Source: an uncultured Roseateles sp. (lineage in GTDB: Bacteria > Pseudomonadota > Gammaproteobacteria > Burkholderiales > Burkholderiaceae_C). Taken from it: a stretch of DNA of 64,000 nucleotides. The translations under genes and the position numbers were made by a program. How positions within the stretch are numbered: the stretch's first letter is position 1; the number at the start of each line of letters is the position of its first letter. Location: contig NZ_CAJYPS010000014.1 in the NCBI RefSeq assembly GCF_913777145.1, positions 372,001 to 436,000 on the forward strand, written 5' to 3'. The notes below the pieces were generated by a model. That model was not told the DNA's origin, did no database searches, and saw nothing but the letters and a program-made list of their open reading frames with translations. This document shows positions 1-64,000 of the stretch, piece by piece.

Positions 1-226
1 GATCGCGGACCCCGACACGCTGCTGGATGACAGCCGGGCGCTGCTGGACGGCCTGGCGCTGGCCGGCATCACGCGGCTGCAGCGCCCCGGCGCGGAGCTG
101 CTGCTGGCCCGCCTGGTGGGCGACGACCTGGAGGCGCTGACGCTGGGCCTGCGGCGTGTGCGGGGCCTGTGGCGCGAGCGCCTGTGGGCGTTGCCGGGCG
201 GCGACCCGCGCATCTGGGCCACCTGA
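1..226 (+). CDS. ureD: Urease accessory protein UreD, C-terminal end (partial)
   Basis: Only the last 74 codons are in the window: the frame enters at base 2 and stops with TGA at 224-226. The product ends in PRIWAT, the typical C-terminus of UreD/UreH, after a segment reading ITRLQ, LLLARLVGDD and WRERLW that fits the end of that family. UreD works with UreF and UreG in the cytoplasm as the chaperone that delivers nickel to apo-urease. No urease structural gene follows on this side, so the rest of the urease locus would lie upstream. The call rests on a short C-terminal stretch and is moderately sure. Confidence 0.62.
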   Translation, partial: IADPDTLLDDSRALLDGLALAGITRLQRPGAELLLARLVGDDLEALTLGLRRVRGLWRERLWALPGGDPRIWAT

Positions 227-361
227 GCCGCAGCCCCGCCTACAGCCGCTGCCGGCCGCCGCCTACAGGGCCGGCGGCCGCCGGGGCCTCCAATGCCCCC
301 ATTCGGCCCGGTGAGTGCGGCGCAACTTGCCGCCCCGAGGCCGAAGCCACAGGAGGACATC

Positions 362-580
362 ATGGGCTTGATTCGTTGGACCGCATTGGCACTCATCGTC
401 GCGGGCGCGCTGAGCCTGGTCTATGGCGGGGTTTCCTACACCCGCGAACACACGGCGGCCAAGCTGGGGCCGGTGGAGATCAAGGTCGAGGAGACCCAGG
501 ACATCAACATCCCGGTGTGGATGGGTGTGGGTGCGGTGGTCGTGGGGGGGCTGGTGCTGCTGGGCACCGGCCGGCGCTGA
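362..580 (+). CDS. Small membrane protein, DUF3185-like
   Basis: A 72-residue protein. The ATG at 362 has a strong AGGAGG site at 351-356, which decides this start over an in-frame start 69 bases upstream. There are two hydrophobic segments, about residues 4-22 and 50-68, separated by a charged loop (YTREHTAAKLGPVEIKVEE). The layout, with a short N-terminal helix, a polar loop and a Gly/Val-rich second helix, matches DUF3185 inner-membrane proteins of unknown role. A stem-loop follows directly, so the gene is probably monocistronic. Family assignment is by resemblance only. Confidence 0.7.
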   Translation: MGLIRWTALALIVAGALSLVYGGVSYTREHTAAKLGPVEIKVEETQDINIPVWMGVGAVVVGGLVLLGTGRR

Positions 581-593
581 GCTGCGGCTCATC

Positions 594-629
594 AAGACCT
601 GACCCTGCCGACCCGCAGGGGCAGGTCTT
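594..629 (+). terminator. Stem-loop terminator after the small membrane protein gene
   Basis: A 15-bp inverted repeat with one mismatch: AAGACCTGACCCTGC at 594-608 and GCAGGGGCAGGTCTT at 615-629, with a 6-nt loop. It begins 14 bases after the upstream stop codon. The following bases (GCGTTGC) are not a clean T-run, so it may be a weak intrinsic terminator or an mRNA-stabilising hairpin. Confidence 0.55.
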
Positions 630-645
630 GCGTTGCGGCGGCGCG

Positions 646-661
646 TGACACAGCGGTGTCA
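646..661 (+). promoter_or_regulatory. Perfect inverted repeat upstream of the PAP2 phosphatase gene
   Basis: TGACAC (646-651), 4-nt spacer, GTGTCA (656-661), a perfect 6-bp dyad 44 bases before the chosen ATG at 706. Its position suits an operator or promoter element and argues that an in-frame ATG at 661 is not the true start. The binding protein is unknown. Confidence 0.35.
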
Positions 662-705
662 TGCCGGCTGTAAAAAATCCCGGGCTTTCGTCACCTGGGA
701 TTCAG

Positions 706-2691
706 ATGTACCCGCACCGCCCCACCTCCTCCCTGCGTCTCCATGCTCTCGCGCTTGCCGTGGCTTCCGCCGCGGCCCTGATGGCCTGCGGTGGCGGCAA
801 CGACGGCCCCGAACCTCTGGTGGTGCCGGCCGAGCCGGCCGGCCTGGGCACGACCGACAGCGCGCCGGTGCCCAGCGCCGTCGCCTATGTGGACAACGGC
901 GCGACCAACCGCCGCGACAACCCCTGCAACGTGACCGTCGACACCAATGCCGGCGTGCGCGTGCTGCAGGGCTATCTGGACATCTGGACGCCCAGCACGC
1001 TCAAGGTCGATGCCGGCGTGAGCCTGGCCGCGGCCAATGGCTGCGCCGCGGTGACCGCTTCCACCTGGAGCGGCCTGCCGGGCGATGCCACCGACGGCGT
1101 GGTGAAGAACGCGACCGTGCATGCGGCCAACATCAACTATGTGAAGACCGCCACCCAGGGCCGCAGCGCCGCGCAGGCGTTGGCGGCCTATCTGGACGAC
1201 CGCCGCGGTAAGGGCTACAGCGTCAGCGACGGCTTCGGCCCGCTGACCAGCATCTGGCGCACCGGTGCGCAGCAGACCACCACCATCACCAGCGTGGACG
1301 CGAGCCAGCCGGTGGTGCCGGTGGTCAACGACGGCGGCAACAACCTGGGCGTGGGCTCGACCACCAACACCAACCTCGGTCTGGCGGTGGACTTCATCAA
1401 CAACATCGCCGACGGCTCGACCGAGCCGGCCAAGCGCTTCTACAAGTACGCCCGGCCCTGGCGCTGGAGCACGGACGTGAAGGTGGTGCCGGCGCTGGAG
1501 TCGGCCAAGAGCAGCACGCCCACCACCGACGGTGGCTTCCCCAGCGGCCACACGGCCGAGGCCTGGCGCGACACGCTGGCCATGGCCTATCTGGTGCCGC
1601 AGCGCTTCCAGGAACTGGTCAGCCGTGCGATGGAGATGGGCGAGAACCGCATCCTGGCCGGCATGCACTCGCCGCTGGACGTGATGGGCGGCCGCGTGCA
1701 GGCCACCGCGGTCGTGGCCTACAGCCTGTCGGCGGCCAGCTACTACACGCCGACCGTGAAGGCCGCGGCCTATGCCCAGGCGCAGAACTACCTGCTGAGC
1801 CAGACCAAGAGCGCCGATGCGCTGGCACTGAACGTCGCCGCGCACACCGCCAAGACCCAGGACAGCAGCAACGCCGACTTCGATCGCTTTGCCGACTACA
1901 GCGCCAACAAGAAGGCCTATCTGCAGCGCCTGACCTACGGCTTCCCGCAGATCAATGCCAGCGGTGCGGCCGCGGTCGTGCCCAAGGGCGCCGAGGTGCT
2001 GCTGGAGACCCGTCTGCCCTACCTGAGCGCCGACCAGCGTCGCGTGGTGCTCAAGACCACCGAGATTGACTCGGGCTACCCACTGGCCAATGACGGCGAA
2101 GGCTGGGGCCGCCTCAACCTGTTCGCGGCCGCCGACGGCTATGGGGCGTTCAATGGCGACGTCAGCGTCACCATGGACGCATCGCTGGGTGGCTTCAACG
2201 CCAAGGACAGCTGGCGCAACGACATCGCCGGCAAGGGCCGCCTGACCAAGCTGGGCAGTGGCCAGCTGCGCCTGGCCGGTGCCAACAGCTACTCGGGCGG
2301 CACCGTGCTGGCCGCGGGCACGCTGGCGGCCGACAGCGCCACCGCCTTCGGCACGGGCGACGTGTTCGTGAAGGGCGGCGTGCTGGAGAGCGCGGCCCCG
2401 GCTGCGCTGGCGCTGGGCGCCAACTACACGCAGACCGCGGGCACGCTGAGCCTGGTGCTGAGCTCGGCCACGCAGGGCACGCTGCAGGTGGCGGGCAATT
2501 CGGTGGTGGCGGGTGGCGATCTGAAGATCGCCTTTGCCGGCGGCTACACGCCCAAGGTCGGCGACACGCTGAACGTGCTGCGCAGCGCCAAGCATGGCGG
2601 CCAGTTCGCCAGCGTCACGGTCAGCGGCTTCAGCAAGCTGAGCGTGAGCTACACGTCCACCGGCGTGCAGGTGCGCATAGACGGCGTCTGA
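706..2691 (+). CDS. PAP2-family acid phosphatase lipoprotein with autotransporter-type beta repeat
   Basis: 661 residues from the ATG at 706. The N-terminus is a lipoprotein signal (hydrophobic LALAVASAAALMAC, then GGGND). The phosphatase signature is complete: K-x6-RP around residue 243 (KRFYKYARP), PSGH at about 279-282 and R-x5-H-x3-D in NRILAGMHSPLD, as in class A non-specific acid phosphatases and PAP2 enzymes, which hydrolyse phosphomonoesters outside the cytoplasm. After the catalytic domain the last ~150 residues carry an autotransporter-associated beta-strand repeat (LGSGQLRLAGANSYSGGT and following), but no outer-membrane beta-barrel follows. The protein is probably tethered by its lipid and presents the phosphatase at the cell surface or in the periplasm. 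It is convergent with the next gene. An in-frame ATG at 661 would add 15 residues. Confidence 0.85.
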   Translation: MYPHRPTSSLRLHALALAVASAAALMACGGGNDGPEPLVVPAEPAGLGTTDSAPVPSAVAYVDNGATNRRDNPCNVTVDTNAGVRVLQGYLDIWTPSTLKVDAGVSLAAANGCAAVTASTWSGLPGDATDGVVKNATVHAANINYVKTATQGRSAAQALAAYLDDRRGKGYSVSDGFGPLTSIWRTGAQQTTTITSVDASQPVVPVVNDGGNNLGVGSTTNTNLGLAVDFINNIADGSTEPAKRFYKYARPWRWSTDVKVVPALESAKSSTPTTDGGFPSGHTAEAWRDTLAMAYLVPQRFQELVSRAMEMGENRILAGMHSPLDVMGGRVQATAVVAYSLSAASYYTPTVKAAAYAQAQNYLLSQTKSADALALNVAAHTAKTQDSSNADFDRFADYSANKKAYLQRLTYGFPQINASGAAAVVPKGAEVLLETRLPYLSADQRRVVLKTTEIDSGYPLANDGEGWGRLNLFAAADGYGAFNGDVSVTMDASLGGFNAKDSWRNDIAGKGRLTKLGSGQLRLAGANSYSGGTVLAAGTLAADSATAFGTGDVFVKGGVLESAAPAALALGANYTQTAGTLSLVLSSATQGTLQVAGNSVVAGGDLKIAFAGGYTPKVGDTLNVLRSAKHGGQFASVTVSGFSKLSVSYTSTGVQVRIDGV

Positions 2692-2715
2692 TCGCCGCTT
2701 GCCGGCCCCCGGGGC

Positions 2716-3114
2716 TCAGGCCTCGGGCGGTCGGTGGCAGACCACGCTGAGCTTGTTGCCCGCGGGATCGCGGAAGTAGCAGCCGTAGTAGTGCGCGTGG
2801 TAGTGCGGCCGCAGGCCCGGCGGGCCCTCGCAGCGGCCGCCGTGGGCCAGCGCCACCGCATAGGCCTGGTCCACGCGCTCGCGCGTGTCGGCCAGCAACG
2901 CCAGCATGTGGCCATTGCCCGGCTCGTGAGGCCGGCGGTCATAAGGGTGGCCCAGCACCAGCAGCGGGCGCGGGTCGGGCTGGGATTGCCAGGCCGCCCA
3001 GGGGCGGCTGGCGTCGCAGAAGCGCGCGGCGATGCCCAGCGCGTCCATCAGCGGGCGGTAGAAGCGCAGCGCGGTGTCGAAGTCGTTGGTGCCTAGGAAG
3101 ACGTGGGAAAACAT
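2716..3114 (-). CDS. VOC-family (glyoxalase/bleomycin-resistance fold) protein
   Basis: 132 residues in one vicinal-oxygen-chelate module pair. It opens with MFSHVFLGTNDFDTALRFY, the usual first beta-strand and helix with the metal-ligand His at position 4, and ends with FRDPAGNKLSVVCH, the typical C-terminal strand. Members are small metal-dependent enzymes (lyases, dioxygenases, glutathione transferases) or binding proteins, and sequence alone does not give the substrate. The gene has no operon partner: it is convergent with the phosphatase and separated from the downstream flavoprotein gene by about 70 bases. Confidence 0.8.
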   Translation of the reverse strand: MFSHVFLGTNDFDTALRFYRPLMDALGIAARFCDASRPWAAWQSQPDPRPLLVLGHPYDRRPHEPGNGHMLALLADTRERVDQAYAVALAHGGRCEGPPGLRPHYHAHYYGCYFRDPAGNKLSVVCHRPPEA

Positions 3115-3187
3115 GGGCGGCGTCGGCGGCTTGAGACGGAGACAGTCCGCAGCATAGAGCCGTTAACCGCCTGTCCGATGACTCGCC

Positions 3188-4396
3188 TCAGGCCGGCGTG
3201 CCCAGCGCCACGCCCGGCGTCAGCAGGCGCTCCATCAGCTGGCGCACGGTCGCGATCTGCGTGCCGAAGGGCAGGGCGCCGCGGCCGCGGAAGAACAGGC
3301 CCTTGTCGGCCTCGCCGCGCATCGCGGCGGCCAGGCGCTGGTCTATGCAGAACTGACCCCAGCCCTTGAGGCCGTCGCGCAGCCCGCACTGGGCCAGGCA
3401 GTCGAAGGCCATGGTGCAGCGCTGCTTGAGCTGGGCCACCGCCTGCAGGCGCGGCTCGGCCTTGAGGTATTTGCGCAGCCAGGGCGTCATCACCGCGCGG
3501 GCCGGCAGGCCGGCCACGCTGGTGAACTCCACCAGGTCTTCCTCGCGTGCCTCGGCCACCACCCGCTTGAACTCGGGGTGGGCGTCGCATTCCTCGGTGG
3601 CGACAAAGGCCGTGCCCAGTTGGGCCGCATCCGCGCCCAGCGACTGCAGGCGCTGGATGTCCTCGCAGCGGCGCACGCCGCCGGCCGCGATCAGCGGCAC
3701 CCGGCCCTCGACGCCGGCATCGCGTATCAGCTGGCGCACCGCCGGCAGCACGGTCTCGAAGGCGAAGCGCGTGTCGCCCAGGTCGCCCACGCGGGCCGCG
3801 CCCAGGTGGCCGCCGGCATGGGCCGGGTGCTCGATGACGATGGCGTCGGGCAGGCGCTGGCGGCGCTCCCACTTCTTCCACAGCAGCGCGACGCCGCGGG
3901 CGTCGGACAGGATGGGGATGAGCGCGGTGCGCGGGTGGTCCTGCGCGAGCTCGGGCAGGTCCAGCGGCAGGCCGGCGCCCACCACCAGCGCGTCGATGCC
4001 GCGCTCCAGCGCGGTGCGCACCGAGGCCGCGTAGTCGCTGACCGCGCGCATCACGTTCACCGCCAGCAGGCCGCGCCCGCCGGAAGTGGCGCGGGCCAGG
4101 TCTATCTCGCGGGCCAGCGCCTCCTGGTTGGCCTGGGCGATCACGGCCTTCTTGGCGTCGTCGTCATCGGCCATGCCGGCGCTGCGCGCCATCAGGTCCG
4201 GGTGGTGGCGGCGCAGGTCTATGGACGACAGCGTGCCCACGCCGCCCTGGGCGGCGACGCTGCCGGCCAGGCGGTGGGCGGACACGCCCACGCCCATGCC
4301 GCCCTGCACGATGGGCAGCAGCTGGCGGCCGGCCAGGGTCAGGGGTTGCAGGCCGGCGCCGGCCAGGCGTTCCAGTAGGGAAGGGGAGTGGGTCAT
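3188..4396 (-). CDS. Nitronate monooxygenase-like FMN protein (COG2070)
   Basis: 402 residues, starting at the ATG at 4396 (MTHSPSLLERL); a longer open frame upstream runs antisense to the esterase and is not used. A TIM-barrel FMN enzyme of the 2-nitropropane dioxygenase/nitronate monooxygenase group: IVQGGMGVGVSAHRLAGSVA is the N-terminal FMN-binding strand, HPAHAGGHLG holds the catalytic His and Gly-rich loop, and IAAGGVRRCEDIQRLQSLGADAAQLGTAF is the C-terminal phosphate-binding region. The C-terminal extension (CTMAFDCLAQCGLRDGLKGWGQFCIDQRL) is seen in a betaproteobacterial subgroup. The expected role is oxidation of toxic alkyl nitronates, but the real substrate of this subgroup is uncertain and enoyl reductase relatives exist. 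Confidence 0.82.
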   Translation of the reverse strand: MTHSPSLLERLAGAGLQPLTLAGRQLLPIVQGGMGVGVSAHRLAGSVAAQGGVGTLSSIDLRRHHPDLMARSAGMADDDDAKKAVIAQANQEALAREIDLARATSGGRGLLAVNVMRAVSDYAASVRTALERGIDALVVGAGLPLDLPELAQDHPRTALIPILSDARGVALLWKKWERRQRLPDAIVIEHPAHAGGHLGAARVGDLGDTRFAFETVLPAVRQLIRDAGVEGRVPLIAAGGVRRCEDIQRLQSLGADAAQLGTAFVATEECDAHPEFKRVVAEAREEDLVEFTSVAGLPARAVMTPWLRKYLKAEPRLQAVAQLKQRCTMAFDCLAQCGLRDGLKGWGQFCIDQRLAAAMRGEADKGLFFRGRGALPFGTQIATVRQLMERLLTPGVALGTPA

Positions 4397-4479
4397 CTCG
4401 GCAACGCAGGCACACACAAGCCGGCGATGCTGACGGGTCGCGCGCCGCCGCGCCTTGATGCGGCGCAAGGCGCGTGCGA

Positions 4480-5526
4480 TCAGCGCCGCTTCAGCAGGCC
4501 GGCCACCGTGGGGTCCAGCCCGGCCATGAAGCGCTCCACCGCGTCGGTGTAGGCGCCGGGCTGGCCCAGCTCCTTGTTGATCGCGCCATGGCCCTTGGCC
4601 TGCGGCAGCACGCTGGCGTCTATCTGCAGCGCGCGGCTGCGGGCCTGATAGTCGCGGGCCTGGTCGCAGGGGTGGTCCTTGCGCTGGGTGGAGCACACGC
4701 CCAGCCAGGGCGAGGCGCCGGCGCCCAGCTGCTGCAGCGGCGACGCGGCGATCCAGCCGGCCTCGTTGCTGCCGAAGGCCTCCAGGTAGCGGGTCTTGAG
4801 GAAGGGGTAGACCTGGGGCATCTGCTTGACCACGTCGATGGCGCCGGCATCCAGCGACACCGTGCCCAGCACCGGCCTGACGCCGGCCGCGCTGCGCAGC
4901 GCGGGGCTGGCGTTCACCAGCGACACCAGGTGGGCGCCGGCCGAATGCCCCATCAGGATCACGCGGGCGGGGTCGCCGCCCCAGTCCGGCGCATGGGCCT
5001 GCACATAGGCCACGGCCTGCGCGATGTGGCGGGCCTGGGCCAGCGCGTCGCTGCCCTCGGCCACCATGGGGTAGTTGACCGACACGAACACGAAGCCGCG
5101 CGGCGTCCAGCGGGCCACCTTGTGCTCGGTGACCGAGGGCACGGCCTTGTCGCCCACGCACCAGCCGCCGCCGTGCACCATCACGAGCACCGGCGCGGGC
5201 GTGTCGCCGCCGTGGCGTGACTTGTAGACATCCAGGCGCTGCAGCGCCTGGTCGCCATAAGCCAGGTCGGCCAGGTCGGGCGTGGGGCCGGGATGGCGGC
5301 TGACCGCGCGTTCCTGCAGCCGGTTCACGCGCTCGGCCCACTGGGCGCAGCTGAGCTCGCGGCCGCCGCCCAGGTCGGCCAGGTCGTCGGGCACGCCCTC
5401 GTCACGCTGCTCGGCGCGCTCCAGCAGCCGCTCGCGCAGGCGTTCGCGCAGCGTCTGGGCCGACGCGGCGCCGGCAAGCAGGGAGGCGGTCAGCAGCAGC
5501 ACGGCGCTGCGGGCGGGCAGGTTCAT
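4480..5526 (-). CDS. Secreted alpha/beta-hydrolase (esterase, BD-FAE/HSL-like)
   Basis: 348 residues from the ATG at 5526. A classical signal peptide (NLPARSAVLLLTASLLAGAASAQ) is followed by a charged coiled segment (about 25-45) and then the hydrolase fold. Visible motifs: oxyanion-hole HGGGW at residues 118-122, nucleophile elbow GHSAG at 193-197 (Ser195), an acid-containing region near DAGAIDVV, and a late His in KGHGAINKEL. This layout fits carboxylesterases of the BD-FAE/hormone-sensitive-lipase type that act in the periplasm or outside the cell. The gene stands alone on its strand between the flavoprotein and the repeat giant. The substrate is unknown. Confidence 0.82.
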   Translation of the reverse strand: MNLPARSAVLLLTASLLAGAASAQTLRERLRERLLERAEQRDEGVPDDLADLGGGRELSCAQWAERVNRLQERAVSRHPGPTPDLADLAYGDQALQRLDVYKSRHGGDTPAPVLVMVHGGGWCVGDKAVPSVTEHKVARWTPRGFVFVSVNYPMVAEGSDALAQARHIAQAVAYVQAHAPDWGGDPARVILMGHSAGAHLVSLVNASPALRSAAGVRPVLGTVSLDAGAIDVVKQMPQVYPFLKTRYLEAFGSNEAGWIAASPLQQLGAGASPWLGVCSTQRKDHPCDQARDYQARSRALQIDASVLPQAKGHGAINKELGQPGAYTDAVERFMAGLDPTVAGLLKRR

Positions 5527-5605
5527 CGCGGTCCTCGAGGCATGGCGTGGCGCCGATTGTGTCGGCTGAACGCGCAAGCCTCGTGATCGGATGACCGCGG
5601 CCCGT

Positions 5606-8600
5606 TCAGATCCAGCGCAGCGCGGCGTTGCGCAGCTCCAGGTCGTCGTCCGTGCCCGGCCGATGCACCCAGGCGCCGTGCGTGCTGGGGGCGGTGGTGT
5701 CGGGCGCCGGTGCGGCGGCGGTGGCCGTGCCGTCCTGCAGCAGCGCGGGCGCCGGGGCCTGCAGCAGCTCGTGCAGCGCCGGGGCCGCGGCGGCCGTGCC
5801 GTTGCCGGCGCTGCCGAACCACACGTCGGCCAGCTGGTGGTGGGCGCCGTCCTGCGTGGTGTAGCCCGAGATCAGGCCCAGCAGATTGCCGTTCTGCATC
5901 TGGTCGCTGGCGCTGGCGCCCAGGTCCAGCTCCACGATGCCCAGGTCGGCCAGGCTCAGCAGCTGGCCGCCGCTGGCGTGGCCGTTGGCGTCCGCATGGC
6001 TGCCCATCCAGACCTTGAGCTGGTTGAAGTCGTGGTCGGCGGCGCTGATGTGGCCGTCGTGGTTGCTGTCCAGCTGGGCCAGCGCCTGGAAGCCGTTGTC
6101 CGCCAGGTGGCCGTCGGCCAGCCGGGTGGCGGTGCCGAACAGCTCGGCGCCGTTGTCGATGACGCCGTTGCCGTTGCGGTCCAGCGCCAGCAGGCCGGCG
6201 TGGTCGCCGACCCAGCCGATCTGCTGCGCATGGCCGGTGGCGTTGATGTCGAACATCACGCCATGGGCCGCGTCCACGGTCTGCACGCCCAGACCGCCGA
6301 AGTCCAGCACCAGCGGCGACACGCCGGCCAGTGCGGCCAGCTGGGCCGGCGTCATCACCTCGCGCTGTGCGCCGGTGAAGCCGGCGACGTGCTGCATGTC
6401 GATGGCGCTGAGCTCGGCCGTGCTCATGGCCGAGATCTGCGCCTGGGTCAGCATGCCGATGTGGTCGGTGGGCAGCGCATTGAGCTGCGCACCGCTAAGC
6501 GCGCCGATCGCCGAGGGGCTGAGCAGCGGGATCTGGTCGGTCTCGAAGGCGCCGAAGCTGGTGGGCGACAGCGCCGCGACCTGGGTGCTGGTCAGCGCCA
6601 CCAACTGCGTGGGCGTCAGCGCCTGCAGCTGCAGGCCGCCCAGCGCCGCCATGTGGGCGGTGGTGAGCGTGGCGATCTCGGGCGTGGTCAACGATTCGAT
6701 CTGCTCGCTGGACAGCACGGCCAGCTGCTCGGGCCGCAGCACCGAGAACTGCGCGGCCGACAGCGCATGCAGCGCGGCCGGGTTCAGCCCCGGCATGGCC
6801 GACACGCTGAGCGCCGCGAGCTGGGCGGTGGACAGCGACAGCACCTGGGACACGGTCAGGCCCTCCAGCTGGTCGCCGTGCAGCGTCGCGAACGCGGCGG
6901 TGGACAGCGACGCGAGCCGGTAGGGCGTGATGCTGGCGATCTGGCCGGCGTCCAGGTTGGCGAGCTGATCCGCCGTGAGCGACTGCAGCTGGGCGATGGA
7001 CAGGCTGCCCACCGCCGCGTCGCTGAGCGCGCCGATTTGCTGCGGCTGCAGCGCCTGCATCTGCGTGGTGCTGAGCCACTGCATCTGCAGCGTGCCCAGC
7101 GCCGCGAGCTGGTCGCCGTTGAGCTGGCGCAGCGAATCGGCCGACAGCGCCTGCAGCTGCAGGCTGTCCAGCGAGGCGATCTGCGGATTGGTCAGCGCGG
7201 CGATCTGGCCCGGCAGCAGCGCGACCATGCCGGCACTGCCCAGCGCGTGCAGCGCCGCGGTGCTCAGGCCCATCAGGCTTTCGGGCGCCAGCGCCTGCAG
7301 CTGGCTGGTGGTCAGCGCCGCGGCCTGGGTGCTGTCCAGCGCATGGATCTGCAGCGCGTTCAGCCCCGCCAGCGCGGCGGTGCTCAGCAGGCGCATCTCG
7401 GCGGTGCTGAGCAGGTCGATCTGCGCGGTGGTGAGCGCGGCGATCTGGCCGGGCTGCAGCGCGCCGAACTGCTCGCTGGCCAGTGCGCTCAGCGCCGACG
7501 GCGTGAGCGCCGCCACCTGGGCCGGCGTGAGCGCGGCGATCTGCGCGGTGCTCAGGCCCGGCACCTGGGCGCTGGTCAGCGCGGCCAGCTGCTCGGTGCC
7601 CAGGCCGGGCACCGGCGTGGCGGTCATCAGCGCCAGCACCGCGCTGCTGAGTGACCCGAACACGCTGCTGTTGAACGCGGCCGTGCCGGCCGTGCCCAGC
7701 AGGCTGATCTGCTCGGAGCTCAGCGCCGCGATCGCGCTGCCGGTCAGCGCATTGAGCTGCTGCGTGCTGAGCGCATGCAGCTGGTCGTTGCTCAGCGACG
7801 CGAGCTGGGCGCCGCTCAGCGCCTGCATCTGCGCGCTGCTGAGGCCTGCCAGTTGCTGGGTGCCCAGCAGGTCCAGCTGGCCGATGCTGAGGCCGGCGAT
7901 GGCGGCCGAGCTGATGCCGCCGATCTGGCTGCTGACCAGGTGGGTGATGTCCGCACTGGTGAAGGCCTGCAGCTGAGCGACCGTGAGGCCGGCCAGCTGG
8001 GCGCTGCTGAGCGTTGGCAACACGCCGGCCAGCGCACCCCATTCATTGGCGTCTATGGCGGCGATCTGGCGGCTGGTGAAGGCCTGCCACTGCGCGCTGT
8101 CCAGCCCCAGCATCTGGGCGGTGGTCAGGGGCTGCACCGCGGCGGCCTGCAGCGCGGCGATCTGCGTGGGGCTGAGCCCGCCCAGCTGCGCGGTGGACAG
8201 CGCGGCCAGCGCCCCGGTGGCCAGCGACGCGATCTGCGCGGTGGACAGCGCGCCCAGCTGCTGGGCGTCCAGCCCGTTGATCTGGCTGCTGGTCAGCAGG
8301 CTCAGCGCGTTGGTGGACAGCGCGGCCAGGCTGCCGGGGGCCAGGTTGTGCAGTTGCGCGCTGCTGAGCGCATTCAGCTGGGTGGCGCCCAGCGCCGCCC
8401 ATTGCGCGGTGCTCAGCGCATTGATCTGGGCCAGCGTCAGCGCGCCCACCTCGCTGCGGCTCAGCGCCGCGATCGCGGCCGTGCCCAGCGCCTGGATCTG
8501 CGTGGCGTTCAGCGCCACCCACTGCGCGGTGCTCAGCGCCGCGATGGCGCCGGGCTCCAGCGCGGCCAGCTGGTTGCTGGCCAGCGCGGCGATCTGCGCG

Positions 8601-11600
8601 CTGCTGAGCGCGGCCACCTGGTTGCTCTGCAGCTCACCCCATTGCGCATCGCTGAGGCGGCCCAGGCCGGCCGTGCCCAGGCTGCGCAGCTCGGCGCTGC
8701 TGAGTGCGGCGATCTGGGCCGAGCCCAGCGCCTGGATGTCGGCCAGCGACAGGCTCTGGAACTGCGCGGTGCTGAGCACCGCGATCGCCTGCGGCGACAG
8801 CGCGGCGACCTGGTCGCTGCCCAGCGCCTGCAGCTGGTCGGTGCCGAGCGCTCGCACCGCCTGGGTGGACAGCAGCGGCAGCTGGCTGGCGCTGAGGGCG
8901 CTCAGCTGTGCGGTGGTGAGGGCCGCGGCCGACGTGGCGCTGAGGCCCTGCAGCGCTGCCGTGCCCAGCGCGGCGATCTGGTCGACGCCCAGCAGCTGCC
9001 ACTGGCGCGTGCTGAGGCTGTTGAGCTGGGCGCTGCCCAGCGCGCCGACCTGGTCGTCATGCAGGCTGCGCAGCGTGCTGTCGCTGAGTGCCCGCAGCTG
9101 GCTGGCGCTCAGCGCCTGGATCTGGGTGCTGCCCCATTGCGCGATCTGTTGGCTGCTGAGCGCGGCCACCACACTGCTGGCCAGGCCGGCGACCGCGCTG
9201 CTGCCCAGCGCCCCCAGCTGCTCGGCGCTCAGCGCCTGCAGCTGGGCGCTGCCCAGGCCGCTGGTCTGGCGCGAGGTGAGGGCGGCGACCTGCTCGTCGG
9301 CCAGCGCGGCCAGCGCGGCCGTGCCCAGCTTGCTGATCTGGCCGGCGCTCAGCGCGGCGAGCTGGCTGCCGGTGAAGCTGGCCAGTGCGCCGCTGCCCAG
9401 CGCCGCGAGCTGGCTGGCGGTCAGCGCGGCCACGCTGGCGGTGCTCAGCGCCGCGAGCTGTTCGCCGGACAGCGCCTGCAACTGCTCGGCCTTGAGGTTG
9501 GCGGTGGCGGACGAGGTCAGTGCACCCAGCTGCTCGGGCTGCAGTGCCTGCAGCTGTGCGCTGCCGAGCTGGCCGATGACCGCGCCGCTGAGGCCGCGTA
9601 TCGCGGCCGTGCCCAGCTCGGAGATCTGTTCGGGGCTGAGCGCGCGCAGCTGGTCGCCGCTCCAGACTGCGGTCTGCTGCGCGCTCAGTGCGCCCAGCTG
9701 TTCGGCCGTGAGCCCACCCAGCGCGGCGGCGCTCAGGCTCTTGAGCTGCGCGCCGCTGAGCGCAGCCAGCTGGGCCGTGCCCAGCGCCTGCACATCGTCG
9801 GCGCCCAGCACCGCGAGCTGGCGGGCCGTGAGGCCGCTGAGCGCGCTGGGGCTGAGGAAGCGCAGCTGGTCGGCCGACAGTGCGTCGATCTGCTGCGTGC
9901 TGGCACCGGCCAGCTGCTTGGCGTTGATCGCGGCCAGTTGATCGGGCTGCAGCGCGGCGATGGTCTGCGTGCCCAGCTGCGCAAACTGCGAGGCCGACAG
10001 GCCAGCGATCTGCGCGCCGCTGAGGGTCTGCAGGTGGTCGGTGCCGATGGCGGCCCACTGGGCCGAGCTCAGCGCAGCCACCTGGGCCGGGCTCAGCGCG
10101 GCCAGCTGGGTGTCGTCCAGCGCGGCCACCGCATTGGTGGGCAGCGCGCGGATGGCGGCGGTGCTCAGCGCATGCAGCTGGTCCACCGACAGCGCGCCCA
10201 GCTGGCTGGCGCTCAGGCCCAGCATTGCGGCCGAGCCCAGGCCGGCCAGTGCCTGCGTGCTGAGCGCGCTGAGCTGGTCGGCGCTGAGCAGCTGCAGCTG
10301 GCGCGAGCCCAGGCCGTTGAGCTGGGCGGCGCTCAGGTCGCCGATCTGGCTGGCATTCAGCGAGCGCCAGATCGCGTCGCTGAAGCCGCGCAGCTGGGTG
10401 CTGGTGAAGGCCTGGAACTGCGCCTCGCTGAGCGACTGCAGCTCCTCCACGCTCAGCGCCGAGGCCTGGGCACTGGTGAGCGCGCGCAGCGCGGCGGTGG
10501 ACAGCGCGGCCACCTGATCCACGCTGAAGGCGGCGATCTGCGCGCTGCTGAGGCCCAGCACCTGGCGGCTGCCCAGCGCCACGACCTGGTCCAGGTCCAG
10601 CCCGGCCAGCGCGGCCGTGCCGAAGGCGGCCAGCTGCGCGCTGCCCAGGCCGGCCAGCTGCGAGGCCTGCAGCGAGTCCAGCCAGTTGGCGTTCAGGCCG
10701 CCCAGCTGGGCGCTGGTCAGCACGTTGAGCTGGGCCGTGCCCAGTGCGGCGATCTGGTCGGGCGTCAGGCCCTCGAGCTGGTGGGCGCTGAGGCCGCGCA
10801 GCGCGGCCGTGCCCAGCGCCTTCCACTGGTCGGCGGAGAAGTCGTCCAGCTGGTCCGTGCCCAGCGCCATCGCCGCGCTCGAGCTGAGGCCGCGCAGCGC
10901 GGCCGTGCCCAGCGAGGCGATCGCATCCGCGCCCAGCAGCTGCAACTGGTGCGTGCTGAGGCCGTTGAGCTGGGCCGAGCCCATGGCCGCCCATTGGTCG
11001 ACGGAGACGGCGGCGATGTCGGCGTCCGACATCGCGCGCAGCTGCGCGCTGCTGAGGCTGCCCCAGCTGGCGCTGTCCAGCGCGGCCACCTGATCGCTGT
11101 CCAGCGCGGCGATCTGCTGGCTGCTCCAGCCGCGCAGCGCGGCCGAGCCCAGCGCATGCACCTGGTCGGCCGACAGTGACGCGATCGCCGCCGTGCCCAG
11201 GCCGGCGAGCTGGCGCGAGCCGAGGCTGGCGATCTGGTCGGCGCTGAGCGCGTCCAGCGCGTCCAGACCCAGTCGGCCCAGCTGGGCCGACGACAGCGCG
11301 CGCAGCTGCGCGGTGGACAGCCAGGCCATGTCTTCGGGGCCCAGCGCAGCGATCTGCGCGGTGGTCAGCGCGGCGATCTGGGCGGTGGTCATGGACTGCC
11401 ACTGGTCCGAACCAAAGGCCTGCAACTGCTCGTTGGCCAGGCCGGCGACCGCGCGGGTCGCGATCTGCGCGAGCTGGTCGCCGCTGAGCGCGGCGATCTG
11501 CGTGCTGCTCAGGCCCCCGATGGCGGCCGAGCTGAGGCCGGCGAGCGCCTGCGGGGTCAGGGCTTGCAGGTGGTCGGTGTCCAGGCTGGCGAGCTGGCTG

Positions 11601-12250
11601 CTGCCCAGTCCGGCGAGCTGGGCGCTGCTGAGCTGGCCGGTCTGCTCTGGTGTTAGCGCGCCCAGCTGGGCGCTGCCGAGACCTGCCACCTGGGCCGAGC
11701 CCAGCGCGGCGAGCTGGTTGGACGCCAGGCCGGCCACCGCGCCGGTGTCCAGCGCGCCGATCTGCTCGGGCTTGAGCGAGCGTATCTGCGTGGTGCTGAA
11801 TTCCTGCAGCTCGTTGGGCCCCAGCGCCGCGACCTGGCTGCTGCTCAGCGCCACCAGCGCCGAGGTGCTGATGGCCTGCACCTGGGTCGGGCTGAACTGG
11901 TCGAACAGCGCGGCGCTGAGCGCGGGCGCCTGGCGGCTGGTGAGGGCGCGCAGCGCCTGGGTGCCGAGCGCGCCGAGCTGGTCGTCATGCAGCGCGCCGA
12001 ACTGGTCGGCGCTCAGCAGCGGCATGCTGCGCGCGTTCAGCCCGGCGATGGCGCCCACATTCATGGCCGCGATCAGATCGGTGGCAATGCCGCCCCAGCC
12101 GGCGGCCGAGATCGCCGCGACCTGGGCGCTGGTCAGCGCCGCGAACTGATCGGCGCTGACGGACTGCCAGTCGGCGGCCTTCAGCGCGGCGATCTGCGCG
12201 GTGCCCAGCTGGGCGATCTGCTCGGGGGACAGGCCGGTGAAAAGGGGCAT
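5606..12250 (-). CDS. Giant octapeptide-repeat protein with C-terminal calcium-binding domain
   Basis: 2,214 residues from the ATG at 12250 (a GTG at 12253 would add one); GGAG lies 7 bases upstream. After six residues comes an uninterrupted array of 246 units with consensus L-[S/T/G]-x-x-Q-[I/L/V]-x-A, residues 7-1973. All units are eight residues long except unit 176 (LAGVLPT, bases 8012-8032). By hand count Gln holds position 5 in about two thirds of units. The Ser/Thr at position 2 and Gln at 5 look like helix-capping boxes, so a solenoid of short helices is plausible (inference). Residues ~1974-2214 form a domain common at the end of large RTX-like proteins: GVMFDINATG, then two EF-hand-like loops (LDRNGNGVIDNGAELFG near 2021; LDSNHDGHISAADHDF near 2065). 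There is no signal peptide, membrane segment or RTX nonapeptide. A type I-secreted surface or adhesin-like protein is the best guess, but no exporter is encoded nearby. A terminator separates it from terC. Confidence 0.85.
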   Translation of the reverse strand: MPLFTGLSPEQIAQLGTAQIAALKAADWQSVSADQFAALTSAQVAAISAAGWGGIATDLIAAMNVGAIAGLNARSMPLLSADQFGALHDDQLGALGTQALRALTSRQAPALSAALFDQFSPTQVQAISTSALVALSSSQVAALGPNELQEFSTTQIRSLKPEQIGALDTGAVAGLASNQLAALGSAQVAGLGSAQLGALTPEQTGQLSSAQLAGLGSSQLASLDTDHLQALTPQALAGLSSAAIGGLSSTQIAALSGDQLAQIATRAVAGLANEQLQAFGSDQWQSMTTAQIAALTTAQIAALGPEDMAWLSTAQLRALSSAQLGRLGLDALDALSADQIASLGSRQLAGLGTAAIASLSADQVHALGSAALRGWSSQQIAALDSDQVAALDSASWGSLSSAQLRAMSDADIAAVSVDQWAAMGSAQLNGLSTHQLQLLGADAIASLGTAALRGLSSSAAMALGTDQLDDFSADQWKALGTAALRGLSAHQLEGLTPDQIAALGTAQLNVLTSAQLGGLNANWLDSLQASQLAGLGSAQLAAFGTAALAGLDLDQVVALGSRQVLGLSSAQIAAFSVDQVAALSTAALRALTSAQASALSVEELQSLSEAQFQAFTSTQLRGFSDAIWRSLNASQIGDLSAAQLNGLGSRQLQLLSADQLSALSTQALAGLGSAAMLGLSASQLGALSVDQLHALSTAAIRALPTNAVAALDDTQLAALSPAQVAALSSAQWAAIGTDHLQTLSGAQIAGLSASQFAQLGTQTIAALQPDQLAAINAKQLAGASTQQIDALSADQLRFLSPSALSGLTARQLAVLGADDVQALGTAQLAALSGAQLKSLSAAALGGLTAEQLGALSAQQTAVWSGDQLRALSPEQISELGTAAIRGLSGAVIGQLGSAQLQALQPEQLGALTSSATANLKAEQLQALSGEQLAALSTASVAALTASQLAALGSGALASFTGSQLAALSAGQISKLGTAALAALADEQVAALTSRQTSGLGSAQLQALSAEQLGALGSSAVAGLASSVVAALSSQQIAQWGSTQIQALSASQLRALSDSTLRSLHDDQVGALGSAQLNSLSTRQWQLLGVDQIAALGTAALQGLSATSAAALTTAQLSALSASQLPLLSTQAVRALGTDQLQALGSDQVAALSPQAIAVLSTAQFQSLSLADIQALGSAQIAALSSAELRSLGTAGLGRLSDAQWGELQSNQVAALSSAQIAALASNQLAALEPGAIAALSTAQWVALNATQIQALGTAAIAALSRSEVGALTLAQINALSTAQWAALGATQLNALSSAQLHNLAPGSLAALSTNALSLLTSSQINGLDAQQLGALSTAQIASLATGALAALSTAQLGGLSPTQIAALQAAAVQPLTTAQMLGLDSAQWQAFTSRQIAAIDANEWGALAGVLPTLSSAQLAGLTVAQLQAFTSADITHLVSSQIGGISSAAIAGLSIGQLDLLGTQQLAGLSSAQMQALSGAQLASLSNDQLHALSTQQLNALTGSAIAALSSEQISLLGTAGTAAFNSSVFGSLSSAVLALMTATPVPGLGTEQLAALTSAQVPGLSTAQIAALTPAQVAALTPSALSALASEQFGALQPGQIAALTTAQIDLLSTAEMRLLSTAALAGLNALQIHALDSTQAAALTTSQLQALAPESLMGLSTAALHALGSAGMVALLPGQIAALTNPQIASLDSLQLQALSADSLRQLNGDQLAALGTLQMQWLSTTQMQALQPQQIGALSDAAVGSLSIAQLQSLTADQLANLDAGQIASITPYRLASLSTAAFATLHGDQLEGLTVSQVLSLSTAQLAALSVSAMPGLNPAALHALSAAQFSVLRPEQLAVLSSEQIESLTTPEIATLTTAHMAALGGLQLQALTPTQLVALTSTQVAALSPTSFGAFETDQIPLLSPSAIGALSGAQLNALPTDHIGMLTQAQISAMSTAELSAIDMQHVAGFTGAQREVMTPAQLAALAGVSPLVLDFGGLGVQTVDAAHGVMFDINATGHAQQIGWVGDHAGLLALDRNGNGVIDNGAELFGTATRLADGHLADNGFQALAQLDSNHDGHISAADHDFNQLKVWMGSHADANGHASGGQLLSLADLGIVELDLGASASDQMQNGNLLGLISGYTTQDGAHHQLADVWFGSAGNGTAAAAPALHELLQAPAPALLQDGTATAAAPAPDTTAPSTHGAWVHRPGTDDDLELRNAALRWI
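6332..12232 (-). repeat. 24-bp coding repeat array, 246 units, nested in a 648-bp superperiod
   Basis: The DNA of the octapeptide array: 245 units of 24 bp and one of 21 bp (8012-8032), all in frame. Numbering from the protein N-terminus, octads that lack Gln at position 5 recur every 27 units: 29, 56, 83, 110, 137, 164, 191, 218; 33, 60, 87, 114, 141, 168; 14, 41, 68, 95, 122, 149, 203; 46, 73, 100, 127, 154, 181, 208. Units 43, 70, 97, 124 and 151 share a basic or amide residue at position 4. The array is therefore about nine diverged copies of a 216-residue (648-bp) block. No two neighbouring units are identical at DNA level over long stretches, so the array looks old rather than freshly expanded. 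Confidence 0.85.
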
Positions 12251-12340
12251 CACAACACTCCGGGCCGGGCGTGCTCAATTTCCTTCTCAAGTTCCGCCTC
12301 GACCGGCCGACAGGCTAGGGGCTGGCTCGCCTGCAGGGTC

Positions 12341-12371
12341 AAAAGAAATGGCCGGCAATTGCCGGCCATTT
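12341..12371 (-). terminator. Intrinsic terminator of terC (minus strand)
   Basis: A 26-bp perfect palindrome at 12346-12371 (arms AAATGGCCGGCAA and TTGCCGGCCATTT) followed, in the minus-strand direction, by a T-rich tract (TTTCTTTT, through 12341). It lies 46 bases after the terC stop and about 90 bases before the start of the octapeptide giant, so the giant must have its own promoter in 12251-12340. Confidence 0.8.
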
Positions 12372-12416
12372 GTGGGGTGCGGTGAGGGGCCGCGGTGTGC
12401 GCGGCCCGCTGGCGGC

Positions 12417-13184
12417 TTATTCGTCGCCGGGGATCTGCTGCCGCAGCTTCACCTTGGTGTCCGCCTTCTTGCGCATCTTGATGTTGATCATCTCGACCAC
12501 CAGCGAGAAGGCCATCGCGAAGTAGATGTAGCCCTTGGGCACCGGATGGCCGAAGCCCTCGGCCACCAGCACCACGCCCACGGCGACCAGGAAGGACAGC
12601 GCCAGCATCTTGATCGTGGGATGGTCGGACACGAAGCGGCCTATGGGGCCGGCAAACAGCATCATCAGCGCGACCGAGGCGATCACCGCGCCAATCATCA
12701 CGCGCACATCGTCCACCATGCCCACGGCGGTGATGATGGAGTCCAGCGAGAACACCAGGTCGATCAGCATGATCTGAACGATGGCGGCGCCGAACGCGGC
12801 CTTGGCGGCCTTGCCGGTGGTGGCGGCCTCGACCTCGTCCTCGCCCTCCAGCGAGCCGTGGATCTCGGCCGTGCTCTTCCAGATCAGGAACAGGCCGCCG
12901 CCGATCAGGATGAGGTCACGCCCCGAGATGCCCTTGTCGATGATGGGCAGCGTGAACAGCGGCTCCACCATGCCGACGATCCAGGCCAGCATCAGCAGCA
13001 GCGCGATGCGCATGAACATCGCCATGAACAGGCCCAGTCGGCGCGCCAGCTCCTGCTGGGCCTTGGGCAGCTTGTCCACCAGGATGCTGATGAAGATGAT
13101 GTTGTCTATGCCCAGCACCAGCTCCAGCGCGGTCAGCGTGGCGAGGGCGATCCAGGTCTGCGGGTTGGAGAGCAGTTCGATCAT
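12417..13184 (-). CDS. TerC-family integral membrane protein
   Basis: 255 residues from the ATG at 13184 (MIELLSNPQTW). The seven-or-so hydrophobic helices and the family's acidic intramembrane motifs are present: ELVLGIDNIIFISILVDKLP near the N-terminus and IDLVFSLDSIITAVGMVDD in the middle. These Asp/Asn residues are thought to bind metal. TerC proteins are linked to manganese export during protein secretion and, historically, to tellurite resistance; no other ter genes are nearby, so metal homeostasis in the cytoplasmic membrane is the better reading. The acidic loop EGEDEVEAATTGK lies between helices. It is followed by its own terminator. Confidence 0.88.
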   Translation of the reverse strand: MIELLSNPQTWIALATLTALELVLGIDNIIFISILVDKLPKAQQELARRLGLFMAMFMRIALLLMLAWIVGMVEPLFTLPIIDKGISGRDLILIGGGLFLIWKSTAEIHGSLEGEDEVEAATTGKAAKAAFGAAIVQIMLIDLVFSLDSIITAVGMVDDVRVMIGAVIASVALMMLFAGPIGRFVSDHPTIKMLALSFLVAVGVVLVAEGFGHPVPKGYIYFAMAFSLVVEMINIKMRKKADTKVKLRQQIPGDE

Positions 13185-13295
13185 GGGCGGCGGCCTTTGT
13201 GGGGAACCGCGCATTGTGACCAGCCGCCTGCCGGCCTGGGCGCGCCCCGCGGTTGAGCGACGCTTCGGTTTTTCTTGCGGTATCGGACCCGGACG

Positions 13296-14309
13296 TCAGG
13301 GTTGGCCCATGGCTGCCAGCAGCTCCGACGGGGCGTAGGGGCGTCCGCGCTGCGGCCAGTCCTGCACCAGTGCCTGCATGCGGGCATTCAGCGGTGCCTG
13401 GCGGCCCAGGCCTTGGGCCAGGCGCACGACCTCGCCGCACAGCGCGTCGATCTCGGTGACCCGGCCCTGGGCCAGGTCGTCGGCCATGCTGGAGCGGGCC
13501 TTGGCATCCACGCGCAGCAGCCGCGAGGCCGCCAGCCGGAACAGCGGCGTGGGCAGGCGCAGCAGCGTCAGCAGCCTGCGCGGCGGCAGCGGCGTCAGCT
13601 GGGCGACCGGGCGCTGGGCGGCGTCCAGCAGGTCCAGTGCTTCCTGCTGCAGCGCGGCCAGCACGCGGCGGTAGCCGCGTTGCAGCAGCTGTTCGCGCAG
13701 CGGTCGACCGGACAGTGCGTTCACCGGGTTGTTGAGGTTGATCAGCAGCTTGCCCCACTGCACCGGTGCCAGGTCGGCATGCAGGCGCAGCTTCATGCCC
13801 ACCCCGGCCAGCGCGGCCTGCCAGGCCCGCAGCGCCGCGTCCTCGGGCCGGCCCTCGACCGCCAGCGCACCGCCGCTGCCGCGGTGGTAGTGGCCGGGCG
13901 CTAGCTCGGCGATGTTGAAGGGCACCATGCCGGCATGCCAGTCCAACTGGGGCGCCTGCGCGCGTGCCAGCGCGGTGTTGCCGACGCCGTTTTGCAGGCT
14001 CAGCACCGGCGTGCCGGCCGGCAGCGCCGCGCCCAGCAGGGCCGCGGCCTCGGCGGTCGCGCCGGACTTCACGCACAGCAGCACCAGGTCGGGCTTCAGC
14101 TCGGCCGGCAGTTCGTCATGCAGGCGCAGCTCGAGCGCCGGGATGTGCCTGTCGAGGCCGTCCTGGTCGGTCAGCCGCAGGCCCTTGCTGCGCAGCGCGG
14201 ACAGCACGCGCGGGCGGCCGACGAAGTGCACCGGCATGCCGCCCAGTTGCGTGAGCCCGCCGACGAAGCAGCCTACCGAGCCGGCGCCCATCACCAGCAC
14301 GCCGCTCAT
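13296..14309 (-). CDS. 2-dehydropantoate 2-reductase family (PanE/ApbA-like)
   Basis: 337 residues from the ATG at 14309. It starts with the NADPH-binding Rossmann motif VMGAGSVGCFVGGLT; LLCVKSGAT and LSLQNGVGN are the next conserved family blocks; KLLINLNNPVNALSG supplies the catalytic Lys and Asn of ketopantoate reductases. PanE reduces 2-dehydropantoate to pantoate for pantothenate and CoA synthesis in the cytoplasm. Genomes of this group often carry several paralogues, so the true substrate may be another 2-oxo acid. Its start lies 37 bases after the stop of the Mpo1-like gene on the same strand; the two may share a transcript. Confidence 0.82.
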   Translation of the reverse strand: MSGVLVMGAGSVGCFVGGLTQLGGMPVHFVGRPRVLSALRSKGLRLTDQDGLDRHIPALELRLHDELPAELKPDLVLLCVKSGATAEAAALLGAALPAGTPVLSLQNGVGNTALARAQAPQLDWHAGMVPFNIAELAPGHYHRGSGGALAVEGRPEDAALRAWQAALAGVGMKLRLHADLAPVQWGKLLINLNNPVNALSGRPLREQLLQRGYRRVLAALQQEALDLLDAAQRPVAQLTPLPPRRLLTLLRLPTPLFRLAASRLLRVDAKARSSMADDLAQGRVTEIDALCGEVVRLAQGLGRQAPLNARMQALVQDWPQRGRPYAPSELLAAMGQP

Positions 14310-14346
14310 GGCTTCACCCGGGACCCGCCCGGGGCGCTGCCCGTCA

Positions 14347-14880
14347 TCAGACGGGGTGCGCCAGGTCGCGCAGGTGGGTGGGCCCCACGCGCTTCTCGAT
14401 CTCGGCCAGCAGCGCACTGCCCCAGCCCAGCGTGAACAGTGCCTCGCCGACCACGAACATCGGGCCCACCAGCAGGCCCACGAGATCGTCCACGAAGGCG
14501 GGCTTGCGGCCCTCGTAGTAGTGGCCGACGAACTGGAACACCCAGCCCACCACGAAGCTGCCCAGGCCGATGGCCAGCCAGTGCTCGCCCTGGCCGGCCA
14601 GCATGGCCAGCGCGGTGAGGCCACCGTTGACGACCACGGTGGCCAGGCCCAGCGAGAAATGGCCGCGCGTGAGATACCACAGCGAGGACAGCGCCCACAG
14701 CAGCAGCGCGGCGTTCAGCGCGGTGTCGCCAACGGAAAAGCTCAGCGGCACCAGCAGCGTGCTGATCGCGAACACGATCAGCGGGATGCCGACGAAATGC
14801 GTGGCGATATTGCGGCGATCACGGTGGTAGGCGGCGTATTGCGCCATCAGGTCGAGCGCCGGTCGGAACAGGCTGGCCAT
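14347..14880 (-). CDS. Mpo1-like (YGL010w/DUF962) membrane protein
   Basis: 177 residues. It opens MASLFRPALDLMAQYAAYHRDRRNIATHFVGIPLIVFA, with the family's Y-x-x-x-H and H-F-x-G-x-P pattern, and has GWVFQFVGHYYEGRKPAF, the second conserved His block. Four or five hydrophobic helices. The yeast member Mpo1 is an Fe(II)-dependent dioxygenase for 2-hydroxy fatty acid alpha-oxidation; the conserved His residues are the presumed metal ligands. Bacterial members are mostly uncharacterised. The upstream non-coding strip of about 90 bases separates it from a divergent lipoprotein gene. Confidence 0.85.
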   Translation of the reverse strand: MASLFRPALDLMAQYAAYHRDRRNIATHFVGIPLIVFAISTLLVPLSFSVGDTALNAALLLWALSSLWYLTRGHFSLGLATVVVNGGLTALAMLAGQGEHWLAIGLGSFVVGWVFQFVGHYYEGRKPAFVDDLVGLLVGPMFVVGEALFTLGWGSALLAEIEKRVGPTHLRDLAHPV

Positions 14881-14969
14881 GAGTGTCTCCTCGCTGGACG
14901 GGTGCCACTATGCTAGTCCAGGCCGGCGCCACGGGTGGCGCGCGGCAGCCCAACCCCAGGAAAACGCTT

Positions 14970-15611
14970 GTGCATGGCGCCACGAATCTCCCCTTGATCG
15001 CCCGCGGAGCGCTGCTGGCGCTGGCGTTCGCCGGCTTGCTGGGCGGCTGTAGCTCGCCCCGGCCCCCTGCGCCGCCGCCGGCTGCTGCGGCCGTGGTCGT
15101 TCAGGAGGACGACCGCCTGCAGATCCTGGTGTTCCGCGGTGGTCGTGCGGCCGGTCTGGGGCACAACCATGTGCTGCGCGCGCCACGGCTGGTGGTGAGC
15201 TGGCCGGCGGCCGGCCCTGAGCTGCGCTTCCGGCTGGATGAGCTGGTGCTGGACCCGCCCGCGCTGCGCGAGCGCCTGGGCCCGGCCTTTGCCAGCCGCC
15301 TGGACGAGGGCGCGGTGGCTGCCACGCGCACCAACATGCTCAAGAGCCTGGCGGCCGATGTCTACCCCGAGGTGCGCGTCAGCACGCTGCGCCAGGTGGG
15401 CGAGGGCGCGCAGCGGGCAGTGGAGGTGGAGATCGAACTGCACGGCCAGCGCCGGCGCCAGTGGTTGGTGGCCGATGTGCAGGGCCGCGAGGCGCGGGGT
15501 CAGGTCGTGATACGGCAGAGCGACTTCGGCCTGCAGCCCTTCAGCGTGCTGGGCGGCCTGCTGGCGGTGCAGGACGAGCTGGTGGTGCAGTTCCACGTGC
15601 AGCAGCCCTGA
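14970..15611 (+). CDS. YceI-like lipoprotein
   Basis: 213 residues from a GTG at 14970, chosen because AGGAAA at 14958-14963 sits at proper spacing and the resulting N-terminus is a lipoprotein signal (LIARGALLALAFAGLLGGC, Cys27). An upstream ATG at 14910 would bury that signal. The mature part resembles the YceI lipocalin-like fold: GLGHNHVLRAPRLVVSW near the start, a mid-region of amphipathic strands, and QSDFGLQPFSVLGGLLAVQDELVVQF near the end. YceI proteins bind isoprenoid-like lipids in the periplasm. The match is partial, so treat the ligand as unknown. Confidence 0.7.
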   Translation: MHGATNLPLIARGALLALAFAGLLGGCSSPRPPAPPPAAAAVVVQEDDRLQILVFRGGRAAGLGHNHVLRAPRLVVSWPAAGPELRFRLDELVLDPPALRERLGPAFASRLDEGAVAATRTNMLKSLAADVYPEVRVSTLRQVGEGAQRAVEVEIELHGQRRRQWLVADVQGREARGQVVIRQSDFGLQPFSVLGGLLAVQDELVVQFHVQQP

Positions 15612-15623
15612 GCGCGCAGCGGC

Positions 15624-16139
15624 TCAGAGGCGGCAGACCATCAGATCCTTGTCCAGCTCGCGGCCGTCGTCCAGGCGCAGCGCGCCGGGCAGGCGGCCGT
15701 AGCGCTCGAAGCCGCGGCGCTCGTACAGCCGCACCGCGCGCTCGTTGCCGCGGGTCACCGACAGCGTCAGCAGGGCCAGCCCGGGCAGCGCACGCAGTCG
15801 CTGCAGCGCGTCGTCCAGCAGCAGGCCGCCGACGCCGCGGCCCTGGTGGCCGGGCAGCACCATCATGCCCACCAGATGGGCGGTGTGTTGCACCTTGCGG
15901 CGCTGCTCGCGCTCGCAGGTCAGCGCACCCAGCAGCGCGGGGCCGTCGCAGGCCAGCAGCGTGAACAGCGTGCTGCCGCCGCTGAGGCGGCTCTGGTAGT
16001 AGCTGAGGTCGCGGCGGGTCTCGGTCTCGGCGTCCGACGTGAAGGCCTCGGGGTGGCGCTGCAGCATCAGGTCGCGCAGCGCCTTGTAGGCGGGCAGGTC
16101 GGCGGGCTGCATGATGCGCAGCTGCAGGGCAGTTGTCAT
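15624..16139 (-). CDS. GNAT-family N-acetyltransferase
   Basis: 171 residues from the ATG at 16139. It shows the GNAT fold: motif A is VGMMVLPGHQGRGVGGLLLDDAL, containing the Q/R-x-x-G-x-G/A acetyl-CoA pyrophosphate loop, and the C-terminal LSVTRGNERAVRLYERRGFERYG is motif B with the conserved Tyr. The N-terminal LRIMQPADLPAYKALRD is the usual strand 1 and helix 1. Acceptor substrate not predictable. It is convergent with the YceI-like gene, 12 bases apart. Confidence 0.85.
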   Translation of the reverse strand: MTTALQLRIMQPADLPAYKALRDLMLQRHPEAFTSDAETETRRDLSYYQSRLSGGSTLFTLLACDGPALLGALTCEREQRRKVQHTAHLVGMMVLPGHQGRGVGGLLLDDALQRLRALPGLALLTLSVTRGNERAVRLYERRGFERYGRLPGALRLDDGRELDKDLMVCRL

Positions 16140-16201
16140 CGCGGGGTGTCGCCCGGGAAGGGGTCGCCGTGGCGGGTCGGGCCCTTCATCACCGCCACCA
16201 C

Positions 16202-16429
16202 TCAGCAGCCCACCAGCCAGGTGGCCACCATGCTGAACCCGAACAGCACGCTGCCGATCACGAGGTAGTCGATCAGCAGCTGCGTGCGCTCCGGGTCGGC
16301 GCTGAGGCCGGGCATGTGGAAGCCCTTCACGAACTCGCCCAGCATCCAGGGCAGCAGGGCGCAGGCTGCCACCGCCCACGCGGTGCGGCGGCGCAGTGCG
16401 GGGGTGAACCAGGAGCGGGTCGGGGCCAT
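16202..16429 (-). CDS. Small two-helix membrane protein, unknown
   Basis: 75 residues from the ATG at 16429 (MAPTRSWF). Two hydrophobic segments, about 18-34 (AWAVAACALLPWMLGEF) and 53-73 (LLIDYLVIGSVLFGFSMVATWLVG). No ribosome site of note and no family recognised. It lies between moaA and the GNAT gene on the same strand, with short gaps on both sides, and could be cotranscribed with moaA. The coding call rests on a clean membrane-protein pattern and lack of a better frame. Confidence 0.6.
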   Translation of the reverse strand: MAPTRSWFTPALRRRTAWAVAACALLPWMLGEFVKGFHMPGLSADPERTQLLIDYLVIGSVLFGFSMVATWLVGC

Positions 16430-16457
16430 CGTCGTGAGAGAGAGGCGGCCCCGGCGC

Positions 16458-17573
16458 TCAGCCGCCGATGTAGTGCATCTCGACGCGCCGCTCGTCCGCC
16501 GGCAGCTCGATGCCGCTGCCACGCAGCTGCGAGTAGCGGTCGGCACGCTGGCCCCAGACGCCGGCCACGGCGCCAGCCAGCTGCTCGTCACTGGCCGCCG
16601 CGGGCCCACGCAGCAGCGTGCGCAGGTCGTGGCCGCGGGTCGCGAACAGGCAGGTGTAGAGCTGACCCTCGGTGGACAGGCGGGCGCGGTTGCAGTCGCC
16701 GCAGAAGGCTTGGGTGACCGAGGAGATCAGGCCGATCTCGCCGGCACCGTCCGCATAGCCCCAGCGCTCGGCGGTCTCGCCGGGCGCGCTGGCCGACAGC
16801 GGCACCAGCGGGAATTCGGCCTGCAGGCGCTGCAGCAGCTCGGCGCTGGGCAGCACCTGGTCCATGCGCCAGCCGTTGGTGGCGCCCACGTCCATGAACT
16901 CGATGAAGCGCAGCACGACGCCGCTGCCGCGGAAGTGGCGGGCCATGGGCAGCACCTGGTCGTCGTTGACGCCGCGCTGCACCACCATGTTGACCTTGAT
17001 GGGACCCAGGCCGGCGTCACGTGCGGCCTGGATGCCGTCCAGCACGTCGGACACCGGGAAGCCCACATCGTTCATGCGCTGGAACACCGCGTCGTCCAGC
17101 CCGTCCAGGCTCACGGTCAGGCGCTTGAGGCCGGCGGCCTTCAGCGCAGCGGCCTTGCGGGTCAGCAGCGAGCCGTTGGTGGTGAGGGTCAGGTCCAGCT
17201 CGCGGCCGTCCGGCGTGCGCAGCTCGGCCAGCATCGCGATCAGGTCCTCCAGCCCGCGGCGCAGCGTGGGCTCGCCGCCGGTGATGCGCAGCTTCTCCAC
17301 GCCCAGGCCCACGAACACGCGCGCCAGCCGGGTGATCTCCTCGAAGCTCAGCAGCTCCGCATGCGGCAGGAACTGATGGTGTTTGTCGAACACCTGCTTG
17401 GGCATGCAGTAGCCGCAGCGGAAATTGCAACGGTCGGTGACCGAGATGCGCAGGTCGCGCAGCGGCCGCCCCAGCTGGTCAGCGACGAGCGCCCCCTCGG
17501 GCAGCAATTGCAGAGCGGGCGACGTGACGACGCGGCGGGCGTCGTACAACGGAATCACGCGGCTGGATGACAT
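16458..17573 (-). CDS. moaA: GTP 3',8-cyclase MoaA
   Basis: 371 residues from the ATG at 17573. A radical-SAM enzyme that, with MoaC, converts GTP to cyclic pyranopterin monophosphate, the first step of molybdenum cofactor synthesis. The N-terminal cluster motif is CNFRCGYC (Cys49, 53, 56); the SAM-binding [10 protein letters not shown] follows; the second 4Fe-4S cluster that holds GTP is in [19 protein letters not shown]; the C-terminus ends in the essential Gly-Gly. Length and all motifs are standard. No other moa genes are adjacent in the window. Confidence 0.97.
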
Positions 17574-17653
17574 GAACGCATTGTCGCAGTGCGGTGTCGG
17601 GGGCATGACTTCAGGGGCTTGCCCTTAAGGGTGGGGCGGGGTCGAATTCCGCG

Positions 17654-18595
17654 ATGCGCCGTGTCTTGCATCCCGATCTGCCCCGTTTCGTGTCTTTTGG
17701 TGAGGCGCTGACCGATTTTGTCCGAGTAGGGGGCGACACCTGGCGCTCCAGTTGCGGCGGCGCGCCGTGGAATCTGGCGGTGGCCATGTCCACGCTGGGC
17801 CAGCTCAGCGCCTTTGCCGGCGCGGTCAGCCACGATGCCTTCGGGCAGGAGATCTGGCAGGCCAGCCAGGATGCCCATCTGGACATGCGCTTCATCCAGC
17901 AACTGCCCCATCCGCCGCTGCTGGCCATGGTGCATTCGCTCCGGCCGCTGCGCTACGACTTCATCGGCGATCACAGCGCCGACCTGCATTTCCGCCCCGA
18001 GGGCCTGCCGGACGGCTGGCGCCGCGCAGTGCGCTGGGCGCATTTCGGCAGCCTGGGCCTGGCGCGCGAGCCGCTGGCCAGCCGGCTGCTGGCGGTGGCG
18101 AGCGAGCTGAAAAAGGCCAAGGTGCGCATCAGCTACGACCCGAACTTCCGCGACCGGGTGATGGACGCGCGCTATGACGACACGCTGGAGGCGATGTGCC
18201 GCATCGCCGACGTGATCAAGGTGTCTGACGAAGACCTGCGCGGCCTGTTCCGCGTGACGGACCACCGCTCCGGCCTGGCCCAGATCGCGGCCTGGAACCC
18301 CGGCGCCTGGCTGCTGCTGACCCGCGGCGCGGAAGGCGCCACGCTGTACCGCGGCCACGCCGAAAGCTCGGCCCGCCCGCCCGAGGTGGCCGTGGTGGAT
18401 GCGGTGGGCGCAGGCGACGCCGCGTTGGCGGGCCTGCTGGACAGCCTGATGCGCCAGCCCGACGCCGGTCTGCCCACCCACCTGGCGCGGGCGCTGGCGG
18501 CGGGCTCGCTGGCCTGCACCCGGCCGGGCTTCCAGCCGCCGCGACCGGCCGAGGTGGAGGCGCTGGCGGCCGCGGTAGTCCCTTCGGACAGCTAG
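17654..18595 (+). CDS. PfkB-family carbohydrate kinase (fructokinase-like)
   Basis: 313 residues. It begins FVSFGEALTDFVRVGG, close to fructokinase N-termini, with the sugar-binding CGGAPWNLAVAMSTLG block. The ATP-binding and catalytic signature DAVGAGDAALAGLL near residues 250-263 contains the catalytic Asp of the GAGD motif. RISYDPNFRDRVM is the family's central D-P-N-x-R motif. Likely phosphorylates fructose or a related sugar in the cytoplasm. It is divergent from moaA across an 80-base gap; no sugar transporter is adjacent to name the substrate. Confidence 0.88.
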   Translation: MRRVLHPDLPRFVSFGEALTDFVRVGGDTWRSSCGGAPWNLAVAMSTLGQLSAFAGAVSHDAFGQEIWQASQDAHLDMRFIQQLPHPPLLAMVHSLRPLRYDFIGDHSADLHFRPEGLPDGWRRAVRWAHFGSLGLAREPLASRLLAVASELKKAKVRISYDPNFRDRVMDARYDDTLEAMCRIADVIKVSDEDLRGLFRVTDHRSGLAQIAAWNPGAWLLLTRGAEGATLYRGHAESSARPPEVAVVDAVGAGDAALAGLLDSLMRQPDAGLPTHLARALAAGSLACTRPGFQPPRPAEVEALAAAVVPSDS

Positions 18596-18650
18596 ACGCT
18601 GCTCAGCCCCTGGCCTCTACTGTCGGCGCCCTGAAAACGAGGAGACCGAC

Positions 18651-20630
18651 ATGGAGCAGCAGCACAAGGGCGGCGCACGCCGCGACTTTCTGGAGGCCGC
18701 CGCCGCGCTGGGCCTGAGTCTGATGGCCGGGCCGCTGCAGGCCCAGGGGACGGGCCGCCGCGCCGCGCCCGACCTGCTGCTGTTCAACGGCCGTCTCAGC
18801 ACGCTGGATCCGGCCCGCCCCGAGGCCACGGCGATTGCGTTGAAGGACGGCCTGGTGATGGCCGTGGGCAGCGATGCCGACATCGACAAGCTGGCCGACG
18901 CGCAGACCCAGAAGGTGGACCTGCAGCGCCGCCGCGTGATCCCGGGGCTGACCGATTCGCACATGCACGTGATACGCGGCGGCCTGAACTACAACATGGA
19001 GCTGCGCTGGGACGGCGTGCGCTCGCTGGGCCAGGCGCTGGAAATGCTCAAGGCCCAGGCCCGCGTGACGCCGCCGCCGCAGTGGGTGCGCGTGGTGGGC
19101 GGCTGGACCGAGTTCCAGTTCGAGGAGCGCCGCCTGCCCACGCTGGCCGAGATCAACGCGGCCGCGCCGGACACGCCGGTGTTCCTGCTCAACCTCTACA
19201 ACCAGGCGCTGCTGAACCGCGCGGCGCTGCGCGCGGTGGGCTACACGCGCGACACGCCCCAGCCACCCGGCGCCATCATCGAGCGCGATGCGCGCGGCGA
19301 GCCCACCGGCCTGCTGCTGGCCGAGCCCAATGCCTTCGTGCTCTACAACACGCTGAACCAGGCGCCCAAGCTCGCGCCCGAGGACCAGATCAACTCCACG
19401 CTGCACTTCATGCGCGAGGAGAACCGGCTGGGCGTGACCTCAGTGGGCGACGCGGGCGGCGGCTTCCAGAACTACCCGGACGATTACGCCATCATCGACC
19501 AGCTGGCCCGCGAGGGCCGTCTGACGCTGCGCATCGCCTACAACCTGTTCCCGCAGAAGGCCAAGCAGGAACTGGCGGACTTCCAGCGCTGGGCCAAGAT
19601 GGGCCGGCCGGGCGACGGCAGCGACATGTACAAGCTGAACGGCGCCGGCGAGATGCTGGCCTTCTCGGCGGCCGACTTCGAGGACTTCCTGTTCCCCCGC
19701 CCCGACATGCCCGCCAGCATGGAGGGCGACCTGGAGGGCGTGGTGCGCTTCCTGGCCGGCAACGGCTGGCCCTGGCGCATGCACGCGACCTACAACGAGA
19801 CGGTCGGCCGCGCGCTGGACGTGTTCGAGAAGGTGCATCGCGACCACCCCATCGACCAGCTGGGCTGGTTCTTCGACCACTGCGAGACCGTGACACCGCA
19901 GAACCTGGAGCGCATCAAGAAGCTGGGCGGCGGCATCGCGGTGCAGAACCGCATGTCCATGCAGGGCGAGTACTTCATCCGCCGCTACGGCCAGAAGGCC
20001 GCGGCCGAGACGCCGCCGGTGAAACGCATGATCGAGATGGGCGTGCCGGTGTCGCTGGGCACGGACGCGACCCGGGTGAACAGCTACAACCCCTGGCAGT
20101 GCCTGTACTGGCTGGTGTCGGGCCGCAGCATAGGCGGCACGCTGCTCTACCCCGAGGACAAGCGCCTGGACCGCCTGACCGCGCTGCGCCACATGACGGC
20201 CGATGGCGCCTGGTTCTCGCGCGAGACCGGCAAGAAGGGCGTGCTCAAGCCCGGCGCCTATGGCGACCTGGCGGTGCTGGACCGCGACTACTTCGGTGTG
20301 CCCGAGGACCAGATCCAGGACATCACCTCGGTGCTGACCGTGGTGGCCGGCCGGGTGGTGCATGGCAGCGAGGCCTATGCGCCGCTGGCGCCGCCGTTGC
20401 CGCCGGCGTCGCCGAGCTGGTCGCCGGTGCGGCAGTTCGGCGGCTACCAGGCGCGGAAGTCGGCGGGCAGGCAGGCGCTGGGCGCCTCGCCCAAATACGC
20501 CGCGATGTGCGGCTGCAGCAGCGCCTGCGGCCTGCACGGCCATGACCACGCGGCCGTGGCCCGCGCCGAGCTGCCCACGGCCGACGCCCACGGCTTCTGG
20601 GGCGCGCTGGGCTGCAGTTGCTGGGTCTGA
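18651..20630 (+). CDS. Tat-exported amidohydrolase (YtcJ-like) with Cys/His-rich tail
   Basis: 659 residues, with GAGGAG close upstream. The N-terminus is a twin-arginine signal (ARRDFLEAAAALGLSLMAGPLQAQ). The metal-dependent hydrolase core follows: GLTDSHMHV (metal ligands His104 and His106), a later FFDHCETV, and VSLGTDATRVNSYNPW with the late Asp. The TIM-barrel fits the COG1574 (YtcJ) group, whose substrates are largely unknown. The last ~45 residues are odd: CGCSSACGLHGHDH, a gap, then GCSCWV, giving five Cys and several His that look like a metal-binding tail outside the barrel. Tat export suggests the cofactor is loaded before transport. Confidence 0.85.
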   Translation: MEQQHKGGARRDFLEAAAALGLSLMAGPLQAQGTGRRAAPDLLLFNGRLSTLDPARPEATAIALKDGLVMAVGSDADIDKLADAQTQKVDLQRRRVIPGLTDSHMHVIRGGLNYNMELRWDGVRSLGQALEMLKAQARVTPPPQWVRVVGGWTEFQFEERRLPTLAEINAAAPDTPVFLLNLYNQALLNRAALRAVGYTRDTPQPPGAIIERDARGEPTGLLLAEPNAFVLYNTLNQAPKLAPEDQINSTLHFMREENRLGVTSVGDAGGGFQNYPDDYAIIDQLAREGRLTLRIAYNLFPQKAKQELADFQRWAKMGRPGDGSDMYKLNGAGEMLAFSAADFEDFLFPRPDMPASMEGDLEGVVRFLAGNGWPWRMHATYNETVGRALDVFEKVHRDHPIDQLGWFFDHCETVTPQNLERIKKLGGGIAVQNRMSMQGEYFIRRYGQKAAAETPPVKRMIEMGVPVSLGTDATRVNSYNPWQCLYWLVSGRSIGGTLLYPEDKRLDRLTALRHMTADGAWFSRETGKKGVLKPGAYGDLAVLDRDYFGVPEDQIQDITSVLTVVAGRVVHGSEAYAPLAPPLPPASPSWSPVRQFGGYQARKSAGRQALGASPKYAAMCGCSSACGLHGHDHAAVARAELPTADAHGFWGALGCSCWV

Positions 20631-20700
20631 GCGCTGAGGGAGGGAGCGCCGGCGGGTCGGTGCCGTGCTGCAATGGCGGCCCACGCCCTATGCCCCGCCC

Positions 20701-21216
20701 ATGCGCCTACCCCGCCGCTTCGATGATGAGCTGATGTTTCCGCCCGATGCCGGTGCGGCCGTGGACCCGGCCGTGCTGGCCGCATTGCGAGCCTGGTGCG
20801 AGGGTGATGCCTCTTCCGAGCCAGGGTCATCGCTGCGCGTGGCCAGCATCGCGTCGCCGGCCGGACTGGATGGCGCAGCCTGCGCGCTGGACGGCAGCCA
20901 CGAGCTGTCCCGCCTGGGCCGCTGGCGTGGCCTGCTGTGGCGGCTGCAGATCCTGGTGCGGGAGTGCCTGTCGGCGGAGGGCGCCCCTGCTGGCCTGCCA
21001 TGGGACTGCGGCTGGTGGCGAGACGGCGCGATCGCCGCCGCCCAGGTGTTTCGGCCCCGGCGATCCACGCTGCTGATGGTGAGGGCGGCCGATGCGGCCG
21101 CGGTGGGCGCGCTGCGGGCGGCGCTGGATGAGAGCCGGCCGCACTTCCGTGCGCCGGTGTGCGTGCTGGTGGTGTCGACCCAGCCGCTGGCGTCGGCGAC
21201 CCGGCTGTTGGGCTGA
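20701..21216 (+). CDS. Hypothetical protein
   Basis: 171 residues from the ATG at 20701; a GTG at 20665 in the same frame would add 12. No family recognised. The sequence is Ala/Arg-rich and globular-looking, with a Trp/Cys-containing middle (WRGLLWRLQILVRECL and LPWDCGWWRDG) and a C-terminal half of alternating strands and helices. No signal peptide or membrane helix. It lies between the amidohydrolase and the paa promoter and is not part of the paa operon, since the promoter follows it. Confidence 0.5.
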   Translation: MRLPRRFDDELMFPPDAGAAVDPAVLAALRAWCEGDASSEPGSSLRVASIASPAGLDGAACALDGSHELSRLGRWRGLLWRLQILVRECLSAEGAPAGLPWDCGWWRDGAIAAAQVFRPRRSTLLMVRAADAAAVGALRAALDESRPHFRAPVCVLVVSTQPLASATRLLG

Positions 21217-21276
21217 GGCGTGGCGGGGCTCCTGGCCCGCCAGGGTTAGTCCCGAGACCGCGGGCAGGGACTTGAC

Positions 21277-21305
21277 TTGCCTCAAGTCGAGCTCGTCCTT
21301 AATAT
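21277..21305 (+). promoter_or_regulatory. Sigma-70 promoter of the paa operon
   Basis: TTGCCT (21277-21282), 17-bp spacer, TAATAT (21300-21305): near-consensus -35 and -10 boxes at ideal spacing. A second dyad, GACTTG-cct-CAAGTC (21274-21288), covers the -35 box and could be another protein site. The paaG ATG is 33 bases after the -10. Confidence 0.75.
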
Positions 21306-21307
21306 AG

Positions 21308-21321
21308 ACCGACCGGTCGGT
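21308..21321 (+). promoter_or_regulatory. Palindromic operator, probable PaaR (TetR) site
   Basis: ACCGACCGGTCGGT, a perfect 14-bp palindrome starting two bases after the -10 box, over the expected transcription start. A repressor bound here would block initiation. The TetR-family gene at 28065 in the same cluster is the natural candidate. No second copy was seen elsewhere in the window. Confidence 0.7.
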
Positions 21322-21338
21322 AGATTAATTCCCAAGCC

Positions 21339-22130
21339 ATGTCGGAACCCCTGATCCAGAGCGAATCCCACGGTGCGGTGCGCCTGCTGCGCCTGAACCG
21401 CCCCGCGGCGCTGAACGCGTTCACGACGGCGCTGCTGTCCGAGTTGCTGGATGCGCTGGAGGCGGCCGCGGCGGATGAGTCGGTGCGCTGCGTGCTGCTG
21501 ACCGGCGCGGGCCGGGCTTTCAGCGCGGGCCAGGATCTCAGCGACCCGGCCGTGGCCCCGGGCACCGAACCCAAGGACATCGGCCGGCTGCTGGACGAGC
21601 ACTACATCCCGCTGGCGCTGCGCCTGCGCAGCCTGCCGGTGCCGGTGGTGGCGGCCGTCAACGGCGTGGCGGCCGGTGCGGGCGCCAGCCTGGCGCTGGG
21701 CTGCGACCTGGTGCTGGCCGGCGAGAGCGCCAGCTTCATCCAGGCCTTCGCCAAGATTGGCCTGATCCCGGACTGCGGCGGCACCTGGCTGCTGCCGCGC
21801 CTGGTGGGCCGCGCCAAGGCGCTGGAGCTGGCGCTGCTGGGCGACAAGCTCAAGGCGGCCGACGCCGCTGCGCTGGGCCTGGTGGCCCGCGTGCTGCCGG
21901 ATGCCGAACTGCTGGACGCCGCGATGGCGCTGGCCCAGCGCCTGGCCGCCATGCCCACGCAGGCACTGGTGGCCACGCGCCGCGCGATGGACGAGGCGCT
22001 GAAGCTGGACTTCGACGCCGCGCTGCGGGCCGAGGCCGTGCTGCAGAGCCGCCTGGGGTTTGCGCACGACTACCAGGAGGGCGTGGCCGCCTTCATGGCC
22101 AAGCGTGCGCCGCAGTTCAAGGACCGCTGA
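21339..22130 (+). CDS. paaG: Ring-1,2-epoxyphenylacetyl-CoA isomerase PaaG
   Basis: 263 residues, crotonase fold. It isomerises the ring epoxide of phenylacetyl-CoA to the oxepin-CoA (and acts later on double-bond isomers). Visible: oxyanion-hole residues in RAFSAGQDLS (about 59-68) and GVAAGAGASLALGCD (109-123), and the catalytic Asp145 in LIPDCGGTW. Length is standard. It is the first gene after the paa promoter and operator; paaI starts at its stop codon (overlap TGATGG), so translation is coupled. Confidence 0.93.
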   Translation: MSEPLIQSESHGAVRLLRLNRPAALNAFTTALLSELLDALEAAAADESVRCVLLTGAGRAFSAGQDLSDPAVAPGTEPKDIGRLLDEHYIPLALRLRSLPVPVVAAVNGVAAGAGASLALGCDLVLAGESASFIQAFAKIGLIPDCGGTWLLPRLVGRAKALELALLGDKLKAADAAALGLVARVLPDAELLDAAMALAQRLAAMPTQALVATRRAMDEALKLDFDAALRAEAVLQSRLGFAHDYQEGVAAFMAKRAPQFKDR

Positions 22131-22567
22131 TGGACGCGCAAGCCACGGCCGAGAAGGTCCGCGACGTGATGCTGGCGGACGACGCCGCCAGCCGACTGCT
22201 GGGCCTGCAGATCACGGAGATCGCGCCCGGCCGCGCGGTCGCCACGATGACGGTGCGCGCCGACATGCTCAACGGCTTCGCGATCTGCCATGGCGGCCTG
22301 ATCGCAACGCTGGCGGACTCGGCCTTCGCGTTCGCCTGCAATGCCCGCAACGCGCTGACCGTGGCCTCGGGCTTCGGCATCGATATCGTGAAGAGCGCGC
22401 GGCTGGGCGACGTGCTGACCGCCACCGCCACCGAAACCTCGCTGGCCGGCCGCACCGGCCTCTACGACATCACCGTGACCAACCAGCATGGCGAGCTGAT
22501 CGCGATGTTCCGGGGGCGTTCGCACCGGCTGGGCGAGCGCCAGGTTTTTGAAGGAGGAGACGCATGA
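22130..22567 (+). CDS. paaI: Hydroxyphenylacetyl-CoA thioesterase PaaI
   Basis: 145 residues, hotdog fold. MLNGFAICHGGLIATLADSAFAFACNA carries the HGG motif and the catalytic Asp of the PaaI group. It hydrolyses dead-end ring-hydroxylated CoA esters and so frees CoA when the pathway stalls. It starts at the last base of paaG. Its stop overlaps an ATG (ATGA at 22564-22567) that in turn is preceded by a strong AAGGAGGAG site, which looks like the original start signal for the next gene. Confidence 0.92.
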   Translation: MDAQATAEKVRDVMLADDAASRLLGLQITEIAPGRAVATMTVRADMLNGFAICHGGLIATLADSAFAFACNARNALTVASGFGIDIVKSARLGDVLTATATETSLAGRTGLYDITVTNQHGELIAMFRGRSHRLGERQVFEGGDA

Positions 22568-22644
22568 CCGCAGCGCAGGGCCGTCCCAAGCAAGTTTGCT
22601 CCCGCCTGGCGGGACAGCGCGAAGCGCGAAGGGTGCACCAATGA
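22564..22644 (+). repeat. 77-bp structured insert between paaI and paaK carrying a 26-codon coupling ORF
   Basis: The paaI stop overlaps an ATG (ATGA, 22564-22567), and the same four bases recur at the paaK start (22641-22644), 77 bases later. Between them lie small inverted repeats (AGCAA-gt-TTGCT at 22589-22600, TCCCGC-ctg-GCGGGA) and an open frame of 26 codons from ATG 22564 to the TGA at 22642-22644. The AAGGAGGAG at 22551-22559 is well placed for that ATG, while paaK has only a weak site of its own. The arrangement looks like a small repeat element inserted at an ancestral ATGA stop/start junction, with a 4-bp duplication, keeping the genes translationally coupled. Mobility is inferred. 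Confidence 0.5.
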
Positions 22645-23951
22645 GCGCCAAAGCCCCCATCCGCGTGCCCAAGCCGGGTGAACTCGAGGCCATAGAGACC
22701 GCCAGCCGCGACGAGTTGCAGGCGCTGCAGCTGGAGCGTCTGCGCTGGAGCCTGCAGCATGCCTATGAGCATGTGCCGCACTACAAGGCGGCGTTCGATG
22801 CCCAGGGCGTGCACCCGTCGGATCTGAAGACGCTGGCCGACCTGGCCAAGTTCCCCTTCACCACCAAGCAGGACCTGCGCGCCAACTACCCTTTCGGCCT
22901 GTTCGCGGTGCCGCGTGAGCGCATGGCGCGCATCCATGCGTCCTCGGGCACGACCGGCAAGCCCACGGTGGTGGGCTACACGCTCAAGGACATAGACACC
23001 TGGGCCAACCTGGTGGCGCGCTCCATCCGCGCGTCTGGCGGCCGTGCCGGCGACCTGGTGCATGTGGCCTATGGCTACGGGCTGTTCACCGGCGGCCTGG
23101 GCGCGCACTACGGCGCCGAGCGCCTGGGTTGCACCGTGATCCCCATGAGTGGCGGTCAGACCGAGAAGCAGGTGCAGCTGATCACTGACTTCAGGCCCGA
23201 CATCATCATGGTCACGCCCAGCTATATGCAGGTGCTGATCGAGGAGTTCCGTCGCCAGGGGCTGGATGCGCGCGAGTCGTCGCTGAAGATAGGCATCTTC
23301 GGCGCCGAGCCCTGGACCGAGGCGATGCGCCGCGACATCGAGCAGGGCGCGGGCATCGATGCGGTGGACATCTACGGCCTGTCGGAAGTGATGGGGCCGG
23401 GTGTTGCCAACGAGTGCATAGAAAGCAAGGACGGCCCGGTCATCTGGGAAGACCATTTCTACCCCGAGATCATCGACCCCGAGACCGGCGAGGTGCTGCC
23501 CGACGGCAGCGAGGGCGAGCTGGTGTTCACCTCGCTCACCAAGGAGGCGATGCCGGTGATCCGCTACCGCACGCGCGACCTCACGCGCCTGCTGCCGCCC
23601 ACCGCGCGCAGCATGCGCCGCATGGGCAAGATCGTCGGCCGCAGCGACGACATGCTGATCATCCGCGGCGTCAACCTCTTCCCCACCCAGGTGGAGGAGC
23701 TGGTGCTGCAGGAGCCGGGCCTGGGCGGCCAGTACCAGCTGGTCGTCACCCGCGACGGGCCGCTGGACGAGTTGCTGATCCGCTGCGAGCTGGCGCTGGG
23801 CGCGCGTGACGACGGCATAGGCCCGCGCCTGGCCGAGCGCATCAAGACCCTGATCGGCGTGAGCGCCCGGGTCAGCGTCGAGCACCCCGAGTCTATAGAA
23901 CGCACGCTGGTGGGCAAGGCTCGCCGTGTGGTGGACCAGCGTAAGAAGTAA
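22641..23951 (+). CDS. paaK: Phenylacetate-CoA ligase PaaK
   Basis: 436 residues from the ATG at 22641. It activates phenylacetate with ATP and CoA to phenylacetyl-CoA, the entry step. AMP-binding motif: [15 protein letters not shown]. Further family blocks: [41 protein letters not shown] (as VDIYGLSEV here) and the C-terminal [19 protein letters not shown] hinge. Length is typical for PaaK. An in-frame upstream extension to 22548 overlaps paaI and is not used. Confidence 0.95.
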
Positions 23952-23962
23952 GGAGCATCGCG

Positions 23963-24979
23963 ATGTACACGCAAGCCATGGACCTGATGGCCAAGGAGGC
24001 CAGGGAGGGCGGCAAGCCCAAGGTCGTCAAGAGCGCCGAGGAGCTGGCCCGCGAACAGGCCTTCGAGGCCCGCATCGATGCGGGCGACTTCATCGAGGCC
24101 AAGGACTGGATGCCCGACCACTACCGCAAGACGCTGGTGCGCCAGATCAGCCAGCATGCGCACAGCGAGATCGTCGGCATGCTGCCCGAGGGCAACTGGA
24201 TCACGCGCGCGCCCACGCTCAAGCGCAAGGCGATTCTGCTGGCCAAGGTGCAGGACGAGGGCGGTCACGGCCTTTACCTCTATGCCGCCGCCGAGACCCT
24301 GGGCACCAGCCGCGACGAGATGACCGAGGCGCTGCTGTCGGGCAAGGCCAAGTACAGCTCCATCTTCAACTACCCCACGCTCACCTGGGCCGACATCGGC
24401 GTGATCGGCTGGCTGGTGGACGGCGCGGCCATCATGAACCAGGTGCCGCTGTGCCGCTGCTCCTACGCACCCTATGCGCGCGCCATGATTCGCGTGTGCC
24501 GCGAGGAGAGCTTCCACCAGCGCCAGGGCTACGAGAGCCTGCTGGTGATGATGCAACAGGGCACGGCCGCGCAGAAGGCCATGGTGCAGGACGCGGTGAA
24601 CCGCTGGTGGTGGCCGGCGCTGATGATGTTCGGCCCGGCGGATGCGGACTCGCCCAACAGCGAGCAGAGCATGCGCTGGGGCATCAAGCGCGTCTCCAAC
24701 GACACGCTGCGCCAGAAGTTCGTGGACGCGACCATTCCTCAGGCCGAGATCCTGGGCGTGAGCGTGCCCGACCCCGATCTGAAATGGAACGAGGCGCGCC
24801 AGAGCTACGACTTCGGCGCGATCGACTGGAGTGAGTTCTGGCGCGTGGTGGGCGGCGAGGGCCCCTGCAACCGCGAGCGCCTGGCCGCGCGCAACAAGGC
24901 CTGGAACGACGGCGCCTGGGTGCGCGACGCGGCGCTGGCCCACGCCCGCAAACAAGCCGTGAAGGCAGAAGCAGCATGA
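23963..24979 (+). CDS. paaA: Phenylacetyl-CoA 1,2-epoxidase catalytic subunit PaaA
   Basis: 338 residues. Diiron-carboxylate oxygenase subunit of the PaaABCE monooxygenase, which epoxidises the aromatic ring of phenylacetyl-CoA. Iron-ligand motifs are visible in [20 protein letters not shown] (D-E-x-x-H) and [17 protein letters not shown] (E-E-x-x-H). An AAGGAG site precedes the ATG by about 8 bases. Its stop again overlaps an ATG (ATGA at 24976-24979), followed by a structured repeat copy rather than directly by paaB. Confidence 0.96.
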
Positions 24980-24987
24980 CGACCCAC

Positions 24988-25073
24988 GCCCACCCCCTAC
25001 CGGCTTCGCCGGCCCCCTCAAGGGGGCGCACCCGACGGCCTTGCAAAGCCAGTTCCGTGGGTGCCGCTGGATT
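24988..25073 (+). repeat. 86-bp structured intergenic element, copy 1 (paaA-paaB)
   Basis: The element starts GCCCACCCCCTAC and ends CGCTGGATT. In element coordinates it folds as hairpin 13-17/21-25 (CCGGC-TTC-GCCGG), hairpin 26-30/35-39 (CCCCC-TCAA-GGGGG), and a long hairpin made of 41-46/72-77 (GCACCC/GGGTGC), 48-51/68-71 and 53-57/61-65 with an AAA loop. It aligns without gaps to copy 2 at 25421, with 16 differences, 14 of which form seven compensatory base-pair changes. It occupies most of the gap between paaA and paaB. Confidence 0.8.
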
Positions 25074-25120
25074 GGCAGCGGGTCAAGGCGACTAGCGGTT
25101 TGATGGATTGGAGAACCGAA

Positions 25121-25414
25121 GTGAGCAACACGCAAAACGAATGGCCGTTGTGGGAAGTCTTTGTCCGCAGCAAGGCGGGCCTGGATCACAAGCACTGCGG
25201 CAGCCTGCACGCGGCCGATGCGGCCATGGCCATCCAGATGGCGCGCGACGTCTACACGCGCCGCCAGGAGGGCACCAGCATCTGGGTGGTGCGCTCCGAG
25301 CAGATCGTGGCCAGCGATCCCGTCGAGAAGGGCAGCCTGTTCGAGCCGGCCGATGACAAGGTCTACCGCCATCCGACGTTCTATGAACTGCCGGAACAAC
25401 TGAATCACATGTAA
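25121..25414 (+). CDS. paaB: Phenylacetyl-CoA epoxidase subunit PaaB
   Basis: 97 residues from the GTG at 25121, chosen because GGAG at 25110-25113 is correctly spaced and the length matches the family (about 95); an upstream in-frame start at 25061 would lie inside the structured element. The conserved stretch NEWPLWEVFVRSKAGLDHKHCGSLHA is characteristic. PaaB is a structural bridge subunit of the epoxidase complex without its own metal centre. Confidence 0.93.
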   Translation: MSNTQNEWPLWEVFVRSKAGLDHKHCGSLHAADAAMAIQMARDVYTRRQEGTSIWVVRSEQIVASDPVEKGSLFEPADDKVYRHPTFYELPEQLNHM

Positions 25415-25420
25415 GGACAG

Positions 25421-25506
25421 GCCCACCCCCTACTCGCTTCGCGAGCCCCCTCAAGGGGGCAACGCCGACGGCCCGGCAAAGCCGGCTCCGTGGCGTTCGC
25501 TGGATT
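25421..25506 (+). repeat. 86-bp structured intergenic element, copy 2 (paaB-paaC)
   Basis: Second copy, same length and same fold as the copy at 24988. Here hairpin 1 is CTCGC-TTC-GCGAG and the outer arm of the long hairpin is AACGCC/GGCGTT, so pairs 14-24, 15-23, 41-77, 42-76, 43-75, 44-74 and 54-64 are all kept by double changes. Only positions 55 and 66 change without compensation (55 in fact restores a pair that is mismatched in copy 1). It starts six bases after the paaB stop. Confidence 0.8.
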
Positions 25507-25539
25507 AATCCACTTGCTGCGAATCGAACTGCGAGAACC

Positions 25540-26310
25540 ATGATGTCTGATCCCCGATTGACCTACGTCCTGCAACTGGCGGACACCTGTTTGATCCACG
25601 CCCAGCGCCTGGGCGAATGGTGTGGCCACGCGCCGGTGCTGGAGGAAGACCTGGCCCTGTCCAATATGGCACTGGACCTGCTGGGCCAGGCCCGCGCGCT
25701 GCTGACCCATGCCGGCCAGCTCGAAGGAGCAGGCCGGGACGAAGACCAGCTCGCCTTCCTGCGCGAGGAGCGTGACTACCGCAATATCGTGCTGGTGGAA
25801 CTGCCCAACGCAGTGGCCAGCCCGAGTGACGGCAGTGGCGGCCGCGACTTCGCGCTGACCACGCTGCGCAACGCGGCAGTCGCCATCTGGCTGGAACTGC
25901 TGTTCGACCGCCTGCAGGCCAGCGCGGACGCGGAGCTGGCCGGCATCGCGGCCAAGTCGTTGAAGGAGGTGCGCTACCACCGCCAGCACAGCAGCGACTG
26001 GGTGGTGCGACTGGGTGACGGCACGGCCGAGTCCCAGGCCCGCATGCAGGCGGCCCTCGCGGTGCTGACGCCCTACTTCAACGAGCTGTTCGCGGCCGAG
26101 GGCGTCGAGGGCGTGGGCCCGGCCTGGCGCGAGATCGAGGCTGACTGGCGCTCCCGCTGGGCCACGCTGATGGCCGAGGCCACGCTGGCGCTGCCACGCG
26201 ACAGCGCGATGCAGCCGCAAGGCCATCTGGGCATGCACAGCGAGCACCTGGGCCACCTGCTGGCCACGATGCAATACCTGCAGCGCGCCTACCCCGGGGG
26301 CGTGTGGTGA
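25540..26310 (+). CDS. paaC: Phenylacetyl-CoA epoxidase subunit PaaC
   Basis: 256 residues (tandem ATGs at 25540 and 25543). A ferritin-like structural partner of PaaA in the epoxidase. Typical blocks: YVLQLADTCLIHAQRLGEWCGHAPVLEEDLALSN, ALDLLGQARALLTHAG, and LKEVRYHRQHSSDWVVRLGDGT. It stabilises PaaA but is not the catalytic subunit. It ends in GTGTGGTGA, where paaD begins inside the stop region. Confidence 0.95.
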   Translation: MMSDPRLTYVLQLADTCLIHAQRLGEWCGHAPVLEEDLALSNMALDLLGQARALLTHAGQLEGAGRDEDQLAFLREERDYRNIVLVELPNAVASPSDGSGGRDFALTTLRNAAVAIWLELLFDRLQASADAELAGIAAKSLKEVRYHRQHSSDWVVRLGDGTAESQARMQAALAVLTPYFNELFAAEGVEGVGPAWREIEADWRSRWATLMAEATLALPRDSAMQPQGHLGMHSEHLGHLLATMQYLQRAYPGGVW

Positions 26311-26774
26311 ACCTGGACGCCGCCCGCGCCCGGCTCGCGGCCGTGCCCGATCCGGAGATCCCGGCGGTCAGCCTCATGGAGCTGGGCATAGTCCGCGAGC
26401 TGCGGGCCACGGACGCGGGCCTGGAAGTGGTGCTCACGCCCACCTACAGCGGCTGCCCGGCCACCGAGTTGATCGCGGACGACGTGCGCGCGGCGCTGGC
26501 CGAGTTCGGCCCGGTCACGGTGACCTTGCAGCGCGTGCCGGCCTGGACGACCGACTGGATCACCGCCGACGGCCGCGAGAAGCTGCAGCAGTACGGCATC
26601 GTGCCGCCGCAATGTGGGTCGGCGCAGGCCATCTCGGTCGTGCCGCGCCTGCGTTGCCCGCGCTGCAGTGGCGGCAAGACCGAGCAGCTGTCGCGTTTCG
26701 GCTCCACGCCGTGCAAGTCCACCTGGCGCTGCATCGAATGCGGCGAACCCTTCGAATACTTCAAGCCGATCTGA
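26307..26774 (+). CDS. paaD: PaaD, iron-sulfur/metal assembly factor for the epoxidase
   Basis: 155 residues from the GTG at 26307, which overlaps the paaC stop as GTGA and has a G-rich site (CCGGGGG) six bases upstream; GTG 26304 is the alternative. The N-terminal ~90 residues are a MIP18/DUF59 domain (VPDPEIPAVSLMELGIVREL, TPTYSGCPATE). The C-terminus is a zinc-ribbon-like module with CPRCSGG and CIECGEPF. PaaD is thought to help mature the iron-sulfur reductase PaaE or the epoxidase. Confidence 0.92.
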   Translation: MNLDAARARLAAVPDPEIPAVSLMELGIVRELRATDAGLEVVLTPTYSGCPATELIADDVRAALAEFGPVTVTLQRVPAWTTDWITADGREKLQQYGIVPPQCGSAQAISVVPRLRCPRCSGGKTEQLSRFGSTPCKSTWRCIECGEPFEYFKPI

Positions 26775-26785
26775 TCGATCTGACG

Positions 26786-27847
26786 ATGGCCCTGCATTTC
26801 CAACCCTTGCGCGTGACCTCGGTCGAGCGCGACACCGACGACGCGATGGTGGTCGGCTTCGACGCCCCGGCCGAGGGCTTTGCGTTCGAGCCCGGGCAAT
26901 ACCTGACCCTGCGAACCACGCTGGGCGGCCAGGAACTGCGCCGCAGCTATTCCATCTGCTCCGACCGTGCGCTCAAGGTCGGCATACGCCGCGTGGACGG
27001 CGGTGCCTTTTCCACCTGGGTGCATGAGCAGCTCAAGCCCGGTGACCTGATCGAGTCCTACCCGCCGCAGGGGCGCTTCGTGCTGCCGCCGGCGCGCCGT
27101 GCGGGTCGCCATGTGCTGTTCATCGCGGGCGGTTCGGGCATCACGCCCATCCTGAGTCTGGTGTCGGCGCTGCTGGCGCGCGAGCCTGATGCGCGCGCGA
27201 CGCTGATCTATGCCAACCGCCGCACCGCGTCGACGATGTTCAAGGAAGAACTCGAAGACCTGAAGAACCGCTTCATGACGCGGCTGTCGCTGCACCTGGT
27301 GTTCAGCCGCGAGGCGGTGGATGCGCCGCTGTACGGCGGCCGGCTGGACGCCGGCAAGCTCAGCGCCTTCCTGGCCGGCCCGGTGCCGGCGGCCGGCGTC
27401 GACGAGGTCTTCGTCTGCGGCCCCTTCGAGATGAACGACCAGGCCGAGGCGGCATTGCGCGGTGCGGGCATTCCGGCCGAGCGCATCCACATCGAGCGCT
27501 TCGGCACGCCGCAGTCCCTCAGCGGCCAGCCGGCGCCGCACGAGCACAAGGCCGGCGATGCGGCCGAGGCGCGGGTAACCGTCATCCGCGATGGCATGGC
27601 CCGCGAGATCGAGTTCCTCGCCACCGACCCCAGCCTGCTGGACGCCGCGGCCCGCGAGGGCATGGACGTGCCCTTCTCCTGCAAGAGCGGGGTGTGCTCC
27701 ACCTGCCGCTGCAAGCTGGTGGAGGGGCAGGTGCGTATGGACCGCAACTTCGCGCTGGACAAGGACGAGGTCGCGGCCGGCTTCATCCTGAGCTGTCAGG
27801 CCCATCCGCTGACCGAGCGTGTGGTCATCAGTTTCGACGAGCGCTGA
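26786..27847 (+). CDS. paaE: Phenylacetyl-CoA epoxidase reductase PaaE
   Basis: 353 residues from the ATG at 26786, 11 bases after paaD. NADPH-dependent electron-transfer subunit with a ferredoxin-NADP reductase half (FEPGQYLTLR, RRSYSICSD for FAD; FIAGGSGITPILSLV for the nucleotide; VFVCGPFEM) and a C-terminal plant-type 2Fe-2S domain (CKSGVCSTCRCKLVEG and FILSCQAHP, C-x4-C-x2-C plus a distant Cys). It delivers electrons to the PaaA diiron centre. Standard length. Confidence 0.95.
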   Translation: MALHFQPLRVTSVERDTDDAMVVGFDAPAEGFAFEPGQYLTLRTTLGGQELRRSYSICSDRALKVGIRRVDGGAFSTWVHEQLKPGDLIESYPPQGRFVLPPARRAGRHVLFIAGGSGITPILSLVSALLAREPDARATLIYANRRTASTMFKEELEDLKNRFMTRLSLHLVFSREAVDAPLYGGRLDAGKLSAFLAGPVPAAGVDEVFVCGPFEMNDQAEAALRGAGIPAERIHIERFGTPQSLSGQPAPHEHKAGDAAEARVTVIRDGMAREIEFLATDPSLLDAAAREGMDVPFSCKSGVCSTCRCKLVEGQVRMDRNFALDKDEVAAGFILSCQAHPLTERVVISFDER

Positions 27848-28064
27848 ACCATGAAGCCCCTCGTCCAAGGAATACCTTGGCCGGGACCGCTCTGCGGTCA
27901 GCGGCCGCAGAGCTTCGGCAGGCACAGGCCGTCCACTGGGCGCCCTGTGTCCGGCCTCAGCCCCCAAGGGGACGGCGCTGCTTGCGGCATCGAGCCGCAA
28001 GCACATCGCCCATGCGGGCCGGCTTGGGAGCGGCCCGGCGCTCGTCCCGCTGTGGAGTCTTGAG
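27848..28064 (+). other. Hairpin-rich paaE-paaR junction with a 70-codon open frame
   Basis: 217 bases holding several perfect stems: CCAAGG-aata-CCTTGG near the start, GACCGC-tct-GCGGTC, and GCTTGCGGC-atcga-GCCGCAAGC near 27980-28005. One frame stays open from an ATG at 27851, three bases after the paaE stop, to a TGA at 28061-28063, one base before the paaR ATG. The predicted peptide is Pro/Gly/Arg-rich and resembles nothing known, so it is more likely a repeat-derived spacer that preserves coupling than a functional protein. Confidence 0.4.
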
Positions 28065-28682
28065 ATGGCCCGACCCCGTGCCCCCGGCTTCGAGGCGCAG
28101 CGCGAGGACATCCTCGCGGCGTCGGCCCGGTTGTTTGCCGAGCAGGGCTTCAGTGCCACGTCCATGAACCAGGTCGCCGAGGCCTGTGGCGTGTCCAAGC
28201 CCACGCTCTACCACTACTTCAAGGACAAGCAGCAGCTGCTCGCGCAGATCTGCGATGCCCATGTGCACGGGCTGCTGGCGCTGGTGCGTGAGGTGCAGGC
28301 GCAAGCCCTGGCCCCCGAGCCCGAGCTGCGCGCGCTGATCGAGCGCTTCACGCAGGCCTATGCCGATGCGCAGGACCAGCACCGCGTGCTGACCAGCGAG
28401 ATCCGCTTCCTGCCAGACGACGAGCGCGAGCGCCTGCTGGCCGTGGAGCGCGAGGTGGTGACGGCCTTTGCCGACACCCTGTGCCGGCTGCGCCCCGAGT
28501 TGCGCGAAGCCCGGCTTCACAAACCCCTGACCATGCTGCTGTTTGGCATGATCAACTGGACCTTCACCTGGCTGAGGCCGGATGGCGAGCTGTCTCACGA
28601 GGCGCTCGCCAGCCTGGTCGGCCAGCTGTTCTTTGGTGGCCTGGGCGCGGTGCAGTTGCGCGAGCCAGCCCTCTCGACCTGA
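28065..28682 (+). CDS. paaR: TetR/AcrR-family regulator, probable phenylacetate repressor PaaR
   Basis: 205 residues. The N-terminal helix-turn-helix is clear: DILAASARLFAEQGFSATSMNQVAEACGVSKPTLYHYFKDKQQLL in residues ~10-55. The C-terminal helical domain would bind the inducer. In beta-proteobacteria TetR-type PaaR represses the paa operon and is released by phenylacetyl-CoA; the 14-bp palindrome next to the paaG promoter is the likely target. Name given by context and family, not by a distinctive motif. Confidence 0.85.
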   Translation: MARPRAPGFEAQREDILAASARLFAEQGFSATSMNQVAEACGVSKPTLYHYFKDKQQLLAQICDAHVHGLLALVREVQAQALAPEPELRALIERFTQAYADAQDQHRVLTSEIRFLPDDERERLLAVEREVVTAFADTLCRLRPELREARLHKPLTMLLFGMINWTFTWLRPDGELSHEALASLVGQLFFGGLGAVQLREPALST

Positions 28683-28707
28683 CAACCACCACGAGGAGAC
28701 AAGCCCC

Positions 28708-29856
28708 ATGAAAGCATTCAGGCAACTGGCGATCGCAGGCGCGGCGCTGCTGGCCCTGGCCACGGCCCAGGCCGACATCAACGTCGGCGTGACCGTGTCG
28801 GCCACCGGTCCGGCCGCGTCGCTGGGCATCCCGGAGAAGAACACGGTGGCGCTGATGCCCACCACCATTGCGGGCCAGAAGGTCAACTACATCGTGCTGG
28901 ACGACGCGTCCGACACCACGACCGCGGTGGCCAACACGCGCAAGTTCATCACCGAGCACAAGGTGGACCTGGTGATCGGCTCCACGGTCACGCCCAACTC
29001 GCTGGCCATGATCGACGCGGTGGCCGAGTCCGGCACGCCGATGATTTCGATGGCCGCGTCGGCGCGCATCGTCGAGCCCGTGGACGCGAAGAAGCGCTGG
29101 GTCTTCAAGACGCCGCAGAACGACATCATGATGACGCTGGCCATCGTCACACACATGGTGGACAGCGGCGTGAAGAAGGCCGCCTTCATCGGCTTTGCCG
29201 ACGCCTACGGCGAGGGCTGGTGGGGCGAGTTCAGCAAGCTGGCCCAGCTCAAGGGCCTGCAGATCGTCGCGAACGAGCGCTACAACCGCACCGACACCTC
29301 GGTCACCGGCCAGGTGCTCAAGATCGCGGCGGCCCGGCCGGACGCGGTGCTGATCGCCGGCTCCGGCACGCCCGCTGCGCTGCCGCAGAAGGCGCTGAAA
29401 GAACGCGGCTACACCGGCAAGATCTACCAGACCCATGGCGTGGCCAACAACGACTTCCTGCGCGTGGGCGGCAAGGACGTGGAAGGCACGCTGCTGCCCG
29501 CCGGCCCGGTGCTGGTGGCGGCCCAGCTGCCGGCCGATCACCCGGTGAAGAAGAGCGCGCTGGACTACATCTCAAAGTATGAGGCCGCCAACGGCAAGGG
29601 CAGCGTGTCCACCTTCGGCGGTCATGCCTGGGATGCCGGCCTGCTGCTGGCCGCCGCCGCGCCCGAGGCGCTGAAGAAGGCCCAGCCCGGCACGCCGGCC
29701 TTCCGTGCCGCGTTGCGCGACGCGATAGAGAGCGCCAAGAACGTGGCCGGCGCTCATGGCGTGTTCAACATGTCGCCGCAGGACCACCTGGGCCTGGACC
29801 AGCGCGCCCGCGTGATGGTCGAGATCAAGAACGGCGCCTGGGTGCTGATCAAGTAA
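28708..29856 (+). CDS. ABC transporter periplasmic substrate-binding protein (LivJ-type)
   Basis: 382 residues from the ATG at 28708 with GAGGAG at 28693-28698. A signal peptide (KAFRQLAIAGAALLALATAQA) is followed by a type I periplasmic binding fold of the branched-chain amino acid/amide class: INVGVTVSATGPAASLGIPEKN, LVIGSTVTPNSLAMI, AAFIGFADAYGEGWW and the C-terminal FGGHAWDAGLLLA. Its place in the paa cluster suggests an aromatic acid such as phenylacetate as ligand (inference). No permease or ATPase gene accompanies it in the window. A strong terminator follows. Confidence 0.88.
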   Translation: MKAFRQLAIAGAALLALATAQADINVGVTVSATGPAASLGIPEKNTVALMPTTIAGQKVNYIVLDDASDTTTAVANTRKFITEHKVDLVIGSTVTPNSLAMIDAVAESGTPMISMAASARIVEPVDAKKRWVFKTPQNDIMMTLAIVTHMVDSGVKKAAFIGFADAYGEGWWGEFSKLAQLKGLQIVANERYNRTDTSVTGQVLKIAAARPDAVLIAGSGTPAALPQKALKERGYTGKIYQTHGVANNDFLRVGGKDVEGTLLPAGPVLVAAQLPADHPVKKSALDYISKYEAANGKGSVSTFGGHAWDAGLLLAAAAPEALKKAQPGTPAFRAALRDAIESAKNVAGAHGVFNMSPQDHLGLDQRARVMVEIKNGAWVLIK

Positions 29857-29893
29857 GGCGCTGCGGCGGCCTCGGGCCGCGGAGCTCCGGACG

Positions 29894-29917
29894 CGGCCCT
29901 TCGGGGCCGGTTTTTTT
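29894..29917 (+). terminator. Intrinsic terminator after the binding-protein gene
   Basis: CGGCCC (29894-29899), TTCG tetraloop, GGGCCG (29904-29909), then G and seven T (29911-29917). A textbook rho-independent terminator. It separates the paa operon from paaZ, which therefore needs its own promoter or read-through. Confidence 0.9.
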
Positions 29918-29955
29918 CGAACGGCCCGCCATGCGCGCGGCCTGGGGGATTTGAC

Positions 29956-32001
<2,046 letters not shown>

Positions 32002-32013
32002 GCCAGGCGCGGC

Positions 32014-32034
32014 GCCGGCTCGTGACGAGTCGGC
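32014..32034 (+). terminator. Hairpin downstream of paaZ
   Basis: GCCGGCTC (32014-32021), five-base loop, GAGTCGGC (32027-32034), a stem with one G-T wobble, 13 bases after the paaZ stop. No T-run follows, so termination is uncertain. The rest of the 160-base gap to the convergent NlpC/P60 gene shows nothing else. Confidence 0.35.
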
Positions 32035-32161
32035 GTCGCCCCTGCGAGCGGCCCTGCGCCGCCAGCAGCTGGATAAGGCTGGCGCTGGCTACAGATGGGG
32101 TGGTGAGCGCCCGTCACGCAGGCTTGCGCTTGCAACGCCGCGCGGGCGCTGCGTTCGTCGC

Positions 32162-32911
32162 TCAGTTGGCGCGGCTGGCGTCGCCGCCGGTCGAGGCCTT
32201 GGCCTGCGCGTCCTTCAGGTTGGCGCGGCGCGCGCCGGTGAAGCGCTTGGCCCAGTAGGCGTCGCGCATGTCTTCCACGCGCACGGCGCTGCCGGTACGG
32301 GGGGCGTGGATGAACTTGCCTTCGCCCACATAGATGCCCACGTGGCTGAAGGTCGCGCGCATGGTGTTGAAGAACACCAAGTCGCCGGGCTTGAGGTCTT
32401 CCTTGCGGATGGACAGCAGGCTGGAGTCGCGCGCTTGCTCGTCGGCGCGGCGCGGCAGCACCATGCCCACGCTCATCTCGAAGATGTGGCGCGTGAAGCC
32501 GCTGCAGTCGAAACCGTTCTCCACCGAGTTGCCGCCGCGCACATAGCGCACGCCCAGGAAGTTCATCGCGGACATCACCAGGTCCGACGCCGCGTCGCGC
32601 ACGCTGGTCAGCAGGCGACCCGGGGCGCTGCTCTCGGCCGCGTTCAGCAGGCCGCGCTCGCTCAGGAAGCGGCTGACCGGATCCTGCTTGTCGGTGGCCG
32701 CCGGGGCGGCATTCGCGGGTTTGGTGGCCTTCTCCGCGGAGGTCGCGACCGTACCCTGCTGCTGCAGGCTCTGGCCGTAGGCGCCCATCATGGTGCCGGC
32801 CGGCGGCGTGCTGGCGGCGGGCGTGGCGGTCTGGGCCTGCGCGTGGCAAGCCAGGACCACCAAGCAGGCGGCCGACAGGCGGGCTAGGGATGCAACGGGA
32901 ACCAGGGACAT
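32162..32911 (-). CDS. Secreted NlpC/P60 peptidoglycan endopeptidase
   Basis: 249 residues. A signal peptide (LARLSAACLVVLACHAQAQ) is followed by a low-complexity Ala/Thr/Pro linker (about 28-75) and the NlpC/P60 domain: NGFDCSGFTRHIFEMSVG holds the catalytic Cys, FSHVGIYVGEGKFIHAPRTG the catalytic His and its partner. Such enzymes cut D-gamma-glutamyl-meso-DAP or related cross-links in the periplasm during growth. It is divergent from prpE across about 230 bases. Confidence 0.92.
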   Translation of the reverse strand: MSLVPVASLARLSAACLVVLACHAQAQTATPAASTPPAGTMMGAYGQSLQQQGTVATSAEKATKPANAAPAATDKQDPVSRFLSERGLLNAAESSAPGRLLTSVRDAASDLVMSAMNFLGVRYVRGGNSVENGFDCSGFTRHIFEMSVGMVLPRRADEQARDSSLLSIRKEDLKPGDLVFFNTMRATFSHVGIYVGEGKFIHAPRTGSAVRVEDMRDAYWAKRFTGARRANLKDAQAKASTGGDASRAN

Positions 32912-33009
32912 TAAGCGATCGGTATCCGGTGCGGGCCACGGGGGCCGCGGTAGCAGAGGTCAGGCGGGGCGCAGGGTAGGGGGGTACCCCGGCTGGGTCA
33001 ACCAGAAAT

Positions 33010-33075
33010 CGGGTAAAGGCCGCCATTTTGCGGGCAAACCCGGGGTTTAGCCAGTGCGAATTGCGGGAAAACCCG
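33010..33075 (+). promoter_or_regulatory. Phased CGGG repeats upstream of prpE
   Basis: Two near-identical 15-mers, TTGCGGGCAAACCCG (33028-33042) and TTGCGGGAAAACCCG (33061-33075), 33 bases apart, each containing the dyad CGGG-N4-CCCG. A partial third copy (CGGGTAAA, 33010-33017) lies 21 bases before the first. The spacings, close to two and three helical turns, put all sites on one face of the DNA. Likely binding sites of a transcription factor; which one is not known. The region lies between the divergent NlpC/P60 and prpE genes. Confidence 0.55.
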
Positions 33076-33140
33076 AAATCTTCCGTTTTCGCTGATCCAG
33101 GTCAGACTTGCGTCAGTGGTCGGCGCCCACACTGGCCCGC

Positions 33141-35045
33141 ATGAACACCTACGCCGACTTTCACCGCCGATCCCTTCAAGATCGCGACGCGTTCTGGGCT
33201 GAACAGGCCAAGCGCATAGCTTGGCAGACGCCACCGCAGCAGATCTGCGATGTCAGCCGGCCGCCGTTCGCAAAATGGTTTGTCGGGGGTAAAACCAATC
33301 TGTGCCACAACGCGGTGGATCGCCACGCGGCCACGCGGCCGGATGACCGCGCGCTGATCTGGGTGTCCACCGAGGTGGGCCAGGAGGTGGTCTACAGCTT
33401 CGCGCAGTTGCAGGCCGAGGTGGAGACCATGGCCGCCATCCTGCAGGCCCAGGGCGTGGGGCAGGGCGACCGCGTGCTGATCTACATGCCCATGATCCCG
33501 GAGGCCGCGTTCGCGATGCTGGCCTGCGCGCGCCTGGGGGCCATCCATTCGGTGGTGTTCGGCGGTTTCGCGTCGGTCAGCCTGGCCAGCCGCATCGACG
33601 ACGCGGCGCCCAAGCTCATCGTCAGCGCCGACGCCGGCAGCCGTGGCGGCAAGGTCGTGCCCTACAAGCCGCTGCTGGACGAGGCGATTCAACTGGCCTC
33701 GCACCAGCCGGCCCGTGTGCTGATGGTGGACCGCGGCCTGGCGGCGTTCACGCCGGTGGCCGGCCGCGACCTGGACTACGCGGCGCTGCGCCGACAGCAC
33801 CACGGCGAGACCGTGCCCTGCGTCTGGCTGGAGTCCAACGAGATCAGCTACACGCTCTACACCAGCGGCACGACCGGCAAGCCCAAGGGGGTGCAGCGCG
33901 ACGTGGGCGGCTATGCGGTGGCGCTGGCCACCAGCATGGACTACATCTTCGGCGGCAAGCCCGGCGAGACCTATTTCTCCACCAGCGACATCGGCTGGGT
34001 GGTGGGCCACAGCTACATCATCTACGGCCCGCTGCTGCATGGCATGGCCACGCTGATGTACGAGGGCCTGCCGGTGAACCCGGATGCGGCCATCTGGTGG
34101 CGCCTGGTGGAGCAGTACCGGGTCACCGTGATGTTCAGCGCGCCCACCGCGGTGCGGGTGCTCAAGAAGCACGACCCGGCCCTGCTCAAGCGCCACGACC
34201 TGTCGTCCCTGCGGGCGTTGTTCCTGGCCGGCGAGCCGCTGGACGAGCCCACCGGCCGCTGGATCGCCGAGGCCCTGGGCGTGCCCATCGTGGACAACTA
34301 CTGGCAGACCGAGACCGGCTGGCCGCTGCTGACCGTGGCCAACCACATCCCCGGCGTGGCGCCGGTGCCCACGCGCTTCGGCTCGCCCGGCGTGCCCATG
34401 TACGGCTACGACGTGAAGCTGCTGGACGAGCAGACCGGCGAGGCGCTGAGCCAACCCAACCAGAAGGGTGTGCTGGTCATCGAGCACCCGCTGCCGCCGG
34501 GCTGCCTGCAGACCGTGTGGGGAGACGACGAGCGCTTCGTGCGCACCTACTGGAGCAGCGTGCCCGGGCGGCAGGTCTATTCCACCTTCGACTGGGGCCT
34601 GCGCGACGAGGACGGCTACACCTTCATCCTCGGCCGTACCGACGACGTCATCAATGTGGCCGGCCATCGCCTGGGCACGCGCGAGATCGAGGAGAGCATC
34701 TCCAGCCACGCGGCCATCGCCGAGGTGGCGGTGGTGGGCGTGGCCGACCAGCTCAAGGGCCAGGTCGCGATCGCGTTCGCGGTGCTGCGCGACCCCGCCC
34801 AGGCCGCCACGCCGGAGCTGGCGCTGGCGCTGGAGGGCCAGGTGATGAAGCAGGTGGACGGCCAGCTCGGCGCGGTCGCGCGGCCGGCCCGGGTGTTCTT
34901 CGTGAACGTGCTGCCCAAGACCCGCTCCGGCAAGCTGCTGCGCCGTGCGCTGCAGGCCGTGGCCGAGGGTCGTGACCCGGGCGACCTGACCACGCTGGAT
35001 GACCCGGGCGCACTGGCCCAGGTCAAGGCGCTGCTGGCGCGCTGA
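33141..35045 (+). CDS. prpE: Propionate-CoA ligase PrpE (acetyl-CoA synthetase family)
   Basis: 634 residues from the ATG at 33141 (MNTYADFHRRS). Forms acyl-adenylate and then acyl-CoA from a short fatty acid, ATP and CoA. Visible: LYTSGTTGKPKGVQRDVGG (AMP-binding), DNYWQTETGWPLL (A5 motif) and INVAGHRLGTREIEESI with the LGTREIEE wording typical of PrpE rather than Acs; the catalytic Lys lies in KTRSGKLLRR. PrpE feeds the methylcitrate pathway, but no prpBCD genes are in the window. Isolated gene with its own repeat-bearing upstream region. Confidence 0.9.
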   Translation: MNTYADFHRRSLQDRDAFWAEQAKRIAWQTPPQQICDVSRPPFAKWFVGGKTNLCHNAVDRHAATRPDDRALIWVSTEVGQEVVYSFAQLQAEVETMAAILQAQGVGQGDRVLIYMPMIPEAAFAMLACARLGAIHSVVFGGFASVSLASRIDDAAPKLIVSADAGSRGGKVVPYKPLLDEAIQLASHQPARVLMVDRGLAAFTPVAGRDLDYAALRRQHHGETVPCVWLESNEISYTLYTSGTTGKPKGVQRDVGGYAVALATSMDYIFGGKPGETYFSTSDIGWVVGHSYIIYGPLLHGMATLMYEGLPVNPDAAIWWRLVEQYRVTVMFSAPTAVRVLKKHDPALLKRHDLSSLRALFLAGEPLDEPTGRWIAEALGVPIVDNYWQTETGWPLLTVANHIPGVAPVPTRFGSPGVPMYGYDVKLLDEQTGEALSQPNQKGVLVIEHPLPPGCLQTVWGDDERFVRTYWSSVPGRQVYSTFDWGLRDEDGYTFILGRTDDVINVAGHRLGTREIEESISSHAAIAEVAVVGVADQLKGQVAIAFAVLRDPAQAATPELALALEGQVMKQVDGQLGAVARPARVFFVNVLPKTRSGKLLRRALQAVAEGRDPGDLTTLDDPGALAQVKALLAR

Positions 35046-35104
35046 ATCCACGGCGCCGAGGGCGGCGCCCATCGCGGCGACGGCGGCGCTATGCTGGCCG
35101 CGCC

Positions 35105-35911
35105 ATGCTGAGCTATCTCGCTGCGCCACCCCATGCCGCCCTGCGCGGCGTGGTGCTGCGTTTCTCGCAGCGACGCTGCCGTGACGCGCATCGCCAGGTG
35201 CCGGCCTTCGGCCTGCCGGCGCGCACCGACCAGTTCATCGAGTTCTACCTGGGCGAGCCGGTGCAGGTGGCGCAGGGTGGCGGGGCGCCGTTGCCGGCGC
35301 CCGAGATCGTGCTGGTCGCGCCGCACACGCGGCCCGGCAAGCGGCTGCAGATGCAGGGCGACATCGACACCTTCACGGTGCATTTCCAGCCCACCGGCCT
35401 GCACCGCCTGTTCGGCCTGCCACTGCAGGGCCTGACCGACCAGGGCCTGTCGGCGGTCGAGGTGCTGGACCGGCAGGTGCTGGCCCTGCGTGACGCGCTG
35501 GCCGCGGCGCCTGATTTCGCCGGTCGCGTGGCCGGCGCCCAGGCCTGGCTGGCGCAGCGCCTGCTGAGCGCCCGTGCGGCCGATGGTCTGGATCTGGCCG
35601 CGCTGCGCCTTGCTGCGGACACCTCGCTGCCGCAGCGGACCCTGGCTCAGCTCGCCAACTGCAGCGAACGCCACCTGCACCGCCGCCTGGTCGAGCGCAG
35701 CGGCGTGGCGCCCAAGCTGTTCGCGCGGCTGCTGCGCTTCCAGGGCCTGCTGGCCGCCCAGCGGCGGGCGCCGACCGAGTCGCTGACCGTGCTGGCGCTG
35801 CAGGCCGGCTATTTCGACCAGGCCCACTGCATACGCGACTGCCGCGAGTTCACCGGCCAGGCGCCGCGCGCCTTTCTGGCTGCCTGGCCCGACCTGGGCG
35901 CGCCGAGCTGA
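35105..35911 (+). CDS. AraC-family transcriptional regulator
   Basis: 268 residues. The C-terminal ~95 residues are the double helix-turn-helix: TLAQLANCSERHLHRRLVERSGVAPKLFARLLRFQGLL and LTVLALQAGYFDQAHCIRDCREFTGQAPRAFL. The N-terminal part is a cupin-like sensing domain (FGLPARTDQFIEFYLGEPVQV, IDTFTVHFQPTGLHRLFG). Target genes unknown; the SnoaL-like gene that follows on the same strand, or prpE before it, are possible. Confidence 0.87.
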   Translation: MLSYLAAPPHAALRGVVLRFSQRRCRDAHRQVPAFGLPARTDQFIEFYLGEPVQVAQGGGAPLPAPEIVLVAPHTRPGKRLQMQGDIDTFTVHFQPTGLHRLFGLPLQGLTDQGLSAVEVLDRQVLALRDALAAAPDFAGRVAGAQAWLAQRLLSARAADGLDLAALRLAADTSLPQRTLAQLANCSERHLHRRLVERSGVAPKLFARLLRFQGLLAAQRRAPTESLTVLALQAGYFDQAHCIRDCREFTGQAPRAFLAAWPDLGAPS

Positions 35912-36086
35912 GGCTGCTGCGCGCGGCCGACGCGATGTCCGATTCGTCCAATGCGGCGCCGGGCGGCCAGCCTAGAGTGGGCTCACCTCAAGCCTTGCCC
36001 CGACCGCCATGCCCGCTGCCACCCGTCGACGGCTGCTGCGCACCGCCGCGCTCAGCCCCTGTCTTGCGTTGAATGGAGTGCCCCTC

Positions 36087-36524
36087 ATGAGCCTTGCCGC
36101 CCCAGAACTGGAACCCGCCGTGGCCGAGTTGCTGCAGACCATGGAGGACACCTGGAACGCCTCCGACATGGACGCGATGTTCGCAGTGGCCACGCCCGAC
36201 ATCCACTGGGTCAACGTGGTGGGCATGCACTGGCAGGGCCTGGCGGCGGTGAAGCAGGCCCATGTGGTGTTCTTCGATCTGATGTTCCGCGGCGTGCCGC
36301 TGCGGCGCGAGGCGGTCGAGCATGTGAAGCCGCTGCCGGGCGGTCTGCGCCTCATCGTCGTGCGCTGGCGGCTGGGCGCGTTCCGCACGCCGTCGGGAGA
36401 CCTGCGCCCGGAGGGGCAGCAGCGCATGTCCATCCTGGCCTTGCCAGGGCCGCGCGGGCTGCTGATCAGCCATGTGGCCAACATCGATGTGGACGCACGC
36501 GCCGCGGCGCACAACCCGGTCTGA
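36087..36524 (+). CDS. SnoaL-like / SgcJ-EcaC family protein
   Basis: 145 residues from the ATG at 36087, preferred because GGAG lies 8 bases upstream. An in-frame ATG at 36009 would add 26 residues that look like a twin-arginine signal (TRRRLLRTAALS) but has no ribosome site; export is therefore open. The fold is an NTF2-like alpha+beta cone: LLQTMEDTWNASDMDAMFAVATPDIHWVNVVG, then three long strands with VRWRLGAFRTPSG and ILALPGPRGLLISHVANIDVD. Members are small hydrolases, isomerases or ligand-binding proteins; function here unknown. Confidence 0.72.
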   Translation: MSLAAPELEPAVAELLQTMEDTWNASDMDAMFAVATPDIHWVNVVGMHWQGLAAVKQAHVVFFDLMFRGVPLRREAVEHVKPLPGGLRLIVVRWRLGAFRTPSGDLRPEGQQRMSILALPGPRGLLISHVANIDVDARAAAHNPV

Positions 36525-36548
36525 GCCGGGTGGGTTCTCGGCCAGGCC

Positions 36549-37040
36549 TCAGCCGCAGCTGCCGGTGCCGCAGCTGTGCGTGGCCGCCTCGCGGGCTCGC
36601 ACCTCGTCCGGCGCGGGCTTGCTGCGCTCGCCGGTGGCCGGGTCGTAGCCCAGCTGTTCCATCGTGAACACCAGTGCCGCGTCCATGCTCTCCGCATGGC
36701 CGGGGAACCAGGCCGCCAGCTCGTGCCGGACTATGCCCATGGGCTCGCGGTCGTTCAGCTCGGTGGCGTAGCGCACCACCTCCCGCATCACGTTCAGCAC
36801 CATGGCGTGCTGGCTGGCGTGGCAGTTCTGCTCGTCGAAGCCATTGGCCGCCATCCAGGCCTCTTCCATCGCGAAATGGGCCTCGGTGTGGGTCAGCAGC
36901 TCCTGGAAGGCCGGCAGGGCATCCTGGCCCTGGTCCAGCGTGTCGCCCAGGCGGTTCAGCAGTTCGACGAACTCTTCGTGTGTCTGATCTAGCTGGGGCT
37001 GTTTGAGAACGAGAGCGTCGGTCCAGGCAAGGGTGGTCAT
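36549..37040 (-). CDS. Bacteriohemerythrin
   Basis: 163 residues from the ATG at 37040. The oxygen-binding diiron ligands are all present in the hemerythrin four-helix pattern: LDQTHEEFVELLNRL, HTEAHFAMEEAWM, CHASQHAMVLNVMREV and WFPGHAESMDAALVF. The C-terminal 25 residues are a flexible tail ending CGTGSCG. Single-domain bacterial hemerythrins bind O2 reversibly and may supply oxidases or sense oxygen. Isolated gene, convergent with the SnoaL-like gene. Confidence 0.93.
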   Translation of the reverse strand: MTTLAWTDALVLKQPQLDQTHEEFVELLNRLGDTLDQGQDALPAFQELLTHTEAHFAMEEAWMAANGFDEQNCHASQHAMVLNVMREVVRYATELNDREPMGIVRHELAAWFPGHAESMDAALVFTMEQLGYDPATGERSKPAPDEVRAREAATHSCGTGSCG

Positions 37041-37109
37041 GGGGTTATCGTAGCCAAACGTCGCCGTTGCCGCGTTGATGAAGCACAAAGGCGGATGTGG
37101 CCCAGGGGT

Positions 37110-38084
37110 TCAGCGCGAGGCCTCGTAGCGGTAGGTCTGTACCGTGTCTTCCACCTGCCGAATGGAGCTTGTCGACCCGTCCGCCGTCGGCAGGGTGGTT
37201 GCCTTGCGCAGCCTGAAGCGGTGCGGCACCAAGGTGTCGGCTTCGGTGACCAGTTCCAGCGTGGTCTCCAGTTCCAGTGCCTGCAGGCTCTTCTCCGCCT
37301 GTGCGGCCACTTCGGGCGCGAGCTGGGCCACGAAAGCGGAGACGGCCTGTTTCAGTGCAGCCGGGTCGGGACGTGTTGTGGCCTTCAGCTCGACGCAATC
37401 CAATGTCCGTCCTTGGCGCTCGCAAGGCAACCGGCGGGTGAGCGAGAAGCGTGTTTCGAACGCGATGAGCTGGTTGGTTAGCGGCATGGCAGCCTGGGTC
37501 TTGGCGATATAGTCTTCGCGCAGTTCCAGCGCCTGTTCGCCACCGGCCCAACTGCCGACCAGCCAGTCCCAGCCGCCACGGGACAGTGCCGACAGCACCT
37601 CGACGCCGAGCAGCTTGTCCAACATCGCAAGGCTGGCGGCCTGGTTGGGGCCGGCCGCGACCAGGCCCGTCAGCGTGTTGCGCAGCGCCTGTTGAAAGGC
37701 TTCGGGCTGCTCCAGCGCCACGAAGTCACCTTGACGGGATACCCGAAAGCCCGGCAGCGCCGCACGCGTCACTGCGTTGAGCATTGGGCGCTGTTCGGCG
37801 GGCAGGGCGTCGAGTTGCTGTTCGTCCAGCTGCAACTGGTCGAAGTCGATCCGGTACTGCTCACCTTCACGCACGGCATGCATCTGATAGGTGTAGCTCA
37901 GCGTGTTGCTCAAGACAGGGTGGCCGCCGGCCCGGAGGCTGCGGGTCTTGCTGCTCTCCACCTGGGCCAGCAGTTCGGCGGGCCAGTCGAACTGCAGCCG
38001 AACTGGGTCTGCCGCCCAGGTCGGCAGCGACACGACGGCGCCGAGCAGCAGCGCTGGCCACCGAAGGCGTGATGTAACGTTCAT
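37110..38084 (-). CDS. Secreted protein of unknown function
   Basis: 324 residues, with GGGAGG close before the ATG. Cleavable signal peptide (LRWPALLLGAVVSLPTWAADP). The mature part has no recognised domain; it has strand-rich stretches (LSYTYQMHAVREGEQYRIDFDQLQ, GFRVSRQGDFVALE) and helical ones, and a pair of Cys (LPCERQGRTLDCVEL) that could form a disulfide in the periplasm. The late FRLRKATTLPTADGST and QVEDTVQTYRYEA suggest a lipid-carrier or DUF3108-like barrel, but this is a guess. Same strand as argH, about 50 bases downstream of it. Confidence 0.75.
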   Translation of the reverse strand: MNVTSRLRWPALLLGAVVSLPTWAADPVRLQFDWPAELLAQVESSKTRSLRAGGHPVLSNTLSYTYQMHAVREGEQYRIDFDQLQLDEQQLDALPAEQRPMLNAVTRAALPGFRVSRQGDFVALEQPEAFQQALRNTLTGLVAAGPNQAASLAMLDKLLGVEVLSALSRGGWDWLVGSWAGGEQALELREDYIAKTQAAMPLTNQLIAFETRFSLTRRLPCERQGRTLDCVELKATTRPDPAALKQAVSAFVAQLAPEVAAQAEKSLQALELETTLELVTEADTLVPHRFRLRKATTLPTADGSTSSIRQVEDTVQTYRYEASR

Positions 38085-38137
38085 GAGTCCTCCCTTGATC
38101 GTATCTTCGCCCGGCTGTCCTCATCGCAGCGGGCGCG

Positions 38138-39535
<1,398 letters not shown>

Positions 39536-39615
39536 GGGGCGGACCAGGAGTCGGGACGGGGCAGGGGACGCGCACAATCCGGCGCAGTCAGCGATTATCG
39601 AACGCCCGCTCCGCC

Positions 39616-40725
39616 ATGCCCCTGTTTTCGCGCGCCCGCCCCGGCCGCAGCGCCGACCCCTGGCGCGATTCCAAGCAGCTCAGCCAGTGGCTGGGCCTGG
39701 TGCCGGACGCGGGGCCGGGTCTTGCGCCGCGCCCCTTGCTGGACCCGAGCCGGGCCTTCGACGTCTGCCATGTGGGCCTGGTACTGCGAGCGGTGCTGGG
39801 CGCTCAGCTGCTGCTGGGCCTGGGTACGGCGCTGGTGGCGCGCGACGCGGCCCAGTGGCTGGGTCTGCTGGCCAACGGCACGGCGGTCGCGCTGTTCGCG
39901 GTGCTGGCCTGGCTGCTGCTGGTGTGCGCGGCCAAGCGGGTCTGGCCGCGTCTGCCCGAGGCCGGCCAGTGGGCCGCGTTGCTGGTGCTGGGGGCCGGCT
40001 GCGCCTGGGCCGGCTTTGCGCTGCTGTATTTCTGGGTGGACGAGCCGCCCGGTGCCTGGCGTGTGGGCTCGGTGGCCGCCGCGGGCGCCTGCGGCGCGGC
40101 CGCGCTGCTGGCCTGGCTCAAGCTGCGCGCCCATGGCCAGCGGCCGGCCGATGCGCTGGCCCAGCTGGTGGAGCTGCAGTCGCGCATACGGCCGCATTTC
40201 CTGTTCAACACGCTGAACAGCGCGATGGCGTTGATCGCGGTGGACCCGGCGCGCGCCGAGGCGGTGCTGGAGGACCTGTCCGAGCTGTTCCGCGTCGCGT
40301 TGGCCGATGCCGGCACCGCGGTCACGCTGGGGGAGGAGGTCGAGCTGGCCCGGCGTTACCTCGCGATCGAGCAGATACGCTTCGGCGAGCGACTGCGTGT
40401 GCAATGGCAGCTGGACCCGGCCGCTGCCGGTGCCCAGGTGCCGCCGTTGCTGCTGCAGCCGCTGGTGGAAAACGCGGTGCGCCACGGCGTGGAGCCCAAC
40501 GACGAGGGCGGCGATCTCAGCATCACCACGCTGCGGCGCGGTGACGAGGTGGAGATGCGCATCGTCAACAGCGTGGGCGCGCCCAGCCGCACGGCGGGCC
40601 ATGGCCTGGCGCTGGCCAATGTGAGGCAGCGCCTGCGGCTGATGCACGACGTGGCTGCGCGTTTCGAGGTGGACGAGGGTGGGCGGCAGTTTGCGCTGCG
40701 CATCGTCGTGCCCGCCGCCGTCTGA
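39616..40725 (+). CDS. algZ: LytS/AlgZ-type sensor histidine kinase
   Basis: 369 residues. About four hydrophobic helices fill residues 45-165 ([50 protein letters not shown] and the next), giving an inner-membrane sensor without a large periplasmic domain. The cytoplasmic part is the His_kinase family: [21 protein letters not shown] with phosphoacceptor His194, then the ATP-binding half ([35 protein letters not shown]). Partner is the LytTR regulator 14 bases downstream. The AlgZ name is by similarity of context; alginate control is not implied. Confidence 0.85.
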
Positions 40726-40739
40726 AGGGAGACCCCATC

Positions 40740-41552
40740 TTGGCCGTGCAGATCCTGATCGTGGACGATGAACCGCTGGCGCGGCTGCGCCTGCGTGGGC
40801 TGGTGGACGCCATCCAAGAGCCGCGCTGCGAGGTGGTGGCCGAGGCGGCGACCGCCTCGCAGGCCGCGAGCTGGCTGCGCGAGCACCGCTGCGACCTGCT
40901 GCTGCTGGACGTGCAGATGCCCGGTGCCGACGGCCTGCAGTTTGCCGACGGCCTGGCCCAGCGCTCGGCCGGGCAGGCTCCGCCGTTGGTGATCTTCGTG
41001 ACCGCCCACGCGGCCCATGCGCTGCGCGCCTTCGAGCTGGAAGCCCTGGACTACCTCACCAAGCCGGTGCGCCGCGAGCGCTTGCAGGCCGCGCTGGCCC
41101 GCGCGGCCCAGCGCCTGGCCGAGCGAGCCGCTATCCTGGCGCAGCAGCCGCCGGCCGGCCGTTCACCGGTCGAGGCCGACTTCCTCACGCTGACCGACCG
41201 GGGCCGGCTGCGCCGCATCCCGCTGGCCGAGGTGCTGTACTTCAAGGCCGAGTTGAAGTACGTGACGCTGCGCACCGCGTCCGAGACCCATGTGATGGAC
41301 GGCACGCTGGCCGAGCTTGAACAGCGCTGGCCGCAGCGCTTTCTGCGCATTCACCGCAATGCGCTGGTGGCGCGCTGGGCGGTGCGTGAGCTGGAGCGCC
41401 ATGCGATCACCAATTTCGGCGAGCTGGATGACGGCGCCGCCGAGGCCTGCGACAGCTGGGCCGTGCGCATCGTGCATGTGGACGAGTGGCTGGCCGTGTC
41501 CCGCCGCCAGGTGGCGGCGGTGCGGGAGGCGCTGGCGGGGCAGGGGCGTTGA
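40740..41552 (+). CDS. algR: LytTR-family response regulator (AlgR-like)
   Basis: 270 residues from a TTG at 40740 with AGGGAG eight bases upstream; a GTG two codons later is possible. Receiver domain: ILIVDDEPLARLRLRGLV, phospho-acceptor Asp57 in LLLLDVQMPGADG, FVTAHAAHALRAFELEALDYLTKPV. C-terminal LytTR DNA-binding domain from ~140: FLTLTDRGRLRRIPLAEVLYFKAELKYVTLRT and RFLRIHRNALVARWAVRELER. Pairs with the upstream kinase. Its stop overlaps the start of the next gene. Confidence 0.9.
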   Translation: MAVQILIVDDEPLARLRLRGLVDAIQEPRCEVVAEAATASQAASWLREHRCDLLLLDVQMPGADGLQFADGLAQRSAGQAPPLVIFVTAHAAHALRAFELEALDYLTKPVRRERLQAALARAAQRLAERAAILAQQPPAGRSPVEADFLTLTDRGRLRRIPLAEVLYFKAELKYVTLRTASETHVMDGTLAELEQRWPQRFLRIHRNALVARWAVRELERHAITNFGELDDGAAEACDSWAVRIVHVDEWLAVSRRQVAAVREALAGQGR

Positions 41553-42760
41553 GGCGCGGGCGCTGGCGTTGGTGGACTGCGCTGCCGGTGTTGGCGGCGC
41601 TGGCGGCAATGCGTTGGTGGTGGAGCCTGGATGCCGTGTCGCAGGTGGCCGCGCCGGCCTGGGCGGCGCCGTCTGTCCCCGCGTCAGACTCGGGTCTGCC
41701 AGCGATGCCCGCCTCGCAGCAGCGGTCCCCAGTGGCCCAGGCCCCTCGTCCCAGTGCGCCCGCGGCCGGTATGGTGGATGTCTGCGGCTACGGGGAGGTT
41801 CCGCTGAAGGCGCTTGCACGCGAGCAATCAGCCACCGAGCCGCCGCCCGTCTGGGCGCAGGTGCAGCTGGACCTGCAGCAGCGCGGCTGGGATCGTCTGC
41901 TCAGGGAGTTGGCGGTGGGCGACGGGCGGCAGCGCGTGGCGGCAGCCGTGCTGCAGAATAGGTTGGATGACGCGGTGCGCATCGCAGCCGGCAGCGGCGA
42001 CGCCAGCATCTACGGGCTGGCCGTGGCCGCCTGCCGCCGCGATGTGGCCGGTCGCGGTGCGGTCGCCTGGCGTCGTGGTCAGCCGGCTTCCGCCGTGCCG
42101 CAGGACTGGGTCGAGCCCGCGCTGCCGCCCGAGCCGCAGCTGTGCGGAACGCTGAGCCTGCAGCGCTGGGCGCAGCTGGACCCGGGCGATGCCCGACCCT
42201 GGTCGCTGCAGCTGGCCGATGCGCTGAAACGCAAGGACGAGGCCGCCGTGCAGCTCGCGCTTTACGAGCTGGTGCAACGCCAGCGCCTCAGTACGGGTGT
42301 GCGTGGGCTGACAGCCGTGGCTGCTGCGATGCTCGGGCCGCAGCCTGACGCTGAGCAGTCCCTGGCATTAACTCAGGTCTTCAGCGCCGACATGTCGAGC
42401 GCCGAGCTGTCTGGTCTTGCGCTGGCCCGTGCCTGCTCAACAGCCGCCGTGCGCGATGCGAACCGCCGGCAGCTGTGTGGTCAGGCCATGGACTTGCTGG
42501 CGGGCCAGGCGACGGATCTACTCGATGCTGCGGTGGTGGAGAGCCTGGCCAAGACGCTGGACCGTCCGCTGCCGCCGGGTTGGATCAGCAAGGACGCCGC
42601 GGCTGCGGGGCTGGCGCTGGCGACCGGTGCCGAGCGGCCGTCGATGGACGGGCTAAGCTGCGCTGGCCTGCGTCGGGTCGGCCTGGCGCTGGGCCGTGTG
42701 GCGCGCGATGGTGAACTGGCCGTGGCTCGTGCCGCGCTTGCAGCCTCGGCCGCGCGCTGA
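41549..42760 (+). CDS. Hypothetical membrane-anchored/secreted protein coupled to the two-component pair
   Basis: 403 residues from a TTG at 41549 that overlaps the regulator's stop (TTGA), with an AGGGG site just upstream. An Arg/Trp-rich N-terminus (RRGRWRWW) leads into one hydrophobic segment (ALPVLAALAAM) and a Pro/Ala-rich linker. The rest is helical and Ala-rich, with several Cys (VDVCGYGEV, AACRRDV, PQLCGTL, ARACSTA, RQLCGQA, LSCAGL), consistent with a periplasmic protein with disulfides. It recalls helical-repeat proteins but no family is recognised. Coupled translation suggests work with, or control by, the kinase and regulator. Confidence 0.7.
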   Translation: MRRGRWRWWTALPVLAALAAMRWWWSLDAVSQVAAPAWAAPSVPASDSGLPAMPASQQRSPVAQAPRPSAPAAGMVDVCGYGEVPLKALAREQSATEPPPVWAQVQLDLQQRGWDRLLRELAVGDGRQRVAAAVLQNRLDDAVRIAAGSGDASIYGLAVAACRRDVAGRGAVAWRRGQPASAVPQDWVEPALPPEPQLCGTLSLQRWAQLDPGDARPWSLQLADALKRKDEAAVQLALYELVQRQRLSTGVRGLTAVAAAMLGPQPDAEQSLALTQVFSADMSSAELSGLALARACSTAAVRDANRRQLCGQAMDLLAGQATDLLDAAVVESLAKTLDRPLPPGWISKDAAAAGLALATGAERPSMDGLSCAGLRRVGLALGRVARDGELAVARAALAASAAR

Positions 42761-42782
42761 AGCCCGGTACGGGCGACCGACC

Positions 42783-45593
42783 TCAGCCCGTGTTGCGCAA
42801 CCCCGCCGCGATGCCGTTGATGGACAGGTGGATGCCGCGCTGCACGCGCTCCATCGCCGGGTCGTCCGCGTTGATGCGGCGGTAGCGGCGCATCAGCTCC
42901 ACCTGCAGGTGGTTGAGTGGGTCGATGTAGGGGAAGCGGTGCTCGATGGAGCGGGCCAACGAGGGGTTGGACGCGAGGCGGCGGTCCTCGCCGGTGATCA
43001 GCGCCAGCGCGGCCTGGGTGCACTCGAATTCGGCCTTGATGGCCGAGAAGATGCGCTTGCCCAGCTTCTTGTCCTCCACCAGCTCCACATAGCGTTCGGC
43101 CAGTGTCAGGTCGGCCTTGGCCAGCACCATGTCCAGGTTGGACAGCACGGCGCGGAAGAAGGGCCAGTTCTTGACCATGCGCTTGAGCAGCGCCAGGTTC
43201 TTGGCGCGCAGCGCCGGGTCTTGCCCCAGGAAGGCCTCCACGCCGGAGCCGAAGCCGCACCAGCCGGGCAGCGTCACGCGCGCCTGGCCCCAGGAAAAGC
43301 CCCAGGGGATGGCGCGCAGATCCTCGATTGCGCGCGTGGCCTTGCGTGAGGCCGGGCGCGAGCCGATGTTGAGCTCGGCGATTTCTCGAATGGGTGTGCT
43401 GGCGAAGAAGTAGTCGGCAAAGCCCGGCGTGTCATAGACCAGGCCCCGGTAGGCCGCGAAGCTGGCGTCCGACAGCTTCTGCGCCGCGTCCAGGAAGGAC
43501 TTGGGCGCGCTCTGCGTGGGGTGCAGCAGCGTGGCTTCCAGCGTCGCGGCCACCAGGGTTTCCAGGTTGCGTCGGCCGATCTCGGGGTGGGCGTATTTGG
43601 ACGCGATCACCTCGCCCTGTTCGGTCAGGCGGATCTGGCCGTTCACCGTGCCTGGCGGCTGGGCCAGGATGGCCTGGTAGCTGGGGCCGCCACCGCGGCC
43701 GACCGTGCCGCCGCGGCCGTGGAACAGGCGCAGGGTCAGGCGTTGCGCCGAGGAAGCGCCCTGGTTCAGCTCGTCGAACAGCGCCACCAGCGCGATCTCG
43801 GCCCGGTACAGTGCCCAGGACGACGTGAACATGCCACCGTCCTTGTTGCTGTCGGAGTAACCCAGCATGATGTCCTGCTCGCCGCCGGAGCGCTGCACCA
43901 GCGCACGCACGCCGGGCAGTGCGTAGAACTCGCGCATGATGTCCGGCGCGACGGCCAGGTCGCCTATGGTCTCGAACAGCGGCACGATGATGAGGTCGCT
44001 GCTGGCCTGCTCGGCCAGCAGGCCGCGCAGCAGACCGGTTTCCTTCAGCAGCAGCGCCACTTCCAGCAGGTCGGACACCGACTCGGTGTGGCTGATGATG
44101 TAGTGGCGCAGCGCCTCGCGGCCGAAGCAGGCCAGCGCCTCACGCGCGGCCTCGAACACCGCCAGCTCGCCCAGCGCCTTGTCGCTGTAGGCCGCTCCTA
44201 TCACGCGCAGCGGTCGGGCATCGTTCAGCAGCTGCAGCAGCAAGGTGCGCTTGGCGGCTTCGTCCAGCGCTGCGTAGTCGGGCGCAATGCGCGCGGTGGC
44301 CAGCAGCTCGGTGATGACGGCCTCGTGCTGGTCGCTGCTCTGGCGCAGGTCCAGCGTGGCCAGATGGAAGCCGAACACCTGCACCGCGCGCATCAGCGGC
44401 GCCAGCCGCAGCGGGATCAGCGCCTCGCCGTGGTGGTGCTTCAGCGAGGCCTCGATGATGCGCAGGTCGGCCAGCAGCTCCTGCGGCGTGCGATAGGGAT
44501 CCTGCGGCGCGATCGCATGGCGCAGCGCCTCGGTGCCGGTCAGCGTCTGCAGCGTGGCGGCCAGGCGGGCATACATGCCGGTCAGCGCGCGTCGGTAGGG
44601 CTCGTCCAGCCGGTGCACGTTCTGGTCGGGGCTGCGCTGGGCCAGCGCCTCCATCTCGGGCGACACGCCGGTCAGGCGCAGCGAGATGGACAGCTCGGCG
44701 CCCAGCTCGTGCAGCTCGGTCAGGTAGTGGCGCAGCGCGACCTCGGCCTGGCGCTTCAGTGCCTGGCGCAGCGTGGCCGCGCCCACATTGGGGTTGCCGT
44801 CGCGGTCGCCGCCTATCCAGTGGCCCATGCGCAGGAAGCTGGGCAGGGCCTGGCCGGGCAGGTGCTCCTCCAGCTCGGCGTAGAGCCTGGGGATCTCGCG
44901 CAGAAAGGTGGCCGGGTAGTAGGACAGCGCGTTCTCGATCTCGTCCGCCACGGTGAGCTTGGAGTAGCGCAGCATGCGGGTCTGCCACAGCTGCGTGATG
45001 CGGGCGCGCAGCTGGGTCTCGTTGGCGGCCAGTTCGCGCTCGGTATGGCAGCGCTCGCGAGCCTCCAGCAACTGGGCGACCGAGCGCTCCGCGTCCAGGA
45101 TGCTCTTGCGCTGCACCTCGGTGGGGTGGGCGGTCAGCACCGGCGAGATGAAGCCGCGCTGCAGCACCTGGGCGATCTCGGCGGGCCGCACGCCGGCCTC
45201 GTGCAGATGCTCCAGGCAATAGGCCAGCGAGCCCGGCTGCAGGCTGCCGGCGCGCTCATGCACCTCGCGGCGGCGTACATGGTGGCGGTCTTCCGCGATA
45301 TTGGCCAGGTGGGAGAAGTAGCTGAACGCGCGGATCACGCTGACCGCCTGCTCACCGGACAGGCTTTTCAGCAGCTTGTCGAAGCGCTTGCCGGCTTCCT
45401 TGTCGTGCTTGTGCCGGTAGGCCACCGACAGCTGGCGTATGCGCTCCACCAGCTCATAGGCCTCGCGACCCTCCTGCTCGCGTATCACCTCGCCGAGGAT
45501 GCGCCCCAGCAGCCGGATGTCGGCCAGCAGCGGCAGGTTCTTGTCGGCCTCGGCGGAGGCGGGCTTGGCGGGGCGGGCGGCTCGTGCGGGCAT
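42783..45593 (-). CDS. ppc: Phosphoenolpyruvate carboxylase Ppc
   Basis: 936 residues. Adds bicarbonate to phosphoenolpyruvate to form oxaloacetate, the main anaplerotic step. Catalytic motifs are intact: [15 protein letters not shown] (His156), [19 protein letters not shown], and [17 protein letters not shown]; the C-terminus ends in the conserved RNTG. The first ~20 residues ([17 protein letters not shown]) are a basic Ala/Pro extension. Convergent with the previous gene and divergent from cdh. Confidence 0.98.
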
Positions 45594-45622
45594 GGCGGGT
45601 CGTCCAGGGAAGCTGGTGGGGT

Positions 45623-45637
45623 GGTAACCAAGTTACC
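45623..45637. promoter_or_regulatory. Inverted repeat in the ppc-cdh intergenic region
   Basis: GGTAAC-CAA-GTTACC, a perfect 6-bp dyad with a 3-bp centre, 30 bases upstream of the ppc start in a 187-base divergent gap. A candidate operator for ppc. No binding factor can be named; nothing else stands out in the gap. Confidence 0.35.
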
Positions 45638-45780
45638 TGAATCTGACTCTAGCAGTTTCTTTTCCGGCGCCCAGTCCGCGCAGACCCGGGTTGTGGCCCG
45701 GCGGGCTTCGGCGCTCGCGAACCGGGGCTTGCACCGGGCGTGGCTAGACTGCGGGCGGTCTGAATCCTGCTGTATCCGTG

Positions 45781-46578
45781 ATGCGCCTGAAACCTCTGCT
45801 TCGCGTCGCTCTGTTCATGGGCCTGGCGGCCGCCGGCGCGTCGGCGCGCGCCGACCGCAATGTGCTGTGGCACCTGATAGACACCGGCTGCGTGCCCCAT
45901 GCCCAGGCGGGCGAGCCGCCCCGGCCCTGCGAGCGCGTGCAGCTGCAGCCTGACCGTGACCACGGCTGGGTGCTGTTGAAGGACCTGAAGGGTCCGCTGC
46001 AATACCTGCTGATGCCCAGCAACCGGCTCCCCGGCGTGGAGAGCCCGCTGCTGTACCGGCCGGACGCGCCCAACTACATCGCCCAGGCCTGGCGCAACCG
46101 CGATCTGCTGGACCGCCGCAACGGCCGGCCGCTGCCGCACGATGTGGTGTCGCTGACCGTGAACTCGCAATACCGCCGCAGCCAGGATCAGCTGCATGTG
46201 CACATCTCCTGCACCACCCGCGAGCTGCGCGCCCGCCTGCTGGCCGCGCAGGACGAGCTGGGCCCGCAGTGGGCGCCGCTGCGCGGCGGCTGGTGGGGCC
46301 ATGCCTGGTATGTGCGCCGGGTCGATGCGGCTACGCTGGAGCGCAGCCCGCTGTTTGCCGATGCGGCCGCCCATCTGCCCGGCGCCGCCGCCGACCCCGG
46401 GCGGCTGACCGTGGGCGTCGTCGGCCTGGACTTCAAGGACGGTCGGCGCGACTTCGTGCTGATGGCCGCGCTGTTCGACCCGGCCGACCCGGGCAGCGGC
46501 TCCTCCGAGGACGACATGCAGGACCACGACTGCCGCCTGCTGGGCCCGCAGGTGCCGCAGGGCAGGGCGGCGCCCTGA
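45781..46578 (+). CDS. cdh: CDP-diacylglycerol diphosphatase Cdh
   Basis: 265 residues from the ATG at 45781 (a GTG at 45778 is adjacent). Signal or anchor sequence at the N-terminus (PLLRVALFMGLAAAGASARA). The HIT-like catalytic stretch QDQLHVHISC with its His residues, plus RNVLWHLIDTGCVPHA and HDVVSLTVNSQYRRSQ, is diagnostic of the Cdh family, which hydrolyses CDP-diacylglycerol to CMP and phosphatidate at the membrane. It is followed 33 bases later by hemC on the same strand. Confidence 0.88.
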   Translation: MRLKPLLRVALFMGLAAAGASARADRNVLWHLIDTGCVPHAQAGEPPRPCERVQLQPDRDHGWVLLKDLKGPLQYLLMPSNRLPGVESPLLYRPDAPNYIAQAWRNRDLLDRRNGRPLPHDVVSLTVNSQYRRSQDQLHVHISCTTRELRARLLAAQDELGPQWAPLRGGWWGHAWYVRRVDAATLERSPLFADAAAHLPGAAADPGRLTVGVVGLDFKDGRRDFVLMAALFDPADPGSGSSEDDMQDHDCRLLGPQVPQGRAAP

Positions 46579-46611
46579 GCACGGGTGGGCCCGCTGCTAG
46601 CATGCCCGCCC

Positions 46612-47538
46612 ATGACCCAAGAACTCATCATCGCCACGCGTGAGAGCCGTCTCGCGCTGTGGCAGGCCGAGCATGTGCAGGCGCTGCTGGCCCGCCAACT
46701 CGGCCGCCCGGCCCGCCTGCTGGGCATGACCACGCGCGGCGACCAGATCCTGGACCGCACGCTGGCCAAGATAGGCGGCAAGGGCCTGTTCGTGAAGGAG
46801 CTGGAGACCGCGCTGGCCGAACGCCGCGCCGATCTGGCCGTGCATTCGCTGAAGGACGTGCCCATGGACCTGCCGGAGGGCTTTGCGCTCACCGCGGTGC
46901 TGGAGCGCGAGGACCCGCGCGACGCCTTCGTATCCAACGACTACGCCAGCCTGGCCGAGCTGCCGCCGGGCGCGGTGGTCGGCAGCTCCAGCCTGCGGCG
47001 CGTGACCCAGCTGCTGAGCCTGCGGCCGGACCTGCGTGTGGAGCCGCTGCGGGGCAATCTCGACACCCGGCTGCGCAAGCTGGACGAGGGCGGCTACCAC
47101 GCCATCGTGCTGGCCGCGGCCGGCCTCAAGCGCCTGGGCCTGGCCGCGCGCATCCGTGCGGTGTTCGACACCGACACCATGCTGCCCTGCGCCGGCCAGG
47201 GCGCGCTGGGCCTGGAAATCCGCGCGGACGACGCCGCGCTGGCCGACGCGCTGGCGCCGCTGGTGCATCGCCCCACGCTGCTGGCCTGCGAGGCCGAGCG
47301 GGCGGTGTCGCGCGCCCTGGGTGGCAGCTGCAGCGTGCCGCTGGCCGCCCATGCGCAGTGGGCGGGCGAGCGCCTGCAGCTGCGCGCCGCGCTGGGCCAT
47401 GCGGCCCAGGCTGAGGCGCCGCTGCTGCGTGCCGACGTGGGCGCCGCGGTGACCGATGTGGCCGCCGCCCGCGCGCTGGGCGAGCAGGCGGCGCAAGCCT
47501 TGCGCGAGCAGGGCGCCGCTACCTACCTGGCCGGCTGA
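46612..47538 (+). CDS. hemC: Hydroxymethylbilane synthase HemC
   Basis: 308 residues from the ATG at 46612. Polymerises four porphobilinogens into hydroxymethylbilane. Conserved: [69 protein letters not shown], and the dipyrromethane-cofactor Cys240 in [13 protein letters not shown]. First gene of the hem unit; hemD follows 7 bases after its stop. Confidence 0.97.
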
Positions 47539-47545
47539 GGTCCGC

Positions 47546-48307
47546 ATGGGCGAGGGTGTGAGGCTGCTGCTGACCCGGCCGCGGCCGCAGCAGGCCGACT
47601 GGGCCGCGCGCCTGCGCGCCCAGGGCGTGGAGGTCGCGGCGCTGCCGTTGATGGAGATCACGCCGCCCGACAGCCCCGCCCCCGGCCGGGCCGCCTGGCA
47701 GCAGCTGCCGGGCTGTGCGCTGGCCGTGTTCGTGAGCCCCAATGCGGTGGACGGCTTCTTCGCGCTGGCGCCGCCGGGCGCGAGCTGGCCGCCCGGGCCG
47801 CGCGCCGCCTGCGTGGGGCCGGGCACGGCGCGCGCATTGCAGGCGCGTGGCGTGCCGGCCGAGTCCATCGTGCAGCCGGCCGCCGGCGCGGCCAGCCTGG
47901 ATTCCGAACACCTGTGGGAGCGTCTGTGCGATGCCGACTGGCAGGGCGCCCAGGTGCTGGTGCTGCGCGGCAATGGCGGCCGGGAATGGCTGGCCGAGCA
48001 ACTGGGCCGGGCCGGCGCCCGCGTGCAACTGGTGTCGGTCTACCAGCGTGCCGAGCCGCACTGGAGCCCGGCCGAGCAGGCGGTGCTGGACGACGCACTC
48101 GCGCGGCCACGGCAGCACGCCTGGCTGCTCAGCAGTGCCGAATCCGTGGCTCAACTGGCGGCCCGGGTCGGCCCGGTGCTGCAGGGCCAGCGCGCCATCG
48201 CCACCCATGAACGCATCGCCGCCGCGGCCCGTGCCGCCGGCTTCGAGCCTGTGGTTTTGACGCGACCCGACCCCGCCGAGGTCGCGCAGGCCCTCAGGGG
48301 CTTGTGA
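47546..48307 (+). CDS. hemD: Uroporphyrinogen-III synthase HemD
   Basis: 253 residues from the ATG at 47546. Cyclises hydroxymethylbilane with inversion of ring D. The family is poorly conserved; the two-domain pattern is recognisable from LLLTRPRPQQADWAARL, LAVFVSPNAVDGFF, CVGPGTARALQARG, VLVLRGNGGREWLAEQL, SVYQRAEPHW, WLLSSAESVAQL and IATHERIAAAARAAGF. The position between hemC and hemX confirms it. Confidence 0.95.
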   Translation: MGEGVRLLLTRPRPQQADWAARLRAQGVEVAALPLMEITPPDSPAPGRAAWQQLPGCALAVFVSPNAVDGFFALAPPGASWPPGPRAACVGPGTARALQARGVPAESIVQPAAGAASLDSEHLWERLCDADWQGAQVLVLRGNGGREWLAEQLGRAGARVQLVSVYQRAEPHWSPAEQAVLDDALARPRQHAWLLSSAESVAQLAARVGPVLQGQRAIATHERIAAAARAAGFEPVVLTRPDPAEVAQALRGL

Positions 48308-48344
48308 CGCCGCGGCCGGTGCGTCTGACAGAATCCCCACCACT

Positions 48345-49502
48345 GTGAGCGAGCAAATCTCTACCGACCCGTCGACGGGCGCCGACGCCGGCGCGACGCC
48401 GGCCCCCACCGCAGTCGCGGCCTCGGCCGCCCCCGCCATGCCCGCCTGGATGCCCTGGCTGCTGGCCCTGAGCACCGCCGCCGCCGCGGTGGGCGTGGCG
48501 CTGGCCTGGCAGAGCCTGTCGCGCCAGCAGTCGCTGGAGCAGGAACTGGTGCGACGCCAGGAGGCCAGCCAGGCCCAGGCCACCGAGGCGCGGTTGGCGG
48601 CCAAACAGTCGGCCGAGCTGGTGCGCGACACCGCTGCCAAGGTGTCGCTGCTGGACGCCCGCGTGGCCGAGGTGGCCTTGCAGCGCGGTCAGCTGGAAGA
48701 CCTGATCCAGTCCATGTCGCGCTCGCGGGACGAGAACGTGGTGGGCGACATCGAGGCCGCGCTGCGGGTCGCGATGCAGCAGAGCCAGATCACCGGCAGC
48801 GCCGAGCCGCTGGTGGCGGCGCTCAAGCAGTCCGACGAGCGCCTGCTGCGCTACAAGCAGCCGCGCCTGGAGGGTGTGCGCCGCGCGGTGGCCCGCGACC
48901 TGGACCGCGTGAAGGCGATCAGCGTGGTCGATGTGTCCAGCCTCACGATCAAGCTCGACGAGGCCGTGCGCATTGCCGACGAGCTGCCGCTGGCCGCCAG
49001 CCCCGATGTGGCGGTGCGCCCGCGTGACGAGCGTGCGGCCGACGCGGCCCGTGAGCGCGAGCGCGCCGCCCGCCTGCAGCGCGAGGCCGCCGCGGCCGCC
49101 GCCGACGGCAAGCTGGCGCTGTGGTGGTGGCAGGCCAGCCAGCAGCTGTCCGACTGGACCCGCATCGTTTGGGGCGAGGCCCGTGGCCTGCTGCGCGTGA
49201 CCCGCATCGATCACCCCGAGGCCGCGCTGATCGCGCCGGACCAGAGCTTCTTCCTGCGCGAGAACCTCAAGCTGCGCCTGCTCAACGCGCGCCTGGCGCT
49301 GCTGAGCCGGCAGTTCGACACCGCGCAGGCCGACCTGCGCGAGGGTCAGGACATGCTGGCGCATTACTTCGACGTGCGTTCCCGCAAGGTCGTCGGCATC
49401 ACCGAGCTGCTGCGCCAGGTGGCGGGCCAGGCCCGCCAGGTGGCCGTGCCGCGCCCGGACGACACGCTGGCCGCGCTCGCCGCGGCGGCGGCCGGACGCT
49501 GA
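48345..49502 (+). CDS. hemX: HemX-like membrane protein
   Basis: 385 residues from a GTG at 48345. Short polar N-terminus, one membrane helix (PWLLALSTAAAAVGVALAW, about 44-62), then a long coiled-coil-prone periplasmic region (QQSLEQELVRRQEASQAQATEARLAAKQ) and a C-terminal domain (LALWWWQASQQLSDWTRIVW, NLKLRLLNARLALLSRQFDTAQADL). HemX proteins accompany hemCD and hemY in proteobacteria; the methyltransferase label sometimes used is not supported by the sequence, and the exact role is unknown. Confidence 0.92.
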   Translation: MSEQISTDPSTGADAGATPAPTAVAASAAPAMPAWMPWLLALSTAAAAVGVALAWQSLSRQQSLEQELVRRQEASQAQATEARLAAKQSAELVRDTAAKVSLLDARVAEVALQRGQLEDLIQSMSRSRDENVVGDIEAALRVAMQQSQITGSAEPLVAALKQSDERLLRYKQPRLEGVRRAVARDLDRVKAISVVDVSSLTIKLDEAVRIADELPLAASPDVAVRPRDERAADAARERERAARLQREAAAAAADGKLALWWWQASQQLSDWTRIVWGEARGLLRVTRIDHPEAALIAPDQSFFLRENLKLRLLNARLALLSRQFDTAQADLREGQDMLAHYFDVRSRKVVGITELLRQVAGQARQVAVPRPDDTLAALAAAAAGR

Positions 49503-49512
49503 GGGGCCGCGC

Positions 49513-50763
49513 ATGCGTCTGGTGATCTGGTTGGTGCTGTTGTTCGCGGTCGCTGTGGTGGCTGCGCTGACGCTGGGCAGCAATGACGGCCTGGCAAGTT
49601 TCTACTGGGGCGGCTGGCGGCTGGATGTGTCGCTCAACCTCTTCCTGCTGCTGCTGCTGGGCAGCTGCTTCGCGCTGGTCACGGCCATCCAGGCCGTGGA
49701 GTCGCTGACCAGCCTGCCGCGCCGCGCGCGCGAGTGGCGCCTGTCGCAGCGCGAGCGCGCCGCCCAGCTGGCGCTGCGCGAGGCGCTGGCCGAGCTGTTC
49801 GGTGCGCGCTTCAGTCGCGCACAGAAGGCGGCCCAGCGGGCGCTGAACATCCAGTCCGGCTCGCCGGAGCTGGCGCAGGACCAGGCCTTCCTGGCGCTGG
49901 CCCACCTGCTCACCGCGGCCAGTGCCCACCGCCTGCAGGACCGCCGCCACCGCGACGAGCAGCTGGCGCGCGCGCTGGAGCTGGCCCGCCGCAGCGGCAG
50001 CGCGGCGCGCGCCCACGAGGACGGCGCCAAGCTGCTGGCCGCCGAGTGGGCACTGGACGATCGCGACGCCACGCGGGCGCTGGCCGTGCTGGGCGAGCTG
50101 CCGCCGGGTGTCGCGCGCCGCACTCAGGCGCTGCGCTTGCGTCTGCAGGCGACCCGGCTGGCCCGTCAGCCGCTGGACGCGCTGCGCACCGCGCGCCTGC
50201 TGGCCAAGCACCAGGGCTTTTCCAAGGTGGCGGCCCAGGGCCTGTTGCGCTCGCTGGCCTTCGAGGCGCTGGACGGCGCCCGCGACGTTGATCAATTGCG
50301 CACCGTCTGGCAGCAGCTGGACCCGGCCGACCGGCGCGATCCGCTGGTGGCCGCCCGTGCCGCGCACTGCGCGGCCCAGCTGGGCGCGCCCGACGATGGG
50401 CGCGGCTGGCTGCGCCCCTTCTTCGACGACCTGGGCGATCTGCAGTCCGACGAGCGTGCGGAACTGGCACTGGCCCTGGTGCCGGTGCTGGCCGGCATGG
50501 GGCCGGACTGGCTGCAGCGCCTGGAGGCTGCGCAGCAGCGCTTCCCGCGCGAGCGCCTGCTGGCCTATGCGCTGGGCCACGCGCTGGCCGAGCGCCAGCT
50601 GTGGGGCAAGGCCCGCCTGATGCTGGAAGCGGTGGCGGACGACCATGCGATGCCGGCCGCGGCGCGCCGCCGCAGCTGGATCGCGCTGGCCCGCCTGGCC
50701 GAGCAGGATGGCGACGACGCCCGCCGTGCGCGCTGCTTCGAGGCCGCGGCCAGCCTGAGCTGA
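49513..50763 (+). CDS. hemY: HemY, TPR-containing heme-biosynthesis-associated membrane protein
   Basis: 416 residues, 10 bases after hemX. Two N-terminal membrane helices (VIWLVLLFAVAVVAALTLG and LNLFLLLLLGSCFALVTAI) around the FYWGGWRLDVSLN loop mark the HemY_N domain. The rest is tetratricopeptide-like helices (FSRAQKAAQRALNIQSGSPELAQDQAFLALAHLL and later repeats). This proteobacterial HemY is unrelated to Gram-positive protoporphyrinogen oxidase; it is thought to influence the last porphyrin steps or act as scaffold. Confidence 0.93.
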   Translation: MRLVIWLVLLFAVAVVAALTLGSNDGLASFYWGGWRLDVSLNLFLLLLLGSCFALVTAIQAVESLTSLPRRAREWRLSQRERAAQLALREALAELFGARFSRAQKAAQRALNIQSGSPELAQDQAFLALAHLLTAASAHRLQDRRHRDEQLARALELARRSGSAARAHEDGAKLLAAEWALDDRDATRALAVLGELPPGVARRTQALRLRLQATRLARQPLDALRTARLLAKHQGFSKVAAQGLLRSLAFEALDGARDVDQLRTVWQQLDPADRRDPLVAARAAHCAAQLGAPDDGRGWLRPFFDDLGDLQSDERAELALALVPVLAGMGPDWLQRLEAAQQRFPRERLLAYALGHALAERQLWGKARLMLEAVADDHAMPAAARRRSWIALARLAEQDGDDARRARCFEAAASLS

Positions 50764-50794
50764 TTCGGGTTGACCATTAAAAAAACGCCAAAAC

Positions 50795-50824
50795 TTGCGT
50801 GAGGCCCGAAAAACTGGTTATACT
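50795..50824 (+). promoter_or_regulatory. Promoter of the tRNA-Arg pair
   Basis: TTGCGT (50795-50800) and TATACT (50819-50824), 18-bp spacer, 11 bases before the first tRNA: a typical stable-RNA promoter position. Confidence 0.65.
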
Positions 50825-50835
50825 GCAAGGCTTCA

Positions 50836-50912
50836 GCGGCTGTAGCTCAGTTGGATAGAGTACTTGGCTACGAACCAAGGGGTCGTGGGTTCGAATCCTG
50901 CCAGCCGCACCA
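50836..50912 (+). tRNA. tRNA-Arg(ACG), copy 1
   Basis: 77 nt with encoded CCA. Acceptor arms GCGGCTG and CAGCCGC pair fully; D-loop AGTTGGATA; anticodon arm CTTGG-CTACGAA-CCAAG gives anticodon ACG; T-loop GTTCGAATC. Wobble A34 would be edited to inosine to read CGU, CGC and CGA. Confidence 0.97.
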
Positions 50913-50996
50913 GAAAATCAGAGAAAAACAAAAACCAAGCGTTAAAAGCTTGTTGCCCACCACGACGGGCGGCGAGTTTCAAAAATCAGATCAAGA

Positions 50997-51073
50997 GCGG
51001 CTGTAGCTCAGTTGGATAGAGTACTTGGCTACGAACCAAGGGGTCGTGGGTTCGAATCCTGCCAGCCGCACCA
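50997..51073 (+). tRNA. tRNA-Arg(ACG), copy 2
   Basis: Identical in all 77 positions to the copy at 50836. The 84-base spacer between them shows no gene. The pair appears to be one transcript, with a promoter before copy 1 and a terminator after copy 2. Confidence 0.97.
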
Positions 51074-51080
51074 AATCAAA

Positions 51081-51110
51081 ACCGCCAGCAATACGCTGGC
51101 GGTTTTTTTT
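51081..51110 (+). terminator. Intrinsic terminator after the tRNA-Arg pair
   Basis: ACCGCCAGC (51081-51089), 5-nt loop AATAC, GCTGGCGGT (51095-51103), continuing into eight T (51103-51110). Strong rho-independent terminator. Confidence 0.92.
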
Positions 51111-51190
51111 CGTGCCTGCGAAATCGGTGGCGGCGGGCACAAAAAAGCGCGGCAGCCGCCGCGCTGGTCTGGTCATGAGCACCGGGCTGT

Positions 51191-52237
51191 CTAGCCCACG
51201 GTGACAGGTCTTGCGTCCGGTCCAGGGCTGGGCGCTGCCTCCGTCAGCGTGGCGGCCTGGGCGCGGGCAGCGGCCTGCACCACCTGCTCGGCCGCGCGGC
51301 TGGCCCCGCATTGAGCCTCCAGCTGACGCTGCCACTGGCTGTGGCGCTCGAACAGTTCGGCCACCCAATCCACGAACACACGCAGCTTGGTGCCGAGGTG
51401 GCGATTGGGCGGGTAGACCACGTAGATGGGCAGCGGGTCGGTCTCCCAGTCGCACAGGAAGGACTGCAGCTCGCCGCTGTCCACCAGGGGCTTCAGCGAG
51501 AAGTAGGGCGCCTGGATGACCCCCAGGCCGGTGAGACCGGCCGTGATGAAGGCGTTGCTGTCGTTCACCGAGATCTGGTAGCGGCCATAGATCTCGTAGC
51601 GCTGGCCGTTCTTGCTGAAGTCGAAGGGGTAGTGCTTGCCGGTGCGGGCGGAGAAGTAGCTCACCACGCGGTGGTTGTCGGATTCCAGGTCCAGCGGATG
51701 CTGCGGCACGCCGTGGCGGCGCAGATAGTCGGGCGAGGCCGCACAACCGAAGCTCAGCGAGCCCACGCGGCGGGCGACCAGGGACTGGTCGGTGATCTCT
51801 CCGCCCCGCACCACGCAGTCCACGTTGTCGCTGATCAGGTCCACCGGGCGGTCTGACACGCCCAGGTCGATCTGGATGTCCGGGTGGCGCGCATAGAACT
51901 CCGGCAGCGCCGGGATCAGCAGCACGCGCGCGACCGATGACGCCACGTCCACGCGTATGCGCCCGCGCGGCGCGGCGCGCGCGGTGGACACCGAGCCTTC
52001 CAGCTCCTCGATGTCGGACAGCAGGCGCACCACGCGCTCGTAGTAGGCCGCGCCGTCCGGCGTCACGCTGACCCGCCTTGTCGTGCGGTTCAGCAGCTTG
52101 ACCTTGAGGTGCTCTTCCAGCGACTGGATCAGTCGCGTCACCGCAGCCTTGGGCAGGTCCATGGATTCGGCGGCCTTGGTGAAGGTGCCGGTCTCGACCA
52201 CGCGCGCGAAGGCCTGCATTGCGTTGAGCTTGTCCAT
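51191..52237 (-). CDS. LysR-family transcriptional regulator
   Basis: 348 residues from the ATG that opens MDKLNAMQAF; a long upstream in-frame extension antisense to the next genes is not used. The winged helix-turn-helix is AFARVVETGTFTKAAESMDLPKAAVTRLIQSLEEHLKVKLLNRTTRRVSVT. The effector domain follows (IDLGVSDRPVDLISDNVDCVVRGGEI, FITAGLTGLGVIQAPYF), then an unusual Ala/Gln-rich C-terminal tail of ~45 residues. It is divergent from the hydrolase and RND genes and is their likely regulator, an arrangement like MexT with mexEF-oprN (inference). Confidence 0.9.
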   Translation of the reverse strand: MDKLNAMQAFARVVETGTFTKAAESMDLPKAAVTRLIQSLEEHLKVKLLNRTTRRVSVTPDGAAYYERVVRLLSDIEELEGSVSTARAAPRGRIRVDVASSVARVLLIPALPEFYARHPDIQIDLGVSDRPVDLISDNVDCVVRGGEITDQSLVARRVGSLSFGCAASPDYLRRHGVPQHPLDLESDNHRVVSYFSARTGKHYPFDFSKNGQRYEIYGRYQISVNDSNAFITAGLTGLGVIQAPYFSLKPLVDSGELQSFLCDWETDPLPIYVVYPPNRHLGTKLRVFVDWVAELFERHSQWQRQLEAQCGASRAAEQVVQAAARAQAATLTEAAPSPGPDARPVTVG

Positions 52238-52408
52238 GGCTGACTCCTGTTGCTGCTGGTGCGTCGGGACCACATGCTGCCACCGCCATTGTTTCGCCCC
52301 GGAAACATAGCTGCGCGCCGGCCGCTGTTTATCTACGCGCGCCGTGTCCCTAAATTTCGCTGCATTGCAACATAGCCGCCTGCACCGTGTGTCAGCAGGC
52401 TTTTCACG

Positions 52409-53269
52409 ATGGATGCCTTGCCGCTCACGTCCTGCCGCGACGAGACGCTGCCGCTGCCCGGTGGTGCGTCGCTGCCGGTGCGCATCTACCAGGGCGCGAC
52501 CCGGCACGAGGCCGCCCCGCTGGTGCTGCACCTGCATGCCGGCTCCTTCACCCGCGGCGAGCTGGGCAGCGGTGAGCAGGTCGCGCGCCTGCTCGCCGAA
52601 GCGGGTGCGGTCGTGGTGGATGCCGACTACCCCAAGGGCCCGGGCCACCTGTTCCCGGCCGCGCTGAAGGCGCTGGATGCGCTGCTGGCCAGCCTCTATC
52701 AGCGCCGCAGCCGTCTCGCCAGCCGCCACAGCCCGGTGCTGGTGGCGGGCGAAGAGGCGGGTGGCAACCTCGCCGCCGCGCTGGCGCTGATGGCGCGCGA
52801 TCAGGGCCATGGGCAGCTGGCGGGCCAGATCCTGATCGGCCCCATGCTCAACCCCTGCCTGGCCACCGCCTCGCTGCGCGACGCCGAGACCGCCGATGCG
52901 TCCTGCCGCTGGGCCCAGGGCTGGCGCGCCTACCTGGGTGAGTGCGAGGGGGGCGATCACCCCTACGCGGCGCCGGCCTGTGCCAGTCGCCTGTCGGGCG
53001 TGGCGCCGGCGCTGGTGATCAGCACCGAGGACGACCCCATGCGCGATGAATCCCTGGCCTATGCGCGGGCGCTGAAGCGCGCCGGCGTCGCGGTGGAGCA
53101 GGCGCTGCTGCCCGGCCCCAGCGGCTGGCCCGAGGTGCTGATGAAGCCGCTGGCCGCGTCCGCGCTGCTGCTGCCACCACCCGCCTGGGTGCCGGCGCTG
53201 CGCCAGCGCCTGGCCGAGTTCCTGTCCCGTTTCCTGCCCGCTGCCGGCCCGCGCTGGCAGCCGGCCTGA
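52409..53269 (+). CDS. Degenerate alpha/beta-hydrolase-fold protein
   Basis: 286 residues. The fold of the HSL/lipase class is followed throughout (PVRIYQGATRHEAAPLVLHLHAGSF, VVVDADYPKGPGHLFPAALKALDALLASL, NLAAALALMARDQG, ALVISTEDDPMRDESLAYARAL), but the catalytic residues are lost: the oxyanion motif HGGG reads HAGS (43-46), the nucleophile elbow GxSxG reads GEEAGG (114-119, Glu116 in place of Ser), and the late His position reads PSGWPE. It therefore should not be a serine hydrolase; a binding or regulatory role, or different chemistry, is possible. First gene of the efflux operon; the adaptor gene follows 25 bases later. Confidence 0.8.
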   Translation: MDALPLTSCRDETLPLPGGASLPVRIYQGATRHEAAPLVLHLHAGSFTRGELGSGEQVARLLAEAGAVVVDADYPKGPGHLFPAALKALDALLASLYQRRSRLASRHSPVLVAGEEAGGNLAAALALMARDQGHGQLAGQILIGPMLNPCLATASLRDAETADASCRWAQGWRAYLGECEGGDHPYAAPACASRLSGVAPALVISTEDDPMRDESLAYARALKRAGVAVEQALLPGPSGWPEVLMKPLAASALLLPPPAWVPALRQRLAEFLSRFLPAAGPRWQPA

Positions 53270-53294
53270 GTTGAGTTCCCGAGGAGTAACGACT

Positions 53295-54539
53295 ATGAGC
53301 ATGCAATCCCAAACCCCGGCCGCCTCTGCGGCCCGCAGCCAACGCCGCCTGGCGCTGGCCGCCACCTCCCTGACCGCGGTGGCCGCGGTGGCCGCCGTGC
53401 TGGGCCTGAGCCTGCACAGCGCCCAGGTGCAGGCCGACGCGCCCGCCGCGGCGCCGGCCGCCATTCCGGTGTCGGTGGCCGCGGTGGTCAGCCAGCCCGT
53501 GGCCGCCTGGAACGAGTTCTCCGGCCGCCTGGAGGCGGTGGACCGCGTGGACGTGCGCTCGCGCGTGGCCGGCGCGGTGCAGGCCGTGCATTTCCGCGAG
53601 GGCGCGCTGGTCAAGGCCGGCGAGCTGCTGGTGACGATAGACCCGGCGCCCTACCAGGCCGAGGTGGACCGTGCCGACGCGCAGGTCGTGGCAGCCCAGG
53701 CGCGCGTGAGCTACACCAAGAGCGAGCTGGAGCGCTCCACCCGCCTGTGGGGCGAGCGCGCGATCGCGCAGCGCGAGCTGGACGAGCGCAGCAACGCGGC
53801 CCGCGAGGCTGAGGCCAATCTGCGTGCGGCGCAGGCGGCGCTGCAGTCCGCCAAGTTGAACCTCTCCTACACCCAGGTGCGCGCGCCGGTGGCCGGCCGC
53901 GTCGGCAAGCTGGAGGTCACGCCGGGCAATCTGGTGGCCGCCGGCCCCGGCGCGCCGGTGCTGACCACGCTGGTGTCGGTCAGCCCTATCTACGCGAGCT
54001 TCGATGCCGACGAGGGCACGGTGACGCGGGCGCTGGCCGAACTGCCGGCGCGCCAGCAGATCGAACGCATCCCGGTGCAGATCGGCACGGGCGTCAGCGG
54101 CGACACGCCTTTTGGCGGCCGCCTGCAGCTGGTGGACAACCAGGTGGACGCCAAGAGCGGCACGGTGCGCGTGCGCGCGGTGCTGGACAACAAGGACGGT
54201 GCGCTGATGCCGGGCCAGTTCGTGCGCGTGCGCATGGGCCAGTCGCAGCAGCGCGAGGCCGTGTTGATTAATGAGCGCGCGGTCGGCACCGACCAGAACA
54301 AGCGCTTCGTGATGGTGGTGGGCGCGGACAACAAGCTCAGCTACCGCGAGGTGCAGCTGGGCGCCAGCGTGGAGGGCCTGCGCATCGTGACCGAGGGCCT
54401 CAAGCCCAAGGAGCGCATCGTCGTCAACGGCCTGCAGCGCGTGCGCCCCGGCGCCCTGGTGCAGCCGCAGCTCGTGCCCATGACCGCCAAGTCCGAACTC
54501 CAGGCCAAGACCGGCCCGGCCAAGGCCGACAAGTCCTGA
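53295..54539 (+). CDS. RND efflux periplasmic adaptor subunit (MexE/AcrA-like)
   Basis: 414 residues from the ATG at 53295 with GAGGAG at 53281-53286. N-terminal membrane anchor/signal (RRLALAATSLTAVAAVAAVLGLSL). Membrane-fusion-protein order: barrel-sandwich strand AWNEFSGRLEAVDRVDVRSRVAGAVQAVHFREGALVKAGELL, alpha-hairpin QVVAAQARVSYTKSELERSTRLWGERAIAQRELDERS, and the second half of the lipoyl fold LNLSYTQVRAPVAGRVGKLEVTPGNLV. It bridges the inner-membrane pump and the outer-membrane channel encoded downstream. Confidence 0.94.
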   Translation: MSMQSQTPAASAARSQRRLALAATSLTAVAAVAAVLGLSLHSAQVQADAPAAAPAAIPVSVAAVVSQPVAAWNEFSGRLEAVDRVDVRSRVAGAVQAVHFREGALVKAGELLVTIDPAPYQAEVDRADAQVVAAQARVSYTKSELERSTRLWGERAIAQRELDERSNAAREAEANLRAAQAALQSAKLNLSYTQVRAPVAGRVGKLEVTPGNLVAAGPGAPVLTTLVSVSPIYASFDADEGTVTRALAELPARQQIERIPVQIGTGVSGDTPFGGRLQLVDNQVDAKSGTVRVRAVLDNKDGALMPGQFVRVRMGQSQQREAVLINERAVGTDQNKRFVMVVGADNKLSYREVQLGASVEGLRIVTEGLKPKERIVVNGLQRVRPGALVQPQLVPMTAKSELQAKTGPAKADKS

Positions 54540-54560
54540 TCTCCGACCCGGAGACTTCCC

Positions 54561-57500
54561 ATGAATCTATCCAAGTTCTTCGTCGACCGGCCCATCTTCG
54601 CGGGGGTGCTGTCGGTCCTGATCTTCGTTGCGGGCCTGCTGGCGCTGCGCGTGCTGCCGATCTCGGAATACCCCGAGGTCGTGCCGCCGCAGGTGGTGGT
54701 GCGCGCCAACTATCCCGGTGCCAACCCCAAGGTGATTGCCGAGGCGGTGGCCACACCGCTGGAGGAGGCCATCAACGGCGTGGAAGGCATGCTCTACATG
54801 GGCAGCCAGGCCACCACCGACGGCCTGATGACGCTGACCGTCACCTTCAAGCTGGGCACCGACCCGGACAAGGCCCAGCAGCTGGTGCAGAACCGCGTGT
54901 CGCAGGCCGAGCCGCGCCTGCCCGAGGAGGTGCGTCGCCTGGGCCTGACCACGGTCAAGAGCAGCCCCGACCTGACCATGGTCGTGCACCTGCTGTCGCC
55001 CAACGACCGCTACGACATGACCTATCTGCGCAACTACGCGGTGCTCAACGTCAAGGACCGCCTCGCGCGCATCCCGGGCGTGGGCGACGTGCAGCTGTTC
55101 GGCTCGGGCGACTACTCCATGCGCATCTGGCTGGACCCGCAGAAGGTGGCCGAGCATGGGCTGTCCGCCAATGACGTGGTGCAGGCCATCCGCGAGCAGA
55201 ACGTGCAGGCGGCGGCCGGCGTGGTCGGCGCATCGCCCGGGCTGACCGGCATCGACCTGCAACTGCCCATCAACGCCCAGGGCCGGCTGCAGAGCGAGGA
55301 AGAGTTCGGCGACATCGTCGTGAAGACCGGCGCCAACGGCCAGGTCACGCGCCTGCGCGAGCTGGGCCGCATCGAGCTGGGCGCCTCGCAGTACGCGCTG
55401 CGCTCGCTGCTGGACAACAAGTCCGCGGTCGCCATCCCCATCTTCCAGGCGCCCGGCTCCAACGCCATCGACATCTCCAACAACGTGCGCGCCACGATGG
55501 CGGAGCTGAAGAAGGTCATGCCCGAGGGCGTGAGCTACGAGATCGTCTACGACCCCACGCAGTTCGTGCGTGCGTCCATCGAGTCGGTGGTGCACACGCT
55601 GCTGGAGGCCGTGGCGCTGGTGGTGCTGGTCGTCATCCTGTTCCTGCAGACCTGGCGCGCGTCCATCATCCCGCTGCTGGCCGTGCCGGTGTCCATCATC
55701 GGCACCTTCGGCGTGATGCACCTGTTCGGCTTCTCCATCAACGCGCTGTCGCTGTTCGGCCTGGTGCTGGCCATCGGCATCGTGGTGGACGACGCCATCG
55801 TGGTGGTCGAGAACGTCGAGCGCAACATCGAGGCCGGGCTGAATCCGCGTGAGGCCACCTACCGCGCGATGCGCGAGGTGAGCGGCCCCATCATCGCGAT
55901 CGCGCTGGTGCTGATCGCGGTGTTCGTGCCGCTGGCCTTCATCAGCGGCCTGACCGGCCAGTTCTACCGCCAGTTCGCGCTGACGATTGCGATCTCCACG
56001 GTGATCTCGGCGGTCAACTCGCTGACCCTGTCGCCCGCGCTGGCCGCGCTGCTGCTCAAGGGCCATGACGCGCCCAAGGACGGCCTGACCCGCGCGATGG
56101 ATGCGGTGCTGGGGCGCTTCTTCGCCGGCTTCAACCGCCTGTTCAACCGCGGCGCCAAGGCCTACAGCGGTGGCGTCAAGCACGCAATCTCGCGCAAGCT
56201 GGTGATGCTGCTGGTCTATGGCGGCCTGGTCGCGCTGACCGCCGGCCTGTTCAAGGCCGTGCCCAGCGGCTTCGTGCCCGGCCAGGACAAGCAGTACCTG
56301 ATCGGTTTTGCCCAGCTGCCCGACGGTGCCACGCTGGACCGCACGGAGGACGTGATCCGCCGCATGAGCGATATCACGCTCAAGACGCCGGGCGTGACCC
56401 ATGCGGTCTCCTTCCCCGGCCTGTCCATCAACGGCTTCACCAACAGCTCCAACTCCGGCATCGTGTTCGCGACGCTGGACGACTTCGACAAGCGCACCGG
56501 CAAGGGCCTGTCGGCCGGCGAGATCGCGGCCAAGCTCAACCAGCAGTACGGCGCGATCGAGGACGCCTTCGTCGTGATGTTCCCGCCCCCGCCGGTGCAG
56601 GGCCTGGGCACGACCGGCGGCTTCAAGCTGCAGCTGGAAGACCGGGGTGGCCTGGGCTACGAGGCGCTGGACCAGGCGGTGAAGGCCTTCATGGCCAAGG
56701 CGTCCAAGGCGCCCGAGCTGGCCGGTCTGTTCACCAGCTACCAGGTGAATGTGCCGCAGCTGTTCGCCAACCTGGACCGCACCAAGGCGCGTCAGCTGGG
56801 CGTGGCGGTGACCGATGTGTTCGACACCATGCAGGTCTACCTCGGCAGCCTGTACGTGAACGACTTCAACAAGTTCGGCCGCACCTACACCGTGCGGGTG
56901 CAGGCGGACGCGGCCTTCCGCGCCCGTGCCGAGGACATCGGCCAGCTCAAGGTGCGCTCCGCGTCCGGCGAGATGGTGCCGCTGTCCGCGCTGATGAAGA
57001 TAGAGCCCAGCTTCGGCCCCGAGCGGGCGATGCGATACAACGGCTTCCTGTCCGCCGACATCAACGGCGGCGCCGCGCCGGGCTTCTCGTCCGGCCAGGC
57101 GCAGGACGCGATCGCGCGCATCGCCGCCGAGACGCTGCCGCCCGGCATAGGCTATGAGTGGACCGAGCTGACCTACCAGGAGATCCTGGCCGGCAACTCC
57201 GCGATCTGGGTGTTCCCGCTGGCCATCCTGCTGGTCTTCCTGGTGCTGGCCGCGCAGTACGAGAGCCTGGCGCTGCCGGTGGCCATCATCCTGATCGTGC
57301 CCATGGGCCTGCTGGCCGCGATGACCGGTGTGTGGCTCAGCCACGGCGACAACAACGTGTTCACGCAGATCGGCCTGATCGTGCTGGTGGGCCTGAGCGC
57401 CAAGAACGCCATCCTGATCGTGGAGTTCGCCCGCGAGCTGGAGTTCGCCGGACGCTCGCCGCTGCAGGCCGCGATCGAGGCCAGCCGCTTGCGGCTGCGC

Positions 57501-57815
57501 CCCATCCTGATGACCTCCATGGCCTTCGTGATGGGTGTGCTGCCGCTGGTGCTGGCGCATGGCGCCGGTGCCGAGATGCGCAATGCGATGGGCGTGGCGG
57601 TGTTCGCCGGGATGATTGGCGTGACGGCCTTCGGCCTGTTCCTCACGCCGGTGTTCTATGTGCTGATGCGCCGCCTGAGCGGCAACCGGCCGCTCAAGCT
57701 GCATGGCGAGGTGCCCCACCTGGAGCCCATCGCCCAGCCCGAGCAGGGCGCCGGCCACGCGCTGGGCGCCGATGCGCGACCCCTGCCGTCCGCGCCGCGC
57801 CATGACCATGAATAA
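54561..57815 (+). CDS. RND multidrug efflux transporter, HAE1 family (MexF/AcrB-like)
   Basis: 1084 residues. Proton-driven drug exporter of the inner membrane. First helix NLSKFFVDRPIFAGVLSVLIFVAGLLALRVLPISEYPEV; second transmembrane block at ~340 (EAVALVVLVVILFLQTW) with the proton-relay Asp pair in GIVVDDAIVVVENVERN; the repeat half starts near 540 (KLVMLLVYGGLVALTAGLF) and ends in the TM11-12 segment LRPILMTSMAFVMGVLPLVL. The wording FKAVPSGFVPGQDKQYLIGFAQLPDGAT resembles MexF. A 40-residue cytoplasmic tail ends in HDHE. Confidence 0.96.
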   Translation: MNLSKFFVDRPIFAGVLSVLIFVAGLLALRVLPISEYPEVVPPQVVVRANYPGANPKVIAEAVATPLEEAINGVEGMLYMGSQATTDGLMTLTVTFKLGTDPDKAQQLVQNRVSQAEPRLPEEVRRLGLTTVKSSPDLTMVVHLLSPNDRYDMTYLRNYAVLNVKDRLARIPGVGDVQLFGSGDYSMRIWLDPQKVAEHGLSANDVVQAIREQNVQAAAGVVGASPGLTGIDLQLPINAQGRLQSEEEFGDIVVKTGANGQVTRLRELGRIELGASQYALRSLLDNKSAVAIPIFQAPGSNAIDISNNVRATMAELKKVMPEGVSYEIVYDPTQFVRASIESVVHTLLEAVALVVLVVILFLQTWRASIIPLLAVPVSIIGTFGVMHLFGFSINALSLFGLVLAIGIVVDDAIVVVENVERNIEAGLNPREATYRAMREVSGPIIAIALVLIAVFVPLAFISGLTGQFYRQFALTIAISTVISAVNSLTLSPALAALLLKGHDAPKDGLTRAMDAVLGRFFAGFNRLFNRGAKAYSGGVKHAISRKLVMLLVYGGLVALTAGLFKAVPSGFVPGQDKQYLIGFAQLPDGATLDRTEDVIRRMSDITLKTPGVTHAVSFPGLSINGFTNSSNSGIVFATLDDFDKRTGKGLSAGEIAAKLNQQYGAIEDAFVVMFPPPPVQGLGTTGGFKLQLEDRGGLGYEALDQAVKAFMAKASKAPELAGLFTSYQVNVPQLFANLDRTKARQLGVAVTDVFDTMQVYLGSLYVNDFNKFGRTYTVRVQADAAFRARAEDIGQLKVRSASGEMVPLSALMKIEPSFGPERAMRYNGFLSADINGGAAPGFSSGQAQDAIARIAAETLPPGIGYEWTELTYQEILAGNSAIWVFPLAILLVFLVLAAQYESLALPVAIILIVPMGLLAAMTGVWLSHGDNNVFTQIGLIVLVGLSAKNAILIVEFARELEFAGRSPLQAAIEASRLRLRPILMTSMAFVMGVLPLVLAHGAGAEMRNAMGVAVFAGMIGVTAFGLFLTPVFYVLMRRLSGNRPLKLHGEVPHLEPIAQPEQGAGHALGADARPLPSAPRHDHE

Positions 57816-57830
57816 CGAGGAATTGCAGTC

Positions 57831-59240
57831 ATGAAGATGATGATGACGACGCTGCTGGCCGTGCTGGTGCTGGCCGGTTGCGCGACGCCTCCGCCGCTGG
57901 ACCGCAGCGCGGTGCCGGCCACGCCCGAGGCCTACAAGGCTGGCCCGCAGACCGTGGCCGACGGCCGCTGGGCCGTGGTGCCGCCGGCCGATGCCGAGCC
58001 GCGCGGCGACTGGTGGGCGGTGTTCGGCGATGCCGAGCTCGACGCGCTGGAGCGCCGCGCGCTGGCCGGCAATACCGACCTGCAGTCCGCCGCCGCGCGA
58101 CTGGCCCAGGCGCGCGCGCTGCTGCGCAGCAGCGACGCCGACCGCCTGCCGCAGCTGGGCGTCAGCGCCGGTGCGGCACGCGGCACGCAGTCCGCGCTGG
58201 GCCTGGGCAGCGGCCCGGCGGCCAGTTCGCTCTACAACGCCGGTGCGGCGCTGAGCTGGGAGCTGGACCTCAGCGGCCGGCTGTCGCTGGCCAGCCAGGC
58301 CGCGTCGCTGGACGCCCAGGCGCGTGAAGCGCTGCTGCAGAGCACGCGCCTGATGGTGCAGGCCGAGGTGGCCCAGACCTATCTGGCGCTGCGCTTTGCC
58401 GACCAGGAACGCCGCCTGGTGCGCGATACCGTGGCCGCCTACCGCGAGACGCTGGCGCTGACCGAGCGGCGCTTCCAGGCCGGCGATGTGGCCGAGCTGG
58501 ACCTGGCGCGGGTGCAGACCGAGGTCGCGTCCACCGAGGCCGACGCGATCGCGCTGGACCGCCGCCGTGCCGAGCTGGAGAACGCGCTGGCGGTGCTGCT
58601 GGGCGAGAGCGCCTCGTCCTTCAAGCTGGCCGAGCGCAGCGAGCCGGTCACGCTGCCGGCGGTGCCGGGCGGCCTGCCCAGCGCGATGCTGGCGCGCCGA
58701 CCCGACGTGGCCGCGGCCCAGCGCAGCCTGCTGGCCGCGCAGGCGCGCGTGGGCGTGGCCCAGGCCGCGTGGTTCCCCAGCCTGACGCTGACCGCCAACG
58801 GCGGCTATGCGTCGCCCGAGCTCAGCGACGTGTTCAAGTGGTCGGCGCGGGCCTGGAGCGTGGACGCACTGCTGTCGCTGCCGCTGTTCGACGGCGGGCG
58901 CCGCCAGGCCGGCGTGGACAACGCCAAGGCCGGGCTGGACCTGGCGATGGCCGGCTACCGCCAGCAGCTGCTGCAGGCGCTGCGCGAGGTGGAGGATTCG
59001 CTGGCCGGCCTGCAGCTGCTGGCGCGCCAGTCCCAGGTGCAGGAGGACGCGGTGCGCTCCGCCACGCGGGCCACCGCGCTGTCGGACGCGCGCTACCGCA
59101 ACGGCTTCATTAGCCAGCTGGACCTGCTGGACGCGCGCCGCAGCGAACTGCGCAACCGCCGCAGCGCGCTGCAGGTGCAGGCCGCGCAGTACCAGTTCAC
59201 CGTGGGCCTGATTCGCGCCTTGGGCGGCGGCTGGGCCTGA
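57831..59240 (+). CDS. Outer-membrane efflux channel lipoprotein (OprN/NodT family)
   Basis: 469 residues. Lipoprotein signal (MMTTLLAVLVLAGCA). NodT-type TolC-like channel with the usual tandem halves: WWAVFGDAELDALERRALAGNTDLQSAAARLAQARALL opens the first, DVAAAQRSLLAAQARVGVAQAAWFPSLTL the second. It completes the tripartite pump with the two upstream genes, 15 bases after the transporter stop. Confidence 0.95.
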   Translation: MKMMMTTLLAVLVLAGCATPPPLDRSAVPATPEAYKAGPQTVADGRWAVVPPADAEPRGDWWAVFGDAELDALERRALAGNTDLQSAAARLAQARALLRSSDADRLPQLGVSAGAARGTQSALGLGSGPAASSLYNAGAALSWELDLSGRLSLASQAASLDAQAREALLQSTRLMVQAEVAQTYLALRFADQERRLVRDTVAAYRETLALTERRFQAGDVAELDLARVQTEVASTEADAIALDRRRAELENALAVLLGESASSFKLAERSEPVTLPAVPGGLPSAMLARRPDVAAAQRSLLAAQARVGVAQAAWFPSLTLTANGGYASPELSDVFKWSARAWSVDALLSLPLFDGGRRQAGVDNAKAGLDLAMAGYRQQLLQALREVEDSLAGLQLLARQSQVQEDAVRSATRATALSDARYRNGFISQLDLLDARRSELRNRRSALQVQAAQYQFTVGLIRALGGGWA

Positions 59241-59261
59241 GCCCGGGTCCGGGCCCGAGCA

Positions 59262-59765
59262 TCAGGCCGGCGCGGTCGTGCCGGCGAGTTCGCGGCCCAG
59301 GCGGCGCCATTGCAGGGCCGCACCTACCAGGAAGGCCAGGAACAGCAGCCCCACGACCGGCTGCAGGGCCGGGTCTTCCGGGCCGCTGAACAGCGGGGCG
59401 TCCAGCGGCAGCCGCGTGAAGGTCTCGGTCACGCCCGGGATCCAGTGCAGGAAGAAGCTGAACGACAGCCCCAGCGTCACCACATAGGGGCCGGCGCGGC
59501 CCAGCAGCGGCGTGCGCGCCCCCAGCATCACGGCGGCCAGCACCAGCAGCGTGAACACGCCCAGCAGGTGGGGCTTGCCGAAGCCGCCATGCTGGAAGAT
59601 GCCGAAGCCGGTTAGGCAGGTCAGCACCGTGGCGGCAATGTAGAGCCGGCCCAGGCGGTCGTCCGGGCGTATGCGGCCCTGCTGCAGCAGCGTCACGGCG
59701 CCGCTGGCCAGGGCCACCAGCGAGATGGCCGTGTGGACCAGGCCCAGGGAGGTGAGGGCACTCAT
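59262..59765 (-). CDS. Integral membrane protein of unknown function
   Basis: 167 residues from the ATG at 59765 (MSALTSLG). Four to five hydrophobic helices (LVHTAISLVALASGAVTLL, LYIAATVLTCLTGFGIF, LGVFTLLVLAAVMLGA, VVTLGLSFSFFLHWI, LLFLAFLVGAAL). The Q-x-G-R-x-R-P-D-D-R-L-G-R-L-Y stretch after helix 1 recalls DUF2306-type membrane proteins. Convergent with the efflux operon; divergent from catalase with a repeat-rich 262-base gap. Confidence 0.78.
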   Translation of the reverse strand: MSALTSLGLVHTAISLVALASGAVTLLQQGRIRPDDRLGRLYIAATVLTCLTGFGIFQHGGFGKPHLLGVFTLLVLAAVMLGARTPLLGRAGPYVVTLGLSFSFFLHWIPGVTETFTRLPLDAPLFSGPEDPALQPVVGLLFLAFLVGAALQWRRLGRELAGTTAPA

Positions 59766-59790
59766 GGCAGGGCTCCTGTCGAGGACGAGA

Positions 59791-59862
59791 CCGTCCATCT
59801 TCGGCCGGCGGTCCAGACCGTCCACCAGCCTTGGACGGAGTGCGGCCTGTGTCCAAGGACGG
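59791..59862. promoter_or_regulatory. CCGTCCA motif cluster between the membrane protein and catalase genes
   Basis: CCGTCCA occurs at 59791-59797 and 59818-59824 (27 bases apart), its complement TGGACGG at 59832-59838, and AAGGACGG at 59855-59862; TTGGAC (59831-59836) and GTCCAA (59851-59856) form another dyad. Four related half-sites in 72 bases, just upstream of the minus-strand ATG at 59765, look like operator sites for that gene. The remaining 160 bases before katA show nothing clear. Confidence 0.45.
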
Positions 59863-60027
59863 ATGCGCGCCATGCCGTGTCGCCCGCAGCCGCCCAGCCG
59901 TGGAGGCGACGGCCTACTGCCGCGGCGCTAACGGGCCCTAGTCCCTTGGGGCGATGGCGGGCCGGCGGGGCTGCAGGCAGGCTAGGCACCCTGGCCAGTT
60001 CTGCGCCGTGCGGCGCGCCATCCGTCG

Positions 60028-61446
60028 ATGAAACGTCTCCTGCATGTCAACGGTGCGCCCGTCGTTGATGACCGCAACATCCTGTCCGCCGGCCCGCGGG
60101 GCCCTGCGCTGCTGCAGGACGTGTGGCTGCTGGAGAAGCTCGCGCACTTCGGCCAGGAGCTCATCCCCGAGCGCCGCATGCATGCCCGCGGCGCCGGCGC
60201 CTTCGGGCGCTTCACGCTGACCCACAGCCTGGCCCGCCACAGCCGTGCGCGCCTGTTCGCCAACGTGGGCCAGCAGACCGAGGTGTTTGTGCGCTTCTCC
60301 ACCGCCAACGGCGAGCGTGGTGCGGCGGACGCCGAGCGCGACATCCGCGGCTTCGCGATCAAGTTCTATACCGAGGAGGGGAACTGGGACCTGGTGGGCC
60401 AGAACACGCCGGTCTTCTACCTGCGCGACCCGCTGCGCTTTCCCGACCTCAGCCACGCGATGCGGCGCGACCCGCGCAGCCATTTGCCCAGCGCGCGCAA
60501 CCGCTGGGAGCTGCTCAGCACGCTGCCCGAGGCGCTGCACCAGCTGACCCACCTGATGGGCGACCGCGGCCTGCCCGCCAGCTACCGCCACATGCACGGC
60601 TACGGGGGCCACACCTACAGCCTCTACGACAGCGCCAACCGGCGCAGCTGGGTCAAGTTCACCTGGCGCAGCCAGCAGGGCCTGCGGCATTTCAGCGATG
60701 CCGAGGCCGCGACCGTGATGGCGCAGGATCGCGATGCCGCGCAGCGCGACCTGTTCGACGCGATAGAGCGTGGCGACTTCCCGCGCTGGACGCTGTATGT
60801 GCAGCTGATGTCGGAGCGCCAGGCCGCGGTGTCGCTGTTCAACCCCTTCGATCTCACGCAGGTCTGGCCGCGCGCGCTGTTCCCGCTGATCGAGGTGGGC
60901 GAGCTGGAGCTCAACCGCAACCCGGACAACTACTTCGCCGACGTGGAGCAGGCCGCGTTTTCGCCGGCCCATGTGGTGCCGGGCCTGGGCTTCTCGCCCG
61001 ACAAGATGCTGCAGGCGCGGCTGTTCGCCTATGGCGAGGCGCAGCGCTACCGGCTGGGCGTGAACTACCACCAGGTGCCGGTGAACGCGCCGCGCTGCCC
61101 CTTCCACTGCCATCACCGCGACGGTGCGATGCGCGTGGACGGCAATCCCGGCGCCCAGCCGCAGGCCGGGCTGGACTGGGGCGGCCGCGAGCAGGCCGAG
61201 CCGCCGCTGCCGCTGGGCGGCGCCGCCGCGCGCTGGGACCACCGCGTGGAGGTGGACGACCAGGCCCAGCCGCGCGCGCTGTTCCAGCTGATGACGCGCG
61301 AGGAGCGCCGCCGCCTGTTCGACAACACCGCGCGCTCGCTGCGCGAGGCCAGCGCCGAGGCGCGCCAGCGCCACATCGAGCACTGCAGCCTGGCCGACCA
61401 GGCCTATGGTGCCGGCGTGGCCGCCGCGCTGGCCCGGCTGGACTGA
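60028..61446 (+). CDS. Monofunctional heme catalase
   Basis: 472 residues, small-subunit clade size. Catalytic His52 lies in [19 protein letters not shown]; the distal Asn is in [16 protein letters not shown] (the usual NN reads QN, the catalytic second Asn kept); the proximal heme Tyr and Arg are in [25 protein letters not shown]. Decomposes hydrogen peroxide in the cytoplasm. The N-terminus [35 protein letters not shown] is typical of the bacterial KatA group. No signal peptide. Confidence 0.95.
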
Positions 61447-61450
61447 GCCC

Positions 61451-61717
61451 GTGGCCCGCGACCCGCGCCGCCCGCTGACCGCCCGCCCACGCCGTGTGCG
61501 CGAGCTGGTGCGGCCGCAGGCCCGCGTGCCCCTGTGGCGCCACCGCTGGTGCGGGCGCTGGCTGCAGGCCCGCCACTGGCTGGCACTGGACCTGCACCGC
61601 CTGCCGCCGGTGCTGCAGACCGAGGCCGGCCGCCAGCGCTGGGTGCTGCGGCGGCTGTTGCGTCGCCTGCTGCGCCGCGGCTGGCCGCTGCTGGACCTGC
61701 CGACCTCGCGCCACTGA
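61451..61717 (+). CDS. Small Arg-rich hypothetical protein (doubtful)
   Basis: 88 residues from a GTG at 61451, four bases after the catalase stop, with no obvious ribosome site. Very rich in Arg, Trp and Leu (VPLWRHRWCGRWLQARHWLALDLHRLPPVL and RRLLRRLLRRGW). No family known. High GC alone can keep such a frame open, so this may not be a gene. Confidence 0.3.
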   Translation: MARDPRRPLTARPRRVRELVRPQARVPLWRHRWCGRWLQARHWLALDLHRLPPVLQTEAGRQRWVLRRLLRRLLRRGWPLLDLPTSRH

Positions 61718-61840
61718 GCGCCACCGAGCGCCGCGCTTGCGCTGCATCAAGGCCGCGACCGGGCAGGGCGGGTGATGATGGCCCGGTTGCCACTCCCAGG
61801 CAGGGTCTGACGGCCGTCGGGCGGCCTGCCCCGTGCCGCC

Positions 61841-63538
61841 ATGATGCAGACGCCCGTCGCCGACACCGCGCCAGCAAGCGCCTCCTTCGCGGACCTGGAC
61901 CACCTCTTCACCGCCCAGGTTGGCCGTTTCACCGGCGGCCTGTCGCCCGCCTCGCTGCTGCTGGCCTGGACCGACTGGGCCACCCACCTCGCGGCCGCGC
62001 CGGGCAAGCGGCTGGACCTCGCGCTGCGCCTGGGCCGTGCGCCCGACGCCGACGCGGTGGCGGCCGACCCGCGCTTTGCCGCGCCCGCCTGGCAGCAGCC
62101 GCCCTACCGGCAATGGGCCGAGGCCTTTCTGCGCCTGCAGGACTGGTGGCGCGAGGCCACGCACGGCGTGGCCGGCACCTCGGCCCACCACGAGGCGCTG
62201 GTCGCATTCGCGGGCCGCCAGCTGATGGACATGTGGGCCCCGTCCAACCTGGCCTGGGCCAACCCCGAGGTGCTGCAGCGCACCCAGGCCCAGGCGGGGC
62301 TCAACCTCTGGCAGGGTGGCCTGCGCTGGTGGCAGGACCTGCAGCGCACCGCCACCGGGCAGCCGCCCGAGGGCATGCAGGACTTCGTGGTCGGCCGCGA
62401 CCTGGCGGCCACCCCCGGCAAGGTGGTGCTGCGCAATCACCTGATCGAGCTGATCCAGTACAGCCCCACCACGCCCACGGTGCAGGCCGAGCCGGTGCTG
62501 CTGGTGCCGGCCTGGATCATGAAGTACTACATCCTGGACCTGTCGCCGCACAACTCCCTGGTGCGCTGGCTGGTGTCGCAGGGCCACACGGTGTTCTGCA
62601 TCTCCTGGCGCAACGTGGACGAGGCCGACCGCGAGCTGGGCATGGACGACTACCGCCAGCTGGGCGTGATGGCCGCGCTGGACGCGATAGGCACCATCTG
62701 CCCCGAGGAGCGGGTCCATGGGGTCGGGTATTGCCTGGGCGGCACGTTGCTGAGCATCGCGGCCGCCGCGATGGCGCGGGCGCAGGACGAGCGTCTGGCC
62801 AGCCTCACGCTGCTGGCCGCGCAGACTGACTTCAGCGAGCCCGGCGAGCTGGCGCTGTTCATCGACCCCTCTCAGCTGCACATGCTGGACAGTCTGATGT
62901 GGCGGCGCGGCGTGCTGACGGCCGAGCAGATGTCGGGCGCCTTCCAGATGCTGCAGTCCCGCGACCTGATCTGGTCGCGCCTGGTGCACGACTACCTGAT
63001 GGGCGAGTCGGCGCCGCTGATCGACCTGATGGCCTGGAACGCCGACACCACGCGCATGCCCTACCGCATGCACTCCGACTACCTGCACCAACTCTTCCTG
63101 GACAACGACCTGGCCGCCGGCCGCTACCGCGTGGACGGCCAGCCGCTGGCGCTGCAGAACCTGCGCTTGCCCATCTTCGCAGTGGGCACGGAGCGCGACC
63201 ATGTCGCACCCTGGAAGTCGGTCTACAAGATCCACTACCTCTGCGACGCGCCCGTCACCTTCGCGCTGACCAATGGCGGCCACAACGCCGGCATCGTCAG
63301 CGAGCCCGGTCATGCGCACCGGCATTACCGGCTGGCGACCCGGCCGGCCGGCGGCGCCTGCGTCAGCGCCGACGAATGGCAGGCCGCCGCCCAGCTGCAG
63401 GACGGCTCCTGGTGGCCGGCCTGGCAGGCCTGGCTGCTGGCGCAGGGCAGCGGCCGCCGCGTGGCACCGCCCCGCCTGGGTGGCAGGGGCCGGCGCACGC
63501 TGGACGATGCACCCGGCAGCTATGTGCTGCAACGCTGA
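61841..63538 (+). CDS. phaC: Polyhydroxyalkanoate synthase PhaC
   Basis: 565 residues. Polymerises (R)-3-hydroxyacyl-CoA into PHA storage granules. The lipase-like box is VGYCLGGTLL with catalytic Cys298; the catalytic Asp is in FAVGTERDHVAPW and the His in LTNGGHNAGIVSEPGH. N-terminal PhaC_N region is present (WANPEVLQRTQAQAGLNLWQGGLRWWQDL; GKVVLRNHLIELIQYSP; LLVPAWIMKYYILDLSPHNSLVRWLVSQGHTVFCISW). Length fits class I. It is not followed by phaA/phaB but by a MaoC-type hydratase, a possible supplier of monomers. Confidence 0.92.
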   Translation: MMQTPVADTAPASASFADLDHLFTAQVGRFTGGLSPASLLLAWTDWATHLAAAPGKRLDLALRLGRAPDADAVAADPRFAAPAWQQPPYRQWAEAFLRLQDWWREATHGVAGTSAHHEALVAFAGRQLMDMWAPSNLAWANPEVLQRTQAQAGLNLWQGGLRWWQDLQRTATGQPPEGMQDFVVGRDLAATPGKVVLRNHLIELIQYSPTTPTVQAEPVLLVPAWIMKYYILDLSPHNSLVRWLVSQGHTVFCISWRNVDEADRELGMDDYRQLGVMAALDAIGTICPEERVHGVGYCLGGTLLSIAAAAMARAQDERLASLTLLAAQTDFSEPGELALFIDPSQLHMLDSLMWRRGVLTAEQMSGAFQMLQSRDLIWSRLVHDYLMGESAPLIDLMAWNADTTRMPYRMHSDYLHQLFLDNDLAAGRYRVDGQPLALQNLRLPIFAVGTERDHVAPWKSVYKIHYLCDAPVTFALTNGGHNAGIVSEPGHAHRHYRLATRPAGGACVSADEWQAAAQLQDGSWWPAWQAWLLAQGSGRRVAPPRLGGRGRRTLDDAPGSYVLQR

Positions 63539-63547
63539 GGGGGCGCC

Positions 63548-64000
63548 ATGAGTCTGCAACTGCTGAGCAACCGCCCCTTCGACCAGCTGCAGGTGGGCGA
63601 CAGCGCGTCGCTGACCCGGGTCGCCAGCGAGCAAGACATTGCGCTGTTCGCCGCCGTGTCCGGCGACATCAACCCGGCCCACATGGACCCGGCCTTCGCG
63701 GCCCAGGACCGCTTTGGCCATGTGATCGTGCACGGCTTGTGGACCGCAGCTCTGATCTCGGCGGTGCTGGGCACCGAGCTGCCCGGGCCGGGCACGCTCT
63801 ACCTGGGCCAGCAGCTGCGCTTCAGCCGGCCGGTGGCGCCGGGCGACACCATTACCGCGACGGTCACCGTGCTGTCCAAGGAGGAGGACCGGGGCCGGGT
63901 CTTGCTCGACACCCGCTGCACCAACCAGCGTGGCGAGGAGGTGCTCAGCGGCCAGGCCACGGTGCTGGCGCCGCGCGAGCCCATCGCCTGGCCGCGCCGG
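63548..64000 (+). CDS. MaoC-domain enoyl-CoA hydratase, 5' part of a longer gene (partial)
   Basis: 151 codons are in the window and the frame is still open at the edge. A hotdog-fold (R)-enoyl-CoA hydratase domain: VGDSASLTRVASEQDIALFAAVSGDINPAHMDPAFA contains the D-x-N-x-x-H catalytic motif, and FGHVIVHGLWTAALISAVLGTELPGPGTLYLGQQLRF follows. Wording and length resemble the N-terminal half of the bifunctional enoyl-CoA hydratase/phosphate acetyltransferase of Burkholderiales, so a Pta domain may continue outside the window. Nine bases after phaC, likely cotranscribed; it could provide (R)-3-hydroxyacyl-CoA for PHA. Confidence 0.85.
   Translation, partial: MSLQLLSNRPFDQLQVGDSASLTRVASEQDIALFAAVSGDINPAHMDPAFAAQDRFGHVIVHGLWTAALISAVLGTELPGPGTLYLGQQLRFSRPVAPGDTITATVTVLSKEEDRGRVLLDTRCTNQRGEEVLSGQATVLAPREPIAWPRR

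Follow-up and report, generated by a model that had tools for sequence, protein, structure and literature searches.

A protein of an uncultured Roseateles is built for most of its length from consecutive eight-residue repeats (octads) that form, in the predicted model, a solenoid of short helices, and for the whole of the evidence we cautiously favour, as the best explanation, a type I-secreted and sugar-coated rod. Its gene occupies positions 5606..12250 on the minus strand of the window (the whole stretch of 64,000 nucleotides analysed), with an ATG at 12250 and a stop codon at 5606-5608, and encodes 2,214 amino acids. A GTG at 12253 is found immediately 5' of this ATG, but the 2,214-residue reading is likely the right one because a GGAG lies 7 nt before the ATG at 12250. 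Six residues precede the octad register, which extends over residues 7-1406 (M=1) as a first run of 175 octads (8033..12232, minus strand). The register is then broken by a single 7-residue unit (8012..8032, minus strand), and a second run of 70 octads (6332..8011, minus strand) ends at residue 1973, giving 246 units in total. The protein length, unit number, register and single short unit reported in the first-pass annotation were all re-counted and agree, and its eight-residue consensus is in accordance with the position frequencies over 244 octads, L-[STG]-[STAP]-[ADSE]-Q-[LIV]-[AQG]-[AG]. Self-identity is 0.31-0.33 at lags of 8, 16 and 24 residues and 0.05-0.13 at the remaining lags up to 26. 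The octad part (1,978 residues) contains 374 Ser/Thr as against 3 Asn sequons, and past the octads follow a domain of about 167 residues and a tail of 69 residues.

Plus-strand open reading frames, including a Q/R/G-rich frame of 1,134 aa overlapping the octad gene (7775-11179), were rejected as GC-rich shadows of the minus-strand gene. The minus frame is favoured over this frame because of its G+C by codon position (0.72/0.53/0.95) and because relatives retain it, and the antisense frame is probably a product of high G+C. The possibility that the array is a slippage tract was also ruled out: TRF reports only short imperfect stretches on the octad gene, with periods of 24, 48 or 72 bp, and the protein of Roseateles koreensis (L044) has the same number of units and aligns in register and free of gaps from residue 2 to beyond residue 1979, including a 7-residue unit at the equivalent position. 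Identity between the two proteins is 0.498 in register and 0.26-0.33 when one is slid by 1-30 octads. As judged from these alignments, the octad protein is a conserved protein and no product of slippage.

Three further relatives (L045 to L047) have bigger indels relative to the window protein. Some of these comprise whole octads (8, 16, 24, 56, 72 or 80 residues) while others (35, 60 and 191 residues) are not octad multiples and are partly the unmatched ends of stop-to-stop frames. Octad number and order are therefore shared by two species at about 50% identity and not by all relatives. In a tree of 81 C-terminal domains, the window protein and L044-L047 form a supported set (100/99), with the bootstrap not fully settled. 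In L044, Ser/Thr at octad position 3 is conserved at the individual sites (0.70 versus 0.22) and is hardly site-specific at position 2 (0.69 versus 0.57). The octad gene is found at one place in its own genome, and a 216-residue block gave no match to plasmids and phages at the limits used, in a BLAST search that masks low complexity. For the comparisons across relatives we used 80 loci, the best 80 of 436 confirmed. A second octad gene is present immediately 3' of the first in five of the relatives (L066, L091, L049, L117 and L109). In four others (L023, L024, L028 and L032) the octad frame is split into several open frames at loci that contain N, perhaps reflecting assembly trouble in long repeats.

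The octads belong to the Pfam family PF20080 (ALTTAQ_rpt), which was matched by 77 stretches (E = 1e-281; 908.7 bits, gathering score 26.4 bits), and share their consensus with it. An NCBIfam search with the same protein listed no match at E up to 1. One block aligns without gaps over 78 residues to a solved chain, HeliScrew4 (9zem_A; E = 1.6e-19 for the single sequence and 3.2e-30 for a profile), which is 120 residues long. The first-pass annotation had recognised no described structure, and this statement falls, since the repeats are placed in PF20080 and match 9zem. We found no paper under the name ALTTAQ and none under the name HeliScrew, and the helical period, the gene context and the C-terminal module described below are new relative to PF20080.

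The structure prediction proposed in the first-pass annotation was carried out for a block of 216 residues with AlphaFold2 (38 rows; pLDDT 96.5, pTM 0.88). The 27 octads of the block are modelled as a regular helical solenoid, with 27 helices of 4-6 residues, one per octad, and no strands. The tightly wound solenoid of very short helices anticipated in that annotation is thus recovered in the model, and we regard it as almost certain that the octads adopt such a fold. The suggested helix N-cap box in each octad also fits the consensus, in which Leu at N', Ser/Thr/Gly at N-cap, Ser/Thr/Ala/Pro at N1, Gln at N3 and Leu/Ile/Val at N4 make up what we take to be a capping box with a hydrophobic staple. 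Structure searches with the model gave no close solved relative among the matches listed, from which 9zem was also absent. Leucine-rich repeats are formed by parallel strands in units of 20-30 residues, and although sequence matches to them exist, the octad model consists of helices only. Armadillo and HEAT solenoids are likewise distinct, having two- or three-helix repeats of about 40 residues where the octad model has one helix per 8 residues.

The octads also carry a period of their own along the array. We applied a Fourier analysis over octad number with one-hot features, using octads shuffled within each run as control, to 106 runs of 40 or more octads, drawn from 67 proteins (14 of the 81 proteins, i.e. 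the 80 relatives and the window protein, have no such run). A common peak appears at 3.39-3.40 octads (median z = 10.6 at 3.39; z > 3 in 88%); it is the top peak in 74 of the 106 runs, and lesser peaks fall near aliased harmonics of 5/17. The first run of the window protein peaks at 3.390 octads, a height reached by 0 of 2000 shuffles, while its second run shows no clear 3.4 period (z = 2.6; -0.0 to 2.9 in L044-L047). An earlier Fourier pass on the window protein with physico-chemical features gave peaks at 2.46, 3.38 and 4.46 octads, only the one at 2.46 exceeding all 200 shuffle maxima. Among three fragments from a distant family of the same phylum, one peaks at 3.40 (z = 14.8) and both others are dominated by a peak at 2.00.

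Much of this signal is linked to longer repeats within the arrays. Where such a repeat is strong (84 runs), the best lag is 7, 10, 17, 24, 27, 34, 44, 48, 51 or 54 octads, and these lags lie on average 0.025 turn from whole turns as against 0.25 by chance, a comparison in which 50 of the 84 runs have lag 17, the lags are sums or multiples of each other, and the data are largely those from which the period itself was estimated. In the 3.4 band, 83 of these 84 runs have z > 3, as opposed to 6 of 16 runs without such a repeat; hence, a shared ancestry of 17-octad units could alone give much of the peak. Two observations argue against ancestry alone: lags 1-16 fit best at 3.40 (r = 0.84), lags k and 17-k not being independent, and units of differing length yield nearly the same turn, with median periods of 3.401 for the 17-octad unit (50 runs; 17/5), 3.436 for 24 octads (7 runs; 24/7) and 3.378 for 27 octads (10 runs; 27/8). 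We consider a superhelix of about 3.4 octads per turn very likely, and the simplest reading of the lags would be that duplications have kept the faces of this superhelix aligned.

Within the first run of the window protein, Asp/Glu at position 4 cluster at 329 degrees (R = 0.67) and Ser/Thr at position 3 on the opposite side, at 167 degrees (0 of 2000 permutations in both cases). Arg/Lys/His at position 7 also have an angular preference (p = 0.0015), that of Ser/Thr at position 2 has p = 0.06, and none was seen in this run for non-Gln at position 5, Trp/Phe at position 6 or Gly at position 2. This test on the window protein is cleaner than a profile over many proteins, which mixes angle with ancestry. 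Simple backbone models were free of clashes in 3,975 of 5,250 cases, and the compact ones printed place positions 1, 5 and 6 inside. One further scan was restricted to 95-118 degrees. Models with turns of 2.3-2.8 octads reach equal or greater compactness, and the backbone models therefore do not predict the pitch of 3.4.

The domain that follows the octads (5816..6316, minus strand) has, by computation, the fold of the calcium-loaded FrpC self-processing module (6sjw, 6sjx; PMC7078468) and resembles it in two EF-hand-like loops and a Trp pair. It differs from the FrpC module in following an octad array, in having no Asp before the Pro and in the degradation of two of the four calcium sites. 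The bond cleaved in FrpC, Asp-Pro at the N-terminal side of the module, is replaced by Ser-Pro in the window protein, and the 80 relatives have Ser (33) or Thr (47) at this place. With residue roles taken from PMC7078468, D421, D423, D456 and D521 are replaced in the window protein, while both ends are retained in the calcium sites 462-474 and 499-511. Among the 13 remaining aligned rows, Asp is present at 456 and 521, Asp or Asn at 421 and Asp, Asn or His at 423; the first calcium site is also altered in L044-L047. At the place of Asp478, no Asp is present in any of the 14 aligned rows.

The tail (5609..5815, minus strand) is modelled mostly at low confidence. It includes a stretch of acidic residues and a predicted helix and ends in the hydrophobic pair -WI, which makes it a candidate type I secretion signal. 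By eye, no N-terminal signal peptide was seen in the protein. A hydrophobic last pair is possessed by 68 of the 80 relatives and by 10 of 130 ORFs in the neighbourhood of 24 of these loci, and the combination of this pair with at least 3 acidic residues among the last 20 by 63 of 80 and 5 of 130, respectively; the neighbour ORFs come from a simple calling rule, and some may be spurious. Type I secretion substrates carry an uncleaved signal at the C-terminus and no N-terminal signal peptide, and such an acidic-hydrophobic end may be a signal of this kind. The 12 relatives without the hydrophobic end cluster in the tree (2 changes versus 11.5 in shuffles) and include L109 and L114, which both have a different, HlyB-like exporter gene, below the cut-off of that model, behind their octad genes. 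The C-terminal pattern fits a putative signal that is matched to its exporter.

The surroundings of the gene within the window gave no hint of a role for the octads among the neighbours tested (TerC-like upstream, esterase-like, ApbA-like, nitronate monooxygenase-like and others). A hairpin followed by a U-rich stretch, terminator-like in form, is situated between the TerC-like gene and the octad gene (12345..12371, minus strand) and is absent from the listing of terminators by a pattern scan. Elsewhere in the window (661-2691, plus strand), a PAP2 phosphatase domain is combined with a passenger-associated transport repeat, an autotransporter-like arrangement.

A candidate export system is encoded on a different contig of the same genome, near the contig end, as an operon of TolC-like, HlyD, LssB-type ABC (772 bits, cut-off 693) and TPR-GT41 genes. 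Its HlyD is the only one in the genome above the type I cut-off. The genome also has GT41 genes on two contigs, C23 and C31, one other RTX-type match and other ABC exporters, and no FdtA gene was found in it. Beside the operon lies an ORF of 569 aa without Pfam match (L130:293-2002, minus strand) that has one relative, in L104.

The association of these genes extends to other genomes. Among the matches listed for 60 genomes, ALTTAQ is present in 20, including that of the window, and a GT41 gene within 300 bp of an above-cut-off LssB ABC gene was found in 19 of these 20 compared with 1 of the 40 without ALTTAQ. The one genome that has the pair without ALTTAQ (G011) is represented by a fragmentary assembly, 83% complete. 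Within the genus alone, the pair occurs in 15/15 genomes with ALTTAQ and 1/5 without it, again among the matches listed (Fisher p = 0.001; related species share ancestry, and such p-values therefore overstate independence). One genome (G031) has ALTTAQ and GT41, yet no LssB over the cut-off. Among the matches listed, 17 of the 20 genomes have ALTTAQ and GT41 on one and the same contig at a distance of 6-33 kb. In the distant family, GT41 was found in 11/11 ALTTAQ genomes tested, and in 7/11 on the same contig at 6-25 kb; some of its genomes carry many GT41 matches, up to 58 in one. The GT41 places for this family, and for three genomes with LssB over the cut-off and no ALTTAQ (G027, G028 and G048), are those among the matches listed. 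Open frames about 2,400-3,800 aa long that combine several GT41 domains occur in several distant-family genomes (for instance G167:C92:27095-35212), and one of these frames is separated by 8 kb from an ALTTAQ gene.

The best 80 of the 436 loci, from named genomes, contain GT41 in 15 cases, TolC-like in 12, HlyD in 8 and ABC in 9 (one weak). The rate in the window genus, from which other genera may differ, would lead to about 0.3 GT41 genes across the 795 kb of flanking sequence. In five of the 80, the GT41 frame follows the octad frame by 4-168 bp on the same strand. Three loci (L133, L135 and L136) share the order GT41, ABC, HlyD, TolC-like, then sugar-type genes and the octad gene, and the Pfam domains in L134 and L136 comprise FdtA, a DegT-type aminotransferase, a hexapeptide transferase, a methyltransferase and a family 2 glycosyltransferase. 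Behind the octad genes of L114 and L109 are same-strand genes for a HlyB-like ABC (636 and 632 bits, cut-off 725.55) and a HlyD over the cut-off. The octad flanks of the four closest relatives (about 4 kb before and 10 kb after) gave no GT41, HlyD or TolC-like match, with one weak ABC match in that of L047. Three of the four genomes have the GT41-exporter pair, and the fourth, a MAG, has a divergent GT41 only and no LssB match at the limit used. The 20 kb around the pair hold no octad frame in two of the genomes and a partial one at the contig edge in one (L148).

From this association and the C-terminal features we predict that the octad protein is likely exported by a type I system, and, with a slight leaning in its favour, that GT41 glycosylates the octads. 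The gene association does not prove the latter. An acceptor role of the octads is favoured by their many Ser/Thr and few Asn sequons and by the position-3 Ser/Thr, conserved in L044 and gathered on one side of the screw. Speaking against the link are the distance of the window gene from both the exporter and GT41 genes and the presence of further GT41 genes and ABC exporters in its genome. The protein could instead be a type I-secreted rod or adhesin that carries no sugar, with GT41 and the sugar genes working on a different product, for example a surface polysaccharide, and the linkage marking an island of surface biosynthesis. The FdtA-like, DegT-type aminotransferase, acetyltransferase and family 2 glycosyltransferase genes in the loci can make polysaccharide, and the window genome retains its octad gene while lacking FdtA, both in agreement with such a reading. 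Against it, five of the best 80 of 436 loci have GT41 placed directly behind their octad gene, the association recurs in the distant family, and GT41 enzymes act on proteins, the family otherwise containing O-GlcNAc transferases according to PMC3983070. We consider the unglycosylated rod possible and not our expectation.

That the protein stays inside the cell, as a cytosolic or periplasmic scaffold or binding protein with an armadillo-like solenoid, appears improbable to us: type I genes stand behind the octad genes in L109 and L114, ALTTAQ co-occurs with the exporter, and the C-terminal module shares its fold with the module of a type I-secreted protein. An adhesin that clips and cross-links itself through the module as in FrpC is very improbable given the Ser before Pro in the window protein and the Ser or Thr there in 80/80 relatives, the lack of Asp at the place of Asp478 in 14/14 rows and the two degraded calcium sites.

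Under the secreted, sugar-coated rod that we favour, the octads would form a superhelix with one short helix each and about 3.4 octads (27 residues) per turn, in some 72 turns. The simple backbone models suggest that L1, I/L/V6 and partly Q5 would point inward and positions 2, 3, 4 and 7 outward; acidic residues would line one side of the screw and the Ser/Thr of position 3 the other. The TPR-type GT41 encoded beside the exporter gene would add sugars to octad Ser/Thr in the cytosol, before export, and the C-terminal module and tail would direct the protein to the LssB-type exporter (ABC, HlyD and TolC-like) encoded elsewhere in the genome. Outside the cell, calcium may fold the module at the C-terminal end. 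The end product, an extracellular rod that we hold to be reasonably probable, would be sugar-coated, located on or around the cell and about 50-75 nm long if the rise is 2.1-3.1 A per octad. It may act as a coat or in adhesion or biofilm formation, the last two having been suggested in the first-pass annotation. Of this picture, the repeat, the fold model, the helical period, the fold of the C-terminal domain and the association of genes are computed results, from which export, glycosylation, the calcium step, size, location and role are inferred.

Other known systems have features in common with this arrangement. RTX adhesins and toxins are also very large, are associated with type I exporters and have no visible signal peptide, but they carry glycine/aspartate-rich nonapeptide repeats, and for the octad protein the Pfam search (E up to 1) listed no match to PF00353. 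The HMW1/HMW1C two-partner system (PMC3983070) likewise joins a large exported protein to an enzyme of the GT41 family, yet in HMW1C an AAD domain takes the place of TPR, and the sites modified are Asn sequons. In the present case a TPR-GT41 is encoded together with a type I exporter, and the putative target is rich in Ser/Thr and has 3 sequons. Broader literature searches returned, among the top-ranked matches listed, no title or abstract start that describes a link of octads with export and glycosylation.

More speculatively, ALTTAQ superhelices might be a dedicated class of O-glycosylated, type I-secreted rods, in which the TPR-GT41 would read the screw and sugar the position-3 Ser/Thr face, the opposite acidic stripe would serve calcium or side-by-side assembly, and the result would be a coat or fibre of glycoprotein whose length is fixed by the gene. 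If this were true, 3.4 octads per turn and duplications near whole turns would be the design law of the rods. The analysis as a whole makes a testable system of a little-explained Pfam repeat, with a helical fold whose period can be read from sequence, a candidate exporter, a candidate protein O-glycosyltransferase and a candidate secretion signal. If the glycosylated rod is right, bacteria would have their own counterpart to protein glycosylation of the O-GlcNAc type, acting on a very regular acceptor, and the rods would provide, beside the HeliScrew4 chain in the PDB, a natural source of rigid rods of set length.
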